Assembly (NCBI RefSeq): GCF_000284255.1
Contig: NC_017075.1
Coordinates: 4,154,001-4,218,000 of the forward strand
DNA: 64,000 nucleotides
Reading direction: 5' to 3'
DNA from: Rubrivivax gelatinosus IL144
GTDB lineage: Bacteria > Pseudomonadota > Gammaproteobacteria > Burkholderiales > Burkholderiaceae_C
Below are positions 1 to 64,000 of the stretch, in pieces. Each line of letters opens with the position of its first letter. Within the stretch, counting starts at the first letter, position 1. Both the position numbers and the translations under genes were made by a program. The notes beneath the pieces are model-generated. The model saw nothing but the letters and a program-made list of their open reading frames with translations. It searched no databases and was not told where the DNA came from.

Positions 1-537
1 CGTGACGACGATCTGCTCGGGCGCCGCGGCGACACCGCGCTCCAGCGCGCGCCGCGCCAGCGCCGCCCGCAGCAGCGGGTGGCCGTGGCGGCGCGTCATC
101 GTCGTCAGCACCTGCGGCGCCAGGCGCAGGCGGCGCTGCATCGCACGCGCCAGCGCCTCGGCCGGGTACATCGCCGGCGGCGCGACGGCCAGCGCCAGGT
201 TCAGCTCGACGGCATGGCGCTGGCCGCGCGCCAGGATGCCGGAGATGTGCTCGGAGATGCCGACGTAGGCGGCGGCGTCGATCGCGCGCGGCGCCGCTTC
301 GGACGCCGGCGGCAGCGCCGCACGGCGCGGGTGGCGCACGAAGTAGCCCGAGCGAGCCCGCGCTTCGAGCAGGCCGTCGTCCTCCAGCCGGCGGCAGGCC
401 TGCAGCGCGGTCGACAGGCTGACCTCGTGGCGGCGCATCAGCTCGCGCACCGACGGGAAACGGTCGCCGCTGCGCAAGGCGCCGGCCTGGATGGCGCCGC
501 GGTAATGCTCGGCGATGCGGTGGTACAGCGTGCTCAT
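1..537 (-). CDS. MocR/PdxR-type GntR regulator with aminotransferase domain (C-terminus beyond window)
   Basis: Only the N-terminal part is inside the window; the gene runs off the left edge. Translated from the ATG at 537 it opens with a GntR winged helix: MSTLYHRIAEHYRGAIQ, then the GDRFPSVRELMRRHEVS turn and STALQACRRLEDDGLLEARARSGYFV. A linker and the start of a fold-type I aminotransferase-like domain follow (residues about 90 onward, with a RHGHPLLRAALARR stretch). In this family the second domain binds PLP and acts as effector sensor rather than enzyme. It faces away from a DUF2917-like gene and an aminotransferase starting about 160 and 460 bases to the right, so it could regulate the shared intergenic region. 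The effector cannot be told from this fragment. Confidence 0.85.
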   Translation of the reverse strand, partial: MSTLYHRIAEHYRGAIQAGALRSGDRFPSVRELMRRHEVSLSTALQACRRLEDDGLLEARARSGYFVRHPRRAALPPASEAAPRAIDAAAYVGISEHISGILARGQRHAVELNLALAVAPPAMYPAEALARAMQRRLRLAPQVLTTMTRRHGHPLLRAALARRALERGVAAAPEQIVVT

Positions 538-693
538 GGGCAAGGACCACTATGCCGCGCGCCCCGGCACCAAAACAGATACAGAAACCCGGGACGGACA
601 CCGAAACAGTTGCCCGCCGCCGCCGCTGTTGTGCCCCGCCGCGTGCGCCGCTGTGGCTGCCGCCGCCAGGCGCGGCGCCGCACAGTGGCCGCC

Positions 694-1038
694 ATGGACA
701 CCCGCACGATCGAACTCGCCGCCGGCCAGACGCTGGCCCTGGCGCTGCGCCGCGGCGACACGCTGCAGCTGGCACACGGCCGCCTGCAGGTCTGGGCGCC
801 GGCCACGGAACTGGCCGGCACGCAGCACCGGCCGATGCAGCGCTGGGACGAAGGCCAGGCCCTGCTCGCCGACGACTCCGGCACCTGGCAGGCCCAGGCG
901 CTGACGGCGGCGACGCTGCTGCTGCAGCGGCACGCGCCGGCCTGGCGCCGCCGGTGGCCGGCCCCGCCCGCCCCGGCCGGCTCTAGACTGGCCCGATGCG
1001 CGACCTCTTCCTGCTCGCCCCCGACCTCGTCTTCCTGA
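694..1038 (+). CDS. DUF2917-like small protein
   Basis: A 114-residue protein starting MDTRTIELAAGQTLALALRR. The core (residues about 5–70, with GDTLQLAHGRLQVWAP and a DEGQALLADDSGTWQAQAL segment) resembles the small beta-rich DUF2917 proteins common in Burkholderiales, which have no known function. No signal peptide or membrane segment is visible. The C-terminal 30 residues are Pro/Ala/Arg-rich, and the gene overlaps the first 43 bases of the following aminotransferase in another frame. That overlap could mean that the true stop context is coincidental or that the pair is translationally coupled. The family call rests on overall pattern only. Confidence 0.55.
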   Translation: MDTRTIELAAGQTLALALRRGDTLQLAHGRLQVWAPATELAGTQHRPMQRWDEGQALLADDSGTWQAQALTAATLLLQRHAPAWRRRWPAPPAPAGSRLARCATSSCSPPTSSS

Positions 1039-2144
1039 ACCACGGCTCTTTCGGCGCCTGCCCACGCGAGGTGCTGGCCAAGCAGCAGCGCTGGCAGCTG
1101 GAGATGGAGCGCAACCCGGTCGAGTTCCTCGGCCGGCGCTCGGCCGAGCTGCTGCATCAAGCGCGCACGGCACTCGCCGGCGAAGTGGGTGCCAACCCGG
1201 AGCACCTGGTCTTCGTGCCCAACGCGACCACCGGCGTCAACGTCGTCACGCGCTCGTTCGCACTGGCGCCGGGCGACGAGGTGCTGTCCACCGACCTGGA
1301 GTACGGCGCCTGCGACGCCGCCTGGCAGCAGGCCTGCGCCGCGCGCGGTGCTCACTACCGGCGCGTTGAAATCCCCCTGCCCTTCGAGCGCGAGCGTTTC
1401 GTCGAGCGCCTGATGGCCGCGGTGACGCCGCGCACGCGGCTGATCTACGCCAGCCACATCAGCTCGACGACGGCGCTGACGCTGCCGGTGGCCGAGCTGT
1501 GCCGCGCCGCGCGCGAGCGCGGCATCCCGACGCTGATCGACGGCGCGCACGCGCCGGGCCAGATCGCGCTGGACCTGGACGCCATCGGCGCCGACTTCTA
1601 CGTCGGCAACTGCCACAAGTGGCTGTGTGCGCCCAAGGGCAGCGGCTTTCTGCACGCCCGGCCGGATCACCACGCGCAGCTCGACGCGCCGGTCATCAGC
1701 TGGGGTTATGCCGAAGGCACCGGCGGTCACGCCGGTTTCGACGCCTACCTGGGCCGCACGCTGTTCGAGCGCCGCATGCAGTGGCAGGGCACCCGCGACC
1801 TGTCGGCCTGGCTGGCGGTGCCGGCGGCGATCGACTTCCAGCGCCGCCACGGCTGGCCCGCGGTGCGCGAGCGCTGCCACGCGTTGGCGCGCGAGGCGCT
1901 GCAGGCGCTGACACGCCGCCACGGCCTGGCGCCGGTGGCCGCCGACGGCGACTGGGCGCAGATGGTCGCGATTCCCGTGCCGCAGCAGGACCCGGAGGCG
2001 CTGCGCCGGCGGCTGTACGACGAGAGCGGCATCGAGGTGCCGGTGACGACACACGCCGGCCGCACCTTCGTGCGCATCTCGGTGCAGGGCTACACCGAGC
2101 GCTGGGAGATAGCGCGCCTGCTCGACGCGCCGGCGCTGCGCTGA
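996..2144 (+). CDS. Class V PLP-dependent aminotransferase (isopenicillin-N epimerase-like)
   Basis: A 382-residue enzyme starting MRDLFLLAPDLVFLNHGSFG. The N-terminal LNHGSFGACP motif and the PNATTGVNVV segment (about residue 75) are typical of the CefD/isopenicillin-N-epimerase branch of class V aminotransferases. The ALIDGAHAPGQ-type motif contributes the PLP-pyridine aspartate, and the Schiff-base lysine is in GNCHKWLCAPKGSGF (about residues 202–217). Length is normal. Members of this branch include cysteine desulfurase-like, kynureninase-like and epimerase enzymes, so the substrate is not predictable. Its neighbour is a MocR-type regulator, a class that often controls aminotransferase or amino-acid genes. 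Confidence 0.85.
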   Translation: MRDLFLLAPDLVFLNHGSFGACPREVLAKQQRWQLEMERNPVEFLGRRSAELLHQARTALAGEVGANPEHLVFVPNATTGVNVVTRSFALAPGDEVLSTDLEYGACDAAWQQACAARGAHYRRVEIPLPFERERFVERLMAAVTPRTRLIYASHISSTTALTLPVAELCRAARERGIPTLIDGAHAPGQIALDLDAIGADFYVGNCHKWLCAPKGSGFLHARPDHHAQLDAPVISWGYAEGTGGHAGFDAYLGRTLFERRMQWQGTRDLSAWLAVPAAIDFQRRHGWPAVRERCHALAREALQALTRRHGLAPVAADGDWAQMVAIPVPQQDPEALRRRLYDESGIEVPVTTHAGRTFVRISVQGYTERWEIARLLDAPALR

Positions 2145-2157
2145 ACGCGCGCCGCGC

Positions 2158-3372
2158 TCAGCCGCAGACGATGCGGTTGCGCCCCTGCTGCTTGGCTTCG
2201 TAGAGCAGGCGGTCGGCTTCGAGGAACAGCGTCTGCACCGTGTCCGCCGGCTGCGGCACGCGCACCAGCGCGCCGATCGACACCGTCAGCATCGGCGCCG
2301 TGGCGCTGCGGCTGTTGGGGATGGCCAGCGCCTGGACGTCGCGGCGGATGGCCTCGAACAGCTCGTGCCCGCGGCCGCTGGGGCTGGAGCTGCAGGCCAG
2401 CAGCGCGAACTCCTCGCCGCCCAGGCGGAAGGCGTAGTCGCCGGCACGCCGGCAGTGCTCGCGCAGCGCCCCGGCCACCGTCACCAGCGCCGCGTCGCCG
2501 GCGACGTGACCATAGGTGTCGTTCAGGCGCTTGAAGTGGTCCAGGTCCAGCAGCACCAGCGTCAGCGCCGAGCCTTCGCGGCGCGCGCGCGCCAGCTCGG
2601 CCGCGAAGACGGCGTCGAAGTGGCGGCGGTTGAACAGCCCGGTCAGGTCGTCGGTGATCGCCGACTCCTCCAGCCGCCGGTTGGCCGCTTCGAGGTCGAC
2701 GTAGGCCTGGCGCAGCTTCTCCTCGGCCTCGACACGCGCACGGCGCTCGCGCAGCAGGTTCAGCGTGCGGCTGGACAGGCTTTCGTACATGCCGAGCACG
2801 GTGTCGATCAGCAGGCGCACCGACGACGCGCCCATCTTGCGCTCGGCCTTCAGCTTGGCCTCGTCCAGCGGCACGCCGGCCTGGACCTCGGCGACGACGA
2901 GCGCGAAGCGTTTGTCCTCGACGATGATGTGGAAAGCCAGCCAGCGGATCAGGAACTTCACCATGCCTTCGATCTGCTGGTACAGCGCCTGGCCGCTGCC
3001 CGGGCGCTTCAGGTCCTGCACCTTGGGCAGGAAAGCGCCGTGCGCCGCGAGGTGGTTGTGCAGCCAGGGGTCATCGGCAAAACACTCCGACCAGATCTCC
3101 TCCTCGGCCGAGAAGTGGTAGTCGGCGTAGGCCGCCAGCTCGGTGAACGCGGCCTCGACCTCGCATTCCCGGTTGCTGACCAGCGTGCCGGCCAGTTGGT
3201 TCAGCAAGTCCACCAGGCGCTTGTGCTGCTCGTCGATCAGCGCATTGCCGGTGTTGAAGTTGTCGTTCCAGGGGAAGACCTCGAACAGGTGCGCGCCGCC
3301 GGTGTGTTCCGGCTGCGCCAGCAGGTCCATGAAGTCGGCGGCACTCGTGTCGGTCGTGCTGTTCATCGTCAT
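2158..3372 (-). CDS. Bacteriohemerythrin–GGDEF diguanylate cyclase
   Basis: A 404-residue cytoplasmic protein with two domains. Residues about 30–160 form a bacteriohemerythrin domain with the expected diiron ligands: H50 (IDEQHKRL), H86 and E90 (YHFSAEEE), H107/H111, and H148/D153 in the WLAFHIIVEDKRF signature. A coiled linker (about 205–240) leads to a GGDEF domain (about 241–404) with DLTGLFNRRHFD and an intact GGEEF active site. An RxxD inhibitory motif sits exactly five residues before GGEEF. Expected reaction: two GTP to c-di-GMP, with the hemerythrin probably sensing oxygen, redox state or NO. There is no membrane segment. A second ATG two codons in is equally possible. Confidence 0.93.
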   Translation of the reverse strand: MTMNSTTDTSAADFMDLLAQPEHTGGAHLFEVFPWNDNFNTGNALIDEQHKRLVDLLNQLAGTLVSNRECEVEAAFTELAAYADYHFSAEEEIWSECFADDPWLHNHLAAHGAFLPKVQDLKRPGSGQALYQQIEGMVKFLIRWLAFHIIVEDKRFALVVAEVQAGVPLDEAKLKAERKMGASSVRLLIDTVLGMYESLSSRTLNLLRERRARVEAEEKLRQAYVDLEAANRRLEESAITDDLTGLFNRRHFDAVFAAELARARREGSALTLVLLDLDHFKRLNDTYGHVAGDAALVTVAGALREHCRRAGDYAFRLGGEEFALLACSSSPSGRGHELFEAIRRDVQALAIPNSRSATAPMLTVSIGALVRVPQPADTVQTLFLEADRLLYEAKQQGRNRIVCG

Positions 3373-3568
3373 CCAAGGCGCGCCGTGGCAGCGCCGATGG
3401 CCCGCCTGTCACCCGATGCACCGCGCACGCTGGCGGCGATCGCCGGGCGGAGCGGAGGGCGGAGCAGCCCGTTCACCCGGTCGCCCGATCATGGCACAGC
3501 GATTTCAGCAGTTCGTTTTAGACAAGCGTCTTGGCGGGAGGACCACACGGAAAAGCCGAGCACGTTGC

Positions 3569-3955
3569 TCAGGCATACGCCAGCGCGGCGAACGCGAGCA
3601 CGTGACCGTCGGGATCGAGCGAGTAGGCCGCGACGTGGCCCCAGTTGCGCGGCTGCAGCGGCGACAACTGCTGCGCCCCGGCGGCCAGCGCCCGGGCGTG
3701 GGCCGCCGCGGGGTCGTCGACCAGCAGGTACAGCTCGGCGCGCGGCACACCACGCGCCGCGGCCGGGTCGGGCAACGCGGCACCGAGCAGCGCCTTGATG
3801 CCGAGCTCCGGCATCAGCCCGAGCACCGCGCCGCCGGGCAGCTCGAACTCGGTCATGCCGGGCACGTCGAGCCGGGGAGCCCGGGCCAGCGCCTGCTCGT
3901 AGAAGCGGCGGCTGGCGGGCTGGTCCGAGACGTAAAGGATGAAGTGGGTGGTCAT
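3569..3955 (-). CDS. VOC (glyoxalase/bleomycin-resistance fold) family protein
   Basis: A 128-residue protein with the paired beta-alpha-beta-beta-beta pattern of the vicinal-oxygen-chelate superfamily. It starts THFILYVSDQPASRRFYEQAL, and the second module contains ELYLLVDDPAAAHARALAAGA and ends with NWGHVAAYSLDPDGHVLAFA. The His near the N-terminus, the Glu in the second module and the HVAAYSLDPDGH stretch are candidate metal or substrate positions. Members include dioxygenases, glyoxalases and antibiotic-binding proteins; nothing here picks a substrate. It stands alone between the cyclase gene and a small membrane protein. Confidence 0.82.
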   Translation of the reverse strand: MTTHFILYVSDQPASRRFYEQALARAPRLDVPGMTEFELPGGAVLGLMPELGIKALLGAALPDPAAARGVPRAELYLLVDDPAAAHARALAAGAQQLSPLQPRNWGHVAAYSLDPDGHVLAFAALAYA

Positions 3956-3991
3956 GGTTCGGTGGGGCGTGGCCGGCGACCACCCCAGGCT

Positions 3992-4198
3992 TCAGCGCCG
4001 GGACCGGCGACGCGACACGACCAGCGCGACCGCGACCAGCCCGACGAGCGCCATCGCCGTCGGCAGGAACCAGGGCTGGCCGGCGACGCCCAGCAGCCGC
4101 GGCGCCAGCGGTTGTGCGAGCACCGCAACGCCCATCGTCGCCAAACCGGCCGTCAGCAAAGCGGCAAGAACGAGGACGGTGGTGCGGAGGATGGGCAT
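3992..4198 (-). CDS. Small two-helix membrane protein
   Basis: A 68-residue protein starting MPILRTTVLVLAALLTAG. I chose the ATG at 4198 because GGAG lies 8 bases upstream; a longer reading to 4258 has no such site. Two hydrophobic helices (about residues 4–28 and 43–62) are followed by an Arg-rich cytoplasmic tail, SRRRSRR. No family is recognised. It lies directly upstream of the VOC gene on the same strand, 36 bases away, so the two may be cotranscribed. Confidence 0.6.
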   Translation of the reverse strand: MPILRTTVLVLAALLTAGLATMGVAVLAQPLAPRLLGVAGQPWFLPTAMALVGLVAVALVVSRRRSRR

Positions 4199-4306
4199 CG
4201 TGGAGTCTCCGAAACGGGGACGAAGGGAGCGGAGAGCGTTGTTATAGCAAGCCGCCACCGGCCGTCGGCACGCGACATCGCGGCCCGCGCCGCTGGGTTC
4301 GTGCCT

Positions 4307-4639
4307 TCAACGGTCCTTCATTTCGATCGTGTCGTCGTACTCGTCCAGCTTGGACATGACCGCGCTGTTCTTCGCGTACTTCGACTTCAGCGCCGCCAGG
4401 CGGGCATCCGTTCCCGTGCAATAGATCTTTGCCTGCTCGAGGACTTCCTTCATGCGCTCAGGGTCCGGAGGATCAGGAACTTCTCCGGCGAAGTGCTCGC
4501 AAGCGTCCCTGTCCGCCACGAACTTGTGGAAGTCGGCGAGGTCTTCTTCGGGCTGGGCGCTGCAAGCTGCCGTGAGGACGATGGACACCGCGGCCGTCAG
4601 CCTCGCGGCGCCACCGTCATTTCGCCGGAGCCGCCCCAT
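4307..4639 (-). CDS. Putative small lipoprotein
   Basis: A 110-residue protein read from the ATG at 4639 (MGRLRRNDGGAARLTAAVS). Residues about 12–27 are hydrophobic and end in a lipobox-like VLTAAC, which suggests cleavage before Cys and anchoring in the outer or inner membrane. The mature part is acidic and helical, with two further Cys (RDACEHFAGE and AKIYCTGTDARL) that could form a disulfide. It then has ALKSKYAKNSAVMSKLDEY near the end. The family is not recognised. It overlaps no gene and lies 41 bases downstream of the kinase gene on the same strand. Confidence 0.7.
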   Translation of the reverse strand: MGRLRRNDGGAARLTAAVSIVLTAACSAQPEEDLADFHKFVADRDACEHFAGEVPDPPDPERMKEVLEQAKIYCTGTDARLAALKSKYAKNSAVMSKLDEYDDTIEMKDR

Positions 4640-4680
4640 GCGGCCAGCCGATCCTTGTCGCGCCACTCTTGATGACCTCA

Positions 4681-5340
4681 TCAGCCAGCACTCAGCCGTT
4701 CCGACCTGAGCTCGCGATACCCGAACTCCAGGTCGACCTGCACGACGATGTCGGCCCGCTCGCGGCGCGGAAGCACCCAGGCGCAGTAATCCCGCCACTC
4801 GCGCTCCACCCGGGCCGCCGCCTCGTGCGCCGACATGCCGCGCTTGCGCTGGTTGGCGCGCACACGCAGCTCGCGGGCCGTGGCCTCGTCGGCGTCGATG
4901 AAGACCTTCAAATGCGTATGCGGCGCGAGATCCGGATGAAGCGCATGGATGCCCTCGACGACGAGCACGTCTGCGGGCGAGACCGTGCTCGCCTCGGCGC
5001 TCTTCATGCCGGTCCTGTTGTCGTAACGGCGCACGCCGAACGCCTGGCGCGCGAGGAAACGAACGAGTGCGGCCCGCAGCGCCGCCATGTCGATCGACCG
5101 CAGGTCGTAGCCGCTGATGCCGATCGCGTCGCGTTCGGCGCGGTCGCGCATGAAGTCATCGGTGGAAATCGCGTCGGCGGCGAGGCCGAACTGCCGCAAC
5201 GCCGCCACGAGTTGCGCGGCCACCGTCGACTTGCCGGTGTCGGCCCAGCCGCAGAGCGCGATGACGAACGGCTCGTCGCGGCCGGGCATCGAGGCGTGGA
5301 CGCGGGCGGCCAGGGCTTCGGGGAGGTTCACATTCGGCAT
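4681..5340 (-). CDS. P-loop nucleoside/sugar kinase (uridine kinase-like)
   Basis: A 219-residue protein starting MPNVNLPEALAARVHAS (ATG at 5340; an in-frame ATG 27 bases upstream is less likely). The Walker A motif GWADTGKST is at about residues 33–41. DAISTDDFMRDRAERD gives the DxxDF segment typical of uridine kinase/phosphoribulokinase folds, VLVVEGIHALHPDL is the Walker B/E-G region, and RVEREWRDYCAWVLPRR is a C-terminal helix with the arginines expected of a lid. The substrate is probably a nucleoside, sugar or vitamin. It ends the backbone segment before the mobile island, whose first remnant begins 50 bases upstream of its start codon. Confidence 0.78.
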   Translation of the reverse strand: MPNVNLPEALAARVHASMPGRDEPFVIALCGWADTGKSTVAAQLVAALRQFGLAADAISTDDFMRDRAERDAIGISGYDLRSIDMAALRAALVRFLARQAFGVRRYDNRTGMKSAEASTVSPADVLVVEGIHALHPDLAPHTHLKVFIDADEATARELRVRANQRKRGMSAHEAAARVEREWRDYCAWVLPRRERADIVVQVDLEFGYRELRSERLSAG

Positions 5341-5390
5341 GAGAGTGCAGCAGAGCCGCAAATACAACCAGCCTTATGAAGGCTCACGCA

Positions 5391-5699
5391 CTGCGCACCA
5401 GCCAGTCGGCGCTGGGCACGTACTACCGGCGCTCGTGCGCCCGCATGGACAAGGCCAAAGCCGTCACGGCCGCCGCGCACAAGCTCGCCCGGCTGATCTA
5501 CAGCCTGCTGAGCAAGGGCCAGGAGTACACCGATCAAGCTCAGGCCTACTACGAGGAGCGATACCGCCAGCGCGTGCTGCACAACCTGCAGCGCAAGGCG
5601 CAGCGGCTCGGCATGTCGCTCGTACCGGTCACGCCTGACTCAGCCACCGTCTAGAAAACTTCGCCTGCATCAATCACTTGGGAGGATTTCTTGAGAGGC
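5391..5699 (+). mobile_element. IS110-family remnant 1 (C-terminal transposase part and 3' end)
   Basis: These 309 bases keep only the 3' end of an IS110-type element. The reading frame to the TAG at 5652–5654 encodes SQSALGTYYRRSCARMDKAK, then AVTAAAHKLARLIYSLLSKG and YYEERYRQRVLHNL, the usual C-terminus of IS110/IS116/IS902 transposases. The left edge at 5391 is an abrupt junction with the kinase upstream region. The same stretch recurs at 6437–6746 with about 95 % identity and one single-base indel. Copy 1 is open to the normal stop, whereas copy 2 has an earlier TAG. No catalytic DEDD domain is left, so it is inert. Confidence 0.85.
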
Positions 5700-5703
5700 C
5701 GCA

Positions 5704-6174
5704 CTATGCCCACGGGTGCGGTGCTGGTGGCCGCCAGTCTGAAAGGTAAAGCCGCAGCGTGGGGTTGTCCCACTCGTTGCGTTGGTTTCTCGGATCCATA
5801 TAGTCCTCGAACCCGCGGCGTTTGCAGAGCATTTCGCCTTCCTCCGAGGTGCACTCAACGTCTATGTACTTCGCTCCGGCATTGCGCAACGTCTCGATGG
5901 AGGCGAGAAGTAGCCTCGACCCGAGCCCTTGACCCCTGGCGCCTGGTTTGACTTCGACAATATGAACATCGCCGCTGTCTGTGAACATCTGGAAAATGGC
6001 AAAGCCGACGATCCGTCCCTCGGAAAAGGCGCATAGCCCTTCACCTCTTGCGAAGGACTTCGCGATCACGTTGCGATTGCAGTAGAAGCCCGTGCCGGAG
6101 TCTTCCTCTTCGGCCTTGAGCCATTCCAGGACATCGGGGAGATGGTCGGAGGTGGCGGGTTGAATCTCGATCAC
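5704..6174 (-). CDS. GNAT N-acetyltransferase (probable integron cassette gene)
   Basis: A 156-residue protein read from the GTG at 6174 (VIEIQPATSDHLPDVLEWLK). The acetyl-CoA-binding motif A of GNAT enzymes is clear in VEVKPGARGQGLGSRLLLAS (about residues 78–97), followed by the GAKYIDVECTSEEGEMLCKRRGFEDY motif B region. The acceptor is unknown. An upstream ATG at 6222 would extend the protein into the flanking IS fragment and was rejected. The stop lies 4 bases after the end of IS110 remnant 1. A core-like GTTTGGC (complement of 6195–6201, 6 of 7 matches to GTTRRRY) lies 20 bases before the start. G+C is clearly below the neighbouring backbone. Confidence 0.8.
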   Translation of the reverse strand: MIEIQPATSDHLPDVLEWLKAEEEDSGTGFYCNRNVIAKSFARGEGLCAFSEGRIVGFAIFQMFTDSGDVHIVEVKPGARGQGLGSRLLLASIETLRNAGAKYIDVECTSEEGEMLCKRRGFEDYMDPRNQRNEWDNPTLRLYLSDWRPPAPHPWA

Positions 6175-6194
6175 CAGGACAGCCCCCTTGTGCG

Positions 6195-6201
6195 GCCAAA
6201 C
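6195..6201 (-). other. Degenerate attC core before the GNAT cassette
   Basis: The minus strand reads GTTTGGC, differing from GTTRRRY at one position, 20 bases upstream of the GNAT start. Four bases further out (6206) an IS110 left end begins. That is the same 4-base offset as at 9889–9900, which supports reading it as a targeted attC core. Confidence 0.45.
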
Positions 6202-6205
6202 AAAT

Positions 6206-6318
6206 GAAAGGGACATCCCCATTGCGTCCCACCCACCCGAGGTTATTCCTCAGGCAAGGACGGCTGCCCGGCATGACGATGGGGTTGCGAAATCTCATCC
6301 TCCACCCGGCTGACGCTT
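6206..6318 (+). mobile_element. Left-end fragment of the intact IS110-type element
   Basis: These 113 bases match 9900–10012, the left end and leader of the complete IS110-type element, with only a few differences (both start GAAAGGGACATCCCC and end GGCTGACGC). No transposase start follows. At 6319 the sequence switches directly to the C-terminal part of a different IS110 transposase, so this is a hybrid produced by deletion or recombination between two elements. Confidence 0.85.
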
Positions 6319-6746
6319 CGCCTCCTGGATGGGGCTGTGCCCGGGCACCAAGATCACCGGCGGCAAGGTCATGAGCGGCAAGACCCGTCCCACGGCCAAC
6401 CGCGCCGCCCAGGCGCTGCGGCTGGCGGCGGCGGCGCTGCGCACCAGCCAGTCGGCGCTGGGCGCGTACTACCGGCGTTTGTGCGCCCGCATGGACAAGG
6501 CCAAAGCCGTCACGGCCGCCGCACACAAGCTCGCCCGGCTGATCTACAGCCTGCTGAGCAAGGGCCAGGAGTACACCGATCAAGGTCAGGCCTACTACGA
6601 GGAGCGATACCGCCAGCGTGTGCTGCATAACCTGCGGCGCAAGGCGTAGCGGCTCGGCATGTCGCTCGTTCCGGTCACGCCTGACCCACCCACCGCCTAG
6701 AAAACTCCGCCTGCATCAATGACTTGGGAGGAGTTTCTTGAGAGGC
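6319..6746 (+). mobile_element. IS110-family remnant 2 (C-terminal transposase part, premature stop)
   Basis: A longer copy of the remnant at 5391–5699. The frame encodes GLCPGTKITGGKVMSGKTRP, the conserved loop of the second IS110 transposase domain, and continues to the same RYRQRVLHNL end. A C-to-T change relative to copy 1 creates a TAG at 6647–6649, before the normal end. The last 310 bases (6437–6746) are a direct repeat of remnant 1. Its 3' end reads TTGAGAGGC at 6738–6746, where the next cassette ORF is entered. Confidence 0.85.
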
Positions 6747-7295
6747 GCCACTCGCAACACCTTGCCCTGCGTCACGTAGTCCCTGCAGCAGTGCCATGTT
6801 GAACGAGAGGAATGCCTTCGTCACTGACATCACTTCGTCTGGCTGGAGTTCCTTGAGAAGGTTGACCTGCATCCGCAGGTCCTTGCCATAGTGCCCGGCG
6901 ACCTGATTCCGGAACGTGGACCACTTCTTCAGTCGAGCAAGATCATGCTTCCACTGGGATCGCGCGGCCTTCACAGACGCTCGGTCAAACGGTATCCCTC
7001 TTCGTCCGGCAAGCGCAATCAGCCGCGGTATGAAGCTGGTGTTCATCAGGTCGTCGTACTCGTAGAGCCTGAGCACCAAGCCTTTCAGTGCAACTGACGC
7101 GGCAAAGCCAGTGGGTTTGTTCCTGGTGAAGTTCAGCATCTCTGCGCACACGTCGTACTGAAAGATGGTCGCCTGCAGCTTTAGGTCCAAGAACTCTCGT
7201 GCCACGTCCGATGGCGCCTGCTCATACTGACGCAAGGAGTCTTCCAAGTTCCTCGCAGCTTTCCGATGAACGGCGGAGAGGCTCGGTTGCTTCAT
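6675..7295 (-). CDS. Unknown cassette protein with IS-derived C-terminus
   Basis: A 206-residue, mostly helical protein starting MKQPSLSAVHRKAARNLEDS, with no signal peptide or clear membrane segment and no family I recognise. I chose the ATG at 7295 because it lies 6 bases after a GTTAGGC core (complement of 7302–7308), the usual spacing for integron cassettes. A longer reading to 7361 would run through that core into the IS. The last 24 codons (from about residue 183, in GVASGASQ) are read from the end of IS110 remnant 2, so the native C-terminus has been replaced. Low G+C and rarer codons fit the island. Confidence 0.65.
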   Translation of the reverse strand: MKQPSLSAVHRKAARNLEDSLRQYEQAPSDVAREFLDLKLQATIFQYDVCAEMLNFTRNKPTGFAASVALKGLVLRLYEYDDLMNTSFIPRLIALAGRRGIPFDRASVKAARSQWKHDLARLKKWSTFRNQVAGHYGKDLRMQVNLLKELQPDEVMSVTKAFLSFNMALLQGLRDAGQGVASGASQETPPKSLMQAEFSRRWVGQA

Positions 7296-7308
7296 GGTGG
7301 CGCCTAAC

Positions 7309-9170
7309 GAAGCTGTAGAAAAACCCCGCCGCGGCGGCAGCCGGTCTGCGCGGTGCGGCATGCCGCACCAGCGCCGTTGATCCGCCTTTTCATGCGCCCC
7401 CCTCGGCGTCCTGTGTTCGCCGCAGCCTATCGACGGGGCATGACGCTTGCAAGCTCTGCCGTCATCCTCCCGACCGTTAACGCGATAACCGATACCGCCC
7501 CGTCGACAACCAGCCGTGTTTCCTGCCGGTGGTGCTGGCCGAGCAGTTGCTGCCCGGCTCCTTCGAGTTCGCGCTCAATCATCTGGTCGACTCGGGTGCG
7601 GTGCCGCTGGACGCGTTCGACGCCTTCTATCGCAACGACGAGACCGGAGCGCCTGCGGTCTCGCCGGCCGTGCTGCTCAAGGTCGTGTTATTCCCGCGGC
7701 CCGGTCTCCAGCCGCGCCATCGCCTCGGCCTGCGAGCGCCACGTCACCTTCATCGCGCTGTGCGGTACCGACGCGCCGCACTTCACCACCATCGCGCGCT
7801 TCGTCTAGCGCCTGGCCGAGCCCATTGCCGAGGTCTTCCAGTGGGTGCTGCTGGTCTGCGACGCGCAGTGGCTCATCGGCCGGCAGATGTTTGCCATCGA
7901 CGGCGTCAAGCTGCCCGGGAACGCGAGCAAGCGCCACAGCGGCACGCGCTCGGAGCTGGCCCAGCGCGCAGCCAAGATGCAGGACGCAGCGCAGGCGATG
8001 CTGCGCCGCCATCAGGCCGCGGATGACGCCCCGGAGCCGACGCTGCCGGTGCGCGAGCAGCGTCACATCCAGAAGCTGGCGCACGAGGCCCAGCGCATCA
8101 CGCGCTTCCTGGCCGAGCACCGCCACGACAAGACCGGCGCACGCGGCGCCGTGCGCAAGAGCAACGTCACCGACAACGACTCGGCCAAGATGGCCACCGA
8201 CAAGGGTGTCATCCAGGGCTACTGCGGCGTGGCGACGGTGGACGCCGAGCATCAGGTCATCGTCGACGCCCAGGCCCACGGCACGGGCTCCGAGCAGGCG
8301 CTGCTGCTGCCGGCGGTGCGCGCCGCGCAGGCGCACATGAGCGCGGACACCGTCGTCACCGCCGACGCGGGCTACCACTCGGAGAGCAACCTGAAGGCGC
8401 TGGCCGAGATGGGCGTCGACGCTGTCATCGCCGACAACCAGCGCCGCCAGCGCGACCCGCGGCTGGCCGACCAGGGCAAGCACCGCACGGGGGTCGACCC
8501 GCTGCACGCAAGACCCGCAAGCCGGGCAAGACCGTGCTCTTCAGGCCCGAGGACTTCCGCCACGACGCGCTGCGCCGCTGCTGCACCTGCCCGGCGGGGC
8601 ACACGGCGCAAGGCGGCCACGAGGCGCAGCAGCGGGGCTATGTCTCGCTGAGCTACCGCTTCCAGGCCGCGCAGTGCGGGCCGTGTGCGCTGCGCGGCCA
8701 GTGCCTGAGGAAACCCGAGACGACCGCAGCGCGGCAGGTGGCGTTCTTCCAGGCCAACACCGGCAGCGCGCACGCGTACACCCAGCGCATGCGCGCGCTC
8801 ATCGACAGCGAGGCCGGGCGCGAACTGTACGACCGGCGCATGGGCACGGTAGAGCCGGTCTTCGCCAACCTGCGCCACAACAAGGGGCTGCGCCGCTTCA
8901 CGCTGCGCGGAGAGACCAAGGTCGACGCCCAGTTCAAGCTCTTCTGCCTGGTGCACAACGTCGAGAAGCTGGCCAAGGCGGAGTACGGGACGGGGTGAAG
9001 ACGCTGGGCGAAGCCCTTCTCAGGGCTCGCGGGCGGCGACAGCCGCGATAACAGGGCTCGGAGTCGATTTCGGCAGCTTGATCGGAGGAAACGGCTTTGC
9101 CAACAGAAACAGCGCCTGAAGAAGCGCCGTTTTGTGTTGGGGCTGCAAAACAGGGTTTTGCTACAGCTTC
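7309..9170 (+). mobile_element. IS1182-like insertion sequence, inactivated
   Basis: An element of about 1.86 kb bounded by inverted ends: GAAGCTGTAGAAAAACCC at the left and the complement of GAAGCTGTAGCAAAACCC at the right, 17 of 18 identical. It carries one broken transposase gene on the plus strand. Family call: the transposase has the IS1182-type pattern of an N-terminal LEQLLPGSFEF-like segment, a DDE core and a late Cys-rich zinc module. It lies inside an attC site. Confidence 0.8.
7529..8998 (+). pseudogene. IS1182-family DDE transposase, frameshifted
   Basis: The protein can only be assembled across frames. It starts at AEQLLPGSFEFALNHLVDSG in frame 2 and shifts near 7690–7705 to RGPVSSRAIASACERHVTFI. 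It meets an in-frame TAG at 7806–7808, continues through the DDE region with KSNVTDNDSAKM and TADAGYHSESNLKALAEMGV, and shifts again near 8490–8515. The last part, 8534–8998, has the CCTCPAGH and CGPCALRGQC metal-binding cysteines, then EPVFANLRHNKGLRRFTLRG. Two frameshifts and one stop make it non-functional. Confidence 0.85.
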
Positions 9171-9234
9171 AACGATTGAACTCAGCGGCAGCCGTAGCCG
9201 GTCCGCGGGAATGATGGGCTAGATCTTCGGCGCA

Positions 9235-9876
9235 CTACGAGAGGGCCGCGAACAGCTTGAAAAAACCTCCAGCAATGTTCGCAACAGACGACGCGTAGAG
9301 TAAACAAACCAACAGAATCGACAGCTCCAGGAAGGCAAACTGCGCAAACGACGTCACCTTTGGCTCCTTGAAGACTAGCAACTGCTTGAGTCCTTGCCGT
9401 GGGAGTTGATAGATGAGCTCCTCAAATTGAAGATTTCTAAAAACTCGGATGACGGCAAAGGGAACAGCCACAAGAAATAGCACAACAGAGAGAGCTTGAA
9501 GCAGTGAAGCTGATTTATCCAATCCCGGAACGACATTCTTGGAAAATACGCTTGCAGATGAAACCAGCGCAACCTGAAGAAAGAACGCTAGCCCGAGCAG
9601 CGTGACACCCCAGGACCCAAGAACGACTGCGATGCGCACACTGCGCTTCCGATAGACAGGTGGCAGCTTACTGTAAGACCGCTGAGACTCAATGAATATC
9701 AGGAGAAAGAAGGCCGTAACGACGGTTAACGCCCAATCGAAGTAGGCGACACCGGTTTTGGTAACAAAAAAAGCCCCGACTAAAGCCACTGCGCGGGACA
9801 GCACCTTCCATGAAAATCGCTTGTCTTCAGACAAGCTCGTCCAAATTGATTCTGTTAGGCCTAAGCATCTGCGCAT
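9235..9876 (-). CDS. Unknown multi-helix membrane protein (probable cassette gene)
   Basis: A 213-residue protein starting MRRCLGLTESIWTSLSEDKR. About five hydrophobic segments are visible: residues roughly 27–45, 47–62, 82–110, 123–145 and 185–208. Short charged loops (SQRSYSKLPPVYRKRS, RNLQFEELIYQLPRQGLK) lie between. No family is recognised. The start is 12 bases downstream of a GTTAGAT core (complement of 9889–9895), and the stop lies 15 bases before the left half of the split attC. Base composition is far more A/T-rich than the backbone. Confidence 0.68.
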   Translation of the reverse strand: MRRCLGLTESIWTSLSEDKRFSWKVLSRAVALVGAFFVTKTGVAYFDWALTVVTAFFLLIFIESQRSYSKLPPVYRKRSVRIAVVLGSWGVTLLGLAFFLQVALVSSASVFSKNVVPGLDKSASLLQALSVVLFLVAVPFAVIRVFRNLQFEELIYQLPRQGLKQLLVFKEPKVTSFAQFAFLELSILLVCLLYASSVANIAGGFFKLFAALS

Positions 9877-9888
9877 GTTGACTTGAAG

Positions 9889-9895
9889 ATCTAAC
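9889..9895 (-). other. attC right core, occupied by an IS110-type insertion
   Basis: The minus strand reads GTTAGAT, a full match to GTTRRRY, 12 bases before the ORF at 9235–9876. Four bases outside it (9900) the complete IS110-type element begins. The other half of the attC is probably 11163–11215: its GCGGCGCC and GGCGACCGC arms can pair, and CGTT pairs with the AACG of CTAACG. Confidence 0.6.
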
Positions 9896-9899
9896 GAAC

Positions 9900-11160
9900 G
9901 AAAGGGACATCCCCATAGCGTCCCACCCGCCCGAGGTTATCCCTCAGGCACAGACGGCCGCCCGGTACGACGATGGGGTTGCGAAATCTCATCCTCCACC
10001 CGGCTGACGCAAGGAGATGTCCATGACGATTCTGTTTCTCGGCATCGATCTGGCCAAGAACGTGTTTGCCCTGCACGGTGTCGACGAGCGCGGCAAACCT
10101 GCGCTGGTGCGCCCGGCCGTGCGTCGCGACCAGTTGCTCGAAGCGGTGGCCAAGTTGCCGCCGTGCACCATCGACATGAAAGCCTGCTCGGGCGCGCACC
10201 ACTGGGCGCGCCGCTTCCAGGAGTTCGGCCACACGGTGCGGCTGATGGCGCCCAAGTTCGTCGTGCCCGCCCGGATGAGCGGGCGCCGCGGCAAGAACGA
10301 CGCGGCCGACGCGGCCGCGATCTGCGAGGCGTTGCAGCGCCCAGCGATGCGCTTCGTGCCGGTCAAGTCAACGCAGGCGCAGTCGCGCCTGGCGGTGCAT
10401 ACGGCGCGCCAGGGCTGGGTGTGCGCCCGCACGGCGGTCATCAACCGCCTGCGCGGCGTGCTCAGCGAGTTCGGCATCGTGCTGCCGCTCAAAGCCGCCA
10501 CGGTGCGCAGCCGCGCCGGCGAGCAGCTCGACACCGTGCCCGGCTGGGTGCAGACCGTGTGCCGCGACCTGCTGGCCGAACTGCAGCGCCTGGACGAGCG
10601 CGTGGCCGCGTACGACGAGCACATCCGGCTGATGGCCCAGGCCGACGACCGCGCCCGCGCTCTCATGGTCATGCCCGGCATCGGCCCGACCACCGCCAGC
10701 GCGCTGCTGGCCAGCATCGGCTACGGCCACGACTTCGCCAACGGCCGCCAGCTCGCCGCCTGGATGGGCTTGGCACCCGACCAGTACAGCTCGGGCGGCA
10801 AGAACCGGCTCGGGCGCATCACCAAGGCCGGCGACGCCTACCTGCGCACGCTGTTCATCATGGGAGCGCGCGCCGTGCTGGCCGCCGCAGCCAACAAGCA
10901 CGACCGGCTGAGCCGCTGGGCCACCGCGCTGGCCGAGCGCCGCGGCTATTGGAAGGCCGTGGTCGCCATCGCCGCCAAGAACGTGCGCATGGCCTGGGCG
11001 ATGCTCGCCAAGGGCGAAGAGTTCAAGCCCATGGCCTGAACACAAGCCGCGCCGCCCAAGCCAACCGCCAACCTCATCGGAGAAAGGCGCCCTCGAATCC
11101 GTTTCTGCCACCGCGTGACGCCTGCGTTGATGGATCAAGGTTGGACCTGCGCGGGGAGTG
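9900..11160 (+). mobile_element. Complete IS110-family (IS1111-group) insertion sequence
   Basis: The left end is fixed by the repeat at 6206 (GAAAGGGACATCCCC). The right end is not fixed by a second copy and is placed near 11160 because attC-like sequence resumes there. The leader contains an RBS-like AAGGAG, then a single full-length transposase gene. The IS1111 group is known to include members that target integron attC sites, and the two left ends here sit 4 bases from an attC-like core. Confidence 0.75.
10023..11039 (+). CDS. IS110-family (IS1111 group) DEDD transposase
   Basis: A 338-residue protein. The start at 10023 has AAGGAG about 7 bases upstream; the ATG at 10017 would directly abut it. 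The N-terminal DEDD/RuvC-like domain begins ILFLGIDLAKNVFALHGVDE, giving the first acidic residue, and includes TIDMKACSGAHHWARRF (E/D region) and GKNDAADAAAICEAL (the D–D pair). The C-terminal transposase_20 domain has MPGIGPTTASALLASIGYG, a helix-hairpin-helix, then GRQLAAWMGLAPDQYSSGGK and the catalytic-serine-type SSGGKNRLGRITKAGD. It is intact and could be active. Its high G+C contrasts with the cassettes on either side. Confidence 0.92.
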   Translation: MTILFLGIDLAKNVFALHGVDERGKPALVRPAVRRDQLLEAVAKLPPCTIDMKACSGAHHWARRFQEFGHTVRLMAPKFVVPARMSGRRGKNDAADAAAICEALQRPAMRFVPVKSTQAQSRLAVHTARQGWVCARTAVINRLRGVLSEFGIVLPLKAATVRSRAGEQLDTVPGWVQTVCRDLLAELQRLDERVAAYDEHIRLMAQADDRARALMVMPGIGPTTASALLASIGYGHDFANGRQLAAWMGLAPDQYSSGGKNRLGRITKAGDAYLRTLFIMGARAVLAAAANKHDRLSRWATALAERRGYWKAVVAIAAKNVRMAWAMLAKGEEFKPMA

Positions 11161-11421
11161 CTCGTTTAACTCCAGGCGGCGCCAGTGATGGCGACCGCGG
11201 CTAACGAATGGCCCTTGCAGGCCGCGCCGGGCCAGTAGCCCGGCCCCTCGTGTGGTGCAGGCCGGCCACCGGCCGCCCTGCGTCCGAACTCGGCCCCCGC
11301 GCGAATCTTTCATCAGGGCCCGCGGCATCGAACGCTGCATCAAAGGCCGGTTGTAGTTGCGCAGTCCGCACCTTGGTTCTTTTGCCGTCAGGTGGCGCAA
11401 TGGCAGCACACCGTCGAAGTA

Positions 11422-11452
11422 CCTTGATGAATCGGTGATCGATTCATCAAGG
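11422..11452. repeat. Perfect 13-bp inverted repeat
   Basis: CCTTGATGAATCG, five bases (GTGAT), then CGATTCATCAAGG. There is no T-run on either side, so it is not a Rho-independent terminator. It falls in the degraded coding segment between two attC-like sites. Confidence 0.75.
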
Positions 11453-11484
11453 ATTCGTTTTGCTTGAAAGACGGGGATGCCCTT

Positions 11485-11597
11485 GTAGCCGTGGTTAACC
11501 GGCACCGGAGCACGAAGCACGGAGGGCACCAACATAAGTCATGAGAATGCCGAAGGCATGGCTTATGTTGGCGTTCGCGTTTAACCGCCAGTTAGGC
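11485..11597 (-). other. attC-like site downstream of the 11655–12596 ORF
   Basis: On the minus strand a left core GCCTAAC (complement of 11591–11597) follows the ORF stop by about 58 bases. A strong stem comes next: CCAACATAAG pairs with CTTATGTTGG, with CATG/CATG inside (11529–11571). A right core-like GTTAACC (6 of 7 if GGTTAAC is read) lies near 11493. The total is about 110 bases, within the known attC length range. The left core and the stem are clear; the right core is weak. Confidence 0.5.
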
Positions 11598-11654
11598 CAG
11601 GCTGCCGACTTTCAGTGGTGTGCATCGCTAGTTCCACTCCTCCCGCTTGCCAAT

Positions 11655-12596
11655 TCATTTGTGAAGGCGGTTACGGGTTTCGAAGACGTAAGCCATTTCG
11701 TGGCCTGACTGCCAATGCTTCATATCATGGCGCTTCTCAGCGACGTTTAGCGCCACCTTGCCCAACTCAATTGCGGCGGCGCTAAGGAGTCCAACCTCTA
11801 TGCCGCCAAAAAAGCCGGCTAGAACACCAGCGCCAGCAGAAGCTTGAAGTGACTTGGCATCTAGCAGCATGCCAAGAGAGGAGGTGAGCGTAGTGAAGCC
11901 AAATTTTTTGGTGGTTAGCTCGTAGTCTTCGACTCGACGAAGCAGATCGTCCTCGATGAAGGTGGCGGGTTTGCCTTGAAAGTCCTCGTGCAGAAAGAGG
12001 CGCAGACGAGCCAACTTCCTCCGCGATGTGTCGTCCTTGCGAACGTCTAGGATTTGACGCCAGTCAGCAGAGGCTGCATCGATCAACTGCAGGTTTGAGA
12101 GCATCAGACTTGGATCGGCTTCATTCCCGCCTACAGCGGTAGGTAGGGCGACGGAGAAGTTCTGTACGCCAAGCGCATTGGCGTATTCGCTAAGTGCTTG
12201 GCGTATTGGTGCTCCGCCATTAATGTGGGCGTCCGATAGGTACGCAGTTAGTAGCTTCTGGTGCTCTTCTTGCGGGTCATGCTGCTTTTCGCCACGCGGG
12301 TCCGGCGCCCACAATTGCGCATATGGAGATACCTTCTTTGCGAACTCAACCCACTTGTCTGCAGTGAATTCCATGACCCGAGTGGCATGGCTATAGGTAA
12401 CCGTATTTCCCTCGACTCCATCTATTAGGTGCGAAAGCGCAGCTGACGGAATAGACTCGGGGTAGCCGACGAGAATGTCGCCGATATCCGGGTCACCCTG
12501 CATCCGCCCCATATTGAGTGGCAGGACTTGGTCAAAGTACAACGCTGCTTCCTTGAAGTTCTGAAAGCAAAGAATTGCGCTGCTGCGGCGATACAT
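11655..12596 (-). CDS. Unknown cassette protein
   Basis: A 313-residue protein starting MYRRSSAILCFQNFKEAALY. The ATG lies 20 bases after the GTTAGGC core of the attC at 12616–12685, as in integron cassettes. The N-terminus has a FDQVLPLN motif, the middle is helical and charged (EEHQKLLTAYLSDAH, RKLARLRLFLHEDFQG), and the C-terminal third has a Gly/Ala-rich hydrophobic stretch (ASAGAGVLAGFFGGIEVGLL, about residues 253–272) before a basic tail. That stretch could be one membrane helix or a buried helix pair. No family is recognised. Base composition is island-like. Confidence 0.68.
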   Translation of the reverse strand: MYRRSSAILCFQNFKEAALYFDQVLPLNMGRMQGDPDIGDILVGYPESIPSAALSHLIDGVEGNTVTYSHATRVMEFTADKWVEFAKKVSPYAQLWAPDPRGEKQHDPQEEHQKLLTAYLSDAHINGGAPIRQALSEYANALGVQNFSVALPTAVGGNEADPSLMLSNLQLIDAASADWRQILDVRKDDTSRRKLARLRLFLHEDFQGKPATFIEDDLLRRVEDYELTTKKFGFTTLTSSLGMLLDAKSLQASAGAGVLAGFFGGIEVGLLSAAAIELGKVALNVAEKRHDMKHWQSGHEMAYVFETRNRLHK

Positions 12597-12615
12597 AATT
12601 TATTTTGGTGTAGAG

Positions 12616-12685
12616 GCCTAACGTTCAAATTAACAGGCGCTGCGCGGCTTCATCGCGCAGCGTCCTGTTGACTGCCGGGTTGGGC
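12616..12685 (-). other. Complete integron attC recombination site
   Basis: On the minus strand: left core GCCCAAC (12685–12679), stem arm AACAGGACGCTGCGCG, seven-base loop, arm CGCGCAGCGCCTGTT, and right core GTTAGGC (12622–12616), 70 bases in total. The arms pair over 15 bases with a single unpaired A in the left arm, the extrahelical base typical of attC. It overlaps the last codons of the ORF at 12650–13516 and precedes the next ORF by 20 bases. Confidence 0.85.
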
Positions 12686-13516
12686 GCGACGGGCCTCCGC
12701 TAGCGCAGCTTTAACATCGCTTGCATATAGCTCGAAGCCAGTCTTCCCATCGAATAGCATGGCGCACATGTCTTGAAACCGCGTGTCTGGTGCTGTTGTG
12801 GCCACTGGCACAAACTTCATTGCCGTTTCACCGAACTTGAACAGACGCGCAGGGAACACCTTCATGAAGTTCGGAGTATTCGGGCTTGCCTTGCTTAACT
12901 GCCGCGCCTTAGGTATCCCCATGAATGCAAGGCAAGTCCGGACCTCTGGGGACACGACATCATCAAGGGTTCCGGTTGTGAGCGTTTCAGCGTAGCTGCA
13001 AATGACTTCGGGAAGGTATCTTTCTTCACCTTCCGAGTACGGTTGAAGCCTAATCGCGACATCAACGATGAAGTAAGGTGGAGCCACCACCCAGGCATGT
13101 GCCGCAGTGAATTGTCCAGCGTCGACAGACCAGAAAAACTTAGGTGCGATTTTGGCTTCTCTTGGAAACTCGATGGTCAAAGAACCTTTCACAACAAAGT
13201 TCCAGATGCCTTCCATTTCAAGTGCGCGAGATATCATCCCTGAAATGTCGACACATGCACCAAGACGCCCATTTGCCTTTAGGTGTTCATGAAATACACG
13301 AGCAACGATAGGCACGGTCTGCCTGACGTGTTCATCATAGGCAGGAGTGCGCTGACGATCGTGAACGTATCTGGCGTAGTTGTTTAGGTAGCACGGGTTA
13401 GCTCTTTCGACTTCCATGAAATTCGGATGATCGTAAAAGCCCGGAGAATCAAGAGGGACTCGGCGAGCCAGGAAGTCACGTTCGATCTCAGCAAATGGTG
13501 CGTCGAAGTTTGTCAT
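12650..13516 (-). CDS. Cassette protein with a possible Cys-His-Asp catalytic triad
   Basis: A 288-residue protein starting MTNFDAPFAEIERDFLARR. I chose the ATG at 13516; an ATG at 13534 would overlap the core at 13529–13535. Cys88 (GRLGACVDISGMISRALEME) stands at the start of a helix, His140 is in FTAAHAWVV and Asp152 in YFIVDVAIR. That order and spacing match transglutaminase-like and related papain-fold proteins, in which Cys is the nucleophile. No signal peptide is visible. The rest has no recognised family. The C-terminal codons lie inside the attC. It would be the first cassette from the array's right end. Confidence 0.68.
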   Translation of the reverse strand: MTNFDAPFAEIERDFLARRVPLDSPGFYDHPNFMEVERANPCYLNNYARYVHDRQRTPAYDEHVRQTVPIVARVFHEHLKANGRLGACVDISGMISRALEMEGIWNFVVKGSLTIEFPREAKIAPKFFWSVDAGQFTAAHAWVVAPPYFIVDVAIRLQPYSEGEERYLPEVICSYAETLTTGTLDDVVSPEVRTCLAFMGIPKARQLSKASPNTPNFMKVFPARLFKFGETAMKFVPVATTAPDTRFQDMCAMLFDGKTGFELYASDVKAALAEARRAQPGSQQDAAR

Positions 13517-13528
13517 GGTAGTAGTTAA

Positions 13529-13580
13529 GCCCAACCACTGTTATATGCAGCACCCAGACGCCGCATAACAAATCCAACGC
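13529..13580 (-). other. Cassette core with an attI-like neighbourhood
   Basis: The minus strand reads GTTGGGC (complement of 13529–13535), a full GTTRRRY match, 12 bases before the first cassette start. Upstream on the same strand lie ATAACAGTG, a GTTATGC 34 bases away and a GTTGGAT a further 10 bases out. These same-direction cores without the paired stem of an attC resemble the layout of attI sites. The GTTAT/ATAAC arms could instead be a truncated attC. Confidence 0.4.
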
Positions 13581-14057
13581 TCGCGTAACAGAAACCCTGG
13601 ACGACAACTCAAGCCCTTGTCGCGCTTAAGATTTCCGTCGCCGAGCAATCTTCTCCACAGGCGTAAAAAGACGCCGAAAACGGCGTCGGCCGCGCACGAT
13701 TCTGAGCCGCCCGATCATGGCCGCCAAGCCCACCGCCCGTCTTCGGGGGGAGGCCGCCAACCCGAGCGAACAAACCCCGCCCCGGCCTGCCGCGGACGCC
13801 GGGTGGCCGGTGGAGTGAAGTAAAGGAGGAGGCCCGGCGCAGCCGGGCCGGGGGACATGAACGGAACCGGCCACCCGGTGGCCGCGGCATGCGCAGGCGG
13901 TGGCGCACTCGGCCAGCCGAGCGCAGCCTGGCTCAAGCCATCAAGAGAATGGAGCGGCGATTAACGACGACGTCGGCGCCGTCTCAGCAGTGGTGCCAGA
14001 AGCGGTGCGAGCAGCGGCAGCCGTTGCCGCCTACGCCGCCGCCAGCCCGCCCCAAGC
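13581..14057. other. Non-coding boundary between island and backbone
   Basis: No coding sequence and no trace of an integron integrase on either strand. It holds the terminator at 13670–13687, a GGCCCGGC/GCCGGGCC hairpin (13831–13849) and a GGCCACC/GGTGGCC palindrome near 13870. Composition returns to the high G+C of the backbone. Confidence 0.6.
13670..13687 (-). terminator. Rho-independent terminator, probably of the YgiQ gene
   Basis: On the minus strand GACGCCG, TTTT loop, CGGCGTC, followed at once by TTTTT. It is 370 bases downstream of the YgiQ-like stop and points toward the cassettes, so it would block backbone read-through into the array. Confidence 0.75.
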
Positions 14058-16496
<2,439 letters not shown>

Positions 16497-16678
16497 GGCG
16501 TGCTCTCGGGTGGGGACAACGGGGCGAACCGGCGATTGTCGCCGCGGCGGGGTCGCCCGGGTGGCGGCAGGGCTGCCGCGCGGCGGCGGGGGCCGCGGTC
16601 CGTGGCATCCGTCGCAGGACGCAATGGCGATTTGCGCGAATGCTCAAGTCGCGGCGCGGCGCCGTCGATAGGCCGGCG

Positions 16679-17044
16679 ATGGACGCTTACTGGCCCCCAC
16701 TGCTTGCCGCCGCACTGGTGTTCGCGGTGTTCAGCGTCGCCGCGGCCTGGTGGCACCGGCGCCGCGTCGCCCATCTGAAGAAGCTGCTCGCCGATTCGGA
16801 AGACTCGCGTTTCGAGGCCGAGGCCGAAGCGCGCGACCTCAAGCGCCGCCTGCACACCGGCCCGTCGGCGGTGGTGCACGACCTGGCCGAACGCCGCGCC
16901 GCGCTGGAACGCGCGCTGGCGCCCCAGGAGGCCACCCGCACCGGCACCGACGCCGGCTGGGCCGAGACGCAGCCGATGTCGCTGACGCCGGAACAGCAGG
17001 GTTTCGCGCCGACGCAGCCGATGCCGGAGCCGCCGCCGCGCTAG
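16679..17044 (+). CDS. Membrane-anchored coiled-coil protein
   Basis: A 121-residue protein starting MDAYWPPLLAAALVFAVFSV. An earlier ATG at 16640 lacks a Shine–Dalgarno site. One N-terminal membrane helix (about residues 6–24) is followed by WWHRRRVAHLKKLLADSEDS and a charged coiled-coil-like segment (about 30–80). The tail contains two TQPM repeats and ends MPEPPPR. The family is not recognised. It is divergent from YgiQ and convergent with the ABC exporter. Confidence 0.65.
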   Translation: MDAYWPPLLAAALVFAVFSVAAAWWHRRRVAHLKKLLADSEDSRFEAEAEARDLKRRLHTGPSAVVHDLAERRAALERALAPQEATRTGTDAGWAETQPMSLTPEQQGFAPTQPMPEPPPR

Positions 17045-17056
17045 CCGCGCGCGGCC

Positions 17057-18913
17057 TCAGCCGGCCACCGCCGCCGCCTCGTCGGCGTCGTCCTCGCCGA
17101 GGAAACCGCCGCTCTGGTGCGCCCACAGCCGCGCGTACAGGCCGCCGGCGGCCAGCAGGCTGCGGTGGTCGCCGACTTCGACGATGCGGCCGCGGTCCAT
17201 CACCACCAGCCGGTCCATGGCCGCGATCGTCGACAGCCGGTGCGCGATCGCGACCACCGTCTTGCCTTCCATCAGCTTGTACAGGCTGTCCTGGATCGCC
17301 GCCTCGACCTCGCTGTCCAGCGCGCTGGTGGCTTCGTCGAGCAGCAGGATCGGCGCGTCCTTCAGCATCACGCGCGCGATCGCGATGCGCTGGCGCTGCC
17401 CGCCCGAGAGCTTGACGCCGCGTTCGCCGACGTGGGCGTCGTAGCCCTGGCGGCCCTTGGCGTCGGCCAGGCCGGCGATGAACTCGGCGGCGGCGGCACG
17501 TTCGGCGGCGCGGTGCATGTCCTCGTCGCCGGCGTCGGGCCGGCCGTAGAGGATGTTGTCGCGCACCGAGCGGTGCAGCAGCGAGGTGTCCTGCGTGACC
17601 ATGCCGATCGCCGCGCGCAGGCTGGTCTGGGTGACGCCGGCGATGTCCTGGCCGTCGATCAGGATGCGGCCGCCGTCGATGTCGTACAGCCGCAGCAGCA
17701 GGTTCACCACCGTGCTCTTGCCGGCGCCGGAGCGGCCGACGAGGCCGATCTTCTCGCCCGGGCGGATGACGAGGTCGAAGTCGTCGAGCACCGGCTTGCG
17801 CGCGTCGTAGGCGAAGCGCACGCGCTCGAAGCGGACCTCGCCGCGCGACACCTCCAGCGGCTTCGCCTCGGGCTTGTCGAGCACGCTGCGCGCCTTGGAC
17901 AGCGTGCCCATGCCGTCGTGCACCGTGCCGATGTGCTCGAAGAGCTGCGCCATCTCCCACATCACCCAGTGCGAGATGCCGTTCAGGCGGAAGGCCATCG
18001 CCGTGGCCGCGGCCACCGCGCCCACGCCAACCTGGCCTTGCGACCACAGCCACAGGCAGACGCCGGCGGTCGAGGCGACGAGGCCCACGCTCAGCGCCTG
18101 GTTGGCGATCTCGAAGCCGCTGACCAGCCGCATCTGGCCGTGCACCGTGCCCATGAACTCCTGCATCGCGCTGCGTGCGTAGCGCGCCTCGCGCTGGGCG
18201 TGCGAGAACAGCTTGACGGTGCCGATGTTGGTGTAGGCGTCGGTGATGCGCCCGGTCATCAGCGAGCGTGCGTCGGCCTGCTGCTGGCCGACCTTGCCCA
18301 GCCGCGGCACGAAGAACATCAGGCAGCCGATGTAGCACAGCAGCCAGCCGGCGAAGGGCAGCACCAGCCACAGGTCGAAGCCGCCGACGATGCCGACCAG
18401 CGTCGCGAAGTAGATCAGCACGTAGACCAGGATGTCGGCGAAGATCATCCAGGTGTCGCGCACCGCCAGCGCGGTCTGCATCACCTTGGTGGCGATGCGG
18501 CCGGCGAACTCGTCCTGGTAGAAGCCCATGCTCTGCTCGAGCATCTGGCGGTGGAAGTTCCAGCGCAGCCGCATCGGGAAGTTGCCGAACAGCGCCTGGT
18601 ACTTGACCAGCGCCTGCACGCCGGCGAGCACGATGCTGCCCAGCAGCACGCCGCCCAGCAGCATCAGCGTGCGCCCTTCCTGCTGCCACAGCCGGCCGGG
18701 CTCGACCTTGGCGAGCACGTCGACGACGTGGGCCATCATGCTGAACAGCGCCGCCTCGAAGGCGCCGATGCCGGCGGTGAGGATCGTCAGCGCGAGCAGC
18801 AGCCCGCGCATGCCACGCGAGCATTCCCAGAGGAAGGCGATGAAAGTCTTGGGCGGCGTGGGCGGCAGCGCATCCGGATAGGGATGCACCAGCCGTTCGA
18901 AACGCTGGAACAC
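17057..18913 (-). CDS. MsbA-like ABC exporter, fused permease and ATPase
   Basis: A 618-residue half-transporter. The GTG at 18913 is preferred because GGAGA lies 8 bases upstream; a reading to 19135 adds only low-complexity residues. Six membrane helices span about residues 25–330 (for example GLLLALTILTAGIGAFEAAL and MLLGGVLLGSIVLAGVQAL). The ATPase domain (about 365–600) has Walker A GRSGAGKST, Q-loop in VTQDTSLL, signature LSGGQRQRIAIAR, Walker B ILLLDEATSALD and H-loop AHRLSTI. All are intact. Such exporters act as homodimers moving lipids, lipid A or drugs; the substrate cannot be told. Confidence 0.9.
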   Translation of the reverse strand: MFQRFERLVHPYPDALPPTPPKTFIAFLWECSRGMRGLLLALTILTAGIGAFEAALFSMMAHVVDVLAKVEPGRLWQQEGRTLMLLGGVLLGSIVLAGVQALVKYQALFGNFPMRLRWNFHRQMLEQSMGFYQDEFAGRIATKVMQTALAVRDTWMIFADILVYVLIYFATLVGIVGGFDLWLVLPFAGWLLCYIGCLMFFVPRLGKVGQQQADARSLMTGRITDAYTNIGTVKLFSHAQREARYARSAMQEFMGTVHGQMRLVSGFEIANQALSVGLVASTAGVCLWLWSQGQVGVGAVAAATAMAFRLNGISHWVMWEMAQLFEHIGTVHDGMGTLSKARSVLDKPEAKPLEVSRGEVRFERVRFAYDARKPVLDDFDLVIRPGEKIGLVGRSGAGKSTVVNLLLRLYDIDGGRILIDGQDIAGVTQTSLRAAIGMVTQDTSLLHRSVRDNILYGRPDAGDEDMHRAAERAAAAEFIAGLADAKGRQGYDAHVGERGVKLSGGQRQRIAIARVMLKDAPILLLDEATSALDSEVEAAIQDSLYKLMEGKTVVAIAHRLSTIAAMDRLVVMDRGRIVEVGDHRSLLAAGGLYARLWAHQSGGFLGEDDADEAAAVAG

Positions 18914-19137
18914 GGCGGGTCTCCAAGGCGCCTGGTGGGCGCGGCCGCGGCGGCGCGACGGGCCGGCGGCAAAGGCGGCCGGGTCGGCCGCGGGGCTGGC
19001 GATTATGGGCAAGCCGCGTGACACGCGCCGCGAGTGCCCGCTGCAGACGCGGGGGTGACAGCGCCAGGCGGCTCTGGGGCGATCTCTCCAATCGTGCTGG
19101 CTAAGATCGTCCGACAAGCACAACACCGGAGACAAGC

Positions 19138-20724
19138 GTGTACGACTACCTCATCGTCGGCGGGGGGTCGGCGGGCTGCGTGCTCGCCGCGCGCCTGTCC
19201 GAAGACCCCGGCGTGCGCGTCGCGCTGCTGGAAGCCGGCGAGCCCGATCGCAGCGCGCTGATCCACTGCCCCGCCGGCATCGCGCTGATGGCGCGCACCG
19301 GCCAGGCCAACTGGGCCTTCGAGACAGTCGCCCAGGCCGGGCTGGGCGGCCGCGCCGGCTACCAGCCGCGTGGCAAGGTGCTCGGCGGCTCCAGCTCCAT
19401 CAACGCGATGATCTACATCCGCGGCCAGCACGAGGACTACGACGGCTGGGCCGCCGAGGGCAACCCGGGCTGGGGCTGGGCCGACGTGCTGCCGTACTTC
19501 CGCAAGTCCGAGCACAACGAACGCGGCGCCGACGCCTGGCACGGCGCCGACGGCCCGCTCAACGTGATGGACCTGCCCGAGCCCAACCCCTGGTCGGAGC
19601 GTTTCGTCGAGGCCGGGCGCCAGGCCGGCTTCGTCGAGAACCGCGACTTCAACGGCGAGCGCCAGGAAGGCGTCGGGATGTACCAGGTGACGCACCGCGG
19701 CGGCGAACGCTTCAGCGCCGCCAAGGCCTATCTGACGCCGGCGCTCGGTCGGCCCAACCTGGAAGTGATCACCGGCGCGCAGGCGCTGAAGGTGGTGCTG
19801 GAAGGCAGGCGCGCCACCGGCGTCGAGGTCCTGCAAGGCGGTGCGCGGCGCGTGCTGTCGGCGCGGCGCGAGGTCATCCTCTCGGCCGGCGCGCTGCAGT
19901 CGCCGCAGTTGCTGCTGCTGTCGGGCATCGGCCCGGGCGCCGAGCTGCAGGCGCAGGGCCTGCAGGTCGTGCACGAGCTGCCCGGTGTCGGCCGCCATCT
20001 TCACGACCACCCCGACGTCGTGCTGCTGGTCGACGCGCCGGGCGCGGCCGAGACGGTGGGCGTGTCGCTCGGCGGCGCGCTGCGCGTGCTGGGCGGCGTG
20101 CAGCAGTGGCGCCGCCAGCGCCGCGGCATGCTGACGACCAACTTCGCCGAGTCGGGCGCCTTTTTGCGCACGCGCGCCGACGAGACGCGGCCCGACGTGC
20201 AGCTGCACTTCGTCATCGGCAAGCTGGTGGACCACGGCCGGCGCACGGTCTGGGGCCACGGCTGGTCGGCGCACGTCTGCGTGCTGCGGCCCAGAAGCCG
20301 CGGCCGCGTGACGCTGCTGAGCGCCGACCCGCTGGCGCCGCCGCGCATCGACCCCGGCTTCCTGAACGACCCCGACGACCTGCGCCGGCTGATGGCCGGC
20401 GTGCGGCTGACGCAGCGCATCCTCGAGCAGCCGGCACTCGCCGGCGGCGGGCGGACCGCGGTGGCCGGGCTGGACGACGCCGCGCTGGAGCGCTGGGTTC
20501 GCCAGCGCGCCGACACCATCTACCATCCGGTCGGCAGCTGCCGCATGGGGCCGGGCCCGGGCGACGTCGTCGACGCCGAGCTCAAGGTCAAGGGGATCGT
20601 GGGCCTGCGGGTTGCCGACGCTTCGATCATGCCGAACATCGTTTCAGGAAACACCAACGCCCCGACCCTCATGATCGGCGAGAAAGCCGCCGATCTCGTG
20701 CGCCGCGCCGCCGCGCTCGCGTGA
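19138..20724 (+). CDS. GMC-family FAD oxidoreductase (choline dehydrogenase-like)
   Basis: A 528-residue flavoprotein with a GTG start; CCGGAG lies about 8 bases upstream. The Rossmann FAD motif is DYLIVGGGSAGCVLAARLSE, the first GMC signature region is GKVLGGSSSINAMIYIRG and the second is SAGALQSPQLLLLSGIGP. The catalytic His is in YHPVGSCRMG near residue 463, and NTNAPTLMIGEKAADL closes the protein. Typical substrates are alcohols such as choline or aliphatic and aromatic alcohols. The stop overlaps the next start by one base (TGATG), so it is coupled to the LLM flavoprotein. Confidence 0.9.
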   Translation: MYDYLIVGGGSAGCVLAARLSEDPGVRVALLEAGEPDRSALIHCPAGIALMARTGQANWAFETVAQAGLGGRAGYQPRGKVLGGSSSINAMIYIRGQHEDYDGWAAEGNPGWGWADVLPYFRKSEHNERGADAWHGADGPLNVMDLPEPNPWSERFVEAGRQAGFVENRDFNGERQEGVGMYQVTHRGGERFSAAKAYLTPALGRPNLEVITGAQALKVVLEGRRATGVEVLQGGARRVLSARREVILSAGALQSPQLLLLSGIGPGAELQAQGLQVVHELPGVGRHLHDHPDVVLLVDAPGAAETVGVSLGGALRVLGGVQQWRRQRRGMLTTNFAESGAFLRTRADETRPDVQLHFVIGKLVDHGRRTVWGHGWSAHVCVLRPRSRGRVTLLSADPLAPPRIDPGFLNDPDDLRRLMAGVRLTQRILEQPALAGGGRTAVAGLDDAALERWVRQRADTIYHPVGSCRMGPGPGDVVDAELKVKGIVGLRVADASIMPNIVSGNTNAPTLMIGEKAADLVRRAAALA

Positions 20725-21749
20725 TGCGGCTGTCGGTGCTGGACCAGTCGCCGGCGGTGGCCGGCCGCGGCGAGGACGAGGCCATCCGCGCCAGCGTCGC
20801 GCTGGCCGAACACGCCGAGGCCCTGGGCTACGAACGTTTCTGGGTCAGCGAACACCACAACCTCGAGGCGCTGGTCGGCACCGCGCCCGAAGTGCTGCTG
20901 GCCGCCGCCGCGGCGCGCACACGCCGCATCCGCCTGGGCAGCGCCGGCGTCATGCTGCCGCACTACGCGCCGCTGAAGGTGGCCGAGCAGTTCCGCGTGC
21001 TCGACGCGCTGGCGCCGGGCCGCATCGACCTGGGTGTCGGCCGCGCCCCGGGCGGCGACCTGCGCACCGCCGCGGCGCTGAACCCCAACGCGGCGCTGGC
21101 CGCCGAGAGCTTCCCGCAGCAGGTCGCCGAGCTGCAGGCCTGGGTGGGCGGCGCGCGCCACGGCGGCATCGTCGCGCACCCGCGTGCGCCGGCCGGCGCC
21201 GGGGTCGCGCGCACGCCGGAGGTCTGGATCCTCGGCAGCTCGACCTACGGCGCGCAGCTCGCCGCCCAGCTCGGCCTGCCCTACGCCTTCGCCTACTTCT
21301 TCTCCGACGGCCAAGGCGTCGAAGCCGCGCTGGACCTATACCGCGGCCTGTACCGGCCGAGCGAACGCCACCCCAAGCCCGAGGCCACGATCTGCGTCTG
21401 GGCGCTGGCCGCCGACGACGGCGAGACCGCGCGCCAGCAGGCGCTGCCGCGTGAACGCTGGTGGCTGGACCGCCGCCGCGGCCGCATCGCGCCGCTGCAG
21501 TCGCCCGAGGAGGTGGCGCTGGCCGGCTTCACGCCCGACGAGCTGGCGCTGCTGGCCGGCGCACGCGAGCAGGCGCTGGTGGGCAGCGCCGCCGAGGTCG
21601 GCGCGCGGCTGCGCGCGCTGGCCTCGCGGCTGGCGCTGGACCACGTCGTCGTCAACACCTGGACCTACGACGAAGCCGTGCGCCGGCGCTCCTACGCCTT
21701 GCTGGCCGCCGAGTTCGGGCTGGCGGGCTCGCCCCAGGCGTTCTCGTAG
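20724..21749 (+). CDS. LLM-class flavin-dependent oxidoreductase (luciferase-like)
   Basis: A 341-residue protein starting MRLSVLDQSPAVAGRGEDEA. The family's TIM-barrel markers are ALGYERFWVSEHHN, TRRIRLGSAGVMLPHYAPLK, AEQFRVLDALAPGRIDLGVG and PEVWILGSSTYGAQLAAQLG. Members with this start (the MsnO8/YhbW type) use FMNH2 and oxygen, but the substrate is unknown. It is coupled to the GMC gene, perhaps forming a two-step oxidation unit. Its last 58 bases are overlapped by the oppositely oriented BluB gene. Confidence 0.88.
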   Translation: MRLSVLDQSPAVAGRGEDEAIRASVALAEHAEALGYERFWVSEHHNLEALVGTAPEVLLAAAAARTRRIRLGSAGVMLPHYAPLKVAEQFRVLDALAPGRIDLGVGRAPGGDLRTAAALNPNAALAAESFPQQVAELQAWVGGARHGGIVAHPRAPAGAGVARTPEVWILGSSTYGAQLAAQLGLPYAFAYFFSDGQGVEAALDLYRGLYRPSERHPKPEATICVWALAADDGETARQQALPRERWWLDRRRGRIAPLQSPEEVALAGFTPDELALLAGAREQALVGSAAEVGARLRALASRLALDHVVVNTWTYDEAVRRRSYALLAAEFGLAGSPQAFS

Positions 21750-22771
21750 ACCGCGTCCTGCCAGGGGCGGCGCGAGCGCCAGCCTTCGATCTCCAGCATC
21801 GGCGCCGGGTAGAAGGCCTCGACCGGCCCCAGGCAGAGGATGGCCAGCGGCATCGCGCCGGCCGGCATCGCCAGCAGCTCGGCCAGCGGCTGCGGCTCGA
21901 ACATCGACACCCAGCCCAGGCCCAGGTTCTCGACGCGCGCGGCCAGCCAGAGGTTCTGGATCGAGCAGGCCAGCGAGCAGACGACCATCTCGCGCGGCAT
22001 CGTGCGCCGGCCGAAGACCGTGCCGTCGTCGGGCGGCAGCGCGGCGACCAGCAGCTCGGCGCATTCGCGGATGCCTTCGACCTTCAGGCGCAGGAACTCG
22101 GCGGCGCGTTCGCCCATCGCGTCGGCGGTGGCGTCGCGCTCGCGGGCGACCAGCGCGGCGATCGCTTCGCGGCGCGCCGGGTCGCTGATGCGCAGGTAGC
22201 GCCAGGGCTGCATCATGCCCACCGAAGGCGCGTGGTGCGCCGCCTGCAGCAGGCGCTGCAGGGTCTCGGGCGTGATGTGTTCGCCGCGGCGGAAGTGGCG
22301 CATGTCGCGCCGCCCGGCCAGCAGGCGCTGCAGCCGGCGGGCGTCGGCCGGGCCGTAGTGTTCGCCGCCGGGGGCGGCCGGCGCCGCGGCCGGCGCGGCT
22401 TCGTAGTGCCGCGACAGGCGCACCGTCTCGCCGACGACCAGCGTGCCGGCGCCGGCGGCCAGCGACGCCAGGCCGGTGGCGACGACGGCCTCGCCGTCGA
22501 TGCGCGCGGCCGGGGTGTCGGCGGCCAGCCCGTGGCGTTGCAGCTCGGCGGCGATGCGCGCCGCCTGCGGGCCGCCGTCGGCGAAGACGCACGTCTGGCC
22601 CGGCTCGGCCAGCGCCGACCAGTCGGCCGTGTCCAGCGCCCCGGCGTCCAGCAGCACGCAGCGCGAGGCCAGCTCCGGCGCGGTCAGCGGGATGCCCGCG
22701 GCAAACACCGCGGCCAGGGCCGGCGGCAGGCCGGCGCAGGCGGGATCGGGACGGATTTCGGAGCAGGACAT
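21692..22771 (-). CDS. bluB: BluB-like 5,6-dimethylbenzimidazole synthase with N-terminal extension
   Basis: A 359-residue protein starting MSCSEIRPDPACAGLPPAL. Residues about 138–359 match BluB: GRRDMRHFRRGEHI, LLQAAHHAPSVGMMQPWRYL, AALPPDDGTVFGRRTMPREM and NLWLAARVENLGLGWVSMFE. This nitroreductase-fold enzyme cleaves FMNH2 with oxygen to make the lower ligand of vitamin B12. Residues 1–137 are extra: a segment with TCVFADGGPQAARIAAELQR and LAAGAGTLVVGETVRLSRHY that recalls the C-terminal half of corrin-pathway uroporphyrinogen methylases but lacks their SAM-binding N-terminus. The stop lies inside the LLM gene, giving a 58-base convergent overlap. No cobalamin riboswitch was seen upstream. 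Confidence 0.82.
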   Translation of the reverse strand: MSCSEIRPDPACAGLPPALAAVFAAGIPLTAPELASRCVLLDAGALDTADWSALAEPGQTCVFADGGPQAARIAAELQRHGLAADTPAARIDGEAVVATGLASLAAGAGTLVVGETVRLSRHYEAAPAAAPAAPGGEHYGPADARRLQRLLAGRRDMRHFRRGEHITPETLQRLLQAAHHAPSVGMMQPWRYLRISDPARREAIAALVARERDATADAMGERAAEFLRLKVEGIRECAELLVAALPPDDGTVFGRRTMPREMVVCSLACSIQNLWLAARVENLGLGWVSMFEPQPLAELLAMPAGAMPLAILCLGPVEAFYPAPMLEIEGWRSRRPWQDAVYENAWGEPASPNSAASKA

Positions 22772-22862
22772 CGGCAGCGGAGACGGGCACGCCCAGGCGG
22801 CGCGCCGCGATGATAAGGAGCGCCGCAGCCGCCGCCCAGCGCGCGCGGCCGTGCTCAAAAAC

Positions 22863-22941
22863 GAGGCAATCCAAAAAAACCCATTGCCTGGCGCGCACTT
22901 GCGCGCCGGCCCCACGGCTTGTCCACAGGGATGCCAACGTC
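22863..22941. repeat. Dispersed intergenic repeat, copy 1, with hairpin
   Basis: It contains GGCAATCC, an A-run, CCTGGCG and then TTGTCCACAGGGATGCCAACGTC-like sequence (22919–22941). The last 23 bases recur at 25484–25506 with one change. A perfect hairpin GGCGCGCA–CT–TGCGCGCC lies at 22890–22907. Read on the minus strand it is followed 10 bases later by a run of seven T, so it could also help end transcription of the phosphoesterase gene. Confidence 0.6.
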
Positions 22942-22967
22942 GGCCGGGGACATCCGGCCGGTGCCGG

Positions 22968-24317
22968 TCAGAGTGTGATCGACAGCGTGTTGTCGCCCGG
23001 CTGCGGGTCGTTCCACAGCCCGAGCACGAAGCCGCCGAGCATGGCCGTCATCGGGTCCGTGCTCTGCGCCATGGCCTGCAGCGTGGCCTGCACGCTGGCG
23101 TCGCTCAGGTGCTCGTCGCCGGCGTAGTGCGCGACCATTGCCGGCACGATCAGCGGCACCAGCATCGCGATCGTCGGCGCCGGCAGCGAGTACGGCGCCG
23201 AGCCCAGCAGCCCGGCGACCAGCGTCTGCAGGCCGGTCTCCAGGTAGTTTCTGGACCAGGCGACGAAGTCGTTCGGGTGGCCGGCTGTCGCCTTGACGGT
23301 GCCGCTGGTGATGGCCAGCGTGCCGGCGTCGCGGTCGATCGTCACCAGGCGGTAGGGGCTGGGCGCGGTGACCGTCGAGCCGGTCTCGACGTCGTGAACC
23401 ATGACGCCGCCGTAGCTGGCGCGCACGATGTCCTGGGCGTGATAGTGGCCGGTGAAGACCACCGTCAGCCCGGCCGCAGCGAAGGCGGCGGCCAGGGTCT
23501 GGCGGTCCTCGACGAGGTACTCGGGGAAGAAGCTCGACTGGCCGGGGAAGTGTTCGATCAGGCCGTGGTGCATGGTGCCGACGGCGGCGATGCCGCGTTC
23601 GCGCGCGATGCCCAGCCAGTGCTGCAGCCAGGCGAGCGTGTCGGCGCGCACGCGGCCGGCGGTGATCGGCGCGCTCGGATTCGCGCTCTCGGCATAACGG
23701 CAGGAGTCGATGGCGAAGAGCCAGACGCCCTCGCCCAGTTCGGTGACGTAGCTCAGCGAGGCAGGGTCGCGCGCGACGGCGTCGCCGTAGCCGCAGCGGG
23801 CGTAGATCGAGGCGAAGGCGGCGGCGTCGACGGTGGCCGCGGCGGTGGCCGGCACGCTGCGGAAGTCCTTGGCGTCGGGGTTGGCGACGTCGTGGTTGCC
23901 GGGGATCACGTAGGCGCGCACGCCCTGGGCGCGCAGCGCCTGCAGCTTGGCGGCGAGCAGTTCGTGGTTGACGCGTTCGCCGTCCTTGGTCAGGTCGCCG
24001 GAGATCAGCAACGCGTCGGGCTTGGCGGCGACGATCGCGGCCAGTGCGGCGTCGAAGATCTCGACGCTCTCCTTGATCATCTTGCGGTCCTGCAGCAGGT
24101 AGGCGTCGAGCTCGCTGCTGGTGCCCAGCGCCGTGGCGTCGTAGAGGTGCACGTCGCTCAGCACCGCCAGGCGCACCGGGCCGTCGTCGCCGCTGCCGCC
24201 GCAGCCGGTCAGCCAGGACGGCAGCGTGATGACGGTGGCCAGGCCGGCGGCGGTCTGCAGGAAGCGGCGGCGCGGCGGCGCCGGATGACGGGTGTTGTCG
24301 TTCGAAGAGGAAGTCAT
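22968..24317 (-). CDS. Tat-exported metallophosphoesterase
   Basis: A 449-residue protein starting MTSSSNDNTRHPAPPRRRFL. The Tat signal RRRFLQTAAGLATVITLPSW ends in a lipobox-like LTGC, so the mature enzyme may be periplasmic or a lipoprotein. The calcineurin-type metal motifs are all present: LSDVHLYD (DxH), ISGDLTKDGE (GD), VIPGNHDVANP (GNHD), TMHHGLIEHF and FTGHYHAQD (GHxH). It is probably a phosphodiesterase or phosphomonoesterase using two metal ions; the substrate is unknown. The C-terminal 130 residues have no recognised family. The start follows AGGACCGCC. Confidence 0.88.
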   Translation of the reverse strand: MTSSSNDNTRHPAPPRRRFLQTAAGLATVITLPSWLTGCGGSGDDGPVRLAVLSDVHLYDATALGTSSELDAYLLQDRKMIKESVEIFDAALAAIVAAKPDALLISGDLTKDGERVNHELLAAKLQALRAQGVRAYVIPGNHDVANPDAKDFRSVPATAAATVDAAAFASIYARCGYGDAVARDPASLSYVTELGEGVWLFAIDSCRYAESANPSAPITAGRVRADTLAWLQHWLGIARERGIAAVGTMHHGLIEHFPGQSSFFPEYLVEDRQTLAAAFAAAGLTVVFTGHYHAQDIVRASYGGVMVHDVETGSTVTAPSPYRLVTIDRDAGTLAITSGTVKATAGHPNDFVAWSRNYLETGLQTLVAGLLGSAPYSLPAPTIAMLVPLIVPAMVAHYAGDEHLSDASVQATLQAMAQSTDPMTAMLGGFVLGLWNDPQPGDNTLSITL

Positions 24318-24514
24318 GGCGGTCCTGTGGTGTTCGTGCTCACGGCACGACGGCGGGCATTGCAGGCGCCGGGCGTGATCGCCGGATGACGGCCGCACGA
24401 CATCCCGCCGGGCTTTGCGCCCCGTCAGGGCAGCGGGCATGCCGGCGCGGCCGCCACGGCTTCGTCATACACGCTTCACCCGGGCGTCACCCCGGGCCGC
24501 AACGATGACGGTCC

Positions 24515-25354
24515 ATGCCCGACACGACCCTGACCCCGCCGCTCGCCGCCGCCCCGATCGAGGACCGCGCCGGTGCCCTGAGCCCCCGTGCCCCGCTGAC
24601 GGCGGCGCCCGCCGCCGAGGCCGCGCTGCTCGTCGCCTGGGCACGCGACGAGGACGAGGTGCGCGAGGCCCAGCGCCTGCGCCACGAGGTCTTCGCCGGC
24701 GAGATGGGCGCGCGGCTGGAGGTGCCGGCCGGCACGCCGCCGGGGCTGGACGTCGACCGTTACGACGCCTTCTGCGAACACCTGCTGGTGCGCGCCCCGG
24801 GCGAAGCCGACGAGCCCGGTCCGGTCGTCGGCACCTACCGCGTGATGACGCCAGCGGCGGCCGCACGCGCCGGCGGGCTGTACAGCGACAACGAGTTCGA
24901 CCTCGGCCCGCTGACGCCGCTGCGCGCGACGATGGTCGAGCTCGGCCGCTCCTGCGTGCACCCGGACTGGCGCTCCGGCGGCGTCGTCATGGCGCTGTGG
25001 GGCGCACTCGCCGCCTTCATGGTGCGCAACGGGCTGGAGACCATGGTCGGCTGCGCCAGCGTCGGCATGCGCGACGGCGGCCATGCCGCCGCCAGTCTGT
25101 GGCGCCGTCTGGAAGCGACGCACCTGGCCGCGCCCGAATGGCGCGTGACGCCGCGGCTGGCGTTGCCGGTCGACGAACTGCGCCAGGACCTGCCGGTCGA
25201 CGCGCCGCCGCTGCTCAAGGGCTATCTGCGCTGCGGCGCGCGTGTGCTCGGCGCGCCGGCCTGGGATCCCGACTTCAAAACCGCCGACCTGCCGGTGATG
25301 CTGCGCCTGGCGGACCTGCCGGCGCGTTATCGCCGGCACTTCATCGGGGCCTGA
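24515..25354 (+). CDS. olsB: OlsB-like ornithine-acyl-ACP N-acyltransferase (GNAT fold)
   Basis: A 279-residue protein. After an Ala/Pro-rich N-terminus (1–35), the acyltransferase domain shows AQRLRHEVFAGEMGARLEVP, DVDRYDAFCEHLLV, VVGTYRVMT and VELGRSCVHPDWRSGGVVMA, the pattern of OlsB/hemolysin-like acyltransferases that add a 3-hydroxy fatty acid from ACP to ornithine. The product, lyso-ornithine lipid, is a phosphorus-free membrane lipid used when phosphate is low. No olsA partner is adjacent. A metallophosphoesterase is divergently placed about 200 bases away, which might reflect shared phosphate control; that is inference. Confidence 0.75.
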   Translation: MPDTTLTPPLAAAPIEDRAGALSPRAPLTAAPAAEAALLVAWARDEDEVREAQRLRHEVFAGEMGARLEVPAGTPPGLDVDRYDAFCEHLLVRAPGEADEPGPVVGTYRVMTPAAAARAGGLYSDNEFDLGPLTPLRATMVELGRSCVHPDWRSGGVVMALWGALAAFMVRNGLETMVGCASVGMRDGGHAAASLWRRLEATHLAAPEWRVTPRLALPVDELRQDLPVDAPPLLKGYLRCGARVLGAPAWDPDFKTADLPVMLRLADLPARYRRHFIGA

Positions 25355-25412
25355 GGCCGGCGGCGGCCTGTCCGCCCGCACGGCCCCGGTGCGCGCCGTC
25401 GGCGCGCGTCGC

Positions 25413-25506
25413 AGGCTGCCACAAATTGTGGCAATCCGATGAAAAGCCCCGTGAATCAAGCACCTGGCGACGCCGCGCACGAGTTGTCCACAGAGATGCC
25501 AACGTC
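25413..25506. repeat. Dispersed intergenic repeat, copy 2
   Basis: It shares GGCAATCC, AAAA.CCC, CCTGGCG and the final TTGTCCACAGAGATGCC–AACGTC (25484–25506) with 22863–22941, one mismatch in the last 23 bases. TTGTCCACA is one base from the DnaA-box consensus. Both copies lie between genes, near the 3' end of a minus-strand gene. Confidence 0.6.
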
Positions 25507-25654
25507 AGGCGTGGAAATTCACACGGAAGACGCCGCGACCCGGCGCACCGAGGCCGGGCACCGGGCGAACACCGCTTGCACCGAGGCGGCGCAGAGGGTG
25601 TCAGGCAGGGGAAACTGAGCAAGCTTCGGGCCTGCGGAGGCACAAAAGCCGGCC

Positions 25655-25695
25655 CAAAAAGCGAAACCCCCTCCGGCCCAGGGGACCGGAGGGGG
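25655..25695 (-). terminator. Rho-independent terminator downstream of ubiD
   Basis: On the minus strand CCCCCTCCGG, nine-base loop, CCGGAGGGGG (25695–25667), followed by TTTCGCTTTTT. It lies 160 bases past the ubiD stop in the right orientation. Confidence 0.7.
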
Positions 25696-25697
25696 CG

Positions 25698-25714
25698 GGT
25701 GACCACTGGTCACC
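25698..25714. promoter_or_regulatory. Near-perfect palindrome, possible protein-binding site
   Basis: GGTGACCA–C–TGGTCACC, 8-base arms around one central base, with no T-run. The symmetry suits a dimeric regulator, but it is far from any start codon. Confidence 0.35.
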
Positions 25715-25854
25715 GATGGAGCTCCAGAGGAAAGTGGTCCGGGGCTCCCGACGCGCAGGAATTGCGCCGTCTTCCTAGATGCCTGCGTTCAGGCATCTCG
25801 AAGTTAGGCGACGCGCCGCGCAGGTTCAAGGCGGATTTTCACGCCGCGTGCACG

Positions 25855-27408
25855 TCAAGGGGGCGAGATCAAACGTTCGGCAAGAGAGCGCACACGCTGC
25901 TCGACGGCGGCGTCCATCGTGATCGGCCGGCCCCACTCGCGCGAGGTCTCGCCGGGCCACTTGTTGGTCGCGTCCAGGCCCATCTTGCCGCCCAGGCCGC
26001 TGACCGGCGAGGCGAAGTCCAGGTAGTCGATCGGCGTCTCGGAGACCAGCGTCGTGTCGCGCACCGGGTCCATGCGCGTCGTGATCGCCCAGATGACTTC
26101 GCGCCACTCGCGGATGTTCACGTCCTCGTCGGTGACGACGATGAACTTGGTGTACATGAACTGGCGCAGGAAGCTCCAGAGCCCGAACATCACGCGCTTG
26201 GCGTGGCCCGGGTAGGCCTTGCGGATCGAGATCACCGCCATGCGGTAGCTGCAGCCTTCGGGCGGCAGGTAGAAGTCGGCGATTTCCGGAAACTGCTTCT
26301 GCAGGATCGGCACGAAGACCTCGTTCAACGCCACGCCCAGCACCGCCGGCTCGTCGGGCGGCTTGCCGGTGTAGGTGGAGTGGTAGATCGGGTCGCGCCG
26401 GTGCGTGATGCGGTCGACCTGGAACACCGGGAACCAGTCCTGCTCGTTGTAATAGCCGGTGTGGTCGCCGAACGGGCCTTCCAGCGCATGCAGGTAGCCG
26501 CCGCGTTCGCAGAGCTTGACGCCGCGGTCGGACTCGCCGGTGAAGCCGGCAGGCGCCGGCGGGATGTGGCCTTCGAGCACGATCTCGGCGCTGGCCGGCA
26601 CCTGCAGCGCCCGGCCTTCGCCGACGCCGGAGTCGACGAGTTCGGTGCGGCTGCCGCGCAGCAGGCCGGCGAACTGGTATTCGGACAGGCTGTCGGGCAC
26701 CGGCGTCACGGCGCCGAGGATGGTCGCCGGGTCGGCGCCCAGAGCCACCGCGATCGGGAAGGGCTTGCCGGGGTTGGCGAGCGCGAACTCGCGGAAATCC
26801 AGCGCGCCGCCGCGGTGCGCCAGCCAGCGCATGATCAGCTGGTTGCGGCCGATCAGCTGCTGGCGGTAGATGCCCAGGTTCTGGCGCAGCCGCGGCGTGG
26901 CCACGGCCTGCGGGCCGCGCGTGACGACCAGGCCCCAGGTCAGCAGCGGGCCAGCGTCGCCGGGCCAGCAGGTTTGGATCGGCAGGCGGCCGAGGTCGAC
27001 GTCCGGGCCCTGGAGCACCACCTCCTGGCAGGGCGCGCTGCGCTGCACCGAAGGCTTCATGTCCCACAGCGCCTTGGCCATCGACAGCAGCTTGCCGGCG
27101 TCCTTCAGGCCCTTGGGCGGCTCGGGCTCCTTGAGCCCGGCCAGCAGCCGGCCGACGTCGCGCAGCTCGGCGGTCGACGAGGCCCCCATTCCGAGGGCTA
27201 CACGTTGGGGGGTGCCGAAAAGATTCAGCAGCACCGGGATCGAAAAACCGGTCGGGTTGCGGCACAGCACCGCCGGGCCGCCGGCACGCAGCAACTGGTC
27301 GCCCAGCGCGGTCATCTCGAGCACCGGAGACACCGGATCGGTGATGGTGCGCAGCTCTCCGCGGGCTTCGAGCTGGGTGATGAAGTCCCGCAAGTCTCGG
27401 TAGATCAT
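25855..27408 (-). CDS. ubiD: UbiD, 4-hydroxy-3-polyprenylbenzoate decarboxylase
   Basis: A 517-residue protein starting [20 protein letters not shown], full length for UbiD. Characteristic stretches are [77 protein letters not shown] and the C-terminal [19 protein letters not shown]. The conserved Arg and Glu of the active-site E–R–E network lie within the last two thirds. The enzyme uses prenylated FMN (made by UbiX, not in this window) to decarboxylate the aromatic ring in ubiquinone synthesis. It is monocistronic, with a terminator 160 bases downstream. Confidence 0.95.
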
Positions 27409-27683
27409 TCTTCCTAGATATAAGAGGGAGACCTCATATTCTTGACCGGATATGAGAGCCTTCCTAAAATTCGTGCTGCCCTTGGATCTGAATCAGGGCA
27501 GACCCGTACCGTCCGCATCGTAATCACCAGGATCACCAGGACGGTCGCTGCAGTCCCGCTCCGCGCGGCCCGTTCGTCGGTCGCTTGCGGTAGTCGGTCG
27601 ATTATCGCCGTCGCCCTGCCCCAGCGCCCCCTTCGGCGCCGCGGCCTTCGGGCATCCAGGACGGCGTTTTGAAGAGGGATGCG

Positions 27684-28553
27684 ATGAAAGCCATTGCCGT
27701 GCTGCGCACCGCGCAGCAAGCCACAGGGCGCTCGCTGACGGTATTCGCTCGTGACGTCGGTCACGGCTTGCTCGAGATCGGGCACAACACCCTGGCCGTA
27801 GTCGGCCTTGCGGTGGTGGCGGTGCTCGTCTTCGTGGCCGGTCGGGAAGACCTGCGTCAGCAGGCCGAAACGAGGGCCTTCGAGTGGTTGCAGACGCGCC
27901 ATGAAGTGCGCGTCGCCGCGACCACCGAGGCCGAGCTGGTGCCGGCCGAGCCGGAAGCCGTCAACCGGGCCACCGCGGCCGACCCGAAGGCGCTGACGCG
28001 CCAGCAGGCGGCCGTCGCGAGCTGGATCTCGCGCCGCTACAAGGTGGCGCCGGAGCCGATCAGCGCGCTGGTGCAGGAAGCCTGGGCCATCGGCCAGAAG
28101 GCCGGTCTGGACCCGACGCTGATCCTGGCCATCATGGCCGTCGAGTCGAGCTTCAACCCGTTCGCCCAGAGCTCGGTCGGGGCCCAGGGCCTGATGCAGG
28201 TGATGACCCGCATCCACGACGACAAGTACCAGGCCTTCGGCGGCACGCACGCCGCGTTCGACCCGATCAGCAACCTGCGCGTCGGCGTCCAGGTCTTGAA
28301 GGAGTGCATCACGCGCGCCGGCGGCCTGCAGGAAGGCCTGAAGCACTACGTCGGCGCCGCGCTGCAGGACAACGACAACGGCTACGTCGACCGCGTGATG
28401 ACCGAGCAGGACTACCTGAAGCGTGTAGCTGCCGGCAGCCGCGTGCCGGTCACCGCGCCGATCAGCGTGCCGCGCGAGGCGGCGCCGATGCCGCTGCCCG
28501 CGGCACAGCCGGCGCCGCCGCGCGCCGAACAGCTGGCGATGCTGCGCCGCTGA
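27684..28553 (+). CDS. Membrane-anchored lytic transglycosylase (SLT domain)
   Basis: A 289-residue protein. The ATG at 27684 follows AAGAGGG by 5 bases; an upstream TTG at 27669 overlaps that site. One membrane helix (TLAVVGLAVVAVLVFVAG, about residues 35–52) anchors a periplasmic part. The SLT domain (about 115–235) has catalytic Glu in MAVESSFNPFAQSSVGAQGL, then MQVMTRIHDDKYQAFGG and NLRVGVQVLKECI, where family members usually have NYVAGxxYL; here it is KHYVGAALQDNDNGYVDRV. It cleaves the MurNAc–GlcNAc bond of peptidoglycan. The last 40 residues are Pro/Ala-rich. It is divergent from ubiD. Confidence 0.88.
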   Translation: MKAIAVLRTAQQATGRSLTVFARDVGHGLLEIGHNTLAVVGLAVVAVLVFVAGREDLRQQAETRAFEWLQTRHEVRVAATTEAELVPAEPEAVNRATAADPKALTRQQAAVASWISRRYKVAPEPISALVQEAWAIGQKAGLDPTLILAIMAVESSFNPFAQSSVGAQGLMQVMTRIHDDKYQAFGGTHAAFDPISNLRVGVQVLKECITRAGGLQEGLKHYVGAALQDNDNGYVDRVMTEQDYLKRVAAGSRVPVTAPISVPREAAPMPLPAAQPAPPRAEQLAMLRR

Positions 28554-28600
28554 ATCCCGGCGTTTGACTTCGCCGCGGCGGCGGCTGCGGCCGCTGCCGT

Positions 28601-28606
28601 TACACT
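28601..28606 (+). promoter_or_regulatory. Probable −10 element of the glyA transcript
   Basis: TACACT lies 10–12 bases before the first conserved riboswitch bases. No −35 at proper spacing is clear: the TTGACT at 28564 is 31 bases away. Confidence 0.4.
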
Positions 28607-28615
28607 CCGCCTCCT

Positions 28616-28724
28616 GCGCGACTGGCGATGAGGGGCGGCACGACTGCCGGCCCCGAGGTGGATCGACCACCGGGAAGCGCAGGCCGGCCACCCGGCCGGC
28701 GTCCGCCGTTCGCCTGGGCAGCCC
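28616..28724 (+). ncRNA. ZTP (pfl) riboswitch upstream of glyA
   Basis: The leader carries the conserved pfl-motif blocks in order: GCGACTGGCGATGAGG, GGTGGATCGACCACCGGGAAGCG and the 3' half CCGTTCGCCTGGGCAGCC, joined by a GC-rich variable hairpin. The motif binds ZMP/ZTP and switches on one-carbon and purine genes when folate is short; glyA is one of its usual targets. The start codon is 57 bases past its end, and the CGCTCCGCCGCGGGGCG hairpin in between may be the expression platform. Confidence 0.85.
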
Positions 28725-28780
28725 TCGACGACGCTCCGCCGCGGGGCGCTCGAAGGCCCTTCACTCCGAAGAGGACTGCC

Positions 28781-30031
28781 GTGTTCGACCGTTCCATTTC
28801 CACCCTCGCCAACGTCGACCCTGAAATCTGGGCGACCATCCAGGACGAGAACCGCCGCCAGGAAGAGCACATCGAGCTCATCGCGTCGGAGAACTACACC
28901 AGCCCCGCGGTGATGGCCGCGCAAGGCTCGCAGCTCACCAACAAGTACGCCGAGGGCTACCCCGGCAAGCGCTACTACGGCGGCTGCGAGTACGTCGACG
29001 TCGTCGAACAGCTGGCGATCGACCGCGTCAAGCAGCTCTTCGGCGCCAACTTCGCCAACGTGCAGCCCAACTCGGGCTCGCAGGCCAACCAGGCCGTGTT
29101 CTTCGGCCTGCTCGAGCCGGGCGACACGATCATGGGCATGAGCCTGTCCGAAGGCGGCCACCTGACGCACGGCATGCCGCTGAACATGAGCGGCAAGTGG
29201 TTCAAGGTCGTCAGCTACGGCCTGGACGCCAACGAAGCCATCGACTACGACGCGATGGAACGCCTGGCGCACGAGCACAAGCCCAAGCTGATCATCGCCG
29301 GCGCCTCGGCCTACAGCCTGCGCATCGACTTCGAACGTTTCGCCAAGGTCGCCAAGGCCATCGGCGCCTACTTCATGGTCGACATGGCGCACTACGCCGG
29401 CCTCGTCGCCGCAGGCGTCTACCCGAACCCGGTGCCGCATGCCGACGTCGTCACGTCCACCACGCACAAGAGCCTGCGTGGCCCGCGCGGCGGCATCATC
29501 CTGATGAACGACGAGGCGATCGCCAAGAAGATCAACAGCGCGATCTTCCCCGGCATCCAGGGCGGCCCGCTGATGCACGTCATCGCCGGCAAGGCCGTCG
29601 CCTTCAAGGAAGCGCTGGCGCCCGAGTTCAAGGCCTACCAGCAGCAGGTGGCGGCCAACGCCAAGGTGCTGGCCGAGACGCTGATCTCGCGCGGCCTGCG
29701 CATCGTCAGCGGCGGCACCGAGAGCCATGTGATGCTCGTCGACCTGCGCCCCAAGGGCCTGACCGGCAAGGAAGCGGAAGCCGTGCTGGGCAAGGCCCAC
29801 ATGACCTGCAACAAGAACGGCATCCCGAACGACCCGCAGAAGCCGATGGTCACCAGCGGCATCCGCCTGGGCACGCCGGCGATGACGACGCGCGGCTTCA
29901 AGGAAGACGAGGCGCGCCGCACCGCGCACCTGATCGCCGACGTGCTCGACAACCCGCACGACGAGGCGAACATCGCCGCGGTGCGCGAGAAGGTCGCGGC
30001 GCTGACGCGCGACTTCCCGGTCTACCGCTGA
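28781..30031 (+). CDS. glyA: Serine hydroxymethyltransferase
   Basis: A 416-residue protein with a GTG start preceded by GAGGA; it begins [24 protein letters not shown] markers: [55 protein letters not shown] and the PLP-lysine motif [19 protein letters not shown]. It is a PLP enzyme converting serine plus tetrahydrofolate to glycine plus methylene-tetrahydrofolate. Expression is expected to be controlled by the ZTP riboswitch just upstream. The gene is 16 bases before nrdR, an arrangement common in Proteobacteria. Confidence 0.97.
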
Positions 30032-30047
30032 GCGGGAGCGGCGGCGC

Positions 30048-30491
30048 ATGCGTTGTCCGTACTGCGCCCACGGCGAGACGCAGGTCGTCGAGACCCGCGA
30101 GTCCGACGAGGGCGGCGTCGTGCGCCGGCGCCGCCGCTGCCTGAAGTGCGAGAAGCGCTTCACGACCTACGAACGCGCCGAGGTCGCGATGCCCGCCGTC
30201 GTCAAGAAGGACGGCGCGCGTGTCGAGTTCGACCCCGAGAAGCTGCGCTCGTCGATGATGCTGGCGCTACGCAAGCGCCCGGTCGGCGTCGAGAAGATCG
30301 ACGCGGCGATCGAGCGCATCCAGGAGCAGCTCGTCGCCGGCGGCGCGCGCGAGGTGCCGAGCACGCGCGTCGGCGAGCTCGTGATGCGCGAACTCGAGAA
30401 GCTGGACAAGGTGGCCTATGTGCGCTTCGCGTCGGTCTACCGCAGCTTCGAGGACGTCGACGAGTTCAGCCAGCTGATCCGCGACATCTGA
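30048..30491 (+). CDS. nrdR: Transcriptional repressor NrdR
   Basis: A 147-residue protein, the normal length. An N-terminal zinc ribbon has [20 protein letters not shown] and [14 protein letters not shown] (four Cys), then the ATP-cone domain with [20 protein letters not shown] and [20 protein letters not shown]. NrdR binds NrdR boxes of ribonucleotide reductase genes depending on ATP/dATP. It is cotranscribed with glyA (16-base gap). Confidence 0.97.
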
Positions 30492-30590
30492 GTCGCTGAT
30501 CCCCCGCGCGGGGGCGCCCGAAGCTCCCGCCGCGAGGGGAGCGCGCGGCGTCTTGCGTCTTCCTAGAGTGCCCCGGCACCGGAGGACGAC

Positions 30591-31127
30591 ATGGCCCGCG
30601 ACCCGCTGCCCCAGCCACCGAACACGCCGCGCCCGCGCGGCCTGACGCTGATCGAGAGCGCCGTCACGCTGGCGCTGGCCGCGCTCGTCGTCGGCCTGGC
30701 CGTGCCGGGCTTCGCGACGATGCAGGAGCGCGAGCGCCTGCGCGGCGTCGCCGCCCAGCTCGAGACCGACATCATGTATGCGCGCAGCCTGGCGACGGCA
30801 CGGTCGGACGGCGTGCGGCTGGAGTTCGCCGGCCCACGCTGCTGGCTGCTGCACGACGGCGCGCCCGGCTGCAGCTGCGACGGCCCCGTGCCGATCTGCG
30901 AGGGCCGCCGCGTGCTGCGCTACGTGAACCTCGGCGACACGCACCCGGTGCAGCTGCTGTCCAACAGCGGCTCGCTGCTCTTCGACCCGACCCGCGGCAC
31001 CGTCACGCCCACCGCGACGGTGCGGCTGTCGCTGCCGTCGGGACCGCGGCTGCACCTCGTCGTCAACCTGATGGGCCGGGTGCGGCGCTGCTCGCCCGAC
31101 GGCCTGCCCGGCGAAGCGCCCTGCTGA
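30591..31127 (+). CDS. GspH/FimT-family minor pseudopilin
   Basis: A 178-residue protein beginning the minor-pilin cluster. A short basic leader ends at the prepilin peptidase site RG|LTLIESAVTLALAALVVG, with Glu5 of the mature form present, followed by the hydrophobic N-terminal helix. The C-terminal globular part has four Cys (CWLLHDG, GCSCDG, ICEG) and SGSLLFDPTRGTVTPTATV, typical of GspH/FimT domains. It is likely part of the pilus-tip initiation complex. A GGAGGACGAC RBS precedes the ATG. Confidence 0.82.
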   Translation: MARDPLPQPPNTPRPRGLTLIESAVTLALAALVVGLAVPGFATMQERERLRGVAAQLETDIMYARSLATARSDGVRLEFAGPRCWLLHDGAPGCSCDGPVPICEGRRVLRYVNLGDTHPVQLLSNSGSLLFDPTRGTVTPTATVRLSLPSGPRLHLVVNLMGRVRRCSPDGLPGEAPC

Positions 31128-31218
31128 TCCCTCGAACGCGGGGCAAGGGCCGCGACGAGCGGCGCCCACGCCACGACGAACGGTGCCGGCGGGGCCGGCG
31201 CTGCGAATAATCGGTCAC

Positions 31219-31704
31219 ATGTCCATCCGGTGCCGTCGGTGTTCCGCTGGGGGGCCAGCGCAGGGCTTCACGCTCATCGAACTGGCCATCGTGGTCGTCG
31301 TGCTCGGCGTGCTCGCCGCGGTGGCGCTGCCGTCCTTCATGGACAGCATCCGCAAGGGCCGCCGCTCCGACGCCTATGCCGCGGTGGCCGCGGTGCAGCA
31401 GGCGCAGGAACGCTGGCGCAGCAACCACGCCCAGTACACGACCTCGCTGACCGACTTGGGGCTCAGCAGCAGCAGCTCGTCGGGCCACTACACGATCGAG
31501 ATCGGCAGCTCGGGCGCCGCCGGCGACACGCTGTCCAGCGCCTACGTCGTCACCGCCCGCGGCAACCGCGGCAGCAGCCAGGCCTCGGACAGCCAGTGCC
31601 GCAACATGAGCATGCGGCTGCGCGGCGGCAACCTCGAATACGCCGGCTGCGGCAGCTGTGGCGACTTCAGCTACGCGGTGACCAACGCCTGCTGGCCCAA
31701 ATGA
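31219..31704 (+). CDS. PilE-like type IV minor pilin
   Basis: A 161-residue protein starting MSIRCRRCSAGGPAQ; the reading to 31183 lacks an RBS. The prepilin site is QG|FTLIELAIVVVVLGVLA. The mature part has SIRKGRRSDAYAAVAAVQQAQERWR, the PilE/ComP-type amphipathic helix, a Ser-rich loop (SSSSSSG) and a C-terminal Cys pair in CGSCGDFSYAVTNACW that should form the D-region disulfide. The stop overlaps the next start (ATGA). Confidence 0.82.
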   Translation: MSIRCRRCSAGGPAQGFTLIELAIVVVVLGVLAAVALPSFMDSIRKGRRSDAYAAVAAVQQAQERWRSNHAQYTTSLTDLGLSSSSSSGHYTIEIGSSGAAGDTLSSAYVVTARGNRGSSQASDSQCRNMSMRLRGGNLEYAGCGSCGDFSYAVTNACWPK

Positions 31705-32300
31705 CGCCGCCCCGCCGCCTCCGCCGCCGCGGCCTGACCCTGGTCGAGCTGATGGTCGTCGTCGCGCTGCTGGGCGTGCTGCTGGCGCTGGGCGCGCCGT
31801 CGCTGTTCGACTACATCCGCGTGCAGCGCCTGAAGAGCATCAGCGCGCAGCTCGGCACCGACGTCCAGTTCGCGCGCGGCCAGGCCGTGGCGCACGGGCT
31901 GCGCTCGTTCGTGCTGTTCCCGGCCGCCGGCACGGCGGTGTCCTGCTACACGATCTACGAGCTGCGCCCCGGCGCCGACGCCACCAAGCTGTACTGCGAC
32001 TGCACGCTGGGCCCGGGCAATGCCTGCTCGAACCCGGTGTCGGTCGAACTGCGCACCGTCATGCTGCCTGCCGACGGCGGCGTGCACCTGCAACTGGCGG
32101 TCGGCGACCGCGGCTTCGGCTTCGACCCGCTGACCGGCGGCCTGCTGACGCACAGCTCCGACTGGCTGCCCGAACCGCTGGACGCCTTCGTCATCAACAC
32201 GGTGCTCGACGGCACCCGCAGCCTGCGCACCACGGTCGGCCGCGCCGGCCGGCCCACGGTCTGCGGCACGCAGGCCGCGCTGGGAGCGCAGACGTGCTGA
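31701..32300 (+). CDS. FimT/GspH-family minor pilin
   Basis: A 199-residue protein starting MTPPRRLRRRGLTLVELMVV. The prepilin site is RG|LTLVELMVVVALLGVLLAL with Glu5. The IRVQRLKSISAQLGTDVQFA and ARGQAVAHGLRSFVLF segments are the FimT-type region. CYTIYELRPG, YCDCTLGPGNAC and the final CGTQAALGAQTC supply possible disulfides. It is the second FimT-like gene in the cluster. It overlaps both neighbours (ATGA before, GTGCTGA after), pointing to translational coupling. Confidence 0.82.
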   Translation: MTPPRRLRRRGLTLVELMVVVALLGVLLALGAPSLFDYIRVQRLKSISAQLGTDVQFARGQAVAHGLRSFVLFPAAGTAVSCYTIYELRPGADATKLYCDCTLGPGNACSNPVSVELRTVMLPADGGVHLQLAVGDRGFGFDPLTGGLLTHSSDWLPEPLDAFVINTVLDGTRSLRTTVGRAGRPTVCGTQAALGAQTC

Positions 32301-33043
32301 ACGCCGCACGCCGCAGGCCGGCGCGTCGCCAGCGCGGGCTGTCGATCGTCGAGCTGATGGTCGGCGTGACGATCGGCCTGCTGGTCGTCGCCGCGTCGGC
32401 GCTGCTGGTCTCGGGCCAGCTCACCGAGAACCGCCGGCTGCTGCTGGAGACGCAGCTGCAGCAGGACCTGCGCGCCACCACCGACATCATCGTGCGCGAC
32501 CTGCGCCGCGCCGGCATCTGGAACGACGCGCAGAACAGCGGCCCGTGGTCCACCGAGAACACCGACCCGCAGTGCAACCGCTACGCGACGGTGCGCATCG
32601 CCGACACCCAGGACTCGGTCGTCTACCGCTACTACCGCAACGGCGACAACAACAGCGCCACCGGCATCAAGCTCGAGAACGGCGTGCTGAAGTCCGGCAT
32701 CCAGGGCGCGGCCGTCGTGGCCGGCAGCACCTGCGCCCAGAACGCGAACCCGCCGAGCTGGCAGGAACTGACCGACAGCCGCACGCTGCGCATCACGAAG
32801 TTCCAGGTCAGCTGGCAGGACGACGGCTCCACGCCCCAGCCCCTGCCCTGCGCCAAGCTCTGCGCCGACGGCAGCACCAGCTGCTGGCCGGTGCTCGACG
32901 TGCGCCTGGTGAAGATCGAGATCGAAGCCGCTTCGGTCGCCGACCCGAGCGTGACGCGCGCGATGCAGGCGACGGTGAAGCTGCGCAACGACTTCATCGA
33001 CTACCGCGACGCCGCGCACCCGACGCGCGTGTGCCCGACATGA
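32294..33043 (+). CDS. PilW-family minor pilin
   Basis: A 249-residue protein with a GTG start. The prepilin site is RG|LSIVELMVGVTIGLLVVA, followed by SGQLTENRRLLLETQLQQDL and RATTDIIVRDLRRAGIW, the PilW signature region. The rest is beta-rich with Cys in DPQCNRYATV, AGSTCAQN and CAKLCADGSTSCWPV. PilW proteins help prime the pilus tip. The start overlaps the previous stop and the stop overlaps the next start. Confidence 0.85.
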   Translation: MLNAARRRPARRQRGLSIVELMVGVTIGLLVVAASALLVSGQLTENRRLLLETQLQQDLRATTDIIVRDLRRAGIWNDAQNSGPWSTENTDPQCNRYATVRIADTQDSVVYRYYRNGDNNSATGIKLENGVLKSGIQGAAVVAGSTCAQNANPPSWQELTDSRTLRITKFQVSWQDDGSTPQPLPCAKLCADGSTSCWPVLDVRLVKIEIEAASVADPSVTRAMQATVKLRNDFIDYRDAAHPTRVCPT

Positions 33044-34422
33044 AGCGCGGCACCGCCCCGGCGCCCCGTCGCCGCCAGCACGGTCTGGCGGCGCTGGCCG
33101 TGGTGCTGCTGCTGTTCTTCGTCGTCTCGCTGGTCGCCGCCTACACCAGCCGCAATCTGATCTTCGAGCAGCGCACCGGCGTCAACCAGTACCGCTCGAC
33201 GCAGGCGATGGAGACCGCCGAGGCGGGCCTCGAGTGGGCCCTGCTCAAGCTCAACGGCGGCCGCATCGACGCCAGCTGCGCACCGAGCACGACGATCACG
33301 GACACGCCGTTCCGCGAGCGCTACCTGGTCACCGACGCCGACACCGGCTTCGTCGGCGCCAAGCTCGACGCCAGCGGCAACGTCGCCTTCGCCACCTGCG
33401 TGCGCGACGGCAGCGGCTGGAGCTGCCGCTGCCCGGCAAGCGGCACCGAGCTGCCCGACCCTCCCGCCGGCGACGGCCCGCATCCGGCCTTCCGCGTCGC
33501 AATCGTCGGGTCGGCCCTGAGGCCCGGGCTGGTGCGCATCTACGCCAACGGCTGCACCCGGCTGGCCGAGGAGTGCCTGAGCTTCTCGGCAAACATGTCC
33601 AGCCTGCCGCTGGTGCGCGCGATCGCCCCTGCCGGCGAAGGCTTCGCGGCCATCTCCACCTGGGCCGCGATGGCCGGGCGCACCGCGGCGGTCGAACGCG
33701 ACAGCAGCAAGACGGTGGTGACGGCGCTGCCGCGCGACACGCTGATCGTGCGCGGCAACCTGACGACCGACGGCGGCGGCACGCTGCGCGTGGCGCGCAC
33801 CGGCTCGGCCAGCGGCTACTCGGTGCGCGTCGGCGGCAGCAGCATCCCGAGCGCGATCGAGGCGCTCGGCGCGCCGGGCTCGCCGGCCGACGGCAGCGCG
33901 ACGCTCAGCCCGGACCCGTCGCTGCGCGACATCGTCGGCACCGGCGACACGCCGGTCAGCACGCGCATGTTCGCCTCGGTCTTCATGATGCGGCCCGAAA
34001 CCTTCCGCGACCAGCCGGGTGCCGTGCTGCTCGACTGCGCCACCGTCAGCTGCGACGGCAGCACGCTGGCCACCAAGGTCGCGCGCAACCCCGGGCGGCC
34101 GATCTGGGTCGAGGGCAACCTCGTGCTCGACGGCAGCGGCGACATCGGCAGCGCCGCGGCACCGGTGCTGATCGTCGTCACCGGCAACCTCGACTTCGAC
34201 GCCGGCGGGCGCCCGGTGCACGGCCTGGTCTACGGCCGGGCGACGAGCTGGCGGCTGAGCGGCACGGCGCACGTGCAGGGCGCGCTGATCGCCGAGAACG
34301 ACCTGGTCGTGGCCACCACGACGGGCAGTTCGATCGACCACGACGCCGACACGCTGCGTCACCTGTCGACGCTGGTCGGCTCGTTCACGCGCGTCGCCGG
34401 CAGCTGGAAGGACTTCCCGTGA
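33040..34422 (+). CDS. PilX-like minor pilin, unusually long
   Basis: A 460-residue protein. The N-terminus HGLAALAVVLLLFFVVSLVA and the helix RNLIFEQRTGVNQYRSTQAMETAEAGLEWAL match PilX, which typically lacks Glu5. PilX proteins are usually under 200 residues. Here about 300 extra residues form a beta-rich region with repeats of the type LIVRGNLTTDGGGTLRVA, WVEGNLVLDGSG and VVTGNLDFDAGGRPVHGL, like a right-handed beta-helix or adhesive domain. Four-base ATGA overlaps sit at both ends. The start context is weak, as expected for a coupled gene. Confidence 0.8.
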   Translation: MKRGTAPAPRRRQHGLAALAVVLLLFFVVSLVAAYTSRNLIFEQRTGVNQYRSTQAMETAEAGLEWALLKLNGGRIDASCAPSTTITDTPFRERYLVTDADTGFVGAKLDASGNVAFATCVRDGSGWSCRCPASGTELPDPPAGDGPHPAFRVAIVGSALRPGLVRIYANGCTRLAEECLSFSANMSSLPLVRAIAPAGEGFAAISTWAAMAGRTAAVERDSSKTVVTALPRDTLIVRGNLTTDGGGTLRVARTGSASGYSVRVGGSSIPSAIEALGAPGSPADGSATLSPDPSLRDIVGTGDTPVSTRMFASVFMMRPETFRDQPGAVLLDCATVSCDGSTLATKVARNPGRPIWVEGNLVLDGSGDIGSAAAPVLIVVTGNLDFDAGGRPVHGLVYGRATSWRLSGTAHVQGALIAENDLVVATTTGSSIDHDADTLRHLSTLVGSFTRVAGSWKDFP

Positions 34423-35603
34423 GCGCGCATCGGCTTCGTCGCAGGTCGCGCGGCGTCTCGCTGGTCGAGGCGCTGGTCGCGTTGGCCGTGATGGCCATCG
34501 GCCTGCTCGGCGTCGTCGGGCTGCAGGCCACGCTGCGCGCCACCGCCGACGTCTCGCGCCAGCGCAGCGAGGCGGTGCGCATCGCCCAGGAACGGCTGGA
34601 GCAGCTGCGCGGCTACAGCTCGCTCGACGGCACGGACGGCCAGACCTACGAGTCGATCACCACCGCCCCCGGGCAGCGGGTCGACACCCCGCTCGCGAAC
34701 ACCGAGTTCACGCTGCGCCAGACCGTGACCGACACCGCGGCCGACGCCGGACGCGCGAAGATGGTCGCGATCCAGGTCGCCTGGCGCGACCGCCGCGCGG
34801 AGACGGACAACCAGTGGGTCGACTTCGCGGCCTTCATCACCGGCACGCCGCCCGACCTGGCCGGTGCGCTGTTCCTGCCCGCCGACGCCACCACCCTGGC
34901 GCAGCCGAAGTCGCGCCACGCGGCGATCCCGGTGCAGGCCAGCGACAACGGCGACGGCACCAGCAGCTTCCGCCCGCTGGGCAGCGACCAGGTCGCCTTC
35001 ACCTTCAACAACCTCACCGGGGTCATCACCAGCATCTGCATCCCGGCCACCAACTGCACCAGCGTCAACGCCTACCTGCTGTCGGGCTACGTGCGTTTTG
35101 CCACCGGCGTGCAGCCGACCCCGGCGCTGGCCGAAGTGCCGCCGCCCTTGTCGCCCGACGACCTGGCGTCGATCCCGGCCTGGCCCACGGCCTTCGTCAG
35201 CGTGCAGCGTACCGGCTCGCCGACGCCGGCGCCGGACACCTGCGTGCACCTGGTCTACCCCGCCTACGTCGCCTATTACTGCGCCGTGCCGGTCTCGACG
35301 GCCACCAAGATGTGGTCCGGCCGCTCGTCGGTCTGGCCGACGAACCTGGCGACGACGACGCCCGACACGACGACTTCGGCCAGCCGCGTCAAGGTCTGCC
35401 GCTACGCGCCGACGGCCAGCCCGACGCGCAACGTCGACCACCCGGCCAACTACAGCAACGTCGGCGGCCCGCTGACGAACCAGAACTTCCTCGTCATCAC
35501 CGCCGGCACCGGCAGCGACACCGTGCCCGGCACGGCCTGGACCTGCCCCGGCGACGACACCGCCACGCCCATCGTCTCGGCCACCTGGCAGCACCAGCCG
35601 TAG
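34419..35603 (+). CDS. PilV-like minor pilin, unusually long
   Basis: A 394-residue protein with a GTG start. The prepilin site is RG|VSLVEALVALAVMAIGLLG, followed by LQATLRATADVSRQRSEAVRIAQE, as in PilV. Usual PilV proteins are about 150–200 residues. The additional part contains Cys in SICIPATNC, DTCVHLVYPAYVAYYCAV and KVCRYAPT, and a Thr/Ser-rich segment (TTTPDTTTSASR). It ends the overlapping cluster. No pilY1 follows; ribD starts 41 bases later. Confidence 0.8.
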   Translation: MSAHRLRRRSRGVSLVEALVALAVMAIGLLGVVGLQATLRATADVSRQRSEAVRIAQERLEQLRGYSSLDGTDGQTYESITTAPGQRVDTPLANTEFTLRQTVTDTAADAGRAKMVAIQVAWRDRRAETDNQWVDFAAFITGTPPDLAGALFLPADATTLAQPKSRHAAIPVQASDNGDGTSSFRPLGSDQVAFTFNNLTGVITSICIPATNCTSVNAYLLSGYVRFATGVQPTPALAEVPPPLSPDDLASIPAWPTAFVSVQRTGSPTPAPDTCVHLVYPAYVAYYCAVPVSTATKMWSGRSSVWPTNLATTTPDTTTSASRVKVCRYAPTASPTRNVDHPANYSNVGGPLTNQNFLVITAGTGSDTVPGTAWTCPGDDTATPIVSATWQHQP

Positions 35604-35644
35604 CATCGGCGTCCCGCCCGAGCCGGGCCGCCGCCTGCCCACCG

Positions 35645-36766
35645 ATGCCGATCTCCCCGCTGGACCGCAGCCGTCTCCTCGAAGCCCTCGCGCTCGCCGA
35701 AGGCTCGATCGGCCTCACCGACCCGAACCCGCGTGTCGGCTGCGTCGTCGGCCACGAAGACGGGCGCGTGCTCGGCCGCGGCGCGACGCAGCGCGCCGGC
35801 GAGGCCCATGCCGAGGTGATGGCCTTGCGCGACGCGGCCGCCGCCGGCCACGACCTGCGCGGCGCCACGGCCTGGGTCACGCTCGAACCCTGCGCCCACC
35901 ACGGCCGCACGCCGCCGTGCTGCGACGCTCTGGTCGCCGCCGGCATCGCCCGCGTCGTCGTCGCGCTCGGCGACCCCTTCCCGCAGGTCGCCGGCGCCGG
36001 CATCGCGCGGCTGCGTGCCGCCGGCGTGGCCGTCGAGATGGCCGACGCCGAGGTCGCCGAGGCCGCGCGCGAGCTCAACATCGGCTTCCTGTCGCGCGTG
36101 CAACGCGGCCGCCCCTGGGTGCGCATGAAGATCGCCGCCTCGCTGGACGGCCGCACCGCGCTGGCCAACGGCGCCAGCCAGTGGATCACCGGGCCCGAGG
36201 CGCGCGCCGACGGCCATGCCTGGCGCCGGCGCGCCGGCTGCGTGCTGACCGGCATCGGCACCGTGCTCGACGACGATCCGCGGCTGGACGTGCGCCTGGT
36301 GCCGACCGCGCTGCAGCCGATGCGCGCGGTGCTCGACTCGCGGCTGCGCACGCCGCCCGGCGCGCGGCTCATCCCGGCGCCGGGCCGCTGCCTGGTCTAC
36401 ACCGCCAGCGACGACGAAGGCGCGGCGCAGGCGCTGCGCGCGGCCGGCGCCGAGGTGCGCCGGCACGCCGACCCGCACGGCCGCGTCGACCTGCCCGCGG
36501 TGCTGGCCGACCTGGCGGGCCAGGGCGTCAACGAACTGCACGTCGAGGCCGGCGCAGGGCTCAACGGCGCGATGCTGGCGGCCGGCCTGGTCGACGAACT
36601 GCTGGTCTACGCCGCGCCGCTGCTGCTCGGCGAGGGGCGCGGCATGGCCGCGCTCGGGCCTTTCGAAACGCTCGCGCAGGGGCTGCGCTGGCACTACGTC
36701 GACGCGCAGCGCATCGGTCCTGACCTGCGGCTGCGCCTGCGCACGGAGAGCGCTGCGGCCATGTGA
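35645..36766 (+). CDS. ribD: Bifunctional riboflavin deaminase/reductase RibD
   Basis: A 373-residue protein starting MPISPLDRSRLLEALALAEG. The deaminase domain (about 1–145) has PNPRVGCVVG, zinc ligands in GEAHAEVMAL and LEPCAHHGRTPPCCDALV. The reductase domain (about 150–370) shows RPWVRMKIAASLDGRTALAN, SQWITGPEARADGHAWR and NELHVEAGAGLNGAMLAAGL. It carries out the second and third steps of riboflavin synthesis. ribBA and ribH lie downstream beyond the PEP-CTERM gene, so the rib genes are near but not one uninterrupted operon. Confidence 0.95.
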   Translation: MPISPLDRSRLLEALALAEGSIGLTDPNPRVGCVVGHEDGRVLGRGATQRAGEAHAEVMALRDAAAAGHDLRGATAWVTLEPCAHHGRTPPCCDALVAAGIARVVVALGDPFPQVAGAGIARLRAAGVAVEMADAEVAEAARELNIGFLSRVQRGRPWVRMKIAASLDGRTALANGASQWITGPEARADGHAWRRRAGCVLTGIGTVLDDDPRLDVRLVPTALQPMRAVLDSRLRTPPGARLIPAPGRCLVYTASDDEGAAQALRAAGAEVRRHADPHGRVDLPAVLADLAGQGVNELHVEAGAGLNGAMLAAGLVDELLVYAAPLLLGEGRGMAALGPFETLAQGLRWHYVDAQRIGPDLRLRLRTESAAAM

Positions 36767-36797
36767 ATGGGGGGACGCCACCTAGGGGGGCCGTCGC

Positions 36798-36803
36798 TAT
36801 GAT
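36798..36803 (+). promoter_or_regulatory. Possible −10 element of the PEP-CTERM gene
   Basis: TATGAT lies 56 bases before the start codon. No convincing −35 is seen. Confidence 0.3.
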
Positions 36804-36858
36804 CGTTTCAAAGGGTTGCACGCGCTCCTGCGTGCGACGCGCGAGGAGGTCTCGAACG

Positions 36859-37656
36859 ATGGTTTCCATCCAACGCTGGGGTCGTGTCGCCCTGGCCACC
36901 GGCTCGGTGGTCTTCGCGGGCGCCGTGTTCGCCGCGCCGACCACGTATTACGGCTTCGACGCGAGCCCGCAAAGCCAGGTCCCCGCCAACGGTGCGTCCA
37001 AGGCCGAACACGACGCCTTCCTCCTCGCGCTCGGCGGCGGCAAGGTCGCCACCGAGAGCTTCGAGAGCTACGCCTACCTGTCGACTCCGGCGGCGCTGTT
37101 CTCGTCCACCGCGTCGCTGTCCATCGCCGACCAGGCTGGCCGCAGCCGCATCGGCAAGGAGTCCTTCGACGACGGCGGCAACAGCGCCGGCCGCTTCAAC
37201 ACGACGCCCGACGGGCAGTACTTCTGGGAAAGCTCGCGTTCGTTCACGCTGAGCTTCGACACCGCGATCAACGGCTTCGGCTTCTATGCCACCGACGTCG
37301 GCGACTTCAAGGGCGTGCTGACGGTGACGATCAACGGCGAGGACTACGTGGTCTACGACGGCAGCGAAGGCGGCAGCACGACCAGCCGAGCGGCCGGCAC
37401 GAGTTCCGAGCCCACCGCGACCAACGGCAGCCTGCTGTTCTGGGGCATCACCGACTTCGACACCGCGTTCAAGCAGATCGTCGTCACCGTGTCGCAGCCC
37501 AGCGGCGCGGACAGCGACGCCCTGGGCTTCGACGACATGCTCGCGGCCGTGGCCGCCTCGACGCCGCCGAGCGAAGTGCCCGAGCCCGCGTCGCTGGCGC
37601 TCGCCGGCCTGGCGCTGGCCGGTGCCGCGGCCACGCGCCGCCGCCGCCAGGGCTGA
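36859..37656 (+). CDS. PEP-CTERM sorting-domain protein
   Basis: A 265-residue secreted protein starting MVSIQRWGRVALATGSVVFA. GGAGG lies 10 bases upstream. A signal peptide ends near VFA–AP. The middle is beta-rich, with ESFESYAYLSTP, NGFGFYATDVGDFKGVLTVT and GFDDMLAAVA, resembling the lectin-like or jelly-roll domains frequent in this class. The C-terminus is a classic PEP-CTERM signal: VPEPASLALAGLALAGAAAT followed by RRRR. That signal is recognised by an exosortase (not in the window), and such proteins usually go to the surface or exopolysaccharide matrix. It interrupts the riboflavin gene set and has its own terminator. Confidence 0.9.
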   Translation: MVSIQRWGRVALATGSVVFAGAVFAAPTTYYGFDASPQSQVPANGASKAEHDAFLLALGGGKVATESFESYAYLSTPAALFSSTASLSIADQAGRSRIGKESFDDGGNSAGRFNTTPDGQYFWESSRSFTLSFDTAINGFGFYATDVGDFKGVLTVTINGEDYVVYDGSEGGSTTSRAAGTSSEPTATNGSLLFWGITDFDTAFKQIVVTVSQPSGADSDALGFDDMLAAVAASTPPSEVPEPASLALAGLALAGAAATRRRRQG

Positions 37657-37684
37657 AGCGCCGCCTCGGGCGGCTCGATTTCAC

Positions 37685-37718
37685 GGGCGGACGCCGCGAG
37701 GCGTCCGCCCTTTCGTTT
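37685..37718 (+). terminator. Rho-independent terminator after the PEP-CTERM gene
   Basis: GGGCGGACGCC, GCGA loop, GGCGTCCGCCC, then TTTCGTTT: an 11-base perfect stem. Confidence 0.88.
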
Positions 37719-37748
37719 GCCCGTCCGGGAGGCGCCGGGAGCGACGCC

Positions 37749-37754
37749 TACAAT
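37749..37754 (+). promoter_or_regulatory. Strong −10 element directly before ribBA
   Basis: TACAAT ends six bases before the ATG at 37761, so a start at the usual distance would give an almost leaderless ribBA mRNA. There is no Shine–Dalgarno sequence and no FMN riboswitch between the upstream terminator and the gene. Confidence 0.5.
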
Positions 37755-37760
37755 TCCACG

Positions 37761-38858
<1,098 letters not shown>

Positions 38859-38866
38859 GGACCACC

Positions 38867-39331
38867 ATGCAGAACGCAGAACAGGGCCAGGCGACCGATC
38901 TCGACGGTCGCGGCCTGCGCATCGCCATCGTGCGGGCGCGTTTCAACGACTCGATCACCGCCGCGCTGGCCGATGCCTGCCGCGCCGAGCTGGCGCGCCT
39001 GGAGGTCGACGCGGCCGACGTGCGCGAAGTCACCGTGCCCGGTGCGCTCGAGGTGCCGGTGGCGCTGGCCGCGCTGGCCGCCTCGGGCGGCTACGACGCG
39101 CTGGTCGCGCTGGGCTGCATCATCCGCGGCGAGACCTACCACTTCGAACTGGTGGCCAACGAAAGCGGCGCCGGCGTCACGCGCGTCGCGCTGGACCACC
39201 GCCTCCCCATCGCCAACGCCATCCTGACCGTCGAGAACGAAGCCCAGGCCTGGGCCCGTGCCGAGGACAAGGGCCGCGACGCCGCGCGCGTCGCCGTCGA
39301 GATGGCGAACCTGCTGGAAGACCTGTCGTGA
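38867..39331 (+). CDS. ribH: 6,7-dimethyl-8-ribityllumazine synthase
   Basis: A 154-residue protein of normal length. Family motifs: [56 protein letters not shown] and [16 protein letters not shown]. It condenses the RibD product with the RibBA product to form lumazine and assembles into large capsid-like or pentameric complexes. GAGGACCACC precedes the ATG. The stop overlaps the nusB start. Confidence 0.97.
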
Positions 39332-39807
39332 GCACCGAACCCACCGCCGCACGCAAGCGCGCCGCGCCCAAGTCCGCCCGCCGCCGTTCGCGCGAGATCG
39401 CGCTGCAAGGCCTGTACGAATGGCTGATCAGCGGCGCCGACGCAGGCACCATCGACGCCCACATGCGCGAGCAGGACGGCTTCGACAAGTGCGACCGCGC
39501 CCACTTCGACGCCCTGCTGCACGGCTGCATCGCCGAAGCCTCGGCGCTGGACGCGGTGCTCGCGCGCCACGTTGACCGCCGCACCAACCAGCTCTCGCCG
39601 GTCGAGCACGCGGTGCTGATGATCGGCGCCTACGAGCTGACGCACTGCATGGAAGTGCCGTACCGCGTCGCGATCAACGAAGCCGTCGAGCTCGCCAAGA
39701 GCTTCGGCGGCACCGACGGCCACAAGTACGTCAACGGCGTGCTCGACAAGGCGGCCGGCGACCTGCGCCCGGCCGAGGTCGCGCAGCGCCGCGCCCAGGG
39801 GGCCTGA
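39328..39807 (+). CDS. nusB: Transcription antitermination factor NusB
   Basis: A 159-residue protein with a GTG start overlapping ribH. A basic N-terminus ([20 protein letters not shown], matching the RRxAR-LQALYQ region) is followed by helices with [40 protein letters not shown] and [11 protein letters not shown]. It binds boxA RNA with NusE (S10) for rRNA antitermination. ribH–nusB linkage is conserved in many bacteria. The stop overlaps the next ATG by one base. Confidence 0.96.
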
Positions 39808-40988
39808 TGCGCGTCGCCAGCCGGGTCGCACGCATCGACCCGTTCTACGTCATGGAATGCGCCAAGGCGGCCGACCGCATCGCCGCCAGCCCCGCCTGCG
39901 ACCCCGCACGCGGCGGCGAGCCGATGATCTACCTGAACATCGGCGAACCCGACTTCACGGCGCCGCCGGGCGTGCAGCGCGCCGCCGAGGCCTGCCTGGC
40001 CGCCGGCCGCACGCAGTACACGCCGGCGCTGGGCCTGCCCGCGCTGCGCGAACGCATCGCCGGCTGGTACCGCACACGCTGGGGCGTCGACGTCGACCCG
40101 GCGCGCATCGCCGTCACCGCCGGCGCGTCGGCGGCGCTTCAGCTCGTCTGCCTGGCCTTGTTCGAGGCCGGCGACGAGGTGCTGATGCCGGACCCGAGCT
40201 ACCCCTGCAACCGCCATTTCGTCGCCGCCGCCGGCGGCACGGCGCGGCTGGTGCCGGCGGTGCCCGCGGCGCGTTTCCAGCTCGACGCCGGCTCGGTGGC
40301 CGCGCACTGGACGCCGGCCACGCGCGGCGTGCTGCTGGCCTCGCCGAGCAACCCGACCGGCACCTCGATCGCGCCGGCCGAGATGGCCGCCATCGCCGAG
40401 ACCGTGCGCGAACGCGGCGGCGTCACGATCGTCGACGAGATCTACCTCGGCCTGGGCTACGACGAGGCCTTCGGCCACACGGCGCTGGCGCTGGGCGAGG
40501 ACATCGTCTCGATCAACAGCTTCTCCAAGTACTTCAGCATGACCGGCTGGCGCGTCGGCTGGGTGGTGCTGCCGACGGCGCTGGTCGGCGCGGTCGAGAA
40601 GCTGGCGCAGAACCTCTTCATCTGCCCCTCGACGGTGGCCCAGCACGCCGCGCTGGCCTGTTTCGAGCCCGAGGCCATCGACGAATACGAACGCCGGCGC
40701 GAGGAGTTCCGCCGCCGCCGCGACTTCATCGTGCCCGAGTTGCAGAAGCTGGGCCTCGCGGTGCCGGTCGTGCCCGACGGCGCGTTCTACGCCTGGGCCG
40801 ACTGCTCGCGCTATTCGCCCAGCAGCTGGGACTTCTGCATGCAGATGATGGAGCGTGCCCACGTCGCGATGACGCCGGGCCGCGACTTCGGCCCGGCCGC
40901 CGCCGAGCGCTACCTGCGCCTGTCCTTCGCCAACTCGATGGCCCAGCTCGAAGCCGCGATCGCGCGCCTGGCGCGCGAACTCCGATGA
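39807..40988 (+). CDS. Class I/II PLP-dependent aminotransferase
   Basis: A 393-residue protein starting [20 protein letters not shown]. Fold-type I motifs: IYLNIGEPDFTAPP, QYTPALGLPALRERIA, LASPSNPTGTSIAPAEM, TIVDEIYLGLGYDE and the PLP-lysine motif INSFSKYFSMTGWRVGW. It ends with YLRLSFANSMAQLEAAIARL, containing the carboxylate-binding Arg. It resembles alanine/aspartate-type aminotransferases located next to nusB in related genomes. The exact amino donor is unknown. Confidence 0.9.
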   Translation: MRVASRVARIDPFYVMECAKAADRIAASPACDPARGGEPMIYLNIGEPDFTAPPGVQRAAEACLAAGRTQYTPALGLPALRERIAGWYRTRWGVDVDPARIAVTAGASAALQLVCLALFEAGDEVLMPDPSYPCNRHFVAAAGGTARLVPAVPAARFQLDAGSVAAHWTPATRGVLLASPSNPTGTSIAPAEMAAIAETVRERGGVTIVDEIYLGLGYDEAFGHTALALGEDIVSINSFSKYFSMTGWRVGWVVLPTALVGAVEKLAQNLFICPSTVAQHAALACFEPEAIDEYERRREEFRRRRDFIVPELQKLGLAVPVVPDGAFYAWADCSRYSPSSWDFCMQMMERAHVAMTPGRDFGPAAAERYLRLSFANSMAQLEAAIARLARELR

Positions 40989-41048
40989 GCCCGCGGCAGC
41001 CCCGCCGGCCCGGGGGCCGTTGCTGCGCTGCCGCATAATCGCCCGCCG

Positions 41049-41453
41049 ATGTCCGAGACCGCCGCTTTCCGCCACCGCGTCCGCGTCTACTGGGAAGACA
41101 CCGACGCCGGCGGCGTCGTCTACTACGCGAACTACCTGAAGTTCTTCGAGCGTGCCCGCACCGAGTGGCTGCGCTCGCTGGGCATCGGCCAGGAAGCCGG
41201 GCGCGTCGCCACCGGCACCGTTTTCGTCGTCGCCGACGCCACCGTCTCCTACCGCCGCCCGGCGCGGCTGGACGACGAGATCGTCGTCACCGCCAGCGTG
41301 CGCGAGCTCTGCCGCGCCTCGCTCGTCTTCGCCCAGCAGGCCTGGCGCGGCGAGGAGCTGCTGGCCGAAGCCGAGGTCCGTGTCGGCTGCGTCGACGCCG
41401 CGACCTTCCGCCCCGTGCGCATCCCGCTCCAGATCTTCGACGCCCTCCGATGA
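41049..41453 (+). CDS. ybgC: Tol–Pal-associated acyl-CoA thioesterase YbgC
   Basis: A 134-residue hotdog-fold enzyme. The catalytic Asp lies in RVYWEDTDAGGVVYYANYLK, followed by FFERARTEWLRSLGIGQE. Expected activity is hydrolysis of short acyl-CoA or acyl-ACP thioesters. It opens the tol operon; its TGA overlaps the tolQ ATG (ATGA), so it is coupled to TolQ. Confidence 0.95.
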   Translation: MSETAAFRHRVRVYWEDTDAGGVVYYANYLKFFERARTEWLRSLGIGQEAGRVATGTVFVVADATVSYRRPARLDDEIVVTASVRELCRASLVFAQQAWRGEELLAEAEVRVGCVDAATFRPVRIPLQIFDALR

Positions 41454-42133
41454 ACCAGGATCTTTCGATCGTCTCCCTCGTGCTGCAGGCGAGCGCCGTC
41501 GTGCAGCTCGTGATGGCCGGCCTGGCGCTGGTCTCTCTGGCCAGCTGGACCGTCATCTTCGGCAAGCTCTTCGGCCTGCGCACCGTGCGCAGCCGCAACG
41601 AAGCCTTCGAACGCGAGTTCTGGTCGGGCCGCAGCCTGACCGAGCTGAACCAGGCGGCCACGAACAAGACCGACGCGGCGCCGATCGAACGCATCTTCGC
41701 CAGCGGCATGCGCGAGTTCCTGAAGCTGCGCGAACGCCGCCTGGACGCCGGCGCCCAGCTCGACGGCGCACGCCGCGCGATGCGCGCCAGCTTCCAGCGC
41801 GAGCTCGATGCGATCGAGAGCCACCTCAGCTTCCTCGCCTCGGTCGGCTCGGTCTCGCCCTACGTCGGCCTGTTCGGCACCGTCTGGGGGATCATGCATG
41901 CCTTCGTCGGCCTGTCCAACCTGCAGCAGGTGACGCTGGCCACCGTCGCGCCGGGCATCGCCGAGGCGCTGGTGGCCACCGCGATCGGCCTGTTCGCGGC
42001 GATCCCGGCGGTCATCGCCTACAACCGCTTCGCGCGCGACATCGACCGCATCGCGATCCAGTTCGAGACCTTCATCGAGGAGTTCTCGAACATCCTGCAG
42101 CGCAACGCGTCGGGCCCGGCCGGGAGCGTCTGA
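41450..42133 (+). CDS. tolQ: Tol–Pal system protein TolQ
   Basis: A 227-residue inner-membrane protein of the ExbB/MotA class. The first helix is QASAVVQLVMAGLALVSLASW; the second and third are SVGSVSPYVGLFGTVWGIMH and APGIAEALVATAIGLFAAIP, with Pro and Thr residues of the proton channel. It forms the pentameric stator with the TolR dimer, using proton motive force for outer-membrane constriction during division. Confidence 0.96.
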   Translation: MNQDLSIVSLVLQASAVVQLVMAGLALVSLASWTVIFGKLFGLRTVRSRNEAFEREFWSGRSLTELNQAATNKTDAAPIERIFASGMREFLKLRERRLDAGAQLDGARRAMRASFQRELDAIESHLSFLASVGSVSPYVGLFGTVWGIMHAFVGLSNLQQVTLATVAPGIAEALVATAIGLFAAIPAVIAYNRFARDIDRIAIQFETFIEEFSNILQRNASGPAGSV

Positions 42134-42134
42134 G

Positions 42135-42575
<441 letters not shown>

Positions 42576-42579
42576 GCCC

Positions 42580-43482
42580 GTGGCGCATGACGCGCTGCAG
42601 CCCCGCCCGGCCGACAGCCTGCTGACCGGCGCCGGGCTGGCGCTGCTCGTTCACCTGCTGCTGATCGTCGGCCTGACGGTCGCCGTCGACTGGCACTCGG
42701 CCGAACCCGAGACGGTCAGCGCCGAGCTCTGGGCCGCCGTGCCCGAGACCGCCGCGCCGCCGCCCGCGCCCGAGCCGCCGGCCCCGGCACCCGAACCGAA
42801 GCCCGAACCCAAGCCCGCGCCGGAGCCCAAGCCGGCGCCGCCGCAGGCCGCGCCCGACCGCGACGCGCAGATCGCGATCGAACGCGCCGAACGCCGCAAA
42901 AAGGAAGAGGAGCGCGAGAAGCGCGAACTCGCCGAGAAGCAGGCGGCAGAGAAGAAGGCCGCCGAGAAGAAGGCACGCGAAAAGGAAGAAGCCGACAAGA
43001 AGGCGCGCGAGAAGGAAGAGGCCGACAAGAAGGCCAAGGCCGAAGCCGACGCGAAGAAGAAGGCCGATGCGCAGAAAGCCGCCGACCAGAAGGCCGAGGC
43101 CCAGCGCCTGGCCAAGCTGCGCGACGACCAGCTGAAGCGCATGCAGAACTCGCTCGGCGGCACCGGCACCGGCTCGCCGACGTCCACCGGCACCGGCGCA
43201 CGCGACGCCGGGCCCTCGGCCTCCTACGGCGGCAAGCTGCGCCGGCTGATCAAGGACAACACGATCTTCAACGAGTCGGTGAACGGCAATCCGCAGGTCG
43301 AGATCGAGGTTCGCGCCGGCCCGACCGGCACGATCATCGCCCGCCGCGTCACCAAGCCCAGCGGCCTGCCCTCATGGGACGACGCGGTGATCCGCGCCAT
43401 CGACCGCATGGGCACGCTGCCGCGCGACGTCGACGGCCGCGTGCCGCCGGTGATCGTCATCACCGCCCGGCCGCACGACTGA
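42580..43482 (+). CDS. tolA: Tol–Pal system protein TolA
   Basis: A 300-residue protein with a GTG start. An N-terminal anchor (SLLTGAGLALLVHLLLIVGL, with the SHLS-like contact site to TolQR) is followed by a Pro-rich stretch (PAPEPPAPAPEPKPEPKPAP). A long Lys/Glu/Ala coiled helix comes next (about residues 95–190, repeats such as KKAREKEEADKKA), then the C-terminal domain TolAIII (YGGKLRRLIKDNTIFNESVN to the end). tolB and pal do not follow; the next gene is on the other strand with no gap. Confidence 0.93.
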   Translation: MAHDALQPRPADSLLTGAGLALLVHLLLIVGLTVAVDWHSAEPETVSAELWAAVPETAAPPPAPEPPAPAPEPKPEPKPAPEPKPAPPQAAPDRDAQIAIERAERRKKEEEREKRELAEKQAAEKKAAEKKAREKEEADKKAREKEEADKKAKAEADAKKKADAQKAADQKAEAQRLAKLRDDQLKRMQNSLGGTGTGSPTSTGTGARDAGPSASYGGKLRRLIKDNTIFNESVNGNPQVEIEVRAGPTGTIIARRVTKPSGLPSWDDAVIRAIDRMGTLPRDVDGRVPPVIVITARPHD

Positions 43483-44136
43483 TCAGCACTCGGCGCCGCC
43501 GGCCACGCGCAGGTCCTGCGTGTGCGCCCAGGCGGCGGCCAGCGCCACGCGCACGCCCTCGACCTGCGTCGCCAGCGGCAGGCTGGGCCCCGGCCGGCGC
43601 GCCGCCTGCGCCGGCAGCAGCGGCAGGTGCATGAAACCGCCGCGCACGCCCGGCCGCGCCGCCAGCCGGTGCATCAGGCCGTAGAAGACGTGGTTGCAGA
43701 CGTAGGTGCCGGCGGTCTGCGACACCGAGGCCGGCAGGCCGGCGCCCTGCAGCGCCGCGACCATCGCCTTGATCGGCAGCGTCGAGAAGTACGCCGCCGG
43801 GCCGCCCGCCACCACCGGCGCGTCGACCGGGCAGGCGCCCAGGTTGTCGGGCAAACGCGCGTCGTCGACGTTGATCGCGACGCGCTCGACGCTGAAGTCG
43901 GCGCGCCCGGCGGCCTGGCCCAGGCACAGCACCAGCGCCGGCGCGTGCTGCGCCAGGCCGGCGTCCAGCGCGTCCAGCGCGACACCGAAGGCACAGGGCA
44001 GGCGCAGCGCGGCGACGCGCGCGCCGCCGAGTTCGCTGCCGTCCAGCGCGGCGCAGACCTCCCACGACGGGTTGAGCTCCTCGCCGCCGAACGCGTCGAA
44101 TCCGGTCACCAGCAGGACAGGTTTGCTTGCATTCAT
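43483..44136 (-). CDS. pcp: Pyroglutamyl-peptidase I
   Basis: A 217-residue cysteine peptidase starting MNASKPVLLVTGFDAFGGEE. The catalytic triad is visible: Glu in GRADFSVERVAIN, Cys in TAGTYVCNHVFYGLMHRL and His in RGGFMHLPLLP. It removes N-terminal pyroglutamate from peptides in the cytoplasm. A 5-oxoprolinase, which consumes the released pyroglutamate, is encoded 2.3 kb downstream. It is convergent with tolA and divergent from the EptA-like gene, with a PmrA-box-like site between the two starts. Confidence 0.93.
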   Translation of the reverse strand: MNASKPVLLVTGFDAFGGEELNPSWEVCAALDGSELGGARVAALRLPCAFGVALDALDAGLAQHAPALVLCLGQAAGRADFSVERVAINVDDARLPDNLGACPVDAPVVAGGPAAYFSTLPIKAMVAALQGAGLPASVSQTAGTYVCNHVFYGLMHRLAARPGVRGGFMHLPLLPAQAARRPGPSLPLATQVEGVRVALAAAWAHTQDLRVAGGAEC

Positions 44137-44139
44137 CGG

Positions 44140-44156
44140 ATTAATGTCACTTTAAG
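44140..44156 (+). promoter_or_regulatory. PmrA/BasR box-like operator
   Basis: ATTAAT–GTCAC–TTTAAG matches the two half-sites of the PmrA consensus HTTAAD–N5–HTTAAD at every position. It lies 22 bases before the GTG of the EptA-like gene, a typical PmrA target. It is also only 4 bases from the pcp start on the other strand. No clear −10 lies at the usual place. Confidence 0.55.
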
Positions 44157-44177
44157 TCAGACCGAAGACAGTGCCGC

Positions 44178-45821
44178 GTGACTTCGATCTCTCCCGCCGA
44201 CACTGAACCACCACGCTGGACGATAAGCGCCAGCGTCGAGACTCTGCTGCTGGGCGCCAGCCTGTTCTGGGCCGTCGCCGTCAACCAGCGCTTCTTCGCC
44301 GGCGCGCTGGCCGGCCACCCGGGCGACAACCTCGGCTTCACGCTCGCGCTGGGGCTGGCGCTGGTGGCGCTGAACTTCCTGCTGCTGGCGCCGTTCGCCA
44401 CGCGCCACAGCGTCAAGCCGCTGCTGGCGCTGATGTTCGTCGCCACCGCCTTCGCCGCGCACTACATGAACCGGCTGGGCGTCTACCTCGACCCGTCGAT
44501 GCTGCGCAACGTGATGCGCACCGACGTGCGCGAAGCCAGCGAGCTGTTCACGCCCTCGCTCGTGCCCGACCTGCTGCTGCTGGCGGTGCTGCCGCTGGTG
44601 GTGCTCTGGCGCGTGCGCATCGTGCGCCGCGCCGGCTGGGCGACGGCACTGGGCGTGCGCATCGCCGGCATCGGCATCGCCGCCGCGGTGCTGGTCGGCA
44701 CGGTGGTCGCGCAGTACCAGCCGCTGGCCTCGCTGATGCGCAACCAGAAGGAACTGCGCTACCTGATCACGCCGGCCAACTACGTCTGGTCGCTGGCCAG
44801 CGTCTTCGGCCGCGACGCGCGCGCCAGCGGCCCGAAGAAGGTGCTGGGCGCCGACGCCCGCCCGGGGCCGAGCTGGAAGACCGACACCCGCCCGCGCGTC
44901 GTCGTCTTCGTCGTCGGCGAGACCGCACGCGCCGCCAACTGGGGCCTGGACGGCTACAGCCGCCAGACCACGCCCCAGCTCGCGTCGCTGCCGGTCGTCG
45001 CCTTCCGCGACGTGACGAGCTGCGGCACCAACACCGAGGTCTCGGTGCCGTGCATGTTCTCGGCGCTGGGCCGGCGCCACTACGACGAGGACACGATCCG
45101 CGGCAGCGAGTCGCTGCTGAACCTGCTGGCGCGTGCCGGCGTCGGCGTGCGCTGGCGCGACAACCAGTCCGGCTGCAAAGGCGTCTGCGACGGCGTGCCG
45201 ACCGAGACCGCGGCCGAGGTCGCGCCGCCGGCACTGTGCCCGGATGGCGCCTGCCTCGACGAAGCGCTGCTCGCCGGCCTGGACGACTGGCTGAACAAGG
45301 TCGACGGCCGGCAGATCCTGGTGCTGCACCAGCTCGGCAACCACGGCCCGGCCTACTTCCGCCGCTACCCGCCCGAGTACGAACGTTTCCAGCCGGCCTG
45401 CCGCAACGAGGACCTGCGCAGCTGCACGCGCGAACAGATCGTCAACGCCTACGACAACGCCCTGCTCTACACCGACCACGTGCTGGCGACGCTGGTACGC
45501 ACGCTGCAGGCCCACGCCGACCGCGTCGACGCGACGATGATCTACGTCTCCGACCACGGCGAGTCGCTGGGCGAGAACAACTTCTACCTGCACGGCCTGC
45601 CCTACGCGATCGCGCCACAGGAGCAGAAGAAGGTGCCGATGGTCGTCTGGGCCAACAGCGGCGGCCCGCTGGACACCGGCTGCCTGGCGCGCAAGGCCGC
45701 CGAGCCGGCCAGCCACGACAACCTGTTCCACCTGATGCTCGGCCTGCTCGACGTGCAGACCTCGCTGTACGAACCCGAGATGGACCCGAGCCACGGCTGC
45801 CGCCGCGAGCCGGGCGCCTGA
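44178..45821 (+). CDS. eptA: Lipid A phosphoethanolamine transferase, EptA/MCR type
   Basis: A 547-residue protein with a GTG start. Five membrane helices lie in residues about 15–190 (for example LGFTLALGLALVALNFLLL). A periplasmic sulfatase-fold domain follows, with VVVFVVGETARAANWGLDGY (metal Glu), the nucleophile Thr in SCGTNTEVSVPCMFSALGRR and the zinc site YVSDHGESLGENNFYLHGLP. Cys pairs (SGCKGVC, CPDGAC, CRNEDLRSC) match the disulfides of the family. It adds phosphoethanolamine to lipid A, lowering binding of cationic peptides. The PAP2 gene follows after 1 base. Confidence 0.92.
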   Translation: MTSISPADTEPPRWTISASVETLLLGASLFWAVAVNQRFFAGALAGHPGDNLGFTLALGLALVALNFLLLAPFATRHSVKPLLALMFVATAFAAHYMNRLGVYLDPSMLRNVMRTDVREASELFTPSLVPDLLLLAVLPLVVLWRVRIVRRAGWATALGVRIAGIGIAAAVLVGTVVAQYQPLASLMRNQKELRYLITPANYVWSLASVFGRDARASGPKKVLGADARPGPSWKTDTRPRVVVFVVGETARAANWGLDGYSRQTTPQLASLPVVAFRDVTSCGTNTEVSVPCMFSALGRRHYDEDTIRGSESLLNLLARAGVGVRWRDNQSGCKGVCDGVPTETAAEVAPPALCPDGACLDEALLAGLDDWLNKVDGRQILVLHQLGNHGPAYFRRYPPEYERFQPACRNEDLRSCTREQIVNAYDNALLYTDHVLATLVRTLQAHADRVDATMIYVSDHGESLGENNFYLHGLPYAIAPQEQKKVPMVVWANSGGPLDTGCLARKAAEPASHDNLFHLMLGLLDVQTSLYEPEMDPSHGCRREPGA

Positions 45822-45822
45822 G

Positions 45823-46500
45823 ATGGCGCCGTCCCTCTTCAAACGCGATCTCGGCATCGCGGTGGCCGCGCTGGTACCGGTGGTCGCCTGGGACGCCTCC
45901 GGGCTGGACCTCGCGGTGCAGCGGCTGTTCGGCAGCGCCGACGGCTTCGCCTGGCGTTCGCACTGGTTCACCAGCCTGGTGCTGCACCAGGGCGGGCGGG
46001 CGCTGGCCTGGGTCGTCGTCGCGCTGCTGGCGCTCAACGTCGTGAAACCGCTGCTGGGCTGCGCGCTCGCGCGCGGCGAGCGGCTGCGCTGGCTGCTCGT
46101 CACGCTGGTGGTGTTCGCCGTCGTGCCGCTGGTCAAGGACGCCAGCGCGACGAGCTGCCCCTGGTCGCTGGCCGAGTTCGGCGGCAACGCGTCCTACGTG
46201 TCGCACTGGCGCTGGGGCGTCGGCGACGGCGGCCCGGGCCGCTGCTTCCCGTCGGGCCACGCGACCTCGGCGGCGGCCTTCTTCACCGGCTGGTTCGCGC
46301 TGCGCCGGCAGCACCCGCGCGCGGCGCGGCTGTGGCTGGCGGCGGTGCTGATGCTGACGGTGCTGCTCGGCGGCGCCCAGGTGATGCGCGGCGCGCACTA
46401 CGTCAGCCACGTGCTCTGGGCCGCGTGGCTGTGCTGGGGGGTCGCGACGCTGACCGCGCCGCGCCCCGTCGTGCAGCCGGCCTACGTCGCCACGCCGTAG
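45823..46500 (+). CDS. PAP2-family membrane phosphatase
   Basis: A 225-residue membrane protein. The acid-phosphatase motifs are KDASATSCPW (KxxxxxxRP-like, degenerate), CFPSGHATSAAAFFTGWFAL (PSGH) and MRGAHYVSHVLWAAW (RxxxHxxxH/D). Hydrophobic helices surround them. PAP2 genes commonly sit beside eptA/mcr genes and may recycle or dephosphorylate lipid intermediates. It starts 1 base after the EptA-like stop. Its last 19 bases overlap the end of the oppositely oriented 5-oxoprolinase gene. Confidence 0.88.
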   Translation: MAPSLFKRDLGIAVAALVPVVAWDASGLDLAVQRLFGSADGFAWRSHWFTSLVLHQGGRALAWVVVALLALNVVKPLLGCALARGERLRWLLVTLVVFAVVPLVKDASATSCPWSLAEFGGNASYVSHWRWGVGDGGPGRCFPSGHATSAAAFFTGWFALRRQHPRAARLWLAAVLMLTVLLGGAQVMRGAHYVSHVLWAAWLCWGVATLTAPRPVVQPAYVATP

Positions 46501-49500
46501 CCGCCACCGCCGGGCGTCTCGACGACGAATACGTCGCCCGGCGCCATCGGCACCGACCCGATGTGGCCCAGCGGCTCGACGCGCCCGTCGGCGCGTTCGA
46601 CGCGGTTGATGCCCAGCGCGCCCGGCTGGCCGCCGGCCAGGCCGAAAGCCGGCACCTCGCGGCCGTTGCTGAGGATGGACGCGGTCATCGCCTCCAGGAA
46701 ACGCACGCGGCGCACGCCGCCGTCGCCGCCGCGCCAGCGGCCGGCGCCGCCCGAGCCGGCGCGCAGCGCGTAGCTCTCCAGCAGCACCGGGAAACGGTGT
46801 TCCAGCACCTCGGGGTCGGTCAGGCGCGAATTCGTCATGTGCGTCTGCACGACCGCCGTGCCGTCGAAGCCCGGGCCGGCGCCGGAGCCGCCGGAGATCG
46901 TCTCGTAGTACTGGTGGCGCTCGTTGCCGAAGGTGAAGTTGCTCATCGTGCACGGCCCCGATGCCATCACGCCGAGCGCGCCGTAGAGCGCGTTGGTGAC
47001 GCACATCGAGGTCTCGACGTTGCCCGCGACCACCGCCGCCGGCGGCCGCGGATTCAGCATCGAGCCTTCGGGCACGACGATCTTCAGCGGTTTCAGGCAA
47101 CCGGCGTTCAGCGGGATGTCGGCGTCGACCAGCGTGCGGAAGACGTAGAGCACCGCGGCCATCGTCACCGCCTTCGGGGCGTTGAAGTTGTTCGCCAGCT
47201 GCGCGCTGGTGCCGGAGAAGTCGATCGTCGCCTCGCGCGCGGCGGTGTCGACGGTGACCTGCACGCGGATCACCGCGCCGTTGTCCAAGGGCAGCTCGAA
47301 GGCCCCGTTCTTCAGCGCCCCGATGACGCGGCGCACCGACTCTTCCGCGTTGTCCTGCACGTGGCCCATGTAGGCGGCCACCGTCTCGCGGCCGTACTGG
47401 GCGACCATCGCGCGCAGCTCGTGCACGCCCTTCTCGTTGGCGGCGATCTGGGCGCGCAGATCAGCCAGGTTCTGCTCGGGGTTGCGCGCCGGGTGCGGGC
47501 CCGAGCCCAGCAGCGCACGCATATCCGCTTCGCGCAGCCGGCCGCCTTCGACCAGCAGCACGTTGTCGAGCAGCACGCCTTCCTCGGCGATCGAGGTCGA
47601 GAACGGCGGCATCGAGCCCGGCGTGATGCCGCCGATGTCGGCGTGGTGACCGCGGCTGGCGACGAAGAACGCCGGCTTCACATCGTCGTCGGCGAGGTAG
47701 ACCGGCGTGACGACGGTGACGTCGGGCAGATGCGTGCCACCGTGGTACGGGTCGTTGAGCACGTAGACGTCGCCCGGCTTCATGGCCGGGTTGCGCACGA
47801 TGACGCTGGCGATGCTCTCGCTCATCGAGCCCAGGTGCACCGGCATGTGCGGCGCGTTGGCGATCAGCCGGCCCTCGGCGTCGAACAGCGCGCAGGAGAA
47901 GTCCAGCCGCTCCTTGATGTTCACCGAGTAGGCGGTGTTCTGCAGCCGCGAGCCCATCTGCTCGGCGATGCTCATGAAGAGGTTGTTGAAGACCTCCAGC
48001 AGCACCGGGTCGGCATCGGTGCCGACGGCGTGCGCGGCCACACGCGGCGCGATGCGCTCCAGCTCCAGCGAGGCGTCCGGGCGCACCCGCGCACGCCAGC
48101 CGGGCTCGACGACCGTCGTCGCGTTGCGCTCGGCGACGATCGCGGGGCCGTCGACCGTCGCGCCGGCGGCGAGCGTCTCGCGCACGTGCAACGCGGCGTC
48201 GTGCCAGCCGCCGTGATACAGGCGAACGTGCGCCGCCGGCTCGGGCGTGAACGGCACCGGCTCGGCCGCGGTGTCGGCGACGCCGAAAGCTTCGCCGGCG
48301 GCCACGGCCTCGACGCCGACCGCCTCGACGACCAGCGCCCGCCCGGGCATCGTGAACGCGAAGCGGCGGCGGTAGGCGGCTTCGAAAGCCGGGGCCAGCG
48401 CGTCGGCGTCGGCGTTCCAGGCGAGTTCGAGCGCGGTGTCGGTGCCGGCGTAGCGCAGGTGCAGGCGCTCTCGGCATTCGATCGCCTCGCGCGCCACGCC
48501 TTGCGAGGCCAGCTCGCCGGCCGCCACCGCGGCCAGTTCGTCGAGCCGGGCGCGCGCCGCGGCCAGGCCGGCGGCGTCCAGCGGTGCTTCCAGCGAGGCC
48601 TCGCGCATCACGATGCGGTCGGCCAGTCCCATGCCGTAGGCCGACAGCACGCCGGCCAGCGGGTGCACGAAAACCCGGCCCATGCCCAGCGCGTCGGCCA
48701 CCGCGCAGGCGTGCTGGCCGCCGGCACCGCCGAAACACTGCAGCGTGTAGCCGGTGACGTCGTAGCCGCGCGCCACCGAGATGCGCTTGATCGCGTTGGC
48801 CATGTTCTGCACCGCGATCGCCAGGAAACCTTCGGCCAGCGCCTCGGGCGTCGTCGGCCGGCCGGTCGCGGCCTGGACCTCGGCGGCCAGCGTGGCGAAA
48901 CGTGCGGCGACGCCGTCGGCGTCCAGCGGCTCGTCGGCGCCGGGGCCGAAGACCTTGGGGAACCAGGCCGGCTGCACGCGCCCGAGCAGCACGTTGGCGT
49001 CGGTCGTCGCCAGCGGGCCGCCGCGGCGGTAACAGGCCGGGCCCGGATGCGCGCCGGCGCTCTCGGGGCCCACCCGCAGCCGGGCGCCGTCGAAGGCCAG
49101 GATCGAGCCGCCGCCGGCGGCCACGGTGTGGATGCTCATCATCGGCGCGCGCATGCGCACGCCGGCGACCTGGGTCTCGAAGGCGCGCTCGAACTCGCCG
49201 GCCCAGTGGCTGACGTCGGTGCTGGTGCCGCCCATGTCGAAGCCGATCAGCCGGCGGTGGCCGGCGGCCGCGGCGGTGCGCACCATGCCGACGATGCCGC
49301 CTGCCGGGCCGGAGAGGATGGCGTCCTTGCCCTGGAAGCGTGTCGCCTCGGTCAGCCCGCCCGAGCTCTGCATGAACAGCAGCCGCACGCCGGGCATCTG
49401 GGCGCCGACGCGGTCGACGTAGCGGCGCAGGATCGGCGACAGGTAGGCGTCGACGACGGTCGTGTCGCCGCGCGGCACGAACTTCATCAGCGGGCTGGTC

Positions 49501-50087
49501 TGGTGCGAGGCGCTGACCTGGCTGAAGCCGGCCTCGTGCGCCAGCCGCGCCGCGGCCGCCTCGTGCGCCGTGTGGCGCCAGCCGTGCAGGAAGACGATGG
49601 CGCAGGACCTGAACCCGGCCTCGCGCGCCGCGGCCAGCGCGGCGGCCAGCGCCGCCTCGTCCAGCGGCTGCAGCACCGTGCCGTCGTCCTGCACGCGTTC
49701 GTCGGCTTCGACGACCCGCGTGTAGAGCAGTTCGGGCAGCACGATGTGACGGTCGAAGAGCCGCGGCCGTGCCTGCCAGGCGATGCGCAGCGCGTCGCGG
49801 AAGCCGCGCGTGGTGACCAGCAGCGTCGGCTCGCCCTGGCGCTCGAGCAGCGCGTTGGTGGCCACCGTCGTGCCCATCTTCACGCAGTCGACGAGCTCCG
49901 GCGTGATCGCCTGCCCCGGCGCCAGGCCCAGCAGGCGGCGGATGCCCTCGACGGCGGCGTCCTCGTAGTGCTCCGGGTTCACCGACAGCAGCTTGAGCGT
50001 ATGCAGCGCGCCCTCGGGGTCGCGGCCGACGACGTCGGTGAAGGTGCCGCCACGGTCGATCCAGAACTGCCAGAGCCTCTTCGTCAC
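46482..50087 (-). CDS. ATP-dependent 5-oxoprolinase (fused HyuA–HyuB type)
   Basis: A 1201-residue protein. The GTG at 50087 is chosen because GAGGAG precedes it; a longer reading is low-complexity. The HyuA half (about 1–690) has FWIDRGGTFTDVVGRDPEG, VKMGTTVATNALLERQG, MQSSGGLTEATRFQGKDAIL and GFDMGGTSTDVSHWAG. The HyuB half (about 700–1201) has RLQNTAYSVNIKERLDFSCA, GDVYVLNDPYHGGTHLPDVT and ETSMCVTNALYGALGVMASG. The fusion and length match 5-oxoprolinase (OPLAH), which opens 5-oxoproline to glutamate with ATP; hydantoinases are the alternative. Nearby pcp supports the oxoproline role. Confidence 0.88.
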   Translation of the reverse strand: MTKRLWQFWIDRGGTFTDVVGRDPEGALHTLKLLSVNPEHYEDAAVEGIRRLLGLAPGQAITPELVDCVKMGTTVATNALLERQGEPTLLVTTRGFRDALRIAWQARPRLFDRHIVLPELLYTRVVEADERVQDDGTVLQPLDEAALAAALAAAREAGFRSCAIVFLHGWRHTAHEAAAARLAHEAGFSQVSASHQTSPLMKFVPRGDTTVVDAYLSPILRRYVDRVGAQMPGVRLLFMQSSGGLTEATRFQGKDAILSGPAGGIVGMVRTAAAAGHRRLIGFDMGGTSTDVSHWAGEFERAFETQVAGVRMRAPMMSIHTVAAGGGSILAFDGARLRVGPESAGAHPGPACYRRGGPLATTDANVLLGRVQPAWFPKVFGPGADEPLDADGVAARFATLAAEVQAATGRPTTPEALAEGFLAIAVQNMANAIKRISVARGYDVTGYTLQCFGGAGGQHACAVADALGMGRVFVHPLAGVLSAYGMGLADRIVMREASLEAPLDAAGLAAARARLDELAAVAAGELASQGVAREAIECRERLHLRYAGTDTALELAWNADADALAPAFEAAYRRRFAFTMPGRALVVEAVGVEAVAAGEAFGVADTAAEPVPFTPEPAAHVRLYHGGWHDAALHVRETLAAGATVDGPAIVAERNATTVVEPGWRARVRPDASLELERIAPRVAAHAVGTDADPVLLEVFNNLFMSIAEQMGSRLQNTAYSVNIKERLDFSCALFDAEGRLIANAPHMPVHLGSMSESIASVIVRNPAMKPGDVYVLNDPYHGGTHLPDVTVVTPVYLADDDVKPAFFVASRGHHADIGGITPGSMPPFSTSIAEEGVLLDNVLLVEGGRLREADMRALLGSGPHPARNPEQNLADLRAQIAANEKGVHELRAMVAQYGRETVAAYMGHVQDNAEESVRRVIGALKNGAFELPLDNGAVIRVQVTVDTAAREATIDFSGTSAQLANNFNAPKAVTMAAVLYVFRTLVDADIPLNAGCLKPLKIVVPEGSMLNPRPPAAVVAGNVETSMCVTNALYGALGVMASGPCTMSNFTFGNERHQYYETISGGSGAGPGFDGTAVVQTHMTNSRLTDPEVLEHRFPVLLESYALRAGSGGAGRWRGGDGGVRRVRFLEAMTASILSNGREVPAFGLAGGQPGALGINRVERADGRVEPLGHIGSVPMAPGDVFVVETPGGGGYGVAT

Positions 50088-50310
50088 GCCTTGCTCCTCG
50101 ACGCCGCCGATCGCGGCGCTGCCGAGTCTAGAAGCGCCGCCGCCGCGCCGCCCCGGGGTCGACCCTGCGGCGGCAGGGGCGGCGGCGCCATCTGGCCCGC
50201 ATTCCTTGCCCTGTTCGGGCCATCGCCGACGGGGGGCGGGCCTAGCATCGAGGCGCGACGCCATGGTCCGGGCCCGGGCCTGCGCGTGCCGTCAGAGAGA
50301 CCACCACGCG

Positions 50311-52815
50311 ATGACCGACCTGTCCTTTCCCCCGCTGCCCGGTGACGGCGCCGGCGAACCGGCGCCGCTGCCACGCCACGAGCCTTTCGCCTGGCCGTCG
50401 CCGCCGCTGCCGGGTTACCCGCCGCCCGCGCGCGCGACGCAGCCCGAAGCCTGCGAGGTCGAGGGTCTCAACGGCAAGGGCATGGTCGGCCGGCTGATGT
50501 ACTTCCACCCCGCCGACGGGCTGCTGAAGCTGCGCGTCGCGGCGTCGCGCATGACGATGACGCTGCGCTTCGACCAGTTCCGCCGGCTCAAGCTGCTGGC
50601 GCCGCTGGCCCCGCTGGGCGGTGCCGACGGCGACACCGTGGCCGACGGCAGCGACGCGCGCCCGGCCGAACCCTTCGCGCTGCTGTTCAAGGACGGCACG
50701 ACGGTCGAAGGCCTGACGATGGGCTGCGAGGAGACCGACCAGGGCCTGTACGTCTTCGAACCGCTGGACCTGGCCGGCTCGGTGCGGCGCAGCTTCTTCC
50801 CGCGCGCCAGCTTCCACCGCGCCTCGCTGGGCGGCAGCGCCTGGGCCGAGACCGATGCCGCCGTGCTCGACGAAGCGCCGCCGCCGACCGCGGCGCCCGC
50901 TGCCGCGCCGGCGGTCTGCCAGACCCTGGGCGTGCGCCCGGTGGCCAGCGCCGAGGACCTGGCCCAGGCCATCGACGACCAGGCGCGCATGCCGATGGTG
51001 CGCATCGGCGAGGCGCTGATCGCGCTCGGTTTCATCACCCCCAAGGCGCTGGAGACCGCGCTGGAGCAGCAGAAGAAGGAGCGCGGCGTCGCGCTCGGCC
51101 AGCTGCTGGTGCGCAACGGCCTCGTCTCGCAGGCCGACCTGCAGACCGCGCTGGCGCGCAAGATGCGCTACCCGGTCGTCGATGCCGCGAACTTCCCGGT
51201 CGAAGCGCCGGCGCTGCAGCGCCTGCCGTTCGCGATCGCCTCGCGGCTGACGGCGCTGCCGCTGATGCTGCACGGCGGCCGCCTCGTCGTCGCGCTGGAG
51301 GACCCGTCGCAGCGCCTGACGATCGACGAGATCGAGTTCGCCTCGCAGTGCAAGGTCGTGCCGGTGCTGGCGCGGGCCGGCACGCTGGCCGCCGCGCTCG
51401 CCATCGCCTACGAGAAGGTCGGCGCCGTCGACCCGGGCGCGCGCCGTGGCGGCGACGGCCTGACGCTGGTCGACTTCGAGCCCGAGGACACCGGCAAGCT
51501 GCTGGCCTCGCTGGAGCAGACGACCGAGGCCAAGAGCGCCGAGGACGACGGCCCGGGCATCGAGCAGAGCGACAACTCGTTGGTGCGGCTGATCAACACG
51601 ATGATCCTCGAGGCCCAGGCCCAGGGGGTCAGCGACATCCACGTCGAGACCCAGCCCGGACGCGAGAAGGTGCGCATCCGCTTCCGCAAGGACGGCCAGC
51701 TGCGCCCCTACCTGGAGCTGCCGCACACCTACCGCAACGCGCTGCTGGCGCGGCTGAAGATCATGTGCGACCTCGACATCAGCGAGCGCCGCAAGCCGCA
51801 GGACGGCAAGATCAACTTCGCCCGCTTCGTGCCCGGCCAGCGCCTGGAGCTGCGCGTCGCGACCATTCCCACGCACAGCGGCCTGGAAGACGCGGTGCTG
51901 CGCCTGCTGACCAGCGCCAAGCCGCTGCCGCTGGACAAGCTGGGGCTGAGCGCCAGCAACTTCGAGCGTTTCAAGGCCGTCGTCGCGCGCCCCTACGGCA
52001 TGGTGCTGTGCGTCGGCCCCACCGGCTCGGGCAAGACGACGACGCTGCACTCGGCGCTGGGCTCGATCAACACGCCCGAGCGCAAGATCTGGACCGCCGA
52101 GGACCCGATCGAGATCACCCAGGCCGGGCTGCGCCAGGTGCAGGTCAACCCGCGCATCGACTGGACCTTCGCCAAGGCGCTGCGGGCTTTTCTGCGCGCC
52201 GACCCGGACGTCATCATGGTCGGCGAAATCCGCGACCAGGAGACCTCGCAGGTGGCGATCGAAGCCTCGCTGACCGGCCACCTGGTGCTGTCGACGCTGC
52301 ACACCAACAGCGCGCCGGAGACGGTGACCCGGCTGCTGGACATGGGCATGGACCCGTTCAACTTCGCCGACGCGCTGCTCGCGGTGCTGGCCCAGCGCCT
52401 GGTGCGCCGGCTGTGCCCCGACTGCCGCCAGCCGCACGAGGCCACGGAAGCCGAGGTCCGCGAGCTGCTCGCCGACTACCGCCATGCGATGGGCGACGCC
52501 GAGGGCACGCCCGGCGACGACGAGGTGCTGGCCGACTGGCGCCGCCGCCACGCCGGGCCCGACGGCCGCTACAAGCTCTACCGCCCGGTCGGCTGCCCGA
52601 AGTGCGGCGGTGGCGGCTACCGCGGCCGCGCCGCGATCCACGAGCTGATGACCGTCTCGCGCGCGATGCGCCAGCTGATCCAGACCGGCGCGCGCGCCGA
52701 GGAACTGCAGCGCCGCGCGCTGTCCGAAGGCATGCGCACGCTGCGCCAGGACGGCATCGAGAAGGTGCTGGCCGGCGTGACCACGCTGGACGAGGTGCGC
52801 GCCGTCTCGAACTGA
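50311..52815 (+). CDS. GspE/PilB-family secretion or pilus ATPase
   Basis: An 834-residue protein starting MTDLSFPPLPGDGAGEPAP. The N-terminal 200 residues are unusual, with GKGMVGRLMYFHPADGLLKL and FALLFKDGTTVEGLTMGCEE as a repeated small beta module. An MshEN-type domain follows (about 220–290: IGEALIALGFITPKALETAL, LGQLLVRNGLVSQADLQTAL). The motor domain has Walker A VGPTGSGKTTTLHSALGSIN, Asp box RKIWTAEDPIEIT, Walker B DVIMVGEIRDQETS, and zinc-binding Cys in LCPDC and GCPKCGGGGYRGR. It would power pilus assembly or type II secretion. No platform protein or other subunit is adjacent. Confidence 0.9.
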   Translation: MTDLSFPPLPGDGAGEPAPLPRHEPFAWPSPPLPGYPPPARATQPEACEVEGLNGKGMVGRLMYFHPADGLLKLRVAASRMTMTLRFDQFRRLKLLAPLAPLGGADGDTVADGSDARPAEPFALLFKDGTTVEGLTMGCEETDQGLYVFEPLDLAGSVRRSFFPRASFHRASLGGSAWAETDAAVLDEAPPPTAAPAAAPAVCQTLGVRPVASAEDLAQAIDDQARMPMVRIGEALIALGFITPKALETALEQQKKERGVALGQLLVRNGLVSQADLQTALARKMRYPVVDAANFPVEAPALQRLPFAIASRLTALPLMLHGGRLVVALEDPSQRLTIDEIEFASQCKVVPVLARAGTLAAALAIAYEKVGAVDPGARRGGDGLTLVDFEPEDTGKLLASLEQTTEAKSAEDDGPGIEQSDNSLVRLINTMILEAQAQGVSDIHVETQPGREKVRIRFRKDGQLRPYLELPHTYRNALLARLKIMCDLDISERRKPQDGKINFARFVPGQRLELRVATIPTHSGLEDAVLRLLTSAKPLPLDKLGLSASNFERFKAVVARPYGMVLCVGPTGSGKTTTLHSALGSINTPERKIWTAEDPIEITQAGLRQVQVNPRIDWTFAKALRAFLRADPDVIMVGEIRDQETSQVAIEASLTGHLVLSTLHTNSAPETVTRLLDMGMDPFNFADALLAVLAQRLVRRLCPDCRQPHEATEAEVRELLADYRHAMGDAEGTPGDDEVLADWRRRHAGPDGRYKLYRPVGCPKCGGGGYRGRAAIHELMTVSRAMRQLIQTGARAEELQRRALSEGMRTLRQDGIEKVLAGVTTLDEVRAVSN

Positions 52816-52950
52816 GCGCGCCGCCCCAGACCTGAGCCCGCCCGCGCGCCGGGTGGGTGGAATCGCCGATGCGGCCGCCGTGCCGCATCGCGCAGACTGG
52901 GGCGTGACTTCCTCCAGCCCGCCCGCCGCCCGCCCCGCGGCCTCCCGCCG

Positions 52951-53669
<719 letters not shown>

Positions 53670-53673
<4 letters not shown>

Positions 53674-54554
53674 ACGACAGCCAGGCCACCACGCCCGCCG
53701 CCGCCGAGGCGCTGCCCGAACGCCGCCGCGGCGCGGCGCACGCGCTGCAGGCGATGGGCGCGATCGTCATGCGCGAGCTGCTGAAGTTCTCGCGCCAGTA
53801 CGGCCGGCTGGTGTCGGCGCTGGTACGGCCGCTGCTGTGGCTGGCGGTGTTCGCCGCGGGTTTCCGCAACGTCTTCGGCGTCGCCATCGCGCCGCCCTAC
53901 GACACCTACATCCCCTACGACGTCTACATCGCGCCGGGGCTGGTCGGCATGGTGCTGCTGTTCAACGGCATGCAGAGCAGCCTGGCGATGGTCTACGACC
54001 GCGAGATGGGGCTGATGCGGCTGCTGCTCACCGCGCCGCTGCCGCGGCCCTGGATCCTGCTGTCCAAGCTGCTGGCCACCGCGGTGCTGTCGCTGGCCCA
54101 GGCGGCGGCCTTCGTCGCCGTCGCCGCGCTGCTGGGCACGGCGCTGCCGGTGTTCGGGCCGCAGACGCCGCAGGTGCTGCTGGCCGCGGTCTGCTCGGCG
54201 CTGATGCTGGGCGCGCTGGGGCTGCTGCTGTCGGTGCACATCCGCCAGTTGGAGAACTTCGCCGGCACGATGAACTTCGTCATCTTCCCGATGTACTTCA
54301 TGTCCACCGCGCTGTACCCGCTGTGGAAGCTGCAGGAATCGGGCGCCGAGTGGGTCTGGCAGATCGCACGCTTCAACCCGTTCACGCACGCCGTCGAATG
54401 GATGCGTTTCGCGCTCTACGGCCAGGACCCGGGGCTTTCGCCCTGGATCGTCGTCGGCACGCTCGTCGTCTGCTTCGTGCTGGCGAGCTGGGGTTACGAC
54501 CCGCAGCGCGGCTTCGGCGCGCTGGCCAAACGCCCGGGCGGCGCCGCAAGCTAG
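53670..54554 (+). CDS. ABC-2 type transporter permease
   Basis: A 294-residue membrane protein. Six helices span about residues 48–280, including RPLLWLAVFAAGFRNVFGVA, ATAVLSLAQAAAFVAVAALL, LLAAVCSALMLGALGLLLSV and WIVVGTLVVCFVLASWGY. The LMRLLLTAPLPRPWILLSKL and FVIFPMYFMSTALYPLWKLQ segments are ABC-2 signatures. It is coupled to the ATPase by ATGA overlap. The exported substrate is unknown. Confidence 0.92.
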
Positions 54555-54616
54555 GGAGCGGGCAGCCCCACGGCACGCGGGGCCCGCATGACGCAGGTTA
54601 AGGTGGCCCGAACACG

Positions 54617-55654
54617 ATGCGTCCCAACGGCGTCCACCTTCACCACGGCCTCGAAAGCGGGCACCAGCACGGCGGCGAGCTCGCGCATCCGCTGTTCGAC
54701 CTGCTGTCCGCCGTGCAGGCCTCGGGCTCGATCCAGCGTGCCGCGGCCTCGCTGGGTGCGTCCTACCGCCACGTCTGGGGTTCGCTCAAGCGCTGGGAGT
54801 CCGAGTTCGGCCGGCCGCTGGTCACCTGGACCCAGGGTCACCCGGCGCAGCTGACGCCGCACGCCCAGGCGCTGCTGGCGCGCGAGCGCCTGCTGCGCGC
54901 CCGCCATGCGCCGCAGATCGCCGCCTTGCGCGCCGACCTGGAACGGCTGTTCGAATACGCCGCCGGCGACGAGACGCCGGTGCTGGAACTGCCTGCCGTG
55001 CCCGACCTCGCGCTGGCCCTGCTGCGCGACGCCGCGATCCAGCGCCACGGCCTGCACCTGGCACTGCAGCCGCGCTGCAGTGCCGACGCGCTGGCGGCGC
55101 TGGCCGACGGCCGCAGCCCGGCGGCGGCTTTCGCGCTGCCCGAGGACGCACGCGCCGAGCCGGCGCTGGCCGCACCGCTGGCGGTGCTGGGCGGCGGCGG
55201 TTTCGTCGTGCTGCTCGTGCTGCGGCGCACGCTGGGGCTGATGGCGCCGGCGCAGGCCCTGCCCGGCGGCATCACCGCGGTCGTCGAGGCCGGCGTGCGC
55301 ATCGTCGGGCGGCCGCCGGGCTCCTCGGCCGAGATCGTCTGGCGCCAGCTCTGCCGGCGCGAAGGTTTTGCGCCACCGCCGCCGGCCCGCATCGAGCCGA
55401 CGCACGAAGCCGCCGCCACCGCCGTCGCCCAGGGCCTGGCCGACGCCGCGTTCGGCTGCGAAGGCGCGGCCGCGGCGCAGGGGCTGGCCTTCCGGCCGCT
55501 GGCGCACGACCGCCTGCTGCTCGCCGCCACCGCCGAGGCCGCCACCGGCCCGGCCTTCGCCCCGCTGCGCAGCGCCCTGGCCGACGCCACCTGGCACCAG
55601 GCGCTGTCGGCACTGCCGGGCGTCGAGCGGCTGCCGGCGGCACTCGTGACCTAA
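54617..55654 (+). CDS. ModE-like regulator with substrate-binding domain
   Basis: A 345-residue protein. A His-rich start (HLHHGLESGHQHGG) precedes a ModE/LysR-type winged helix: HPLFDLLSAVQASGSIQRAA, then ASLGASYRHVWGSLKRWESE and FGRPLVTWTQGHPAQLTPHA. The C-terminal half resembles a periplasmic-binding-protein fold (VLELPAVPDLALALLRDAAI, THEAAATAVAQGLADAAFGC, RPLAHDRLLLAAT) in place of the molybdate-binding TOBE domains. Similar regulators respond to molybdate, tungstate or other oxyanions. A molybdenum hydroxylase operon lies 3 kb downstream, but direct control is only a guess. The His-rich segment could bind metal. Confidence 0.72.
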   Translation: MRPNGVHLHHGLESGHQHGGELAHPLFDLLSAVQASGSIQRAAASLGASYRHVWGSLKRWESEFGRPLVTWTQGHPAQLTPHAQALLARERLLRARHAPQIAALRADLERLFEYAAGDETPVLELPAVPDLALALLRDAAIQRHGLHLALQPRCSADALAALADGRSPAAAFALPEDARAEPALAAPLAVLGGGGFVVLLVLRRTLGLMAPAQALPGGITAVVEAGVRIVGRPPGSSAEIVWRQLCRREGFAPPPPARIEPTHEAAATAVAQGLADAAFGCEGAAAAQGLAFRPLAHDRLLLAATAEAATGPAFAPLRSALADATWHQALSALPGVERLPAALVT

Positions 55655-55696
55655 GCTGGTGAAATAGGGGCTGATGTCACAGCCCTCGGTCTTCAG

Positions 55697-56140
55697 ATGA
55701 TCCCCCAAGCCCGGGTCGCCCTCGCCCAACTCTTGCTCGGCCTGCTGCTCACGATGGCATTGCCAACAGCGCAGGCGGGTGGCGAAGACCGAAGTCACGA
55801 CGAGCTCGGACACTCGATCACGACCGAGTTGCACCAGCGCCTGGTCGCTGCCGGGCTTTGCCCGGACATCAATGAGTGCCGAGGCCAGAGCCGCGTCCTT
55901 TTTGTCTCCAGCCGCAACGGCCTTCACTTCGAGCTCTATGACGTCACGCAGGCCGAGGCGATAGGCGCCGCTTTCGAGGTTCTGGGCCGAAGAGGCCGGG
56001 AGTTGCCTGCGGGCAAGCGCCTCAAGGCCACGTTCATCAGCCATTCGAAGGCGGCTGACTTGCGGCGTGCGCGCTTCAGCAAGCAACCGGTCCACGCCAA
56101 GATCGAGGTCGAGGGTGCAGCTCTGTCCGCGAGCCGCTAA
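55697..56140 (+). CDS. Small exported protein of unknown function
   Basis: A 147-residue protein starting MIPQARVALAQLLLGLLLTM. A signal peptide ends near LPTAQAGG. The mature part has two Cys (AAGLCPDINECRGQSRVLFV) that may form a disulfide, then GLHFELYDVTQAEAIGAAFE and a basic C-terminal region. No family is recognised. Composition is slightly less G+C-rich than the neighbours. The stop overlaps that of the TonB-dependent receptor by 4 bases. Confidence 0.6.
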   Translation: MIPQARVALAQLLLGLLLTMALPTAQAGGEDRSHDELGHSITTELHQRLVAAGLCPDINECRGQSRVLFVSSRNGLHFELYDVTQAEAIGAAFEVLGRRGRELPAGKRLKATFISHSKAADLRRARFSKQPVHAKIEVEGAALSASR

Positions 56141-58293
56141 AGCGCTCCCACCCAGCGCAGCGCCAGCAGCGCGCTGCGCGGCGAGCCGGTCTCGAAGTAG
56201 CGGCCGTTGGCGTCGTTGACGATCAGGCTGCCGGCGTAGTCGCGGTCGAAGACGTTGTCGACCCGCAGCAGCAGCTCCAGGCGCTGGCCGTCGGCGACGG
56301 CCAGCGTGCGGCTCCAGCGCAGCGCCGCCAGCGCGTAGCCGCCGGCGAAGTCGGTGTTGCGGTCGTTGGCCGCGGTGCGGCCGGCGGCGCGCCATTCGAG
56401 GCCCCATTCGCCGGCCGTCGCGCTGCGCCAGGCGGCTTCGGCGAAGGCGCTGACACGCTGGGTGCCGGCGATGCGGTTGCCCGAAGGCACCGTGACGTCG
56501 GGCGCCGGGCACGGGATGCCCGAGCAGGTGCGGAAGTCGTCGCGGTAACGCGCGTCCAGCAACGTCAGCGCGCCGCGCAGCCGCCAGGCCGGCGCCGGGC
56601 GCCAGCCGGCCGACAGCTCGGCGCCGCGGCGCAGCGTGCGGCCGACGTTCTGGTACGAGGCGCGACCGCCGGCGTTGCTGGCGATGCCGATCTCGTCGTC
56701 GACCAGGGTCTCGAACAGCGCGACATCCAGGTCCAGCGTGTCGCCGGCGCGCCATTTGGCGCCGAGTTCGAGCTGGCGGCTCTTCTGCGGCTGCAGCGCT
56801 TCGTTGAAGCCGCTGGCGCCGTCGGGGCGGTAGGCCAGTTCGCCCAGCGTCGGCGCCTCGAAGCCGCGCGCCGCCGAGGCGTGCAGCGCCAGGCTCGGCG
56901 CCGCCTGCCAGCGCAGGCCGATCACCGGGTTGGCGTAGCCGAAGGACAGGTCGCCGGAGTCGTCGCCGTTGCTCAGGTAGCGGTCGTCGGCGGACAGCGT
57001 GACGCGGCCGGCGCGCAGCCCGGCGCTGGCCGCCCAGCGCGGCGCGAAACGCCACTCGGCCTGGGTGAAGAGGTCGCGCGTGCGGGCGCGGTCGATCTCG
57101 TCGCGGCGCAGCGTGCCGATCGTGCCGTAGACCGGCTGGCCGTCGGCGTCGAGCACGTAGTTGTCGTAGCCGCGGCGGTCGTCGCGCTGGTCCTCGATCG
57201 AAGCGCCGGCCATCAGGTCCACCGCCTCCCAGGCCCAGCGCCACTGCGCCTGGGCGCCGCGGTAGTCGCGATCGAAGTCGGCGACGCCGCCGCCGTGGCG
57301 CGGGTTGTCCTGCGTGCCCTTGGCGATCGCCAGCCATTGCGTGACGCTGCGCTGTCCGGCATAGGCGCTGGCCTCGAACTCGCGCAGCACGCCGTCGGCG
57401 AAACGGTGGCGCCAGTTGATGCCGAGCTGGTCCTGCCTGGAGCGTTTGCGCGTGTCGTAGGTCTCGGCCTCGGGCGTGGTCTGGCGCGGGTCGGCGTTGA
57501 ACTGGGCGCGCTTCAGGCCCAGCGGGTCGTCGGCCGGCTGCTCGTAATGGCTGGCGCTGGCGATGACGGTGTCGGCCTCGCCGCGCCAGCCGACACGCAG
57601 GTTGGCCAGGCGGCGCTCGGCTTCGCTGTGCGGGCGAAAACCCTCCCAGTCCATCGCTGAACCCGAGGCGCGGATCTCCCAGCCGCCGGCCAGCGGCGCC
57701 TGCACCGCGGCGCGCAGCTGGCGCAGGCCGTAGCTGCCGAGGTCCAGCCCGACCTCGGCCTCGGCGCGGCGCACCGGCGCGCTGACCACCGAGATCACGC
57801 CGCCCGAGCTGTTGCCGTACAGCGCCGAGAACGGCCCGCGCAGCACCTCCACGCGTTCGGCGCCGGCCAGGTCGATGTGCGAGACCTGGCCCTGGCCGTC
57901 GGGGCCGCTGGCCGGGATGCCGTCGGCCAGCAGGCGCAGGCCGCGCACGCCGAAGCCGGCGCGCGCGCCGAAACCGCGCGAGCTGATCTGCAGGTCCTGG
58001 GCGAAGTTGCTGCGGTTGGCGACGACGAGCCCCGGCACCCGCGCCAGCGCCTCGCTGAGGTTGATCATCGGCCCGGCCCGGCGCAGATCCTCGGCGCCGA
58101 CGACGCCGATCGCATACGGCGCGTCGAAGGCGCGGCGCTCGGCCACCGAGCCGGTGACGACGATGGTCTCGGTTTCGGTCTCGGTCTGCGCCGCCAGCGG
58201 CCCGGCGCCGAACGCGGCCAGCGTCGCCAGGGCAACGCGAGCGCGCGGCGCGCGGCGGTGGAAGGCGGACGGCAGGCGGCGGGCGTGGACCAT
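56137..58293 (-). CDS. TonB-dependent outer-membrane receptor
   Basis: A 718-residue protein. The ATG at 58293 begins MVHARRLPSAFHRRAP, with a signal sequence ending near AAFGAGPLAAQT. A TonB-box-like TETIVVTG lies next to it. The plug domain has DAPYAIGVVGAEDLRRAGPM, LARVPGLVVANRSNFAQDLQ, RLLADGIPASGPDGQGQ and VEVLRGPFSALYGNSSGGVI. The rest is a beta-barrel of alternating residues including FEAPTLGELAYRPDGASGF and DNVFDRDYAGSLIVND. The protein ends VGAL rather than in the usual aromatic residue. The ligand could be a siderophore, vitamin or metal complex; no neighbour points to one. Confidence 0.92.
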   Translation of the reverse strand: MVHARRLPSAFHRRAPRARVALATLAAFGAGPLAAQTETETETIVVTGSVAERRAFDAPYAIGVVGAEDLRRAGPMINLSEALARVPGLVVANRSNFAQDLQISSRGFGARAGFGVRGLRLLADGIPASGPDGQGQVSHIDLAGAERVEVLRGPFSALYGNSSGGVISVVSAPVRRAEAEVGLDLGSYGLRQLRAAVQAPLAGGWEIRASGSAMDWEGFRPHSEAERRLANLRVGWRGEADTVIASASHYEQPADDPLGLKRAQFNADPRQTTPEAETYDTRKRSRQDQLGINWRHRFADGVLREFEASAYAGQRSVTQWLAIAKGTQDNPRHGGGVADFDRDYRGAQAQWRWAWEAVDLMAGASIEDQRDDRRGYDNYVLDADGQPVYGTIGTLRRDEIDRARTRDLFTQAEWRFAPRWAASAGLRAGRVTLSADDRYLSNGDDSGDLSFGYANPVIGLRWQAAPSLALHASAARGFEAPTLGELAYRPDGASGFNEALQPQKSRQLELGAKWRAGDTLDLDVALFETLVDDEIGIASNAGGRASYQNVGRTLRRGAELSAGWRPAPAWRLRGALTLLDARYRDDFRTCSGIPCPAPDVTVPSGNRIAGTQRVSAFAEAAWRSATAGEWGLEWRAAGRTAANDRNTDFAGGYALAALRWSRTLAVADGQRLELLLRVDNVFDRDYAGSLIVNDANGRYFETGSPRSALLALRWVGAL

Positions 58294-58555
58294 GGCGCGG
58301 GGGCAAGGCAGTCGGGATGCCCGATCAGGCCGGGCCGCCGCCGGCAAGCGCAGCCGAAATAACCCTCGAACGAAGCGCCGGCGCATCGGTCTGGCGGCGG
58401 GCGCTCGCGGCGATCATGAATCGGGCCCCGGGAAGCCACTTATGTACGAAGCTTCCTAAGCGTTTGCGGTATCCAGCCCGGCTGCCGGCCGCCCGCAACA
58501 TCCGTCGGTCGAGGCGCCGCCGCCGCGCCCCGCGCACAACGACGAAGGAGACGCG

Positions 58556-59023
58556 ATGCCCACGATCTCGCTGACGGTCAACGGACGCGCTGTGACGCGC
58601 GACGTCGAGCCGCAGACCACGCTGGTGCAGTTCCTGCGGGAGACGCTGCAGCTCACCGGCACCCACGTCGGCTGCGACACCGCGCAATGCGGCGCCTGCA
58701 CCGTGCACCTGGACGGCGAGGCGGTGAAGAGCTGCAACCTGCTGGCCCACCAGGCCGCCGGCCGCGCGGTGACGACGATCGAGGGCATCGCCGCCGCCGA
58801 CGGCACGCTGCACCCGATGCAGCAGGCATTCAACGACTGCCACGGCCTGCAGTGCGGCTTCTGCACGCCGGGCATGGTGATGAGCGCGATCGACCTCGTG
58901 CAGCACCACGACTGCTCCAGCGACGAGAAGATCCGCGAAGGCCTGGAAGGCAACCTCTGCCGCTGCACCGGCTACCAGAACATCGTCAAGGCCGTGGCCC
59001 AGGCGGCCAAGGCCATGGGCTGA
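58556..59023 (+). CDS. coxS: Molybdenum hydroxylase small subunit, 2Fe-2S (CoxS-like)
   Basis: A 155-residue protein starting [20 protein letters not shown]. The plant-type 2Fe-2S cluster is bound by [16 protein letters not shown] and Cys of [10 protein letters not shown]. The second cluster is bound by [15 protein letters not shown] and [15 protein letters not shown]. It passes electrons from the molybdenum site to FAD. A gap of 10 bases precedes the large subunit. ACGAAGGAG lies 6 bases before the start. Confidence 0.95.
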
Positions 59024-59033
59024 GGGGAACACG

Positions 59034-61379
<2,346 letters not shown>

Positions 61380-61389
61380 AGGAGACACG

Positions 61390-62187
61390 ATGCAGACCTT
61401 CGCCTACGACACCCCGGCCACGCTGGCCGAGGCCGCCGCCGCGCTGCGGCGCGAAGACGCCCGCCTGCTGGCCGGCGGCCAGAGCCTGCTGCCGGCGATG
61501 CGCCTGGGCCTGGCCGCGCCCTCGGCGCTCGTCGACCTGGGCCGGCTGGCCGAGCTGCGCGGCATCCGCGTCGAGGCCGACACGGTGACGATCGGCGCCG
61601 CGACGACGCACGCCGAGGTCGCCGCGCACGCCGGGCTGGCCGCGGCGATCCCGGCGCTGGCCGACCTGGCCGGCCGCATCGGCGACCGCCAGGTGCGTTA
61701 CCGCGGCACGATCGGCGGCAGCCTGGCCAACGACGACCCGGCGGCCTGCTACCCGGCCGCGGTGCTGGGCCTGGGCGCCACGGTCGTCACCGACCGGCGC
61801 CGCATCGCCGCCGACGACTTCTTCGTCGGCATCTACACGACGGCGCTGGAAGAAGGCGAGATCATCGGCTCGGTCGGCTTCCCGCGGCCGCGGCGCGCGG
61901 CCTGGCAGAAGTTCAAGCAGCCGGCCTCGCGTTTCTCGCTGGTCGGCGTCTTCGTCAGCGAGGGCCCGGCCGGGGTGCGTGTGGCGGTCACCGGCGCCGG
62001 CGCAAACGGCGTGTTCCGCGCCACCGAGCTGGAGGCTCGCCTGGCCGCCGACTGGTCGCCGCAGGCGCTGGCCGGCGCCAGCGTCTCGCCCGACGAACTG
62101 GTCGACGACCTGCACGGCAGCGCCGAGTACCGCGCCGCGCTGATCCCGGTGCTGGCCGCGCGCGCCGTCGCGGCGACGCTGGGCTGA
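61390..62187 (+). CDS. coxM: Molybdenum hydroxylase FAD subunit (CoxM-like)
   Basis: A 265-residue protein starting [23 protein letters not shown] is bound by the [20 protein letters not shown] loop and by [20 protein letters not shown]. The C-terminal domain has [20 protein letters not shown]. It transfers electrons from the iron–sulfur subunit to the acceptor, normally the quinone pool. GAAGGAGACACG before the ATG gives a good ribosome-binding site. The next gene starts 6 bases after its stop. Confidence 0.94.
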
Positions 62188-62193
62188 GAGCGG

Positions 62194-63105
62194 GTGGCGT
62201 CCGCCCTGCCCGCCAGCATCGACGAAACCGCGGCCCGCCTGCTCGCGCTGGACTACGTCGCCGAGCGTGCGCTGGCGACGACCGCCTTCCTGGCGCTGAA
62301 GCTCGAGCGCCCGCTGTTCCTGGAAGGCGAGCCCGGCACCGGCAAGACCGAGATCGCCAAGGCGCTGGCGGCGATGCTGGGCCGGCCGCTGGTGCGCCTG
62401 CAGTGCCACGAGGGGCTGGATCTCGCCGGCGCCGCCTACGAGTGGAACTACGCGCGCCAGATGCTGGAGATCCGCCTCGCCGAAGCGACCGGCGCCGACC
62501 GCGAGCGCCTGGCGGCCGAGCTCTTCGGCGAACGGTTCCTGATCCGCCGCGCGCTGCTGCAGGCGCTGGACCCGCCCGACGGCCTGCCGCCGGTGCTGCT
62601 GATCGACGAACTCGACCGCGCCGACGAGCCTTTCGAGGCTTTTCTGCTGGAAGTGCTGTCGGACTTCCAGATCACGATCCCCGAATACGGCACGGTGCGC
62701 GCCACGGCGCCGCCGGTGGTCGTGCTGACCAGCAACCGCACGCGCGAGATCCACGACGCCGTCAAGCGCCGCTGCCTGTACCACTGGGTCGGCTTTCCCG
62801 ACGCCGAACGCGAGCGCGCCATCCTCGCGCGGCGCGTGCCCGGCGCGCCCGAGGCGCTGTCGCGAGGCATCGTCGACTTCGTGCAGGCGCTGCGTGCGAT
62901 CGAGCTCTACAAGCTGCCGGGCATCGCCGAGACGATCGAATGGACCCGCGCGCTGATGGCGCTGGACGCCGTCGAGCTGGACCCGGCCACCGTCGACGAC
63001 ACGCTGGGCGTGCTCTTGAAGTACCAGGACGACATCGCCCGCGTCCAGGGCGCCGAGGTCGCGCGCCTGCTCCAGGAGCTGCGCCAGGCCGCCGCGCCGC
63101 GCTGA
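62194..63105 (+). CDS. coxD: MoxR-family AAA+ ATPase (CoxD-like)
   Basis: A 303-residue protein with a GTG start. Walker A is [17 protein letters not shown], the substrate loop [20 protein letters not shown], Walker [21 protein letters not shown] and the arginine region [20 protein letters not shown], then [20 protein letters not shown]. In the CO-dehydrogenase cluster this chaperone-like ATPase helps mature the active site together with CoxE. A partial coxE follows after sodC, fitting that role. Confidence 0.93.
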
Positions 63106-63128
63106 ACCCGCCACCGCCGAGGACTGCC

Positions 63129-63650
63129 ATGAAACGTCTTGCCTGCCTGTGCACCCTGCTCGCCCTGGGCTGCGGCACCGCCGCCGCGGCCGAGGCCCAG
63201 GTCACGCTGAACCGCGCCGAAGCTTCCGGCCCCGGCGCCGAAGTCGGCCGCGTGCGCCTCGTCGAGACCCGCTACGGCCTCGCCTTCTACCCGGCGCTGC
63301 AAGGCCTGGCGCCCGGCGTGCACGGTTTCCACGTGCACGAGAAACCGTCCTGCGCGCCGGCCGAGCAGAACGGCAACGTCGTGCCCGCGGGCGGCGCCGG
63401 CGGCCACTACGACCCGGCGGGCAGCAAACGCCACGGCGAACCCTGGGGCGACGGCCACCTCGGCGACCTGCCGGCGCTGTACGTCGCCGCCGACGGCAGC
63501 GCGACGCAGCCGGTGCTGGCGCCGCGGCTGAAGCTGGCCGACGTGCGCGGCCACGCGCTGATGGTGCACGCCGGCGGCGACAACCACGACGACCACCCGG
63601 CGCCGCTGGGCGGCGGTGGCGCGCGCGTGGCCTGCGGTGTCATCGACTGA
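63129..63650 (+). CDS. sodC: Periplasmic Cu/Zn superoxide dismutase
   Basis: A 173-residue protein with a signal peptide ([20 protein letters not shown]). Copper and zinc ligands are in [31 protein letters not shown] and [16 protein letters not shown]; Cys in KPSC and VACGVID forms the expected disulfide. It removes periplasmic superoxide. It lies between the CoxD-like and CoxE-like genes and overlaps the latter by 14 bases, so it is probably cotranscribed with the molybdenum hydroxylase. That position is unusual. Confidence 0.93.
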
Positions 63651-64000
63651 GCTGCCGGGCCGGCTGGCGGCCAACGTGCTGCACTTCGGCCGCGTGCTGC
63701 GCGCGGCCGGGCTGCCCGTCGGCAGCGACCGCATCGTGCTGGCGCTGCAGGCTCTGCAGGTCGCCGGGCTGGAGTCGCGCCGCGACTTCCACGACGTGCT
63801 CGCCGCCTGCCTGGTCGACCGCGTCGAGCACCGCGAGCTGTTCGACCAGGCGTTCGCGCTGTTCTGGCGCGACCCCGACCTCGCCGGCCGCATGCTGGCG
63901 ATGCTGCTGCCGCAGGTGCAGGCGCCGCGCCGGCCGCAGGACCGGCCGCGCGAGAACCGCCGCCTGGGCGACGCGCTGTTCCCGTCGCGCCCGCCGCCGC
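63637..64000 (+). CDS. coxE: CoxE-like VWA-domain protein (N-terminal part only)
   Basis: The gene is cut at the window end. From the GTG at 63637 (inside the sodC end) it reads [40 protein letters not shown], then [20 protein letters not shown] and [20 protein letters not shown]. This N-terminal helical region is typical of the CoxE/VWA proteins paired with MoxR ATPases. The VWA domain itself would lie beyond position 64000. A start downstream of the sodC stop is not excluded. Confidence 0.78.

Follow-up and report, generated by a model that had tools for sequence, protein, structure and literature searches.

The window analysed here, a stretch of 64,000 nucleotides at 4.15–4.22 Mb of the 5.04-Mb genome, a single contig, of a purple bacterium in the Rubrivivax gelatinosus clade, carries an integron cassette array that is likely to be a satellite of a distributed chromosomal integron, served in trans, as sequence comparison would have it, by an integrase encoded elsewhere on the chromosome. 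The array begins with a module containing an attI homologue, and such modules occur at several places in each of four Rubrivivax genomes. This suggests one enzyme serving many scattered gene-capture sites, and the array is probably more than an integron with a lost integrase.

The cassette array of the window

The features of the array are collected in Table 1. A preliminary description had reported five minus-strand open reading frames (ORFs) of atypical composition, and these are present in DNA of lower G+C content: 0.53–0.65 in seven of the nine 1-kb blocks of positions 5001–14000 and 0.71 in the two blocks filled with insertion sequences (IS), the remaining 55 blocks of the window lying at 0.67–0.77. 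They represent integron cassettes of one orientation without an adjoining intI, as had been proposed. Four of them start shortly after a GTTRRRY core, but the core of the fifth, GTTTGGC, falls outside this motif, and the start of this cassette is uncertain because the listed ORF begins upstream of the core. The cores are real, although the first (13535) belongs to attI and not to an attC. The complete attC with its right core before an ORF was recovered as attC1.

Table 1. Features of the cassette array and its flanks (positions in the window)
Feature	Position	Strand	Basis or remark
YgiQ-family radical SAM gene, left flank	14058..16496	-	NCBIfam TIGR03904, 846.6 bits (cut-off 462.35)
Hairpin A, left end of module; dispersed palindrome family	13785..13892	-	Numerous copies across four genomes
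Terminator-like stem-loop GACGCC-TTTT-GGCGTC-TTTTT	13670..13687	-	In module, cassette direction
attI segment	13529..13718	-	Homology to intI-linked attI of same genome
attI core GTTGGGC	13529..13535	-	Homology with relatives ends at core
Cassette 1 ORF, 288 aa	12650..13516	-	Starts shortly past attI core
attC1, complete; right core GTTAGGC at 12622-12616	12616..12685	-	Covariance model, 41.0 bits, E 2.5e-8 over 106 kb
Cassette 2 ORF, 313 aa	11655..12596	-	Starts shortly past GTTAGGC core of attC1
attC2, long left part; right core across IS at 9889-9895	11489..11597	-	Junctions
IS110-family element in attC2, just before right core	9896..11493 (approximate); transposase 10017-11039	+	NF033542, 334.9 bits; junctions
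Right core GTTAGAT of attC2	9889..9895	-	Junction reading
Cassette 3 ORF, 213 aa, hydrophobic, no known family	9235..9876	-	Starts shortly past GTTAGAT core
attC3, left part; right core across IS at 7302-7308	9175..9225	-	Covariance model, 17.9 bits (9170-9221); junctions
Broken IS1182-family element at right core of attC3	7309..9174 (approximate)	+	Junctions
Right core GTTAGGC of attC3	7302..7308	-	Junction reading
Cassette 4 ORF, 206 aa; end runs into IS remnant	6675..7295	-	Starts shortly past GTTAGGC core
Fused remnants of two IS110-type elements	6202..6749	+	
Core GTTTGGC following IS110 right end	6195..6201	-	Junction reading
Cassette 5 ORF, GNAT acetyltransferase	5704..6222	-	Pfam PF00583, 43.7 bits (cut-off 20.7)
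IS110-type remnant, distal end of array	5388..5702	+	
Uridine kinase/PRK-like gene, right flank	4681..5343	-	Pfam PF00485, 68.5 bits

The YgiQ-family protein of the left flank is 77–98% identical within the genus, with matches in 61 of 72 genomes; on the right, an 87% identical uridine kinase/PRK-like gene adjoins the distal end of the array in strain DSM 1709 as well. The protein of cassette 1 matched nothing in Pfam, NCBIfam or PADLOC, and a single-sequence structural model of it was unusable (mean pLDDT 36). Its residues Cys88, His140 and Asp152 are conserved in a four-row alignment. Relatives were detected by tblastn in 32 plasmid records, with no attC nearby in the three that we examined. 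The product of cassette 2 belongs to no known family in the same three collections and had no plasmid match; PADLOC recognized none of the five cassette proteins.

The stretches between the ORFs had been described as mainly attC-like, but most of this DNA is insertion sequence: IS110-family and IS1182-family elements and IS110-type remnants. All five IS110 left junctions that were read follow an attC-like left half, six of the seven right junctions continue into GTT, and every IS110 piece among those listed is oriented opposite to the cassettes. The IS110-family element in attC2 recurs in the intI array with 98.2% identity, and about 100 nt of the left part of attC2 resemble the pieces preceding an IS110 copy in JA2 (83%) and IM 151 (78%). 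The term 'degraded' is apt only for the distal part, where attC2 and attC3 are split by IS, but attI, cassette 1 and attC1 look intact. Two insertion sequences would have entered the attC sites beside the right core at a later time, interrupting the array and fixing the distal cassettes in place.

An attI module dispersed over Rubrivivax chromosomes

The module at the head of the array, about 365 bp long, combines a large hairpin with a terminator-like stem and attI and has no intI coding sequence. The hairpin (102 nt, native sequence only) folds with −64.8 kcal/mol. A scan for terminator-like sites found two against 1.2 expected by chance, weak taken alone, and the stem is kept among the copies of the module. 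No match close to the Rfam gathering level was obtained over 13450–14060, the sole match at that level being a ZMP/ZTP riboswitch far from the array. A consensus scan of both strands of 13450–14060 revealed no cassette promoter Pc, such scans being weak at this G+C content, and tblastn with the genome's own IntI gave no convincing match across 5000–16500.

The attI segment of the window is homologous to the stretch that separates the start of intI from the first cassette. A profile built from three ygiQ-side attI copies detected the intI-linked attI of the same genome at 54.7 bits (E 3.6e-15) and the four intI-side copies at 54.7–69.9 bits, the next match among the loci searched scoring 9.5; identity between the two groups is 59–65%. 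The proposed search of the replicon for intI yielded one good gene, the only one over the cut-off in the genome (C1:1237513–1238457, 447.9 bits), about 2.9 Mb from the array. Its product aligns over its full length with the solved IntI structure 2A3V, and the residues that we take to be catalytic are present in this alignment.

Outside the intI locus we counted 19 modules in the four genomes, five of them in the genome studied here, and many occupy orthologous places. GTT stands at the core in 17 of the 19 modules that reach the core position and is lost in two. The attI tree does not group the copies by locus throughout, 4 of its 20 inner branches being well supported. No remnant of an intI coding sequence was detected at those satellite loci that were searched. 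For the intI-upstream region of an unrelated congener (G040), we found no second long copy there, the other matches being of 33–38 nt (four genomes), with a query that may omit the attI core.

These data bear on the view that the array is an ordinary CALIN, left when a second complete integron lost its intI by deletion or when a single copying event brought part of the intI locus here. CALINs are currently attributed to loss or translocation of the integrase (PMC11389934), and the homology of the attI segment to the region between intI and the first cassette would agree with it. However, the hairpin–terminator–attI arrangement recurs across loci and species, so separate intI losses would have had to leave an identical left part each time, and the loci searched hold no intI coding remnant. 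We find this origin quite improbable. The preliminary description was right in that the cluster is separated from an integrase, one intI lying elsewhere in the genome, but 'lost' fits poorly since the module at the head of the array recurs in four genomes and never with an intI coding sequence.

Copies of the hairpin part of the module are dispersed as a repeat, some of them lacking attI. It could be argued that the whole module is such a palindromic repeat, its attI likeness and the genes behind it having other causes, or that the cassettes entered at non-classical sites of the attG type. This we consider scarcely credible: the attI part is homologous to true attI and conserved as far as the core, where foreign DNA with oriented attC starts, and attG sites, in the portions of PMC12444791 consulted, are described as broadly spread and not as a repeated module.

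Cassette content of the satellite arrays

We built our own attC covariance model, distinct from that of IntegronFinder, whose training excluded all satellite and own-genome attC sites; a simple attC finder served solely to choose training sites. At least three significant matches had been asked for in support, but the model returned two, both on the minus strand and about 3.4 kb apart: a strong one (41.0 bits) and a weak one in attC3 (17.9 bits; E 0.026 in the 106-kb search and 0.0022 in a 9-kb search without filters). attC2 has no significant match because it is split by IS.

Across the satellite loci, 21 of 25 matches of at least 15 bits lie inside cassette intervals in cassette orientation, these intervals making up 12.6% of the two-strand length, and the 19 that reach 17.5 bits are all located behind a module and oriented likewise. 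The corresponding binomial value (9e-16) gives no more than a rough indication because the 25 matches are not fully independent, some stemming from orthologous or shared cassettes. The count left out matches below 15 bits, the reverse-strand reading of a counted attC (L041), matches in intI arrays (L006, L042, L053, L094), non-satellite loci (L098, 15.5 bits; L137, 16.3 bits, retrieved for its own match) and duplicates of the same place (L150, L161, L165, L170). One locus (L136) was first retrieved on account of its attC match, and the far interval ends of IM 151 C34 and C8 were placed by hand. The satellites of three relatives have at least two clear attC sites.

At orthologous places, flanks that are about 87–97% identical on both sides enclose differing content, and none of 13 orthologous pairs shares the first 400 nt past the core. 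The pattern that was to speak against an integron, the same ORF order in relatives without the cores, did not appear; instead, the attI of the window locus is retained in two close relatives with other cassettes behind it. Among the places considered as empty sites, the ygiQ side of IM 151 gave no attI match within 8 kb and no clean junction, and the 2037k locus has a right flank that is unmatched in JA2 and partly matched in IM 151. One cassette of DSM 1709, beginning exactly at the core, occurs both in the ygiQ-side satellite and in the intI array, the two copies agreeing at 300 of 321 nt (93%), and it also fills the first two positions of a third array. Different satellite loci of DSM 1709 and JA2 share a 451-nt cassette piece at 91.6% identity. 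Shared cassettes could also stem from separate acquisitions from outside.

Modules served by IntI before or around the species split could by now be inert fossils, changing through decay, IS insertion and deletion alone. Several observations agree with this: attC sites of the window are split by IS, two module cores have lost GTT, modules are truncated at 4894890 and 2300098 of this genome, attI is missing beside the hairpin at the 655k locus of DSM 1709, and no match of at least 15 bits was found in 9 of 22 arrays (four of seven in this genome). Nevertheless, the absence of common content in the 13 pairs between well-conserved flanks, together with the 93% identical cassette in a satellite and the intI array of a single genome, points to turnover after the species split, and we regard the fossil explanation as unlikely.

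A proposed distributed integron and known systems

Integrons typically have one attI, adjoining intI. The fuller form of the distributed integron, to which we attach about even chances, places attI in mobile, hairpin-bounded, integrase-free modules multiplied over the chromosome, with one integrase acting in trans on cassette-exchanging platforms at fixed places. IntI from the single gene would recombine circular cassettes into the dispersed attI cores, possibly using satellite attI poorly because of the 59–65% identity between the attI groups, and the terminator-like stem may shield cassettes against transcription from upstream. Multiplication of the module is perhaps linked to the hairpin family. 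REP elements moved by RAYT were rejected as its carrier: PF01797 (Y1_Tnp) has no match in this genome and occurs in one of the four, JA2. In the open-access literature as far as it was covered, subscription journals being mostly outside the search, we found no report of dispersed or shared attI sites.

As in a sedentary chromosomal integron, a chromosomal attI is followed by a cassette array, and in a relative cassettes are common with the intI-linked array. The array differs in having intI 2.9 Mb away instead of in cis, and in the several attI modules per intI. Compared with a complete integron, an attI stands at its head, as judged from homology and the boundary at the core, and no intI adjoins it. 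It resembles a CALIN in its oriented attC-bearing cassettes without a nearby intI; IntegronFinder 2.0 by default asks for at least two attC sites, and the window has one strong and one weak match of our own model. Unlike a CALIN as defined, a definition silent on attI, it begins with a chromosomally repeated attI module.

Loot et al. 2024 reportedly describe cassettes inserted at attG sites, away from the intI locus. The entry point here differs, being homologous to the resident attI and part of a repeat of about 365 bp. PMC12444791 and PMC11389934 state that an IntI can mobilise CALIN cassettes in trans. The Xanthomonas CALINs of the former likewise lack an integrase and occupy fixed chromosomal places away from intI in several species; the text available reports no attI at these places and leaves their conserved positions unexplained. 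Were a single integrase to serve several attI modules in trans, such CALINs would gain a testable cause, and paralogues of the resident attI at CALIN heads would be the thing to look for. One integrase event could then put a cassette into different neighbourhoods. IntegronFinder seeks attI in class 1 only (PMC9024848, as available to us), and tools searching for intI and attC alone would overlook a common landmark.

The IS110-family element of attC2 is inserted at one attC end in one orientation, as in the IS1111-attC group. Members such as ISKpn4 and ISPst6 are, in the sections of PMC11187229 at hand, likewise IS110-family elements that enter the attC end adjoining the right core in fixed orientation; the likeness is limited to this element and does not extend to the array. 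The long non-coding stretch downstream of its transposase is in keeping with the IS1111 type, the assignment by NF033542 being at family level.

The array in the window and its attI site

The window spans positions 4154001–4218000 of a single-contig genome of 5,043,253 bp, whose closest relatives are Rubrivivax gelatinosus DSM 1709, R. benzoatilyticus JA2 and R. gelatinosus IM 151. Read on the minus strand, ygiQ comes first, followed by an attI module and five cassettes. Cassettes 1 and 2 are separated by attC1; between cassettes 2 and 3 lies attC2, which an IS110-family element splits, and between cassettes 3 and 4 lies attC3, interrupted by a broken IS1182-family element. IS110-type remnants stand between cassettes 4 and 5 (GNAT), and an IS remnant and a kinase gene close the order. 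Since attC2 and attC3 are interrupted in this way, two of the cores of the preliminary description are indeed present, each as the right end of an attC site separated by an insertion sequence; a third likewise lies behind the right end of an IS110 (table).

DNA homology of the window with Rubrivivax benzoatilyticus JA2 and R. gelatinosus DSM 1709 covers ygiQ and the region downstream of it, and in both comparisons ends at 13533–13540, that is, at the core. The final ~190 bp ahead of this core are homologous to the sequence that separates intI from its first cassette. Built only from the three attI copies beside ygiQ (the window locus and its orthologues), a profile recovered the intI-side copy in each of the four genomes, with scores of 54.7–69.9 bits and no other match above 9.5 bits among the loci compared. 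Identity is 79–93% within the ygiQ-side group, 87–91% within the intI-side group and 59–65% between them, the two best-kept blocks lying near the intI start and in the last ~60 bp.

For the IS1182-family element, too, the point of entry seems to be the right core of attC: the window copy is flanked by ATC-GTT and GTTAGGC, and a copy in DSM 1709 ends immediately before GTTAGGT. All four copies examined are oriented opposite to the cassettes. Relatives of the cassette 1 protein occur in 32 plasmid records (20 from Klebsiella, 5 from Vibrio; best match 39.6%), one Klebsiella copy being downstream of an IS110 transposase gene. Its Cys88, His140 and Asp152 do not vary among four aligned sequences, a pattern reminiscent of a transglutaminase-like triad.

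Features located in the window and at other loci
Feature	Position	Strand	Remark
attI core	13529–13535	-	GTTGGGC
Cassette 1 ORF	12650–13516	-
attC	12616–12685		41.0 bits, attC model
attC-model match	9170–9221		17.9 bits
Core, attC right end	9895
Core, attC right end	7308
Core behind IS110	6201
IS1182-family element	7309–9174
ZMP/ZTP riboswitch	28608–28726	+	45.8 bits (gathering score 39)
Shared 1.66 kb, ~4.89 Mb	L135 9932–11596
Shared 1.66 kb, ~2.30 Mb	L136 1557–3215
Satellite attI, IM 151 contig 8	L193 10381–10558
Alternating hairpins	L169 520–1640		this genome, ~4346280–4347345
Alternating hairpins	L179/L183		IM 151 contig C89

One integrase and the attC sites

The cassette cluster had been described as having lost, or being separated from, its integrase. 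The rest of the replicon does hold one: an integron integrase exceeds the curated cut-off at one place genome-wide (447.9 bits against 265; four weaker matches fall below it). IntI residues 38–351 align with the solved integron integrase 2A3V, and the catalytic Arg, His-x-x-Arg, His and Tyr are among the aligned residues. The gene has universal stress protein/serC on one side and the cassettes on the other. It occupies the identical place in DSM 1709 and R. gelatinosus IM 151, and in JA2 it adjoins the stress protein gene. Relatives at 1e-60 or better were found in 81 of 120 genomes (56 of 71 within the genus). In some relatives (G107, G002, G019, G023, G044) the integron integrase is matched two or three times.

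For attC we used a home-made covariance model (not that of IntegronFinder, and with rough E-values), built from 19 sites at ten integron loci of other genomes and trimmed to two half-sites. In this genome's intI array it found four attC sites (32.9–53.1 bits); a fifth, located by a simple finder, is not among these matches, although a portion of it reached 24.9 bits in a separate search. The attC-like structures proposed between the window ORFs were borne out by this model at one site; the second match is only weak (table) and the best in the remainder of the window reached 9.8 bits. Across 23 sources and 22 array intervals (12.6% of the two-strand length), matches lie inside intervals and in cassette orientation in 21 of 25 cases at ≥15 bits and 19 of 19 at ≥17.5 bits; the other four come from a single orthologous site found three times (17.0 bits) and from an antisense match (15.3 bits). 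An attC match is present in 13 of the 22 arrays and absent from nine, including satellites 655k, 316k, 3968k and 4894k of this genome (module-headed arrays away from intI).

Dispersed modules and cassette turnover

With the attI segment as DNA query against 81 genomes of the genus, several places were found in each of four Rubrivivax genomes (with at most ten candidates scored per genome, six in this one, five each in DSM 1709 and JA2, and three in IM 151); four other genomes gave only 26–41-nt matches (E 0.0016–0.0097). Scanning 84,980 species genomes for the motif, a set that may omit this genome, gave six stretches, all from Rubrivivax. Every attI copy sits in a ~365-bp module consisting, from the left, of hairpin A, a terminator-like stem and attI, and the leader as query revealed further copies. 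Nineteen satellite modules reach the core position (five each here, in DSM 1709 and in JA2, four in IM 151), with GTT at the core in 17, GTC in one and ATT in one; truncated modules also occur, and some lack the middle of the leader. At ~4.89 and ~2.30 Mb of this genome, 1.66 kb are shared at 97.7%, with a truncated module beside each.

Satellites occupy the same places with different content. Both flanks are common to this genome and DSM 1709 at 2037k, to this genome and JA2 at 655k (IM 151 by the left flank), to this genome, JA2 and IM 151 at 316k (DSM 1709 by the left flank), and to this genome, DSM 1709 and JA2 at 3968k. The first 400 nt behind the core are alike (E 1e-5) in none of 13 orthologous satellite pairs with sequence there; in the equivalent comparison, one of six intI-array pairs is alike. 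Some cassettes are common to more than one locus. The first ygiQ-side cassette of DSM 1709 matches the second of its intI array at 300/321 nt, identity beginning exactly at GTTATGC, and recurs as both the first and the second cassette of the DSM 1709 316k array and in the IM 151 intI array (89–95%). A 451-nt piece is 91.6% identical between the DSM 1709 2037k and JA2 316k arrays. The five cassettes of the window had no counterpart in the other arrays compared.

A single intI, several homologous attI sites, cassettes at attI cores, their turnover and cassettes in common are all present. CALIN, their mobilisation in trans and attC-targeting insertion sequences are already described (PMC9024848, PMC12444791, PMC11389934, PMC11187229), as are attI-type sites able to participate in unusual cassettes (PMC12901181); R. 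gelatinosus is named among integron carriers in PMC3108266. In the open-access literature searched, we found no description of a chromosome on which several attI modules share one intI.

Possible action in trans and spread of modules

IntI probably acts on the satellites in trans, and the terminator-like stem may halt transcription coming from the upstream gene. The stem is kept among module copies; a scan for such stems gave two against 1.2 expected by chance, no excess. In the attI tree, which has good support for only 4 of its 20 inner branches, the 3968k site of this genome groups with JA2 655k (support 94/88) and that of IM 151 contig 8 with intI-linked sites (100/99); such cross-locus groupings are compatible with copying between modules. 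The contig 8 satellite site is tight with the intI-linked attI of its own genome (branch 0.0075), as if it had recently been copied or converted.

Hairpin A belongs to a palindrome family, and its inverted partner B lies at the far side of 9 of 22 arrays. This bracketing hints at a mobile unit, but a RAYT gene is absent from this genome. No clean empty site of a module was found. Hairpins A and B also alternate without attI in BIME-like stretches, in this genome and in IM 151.
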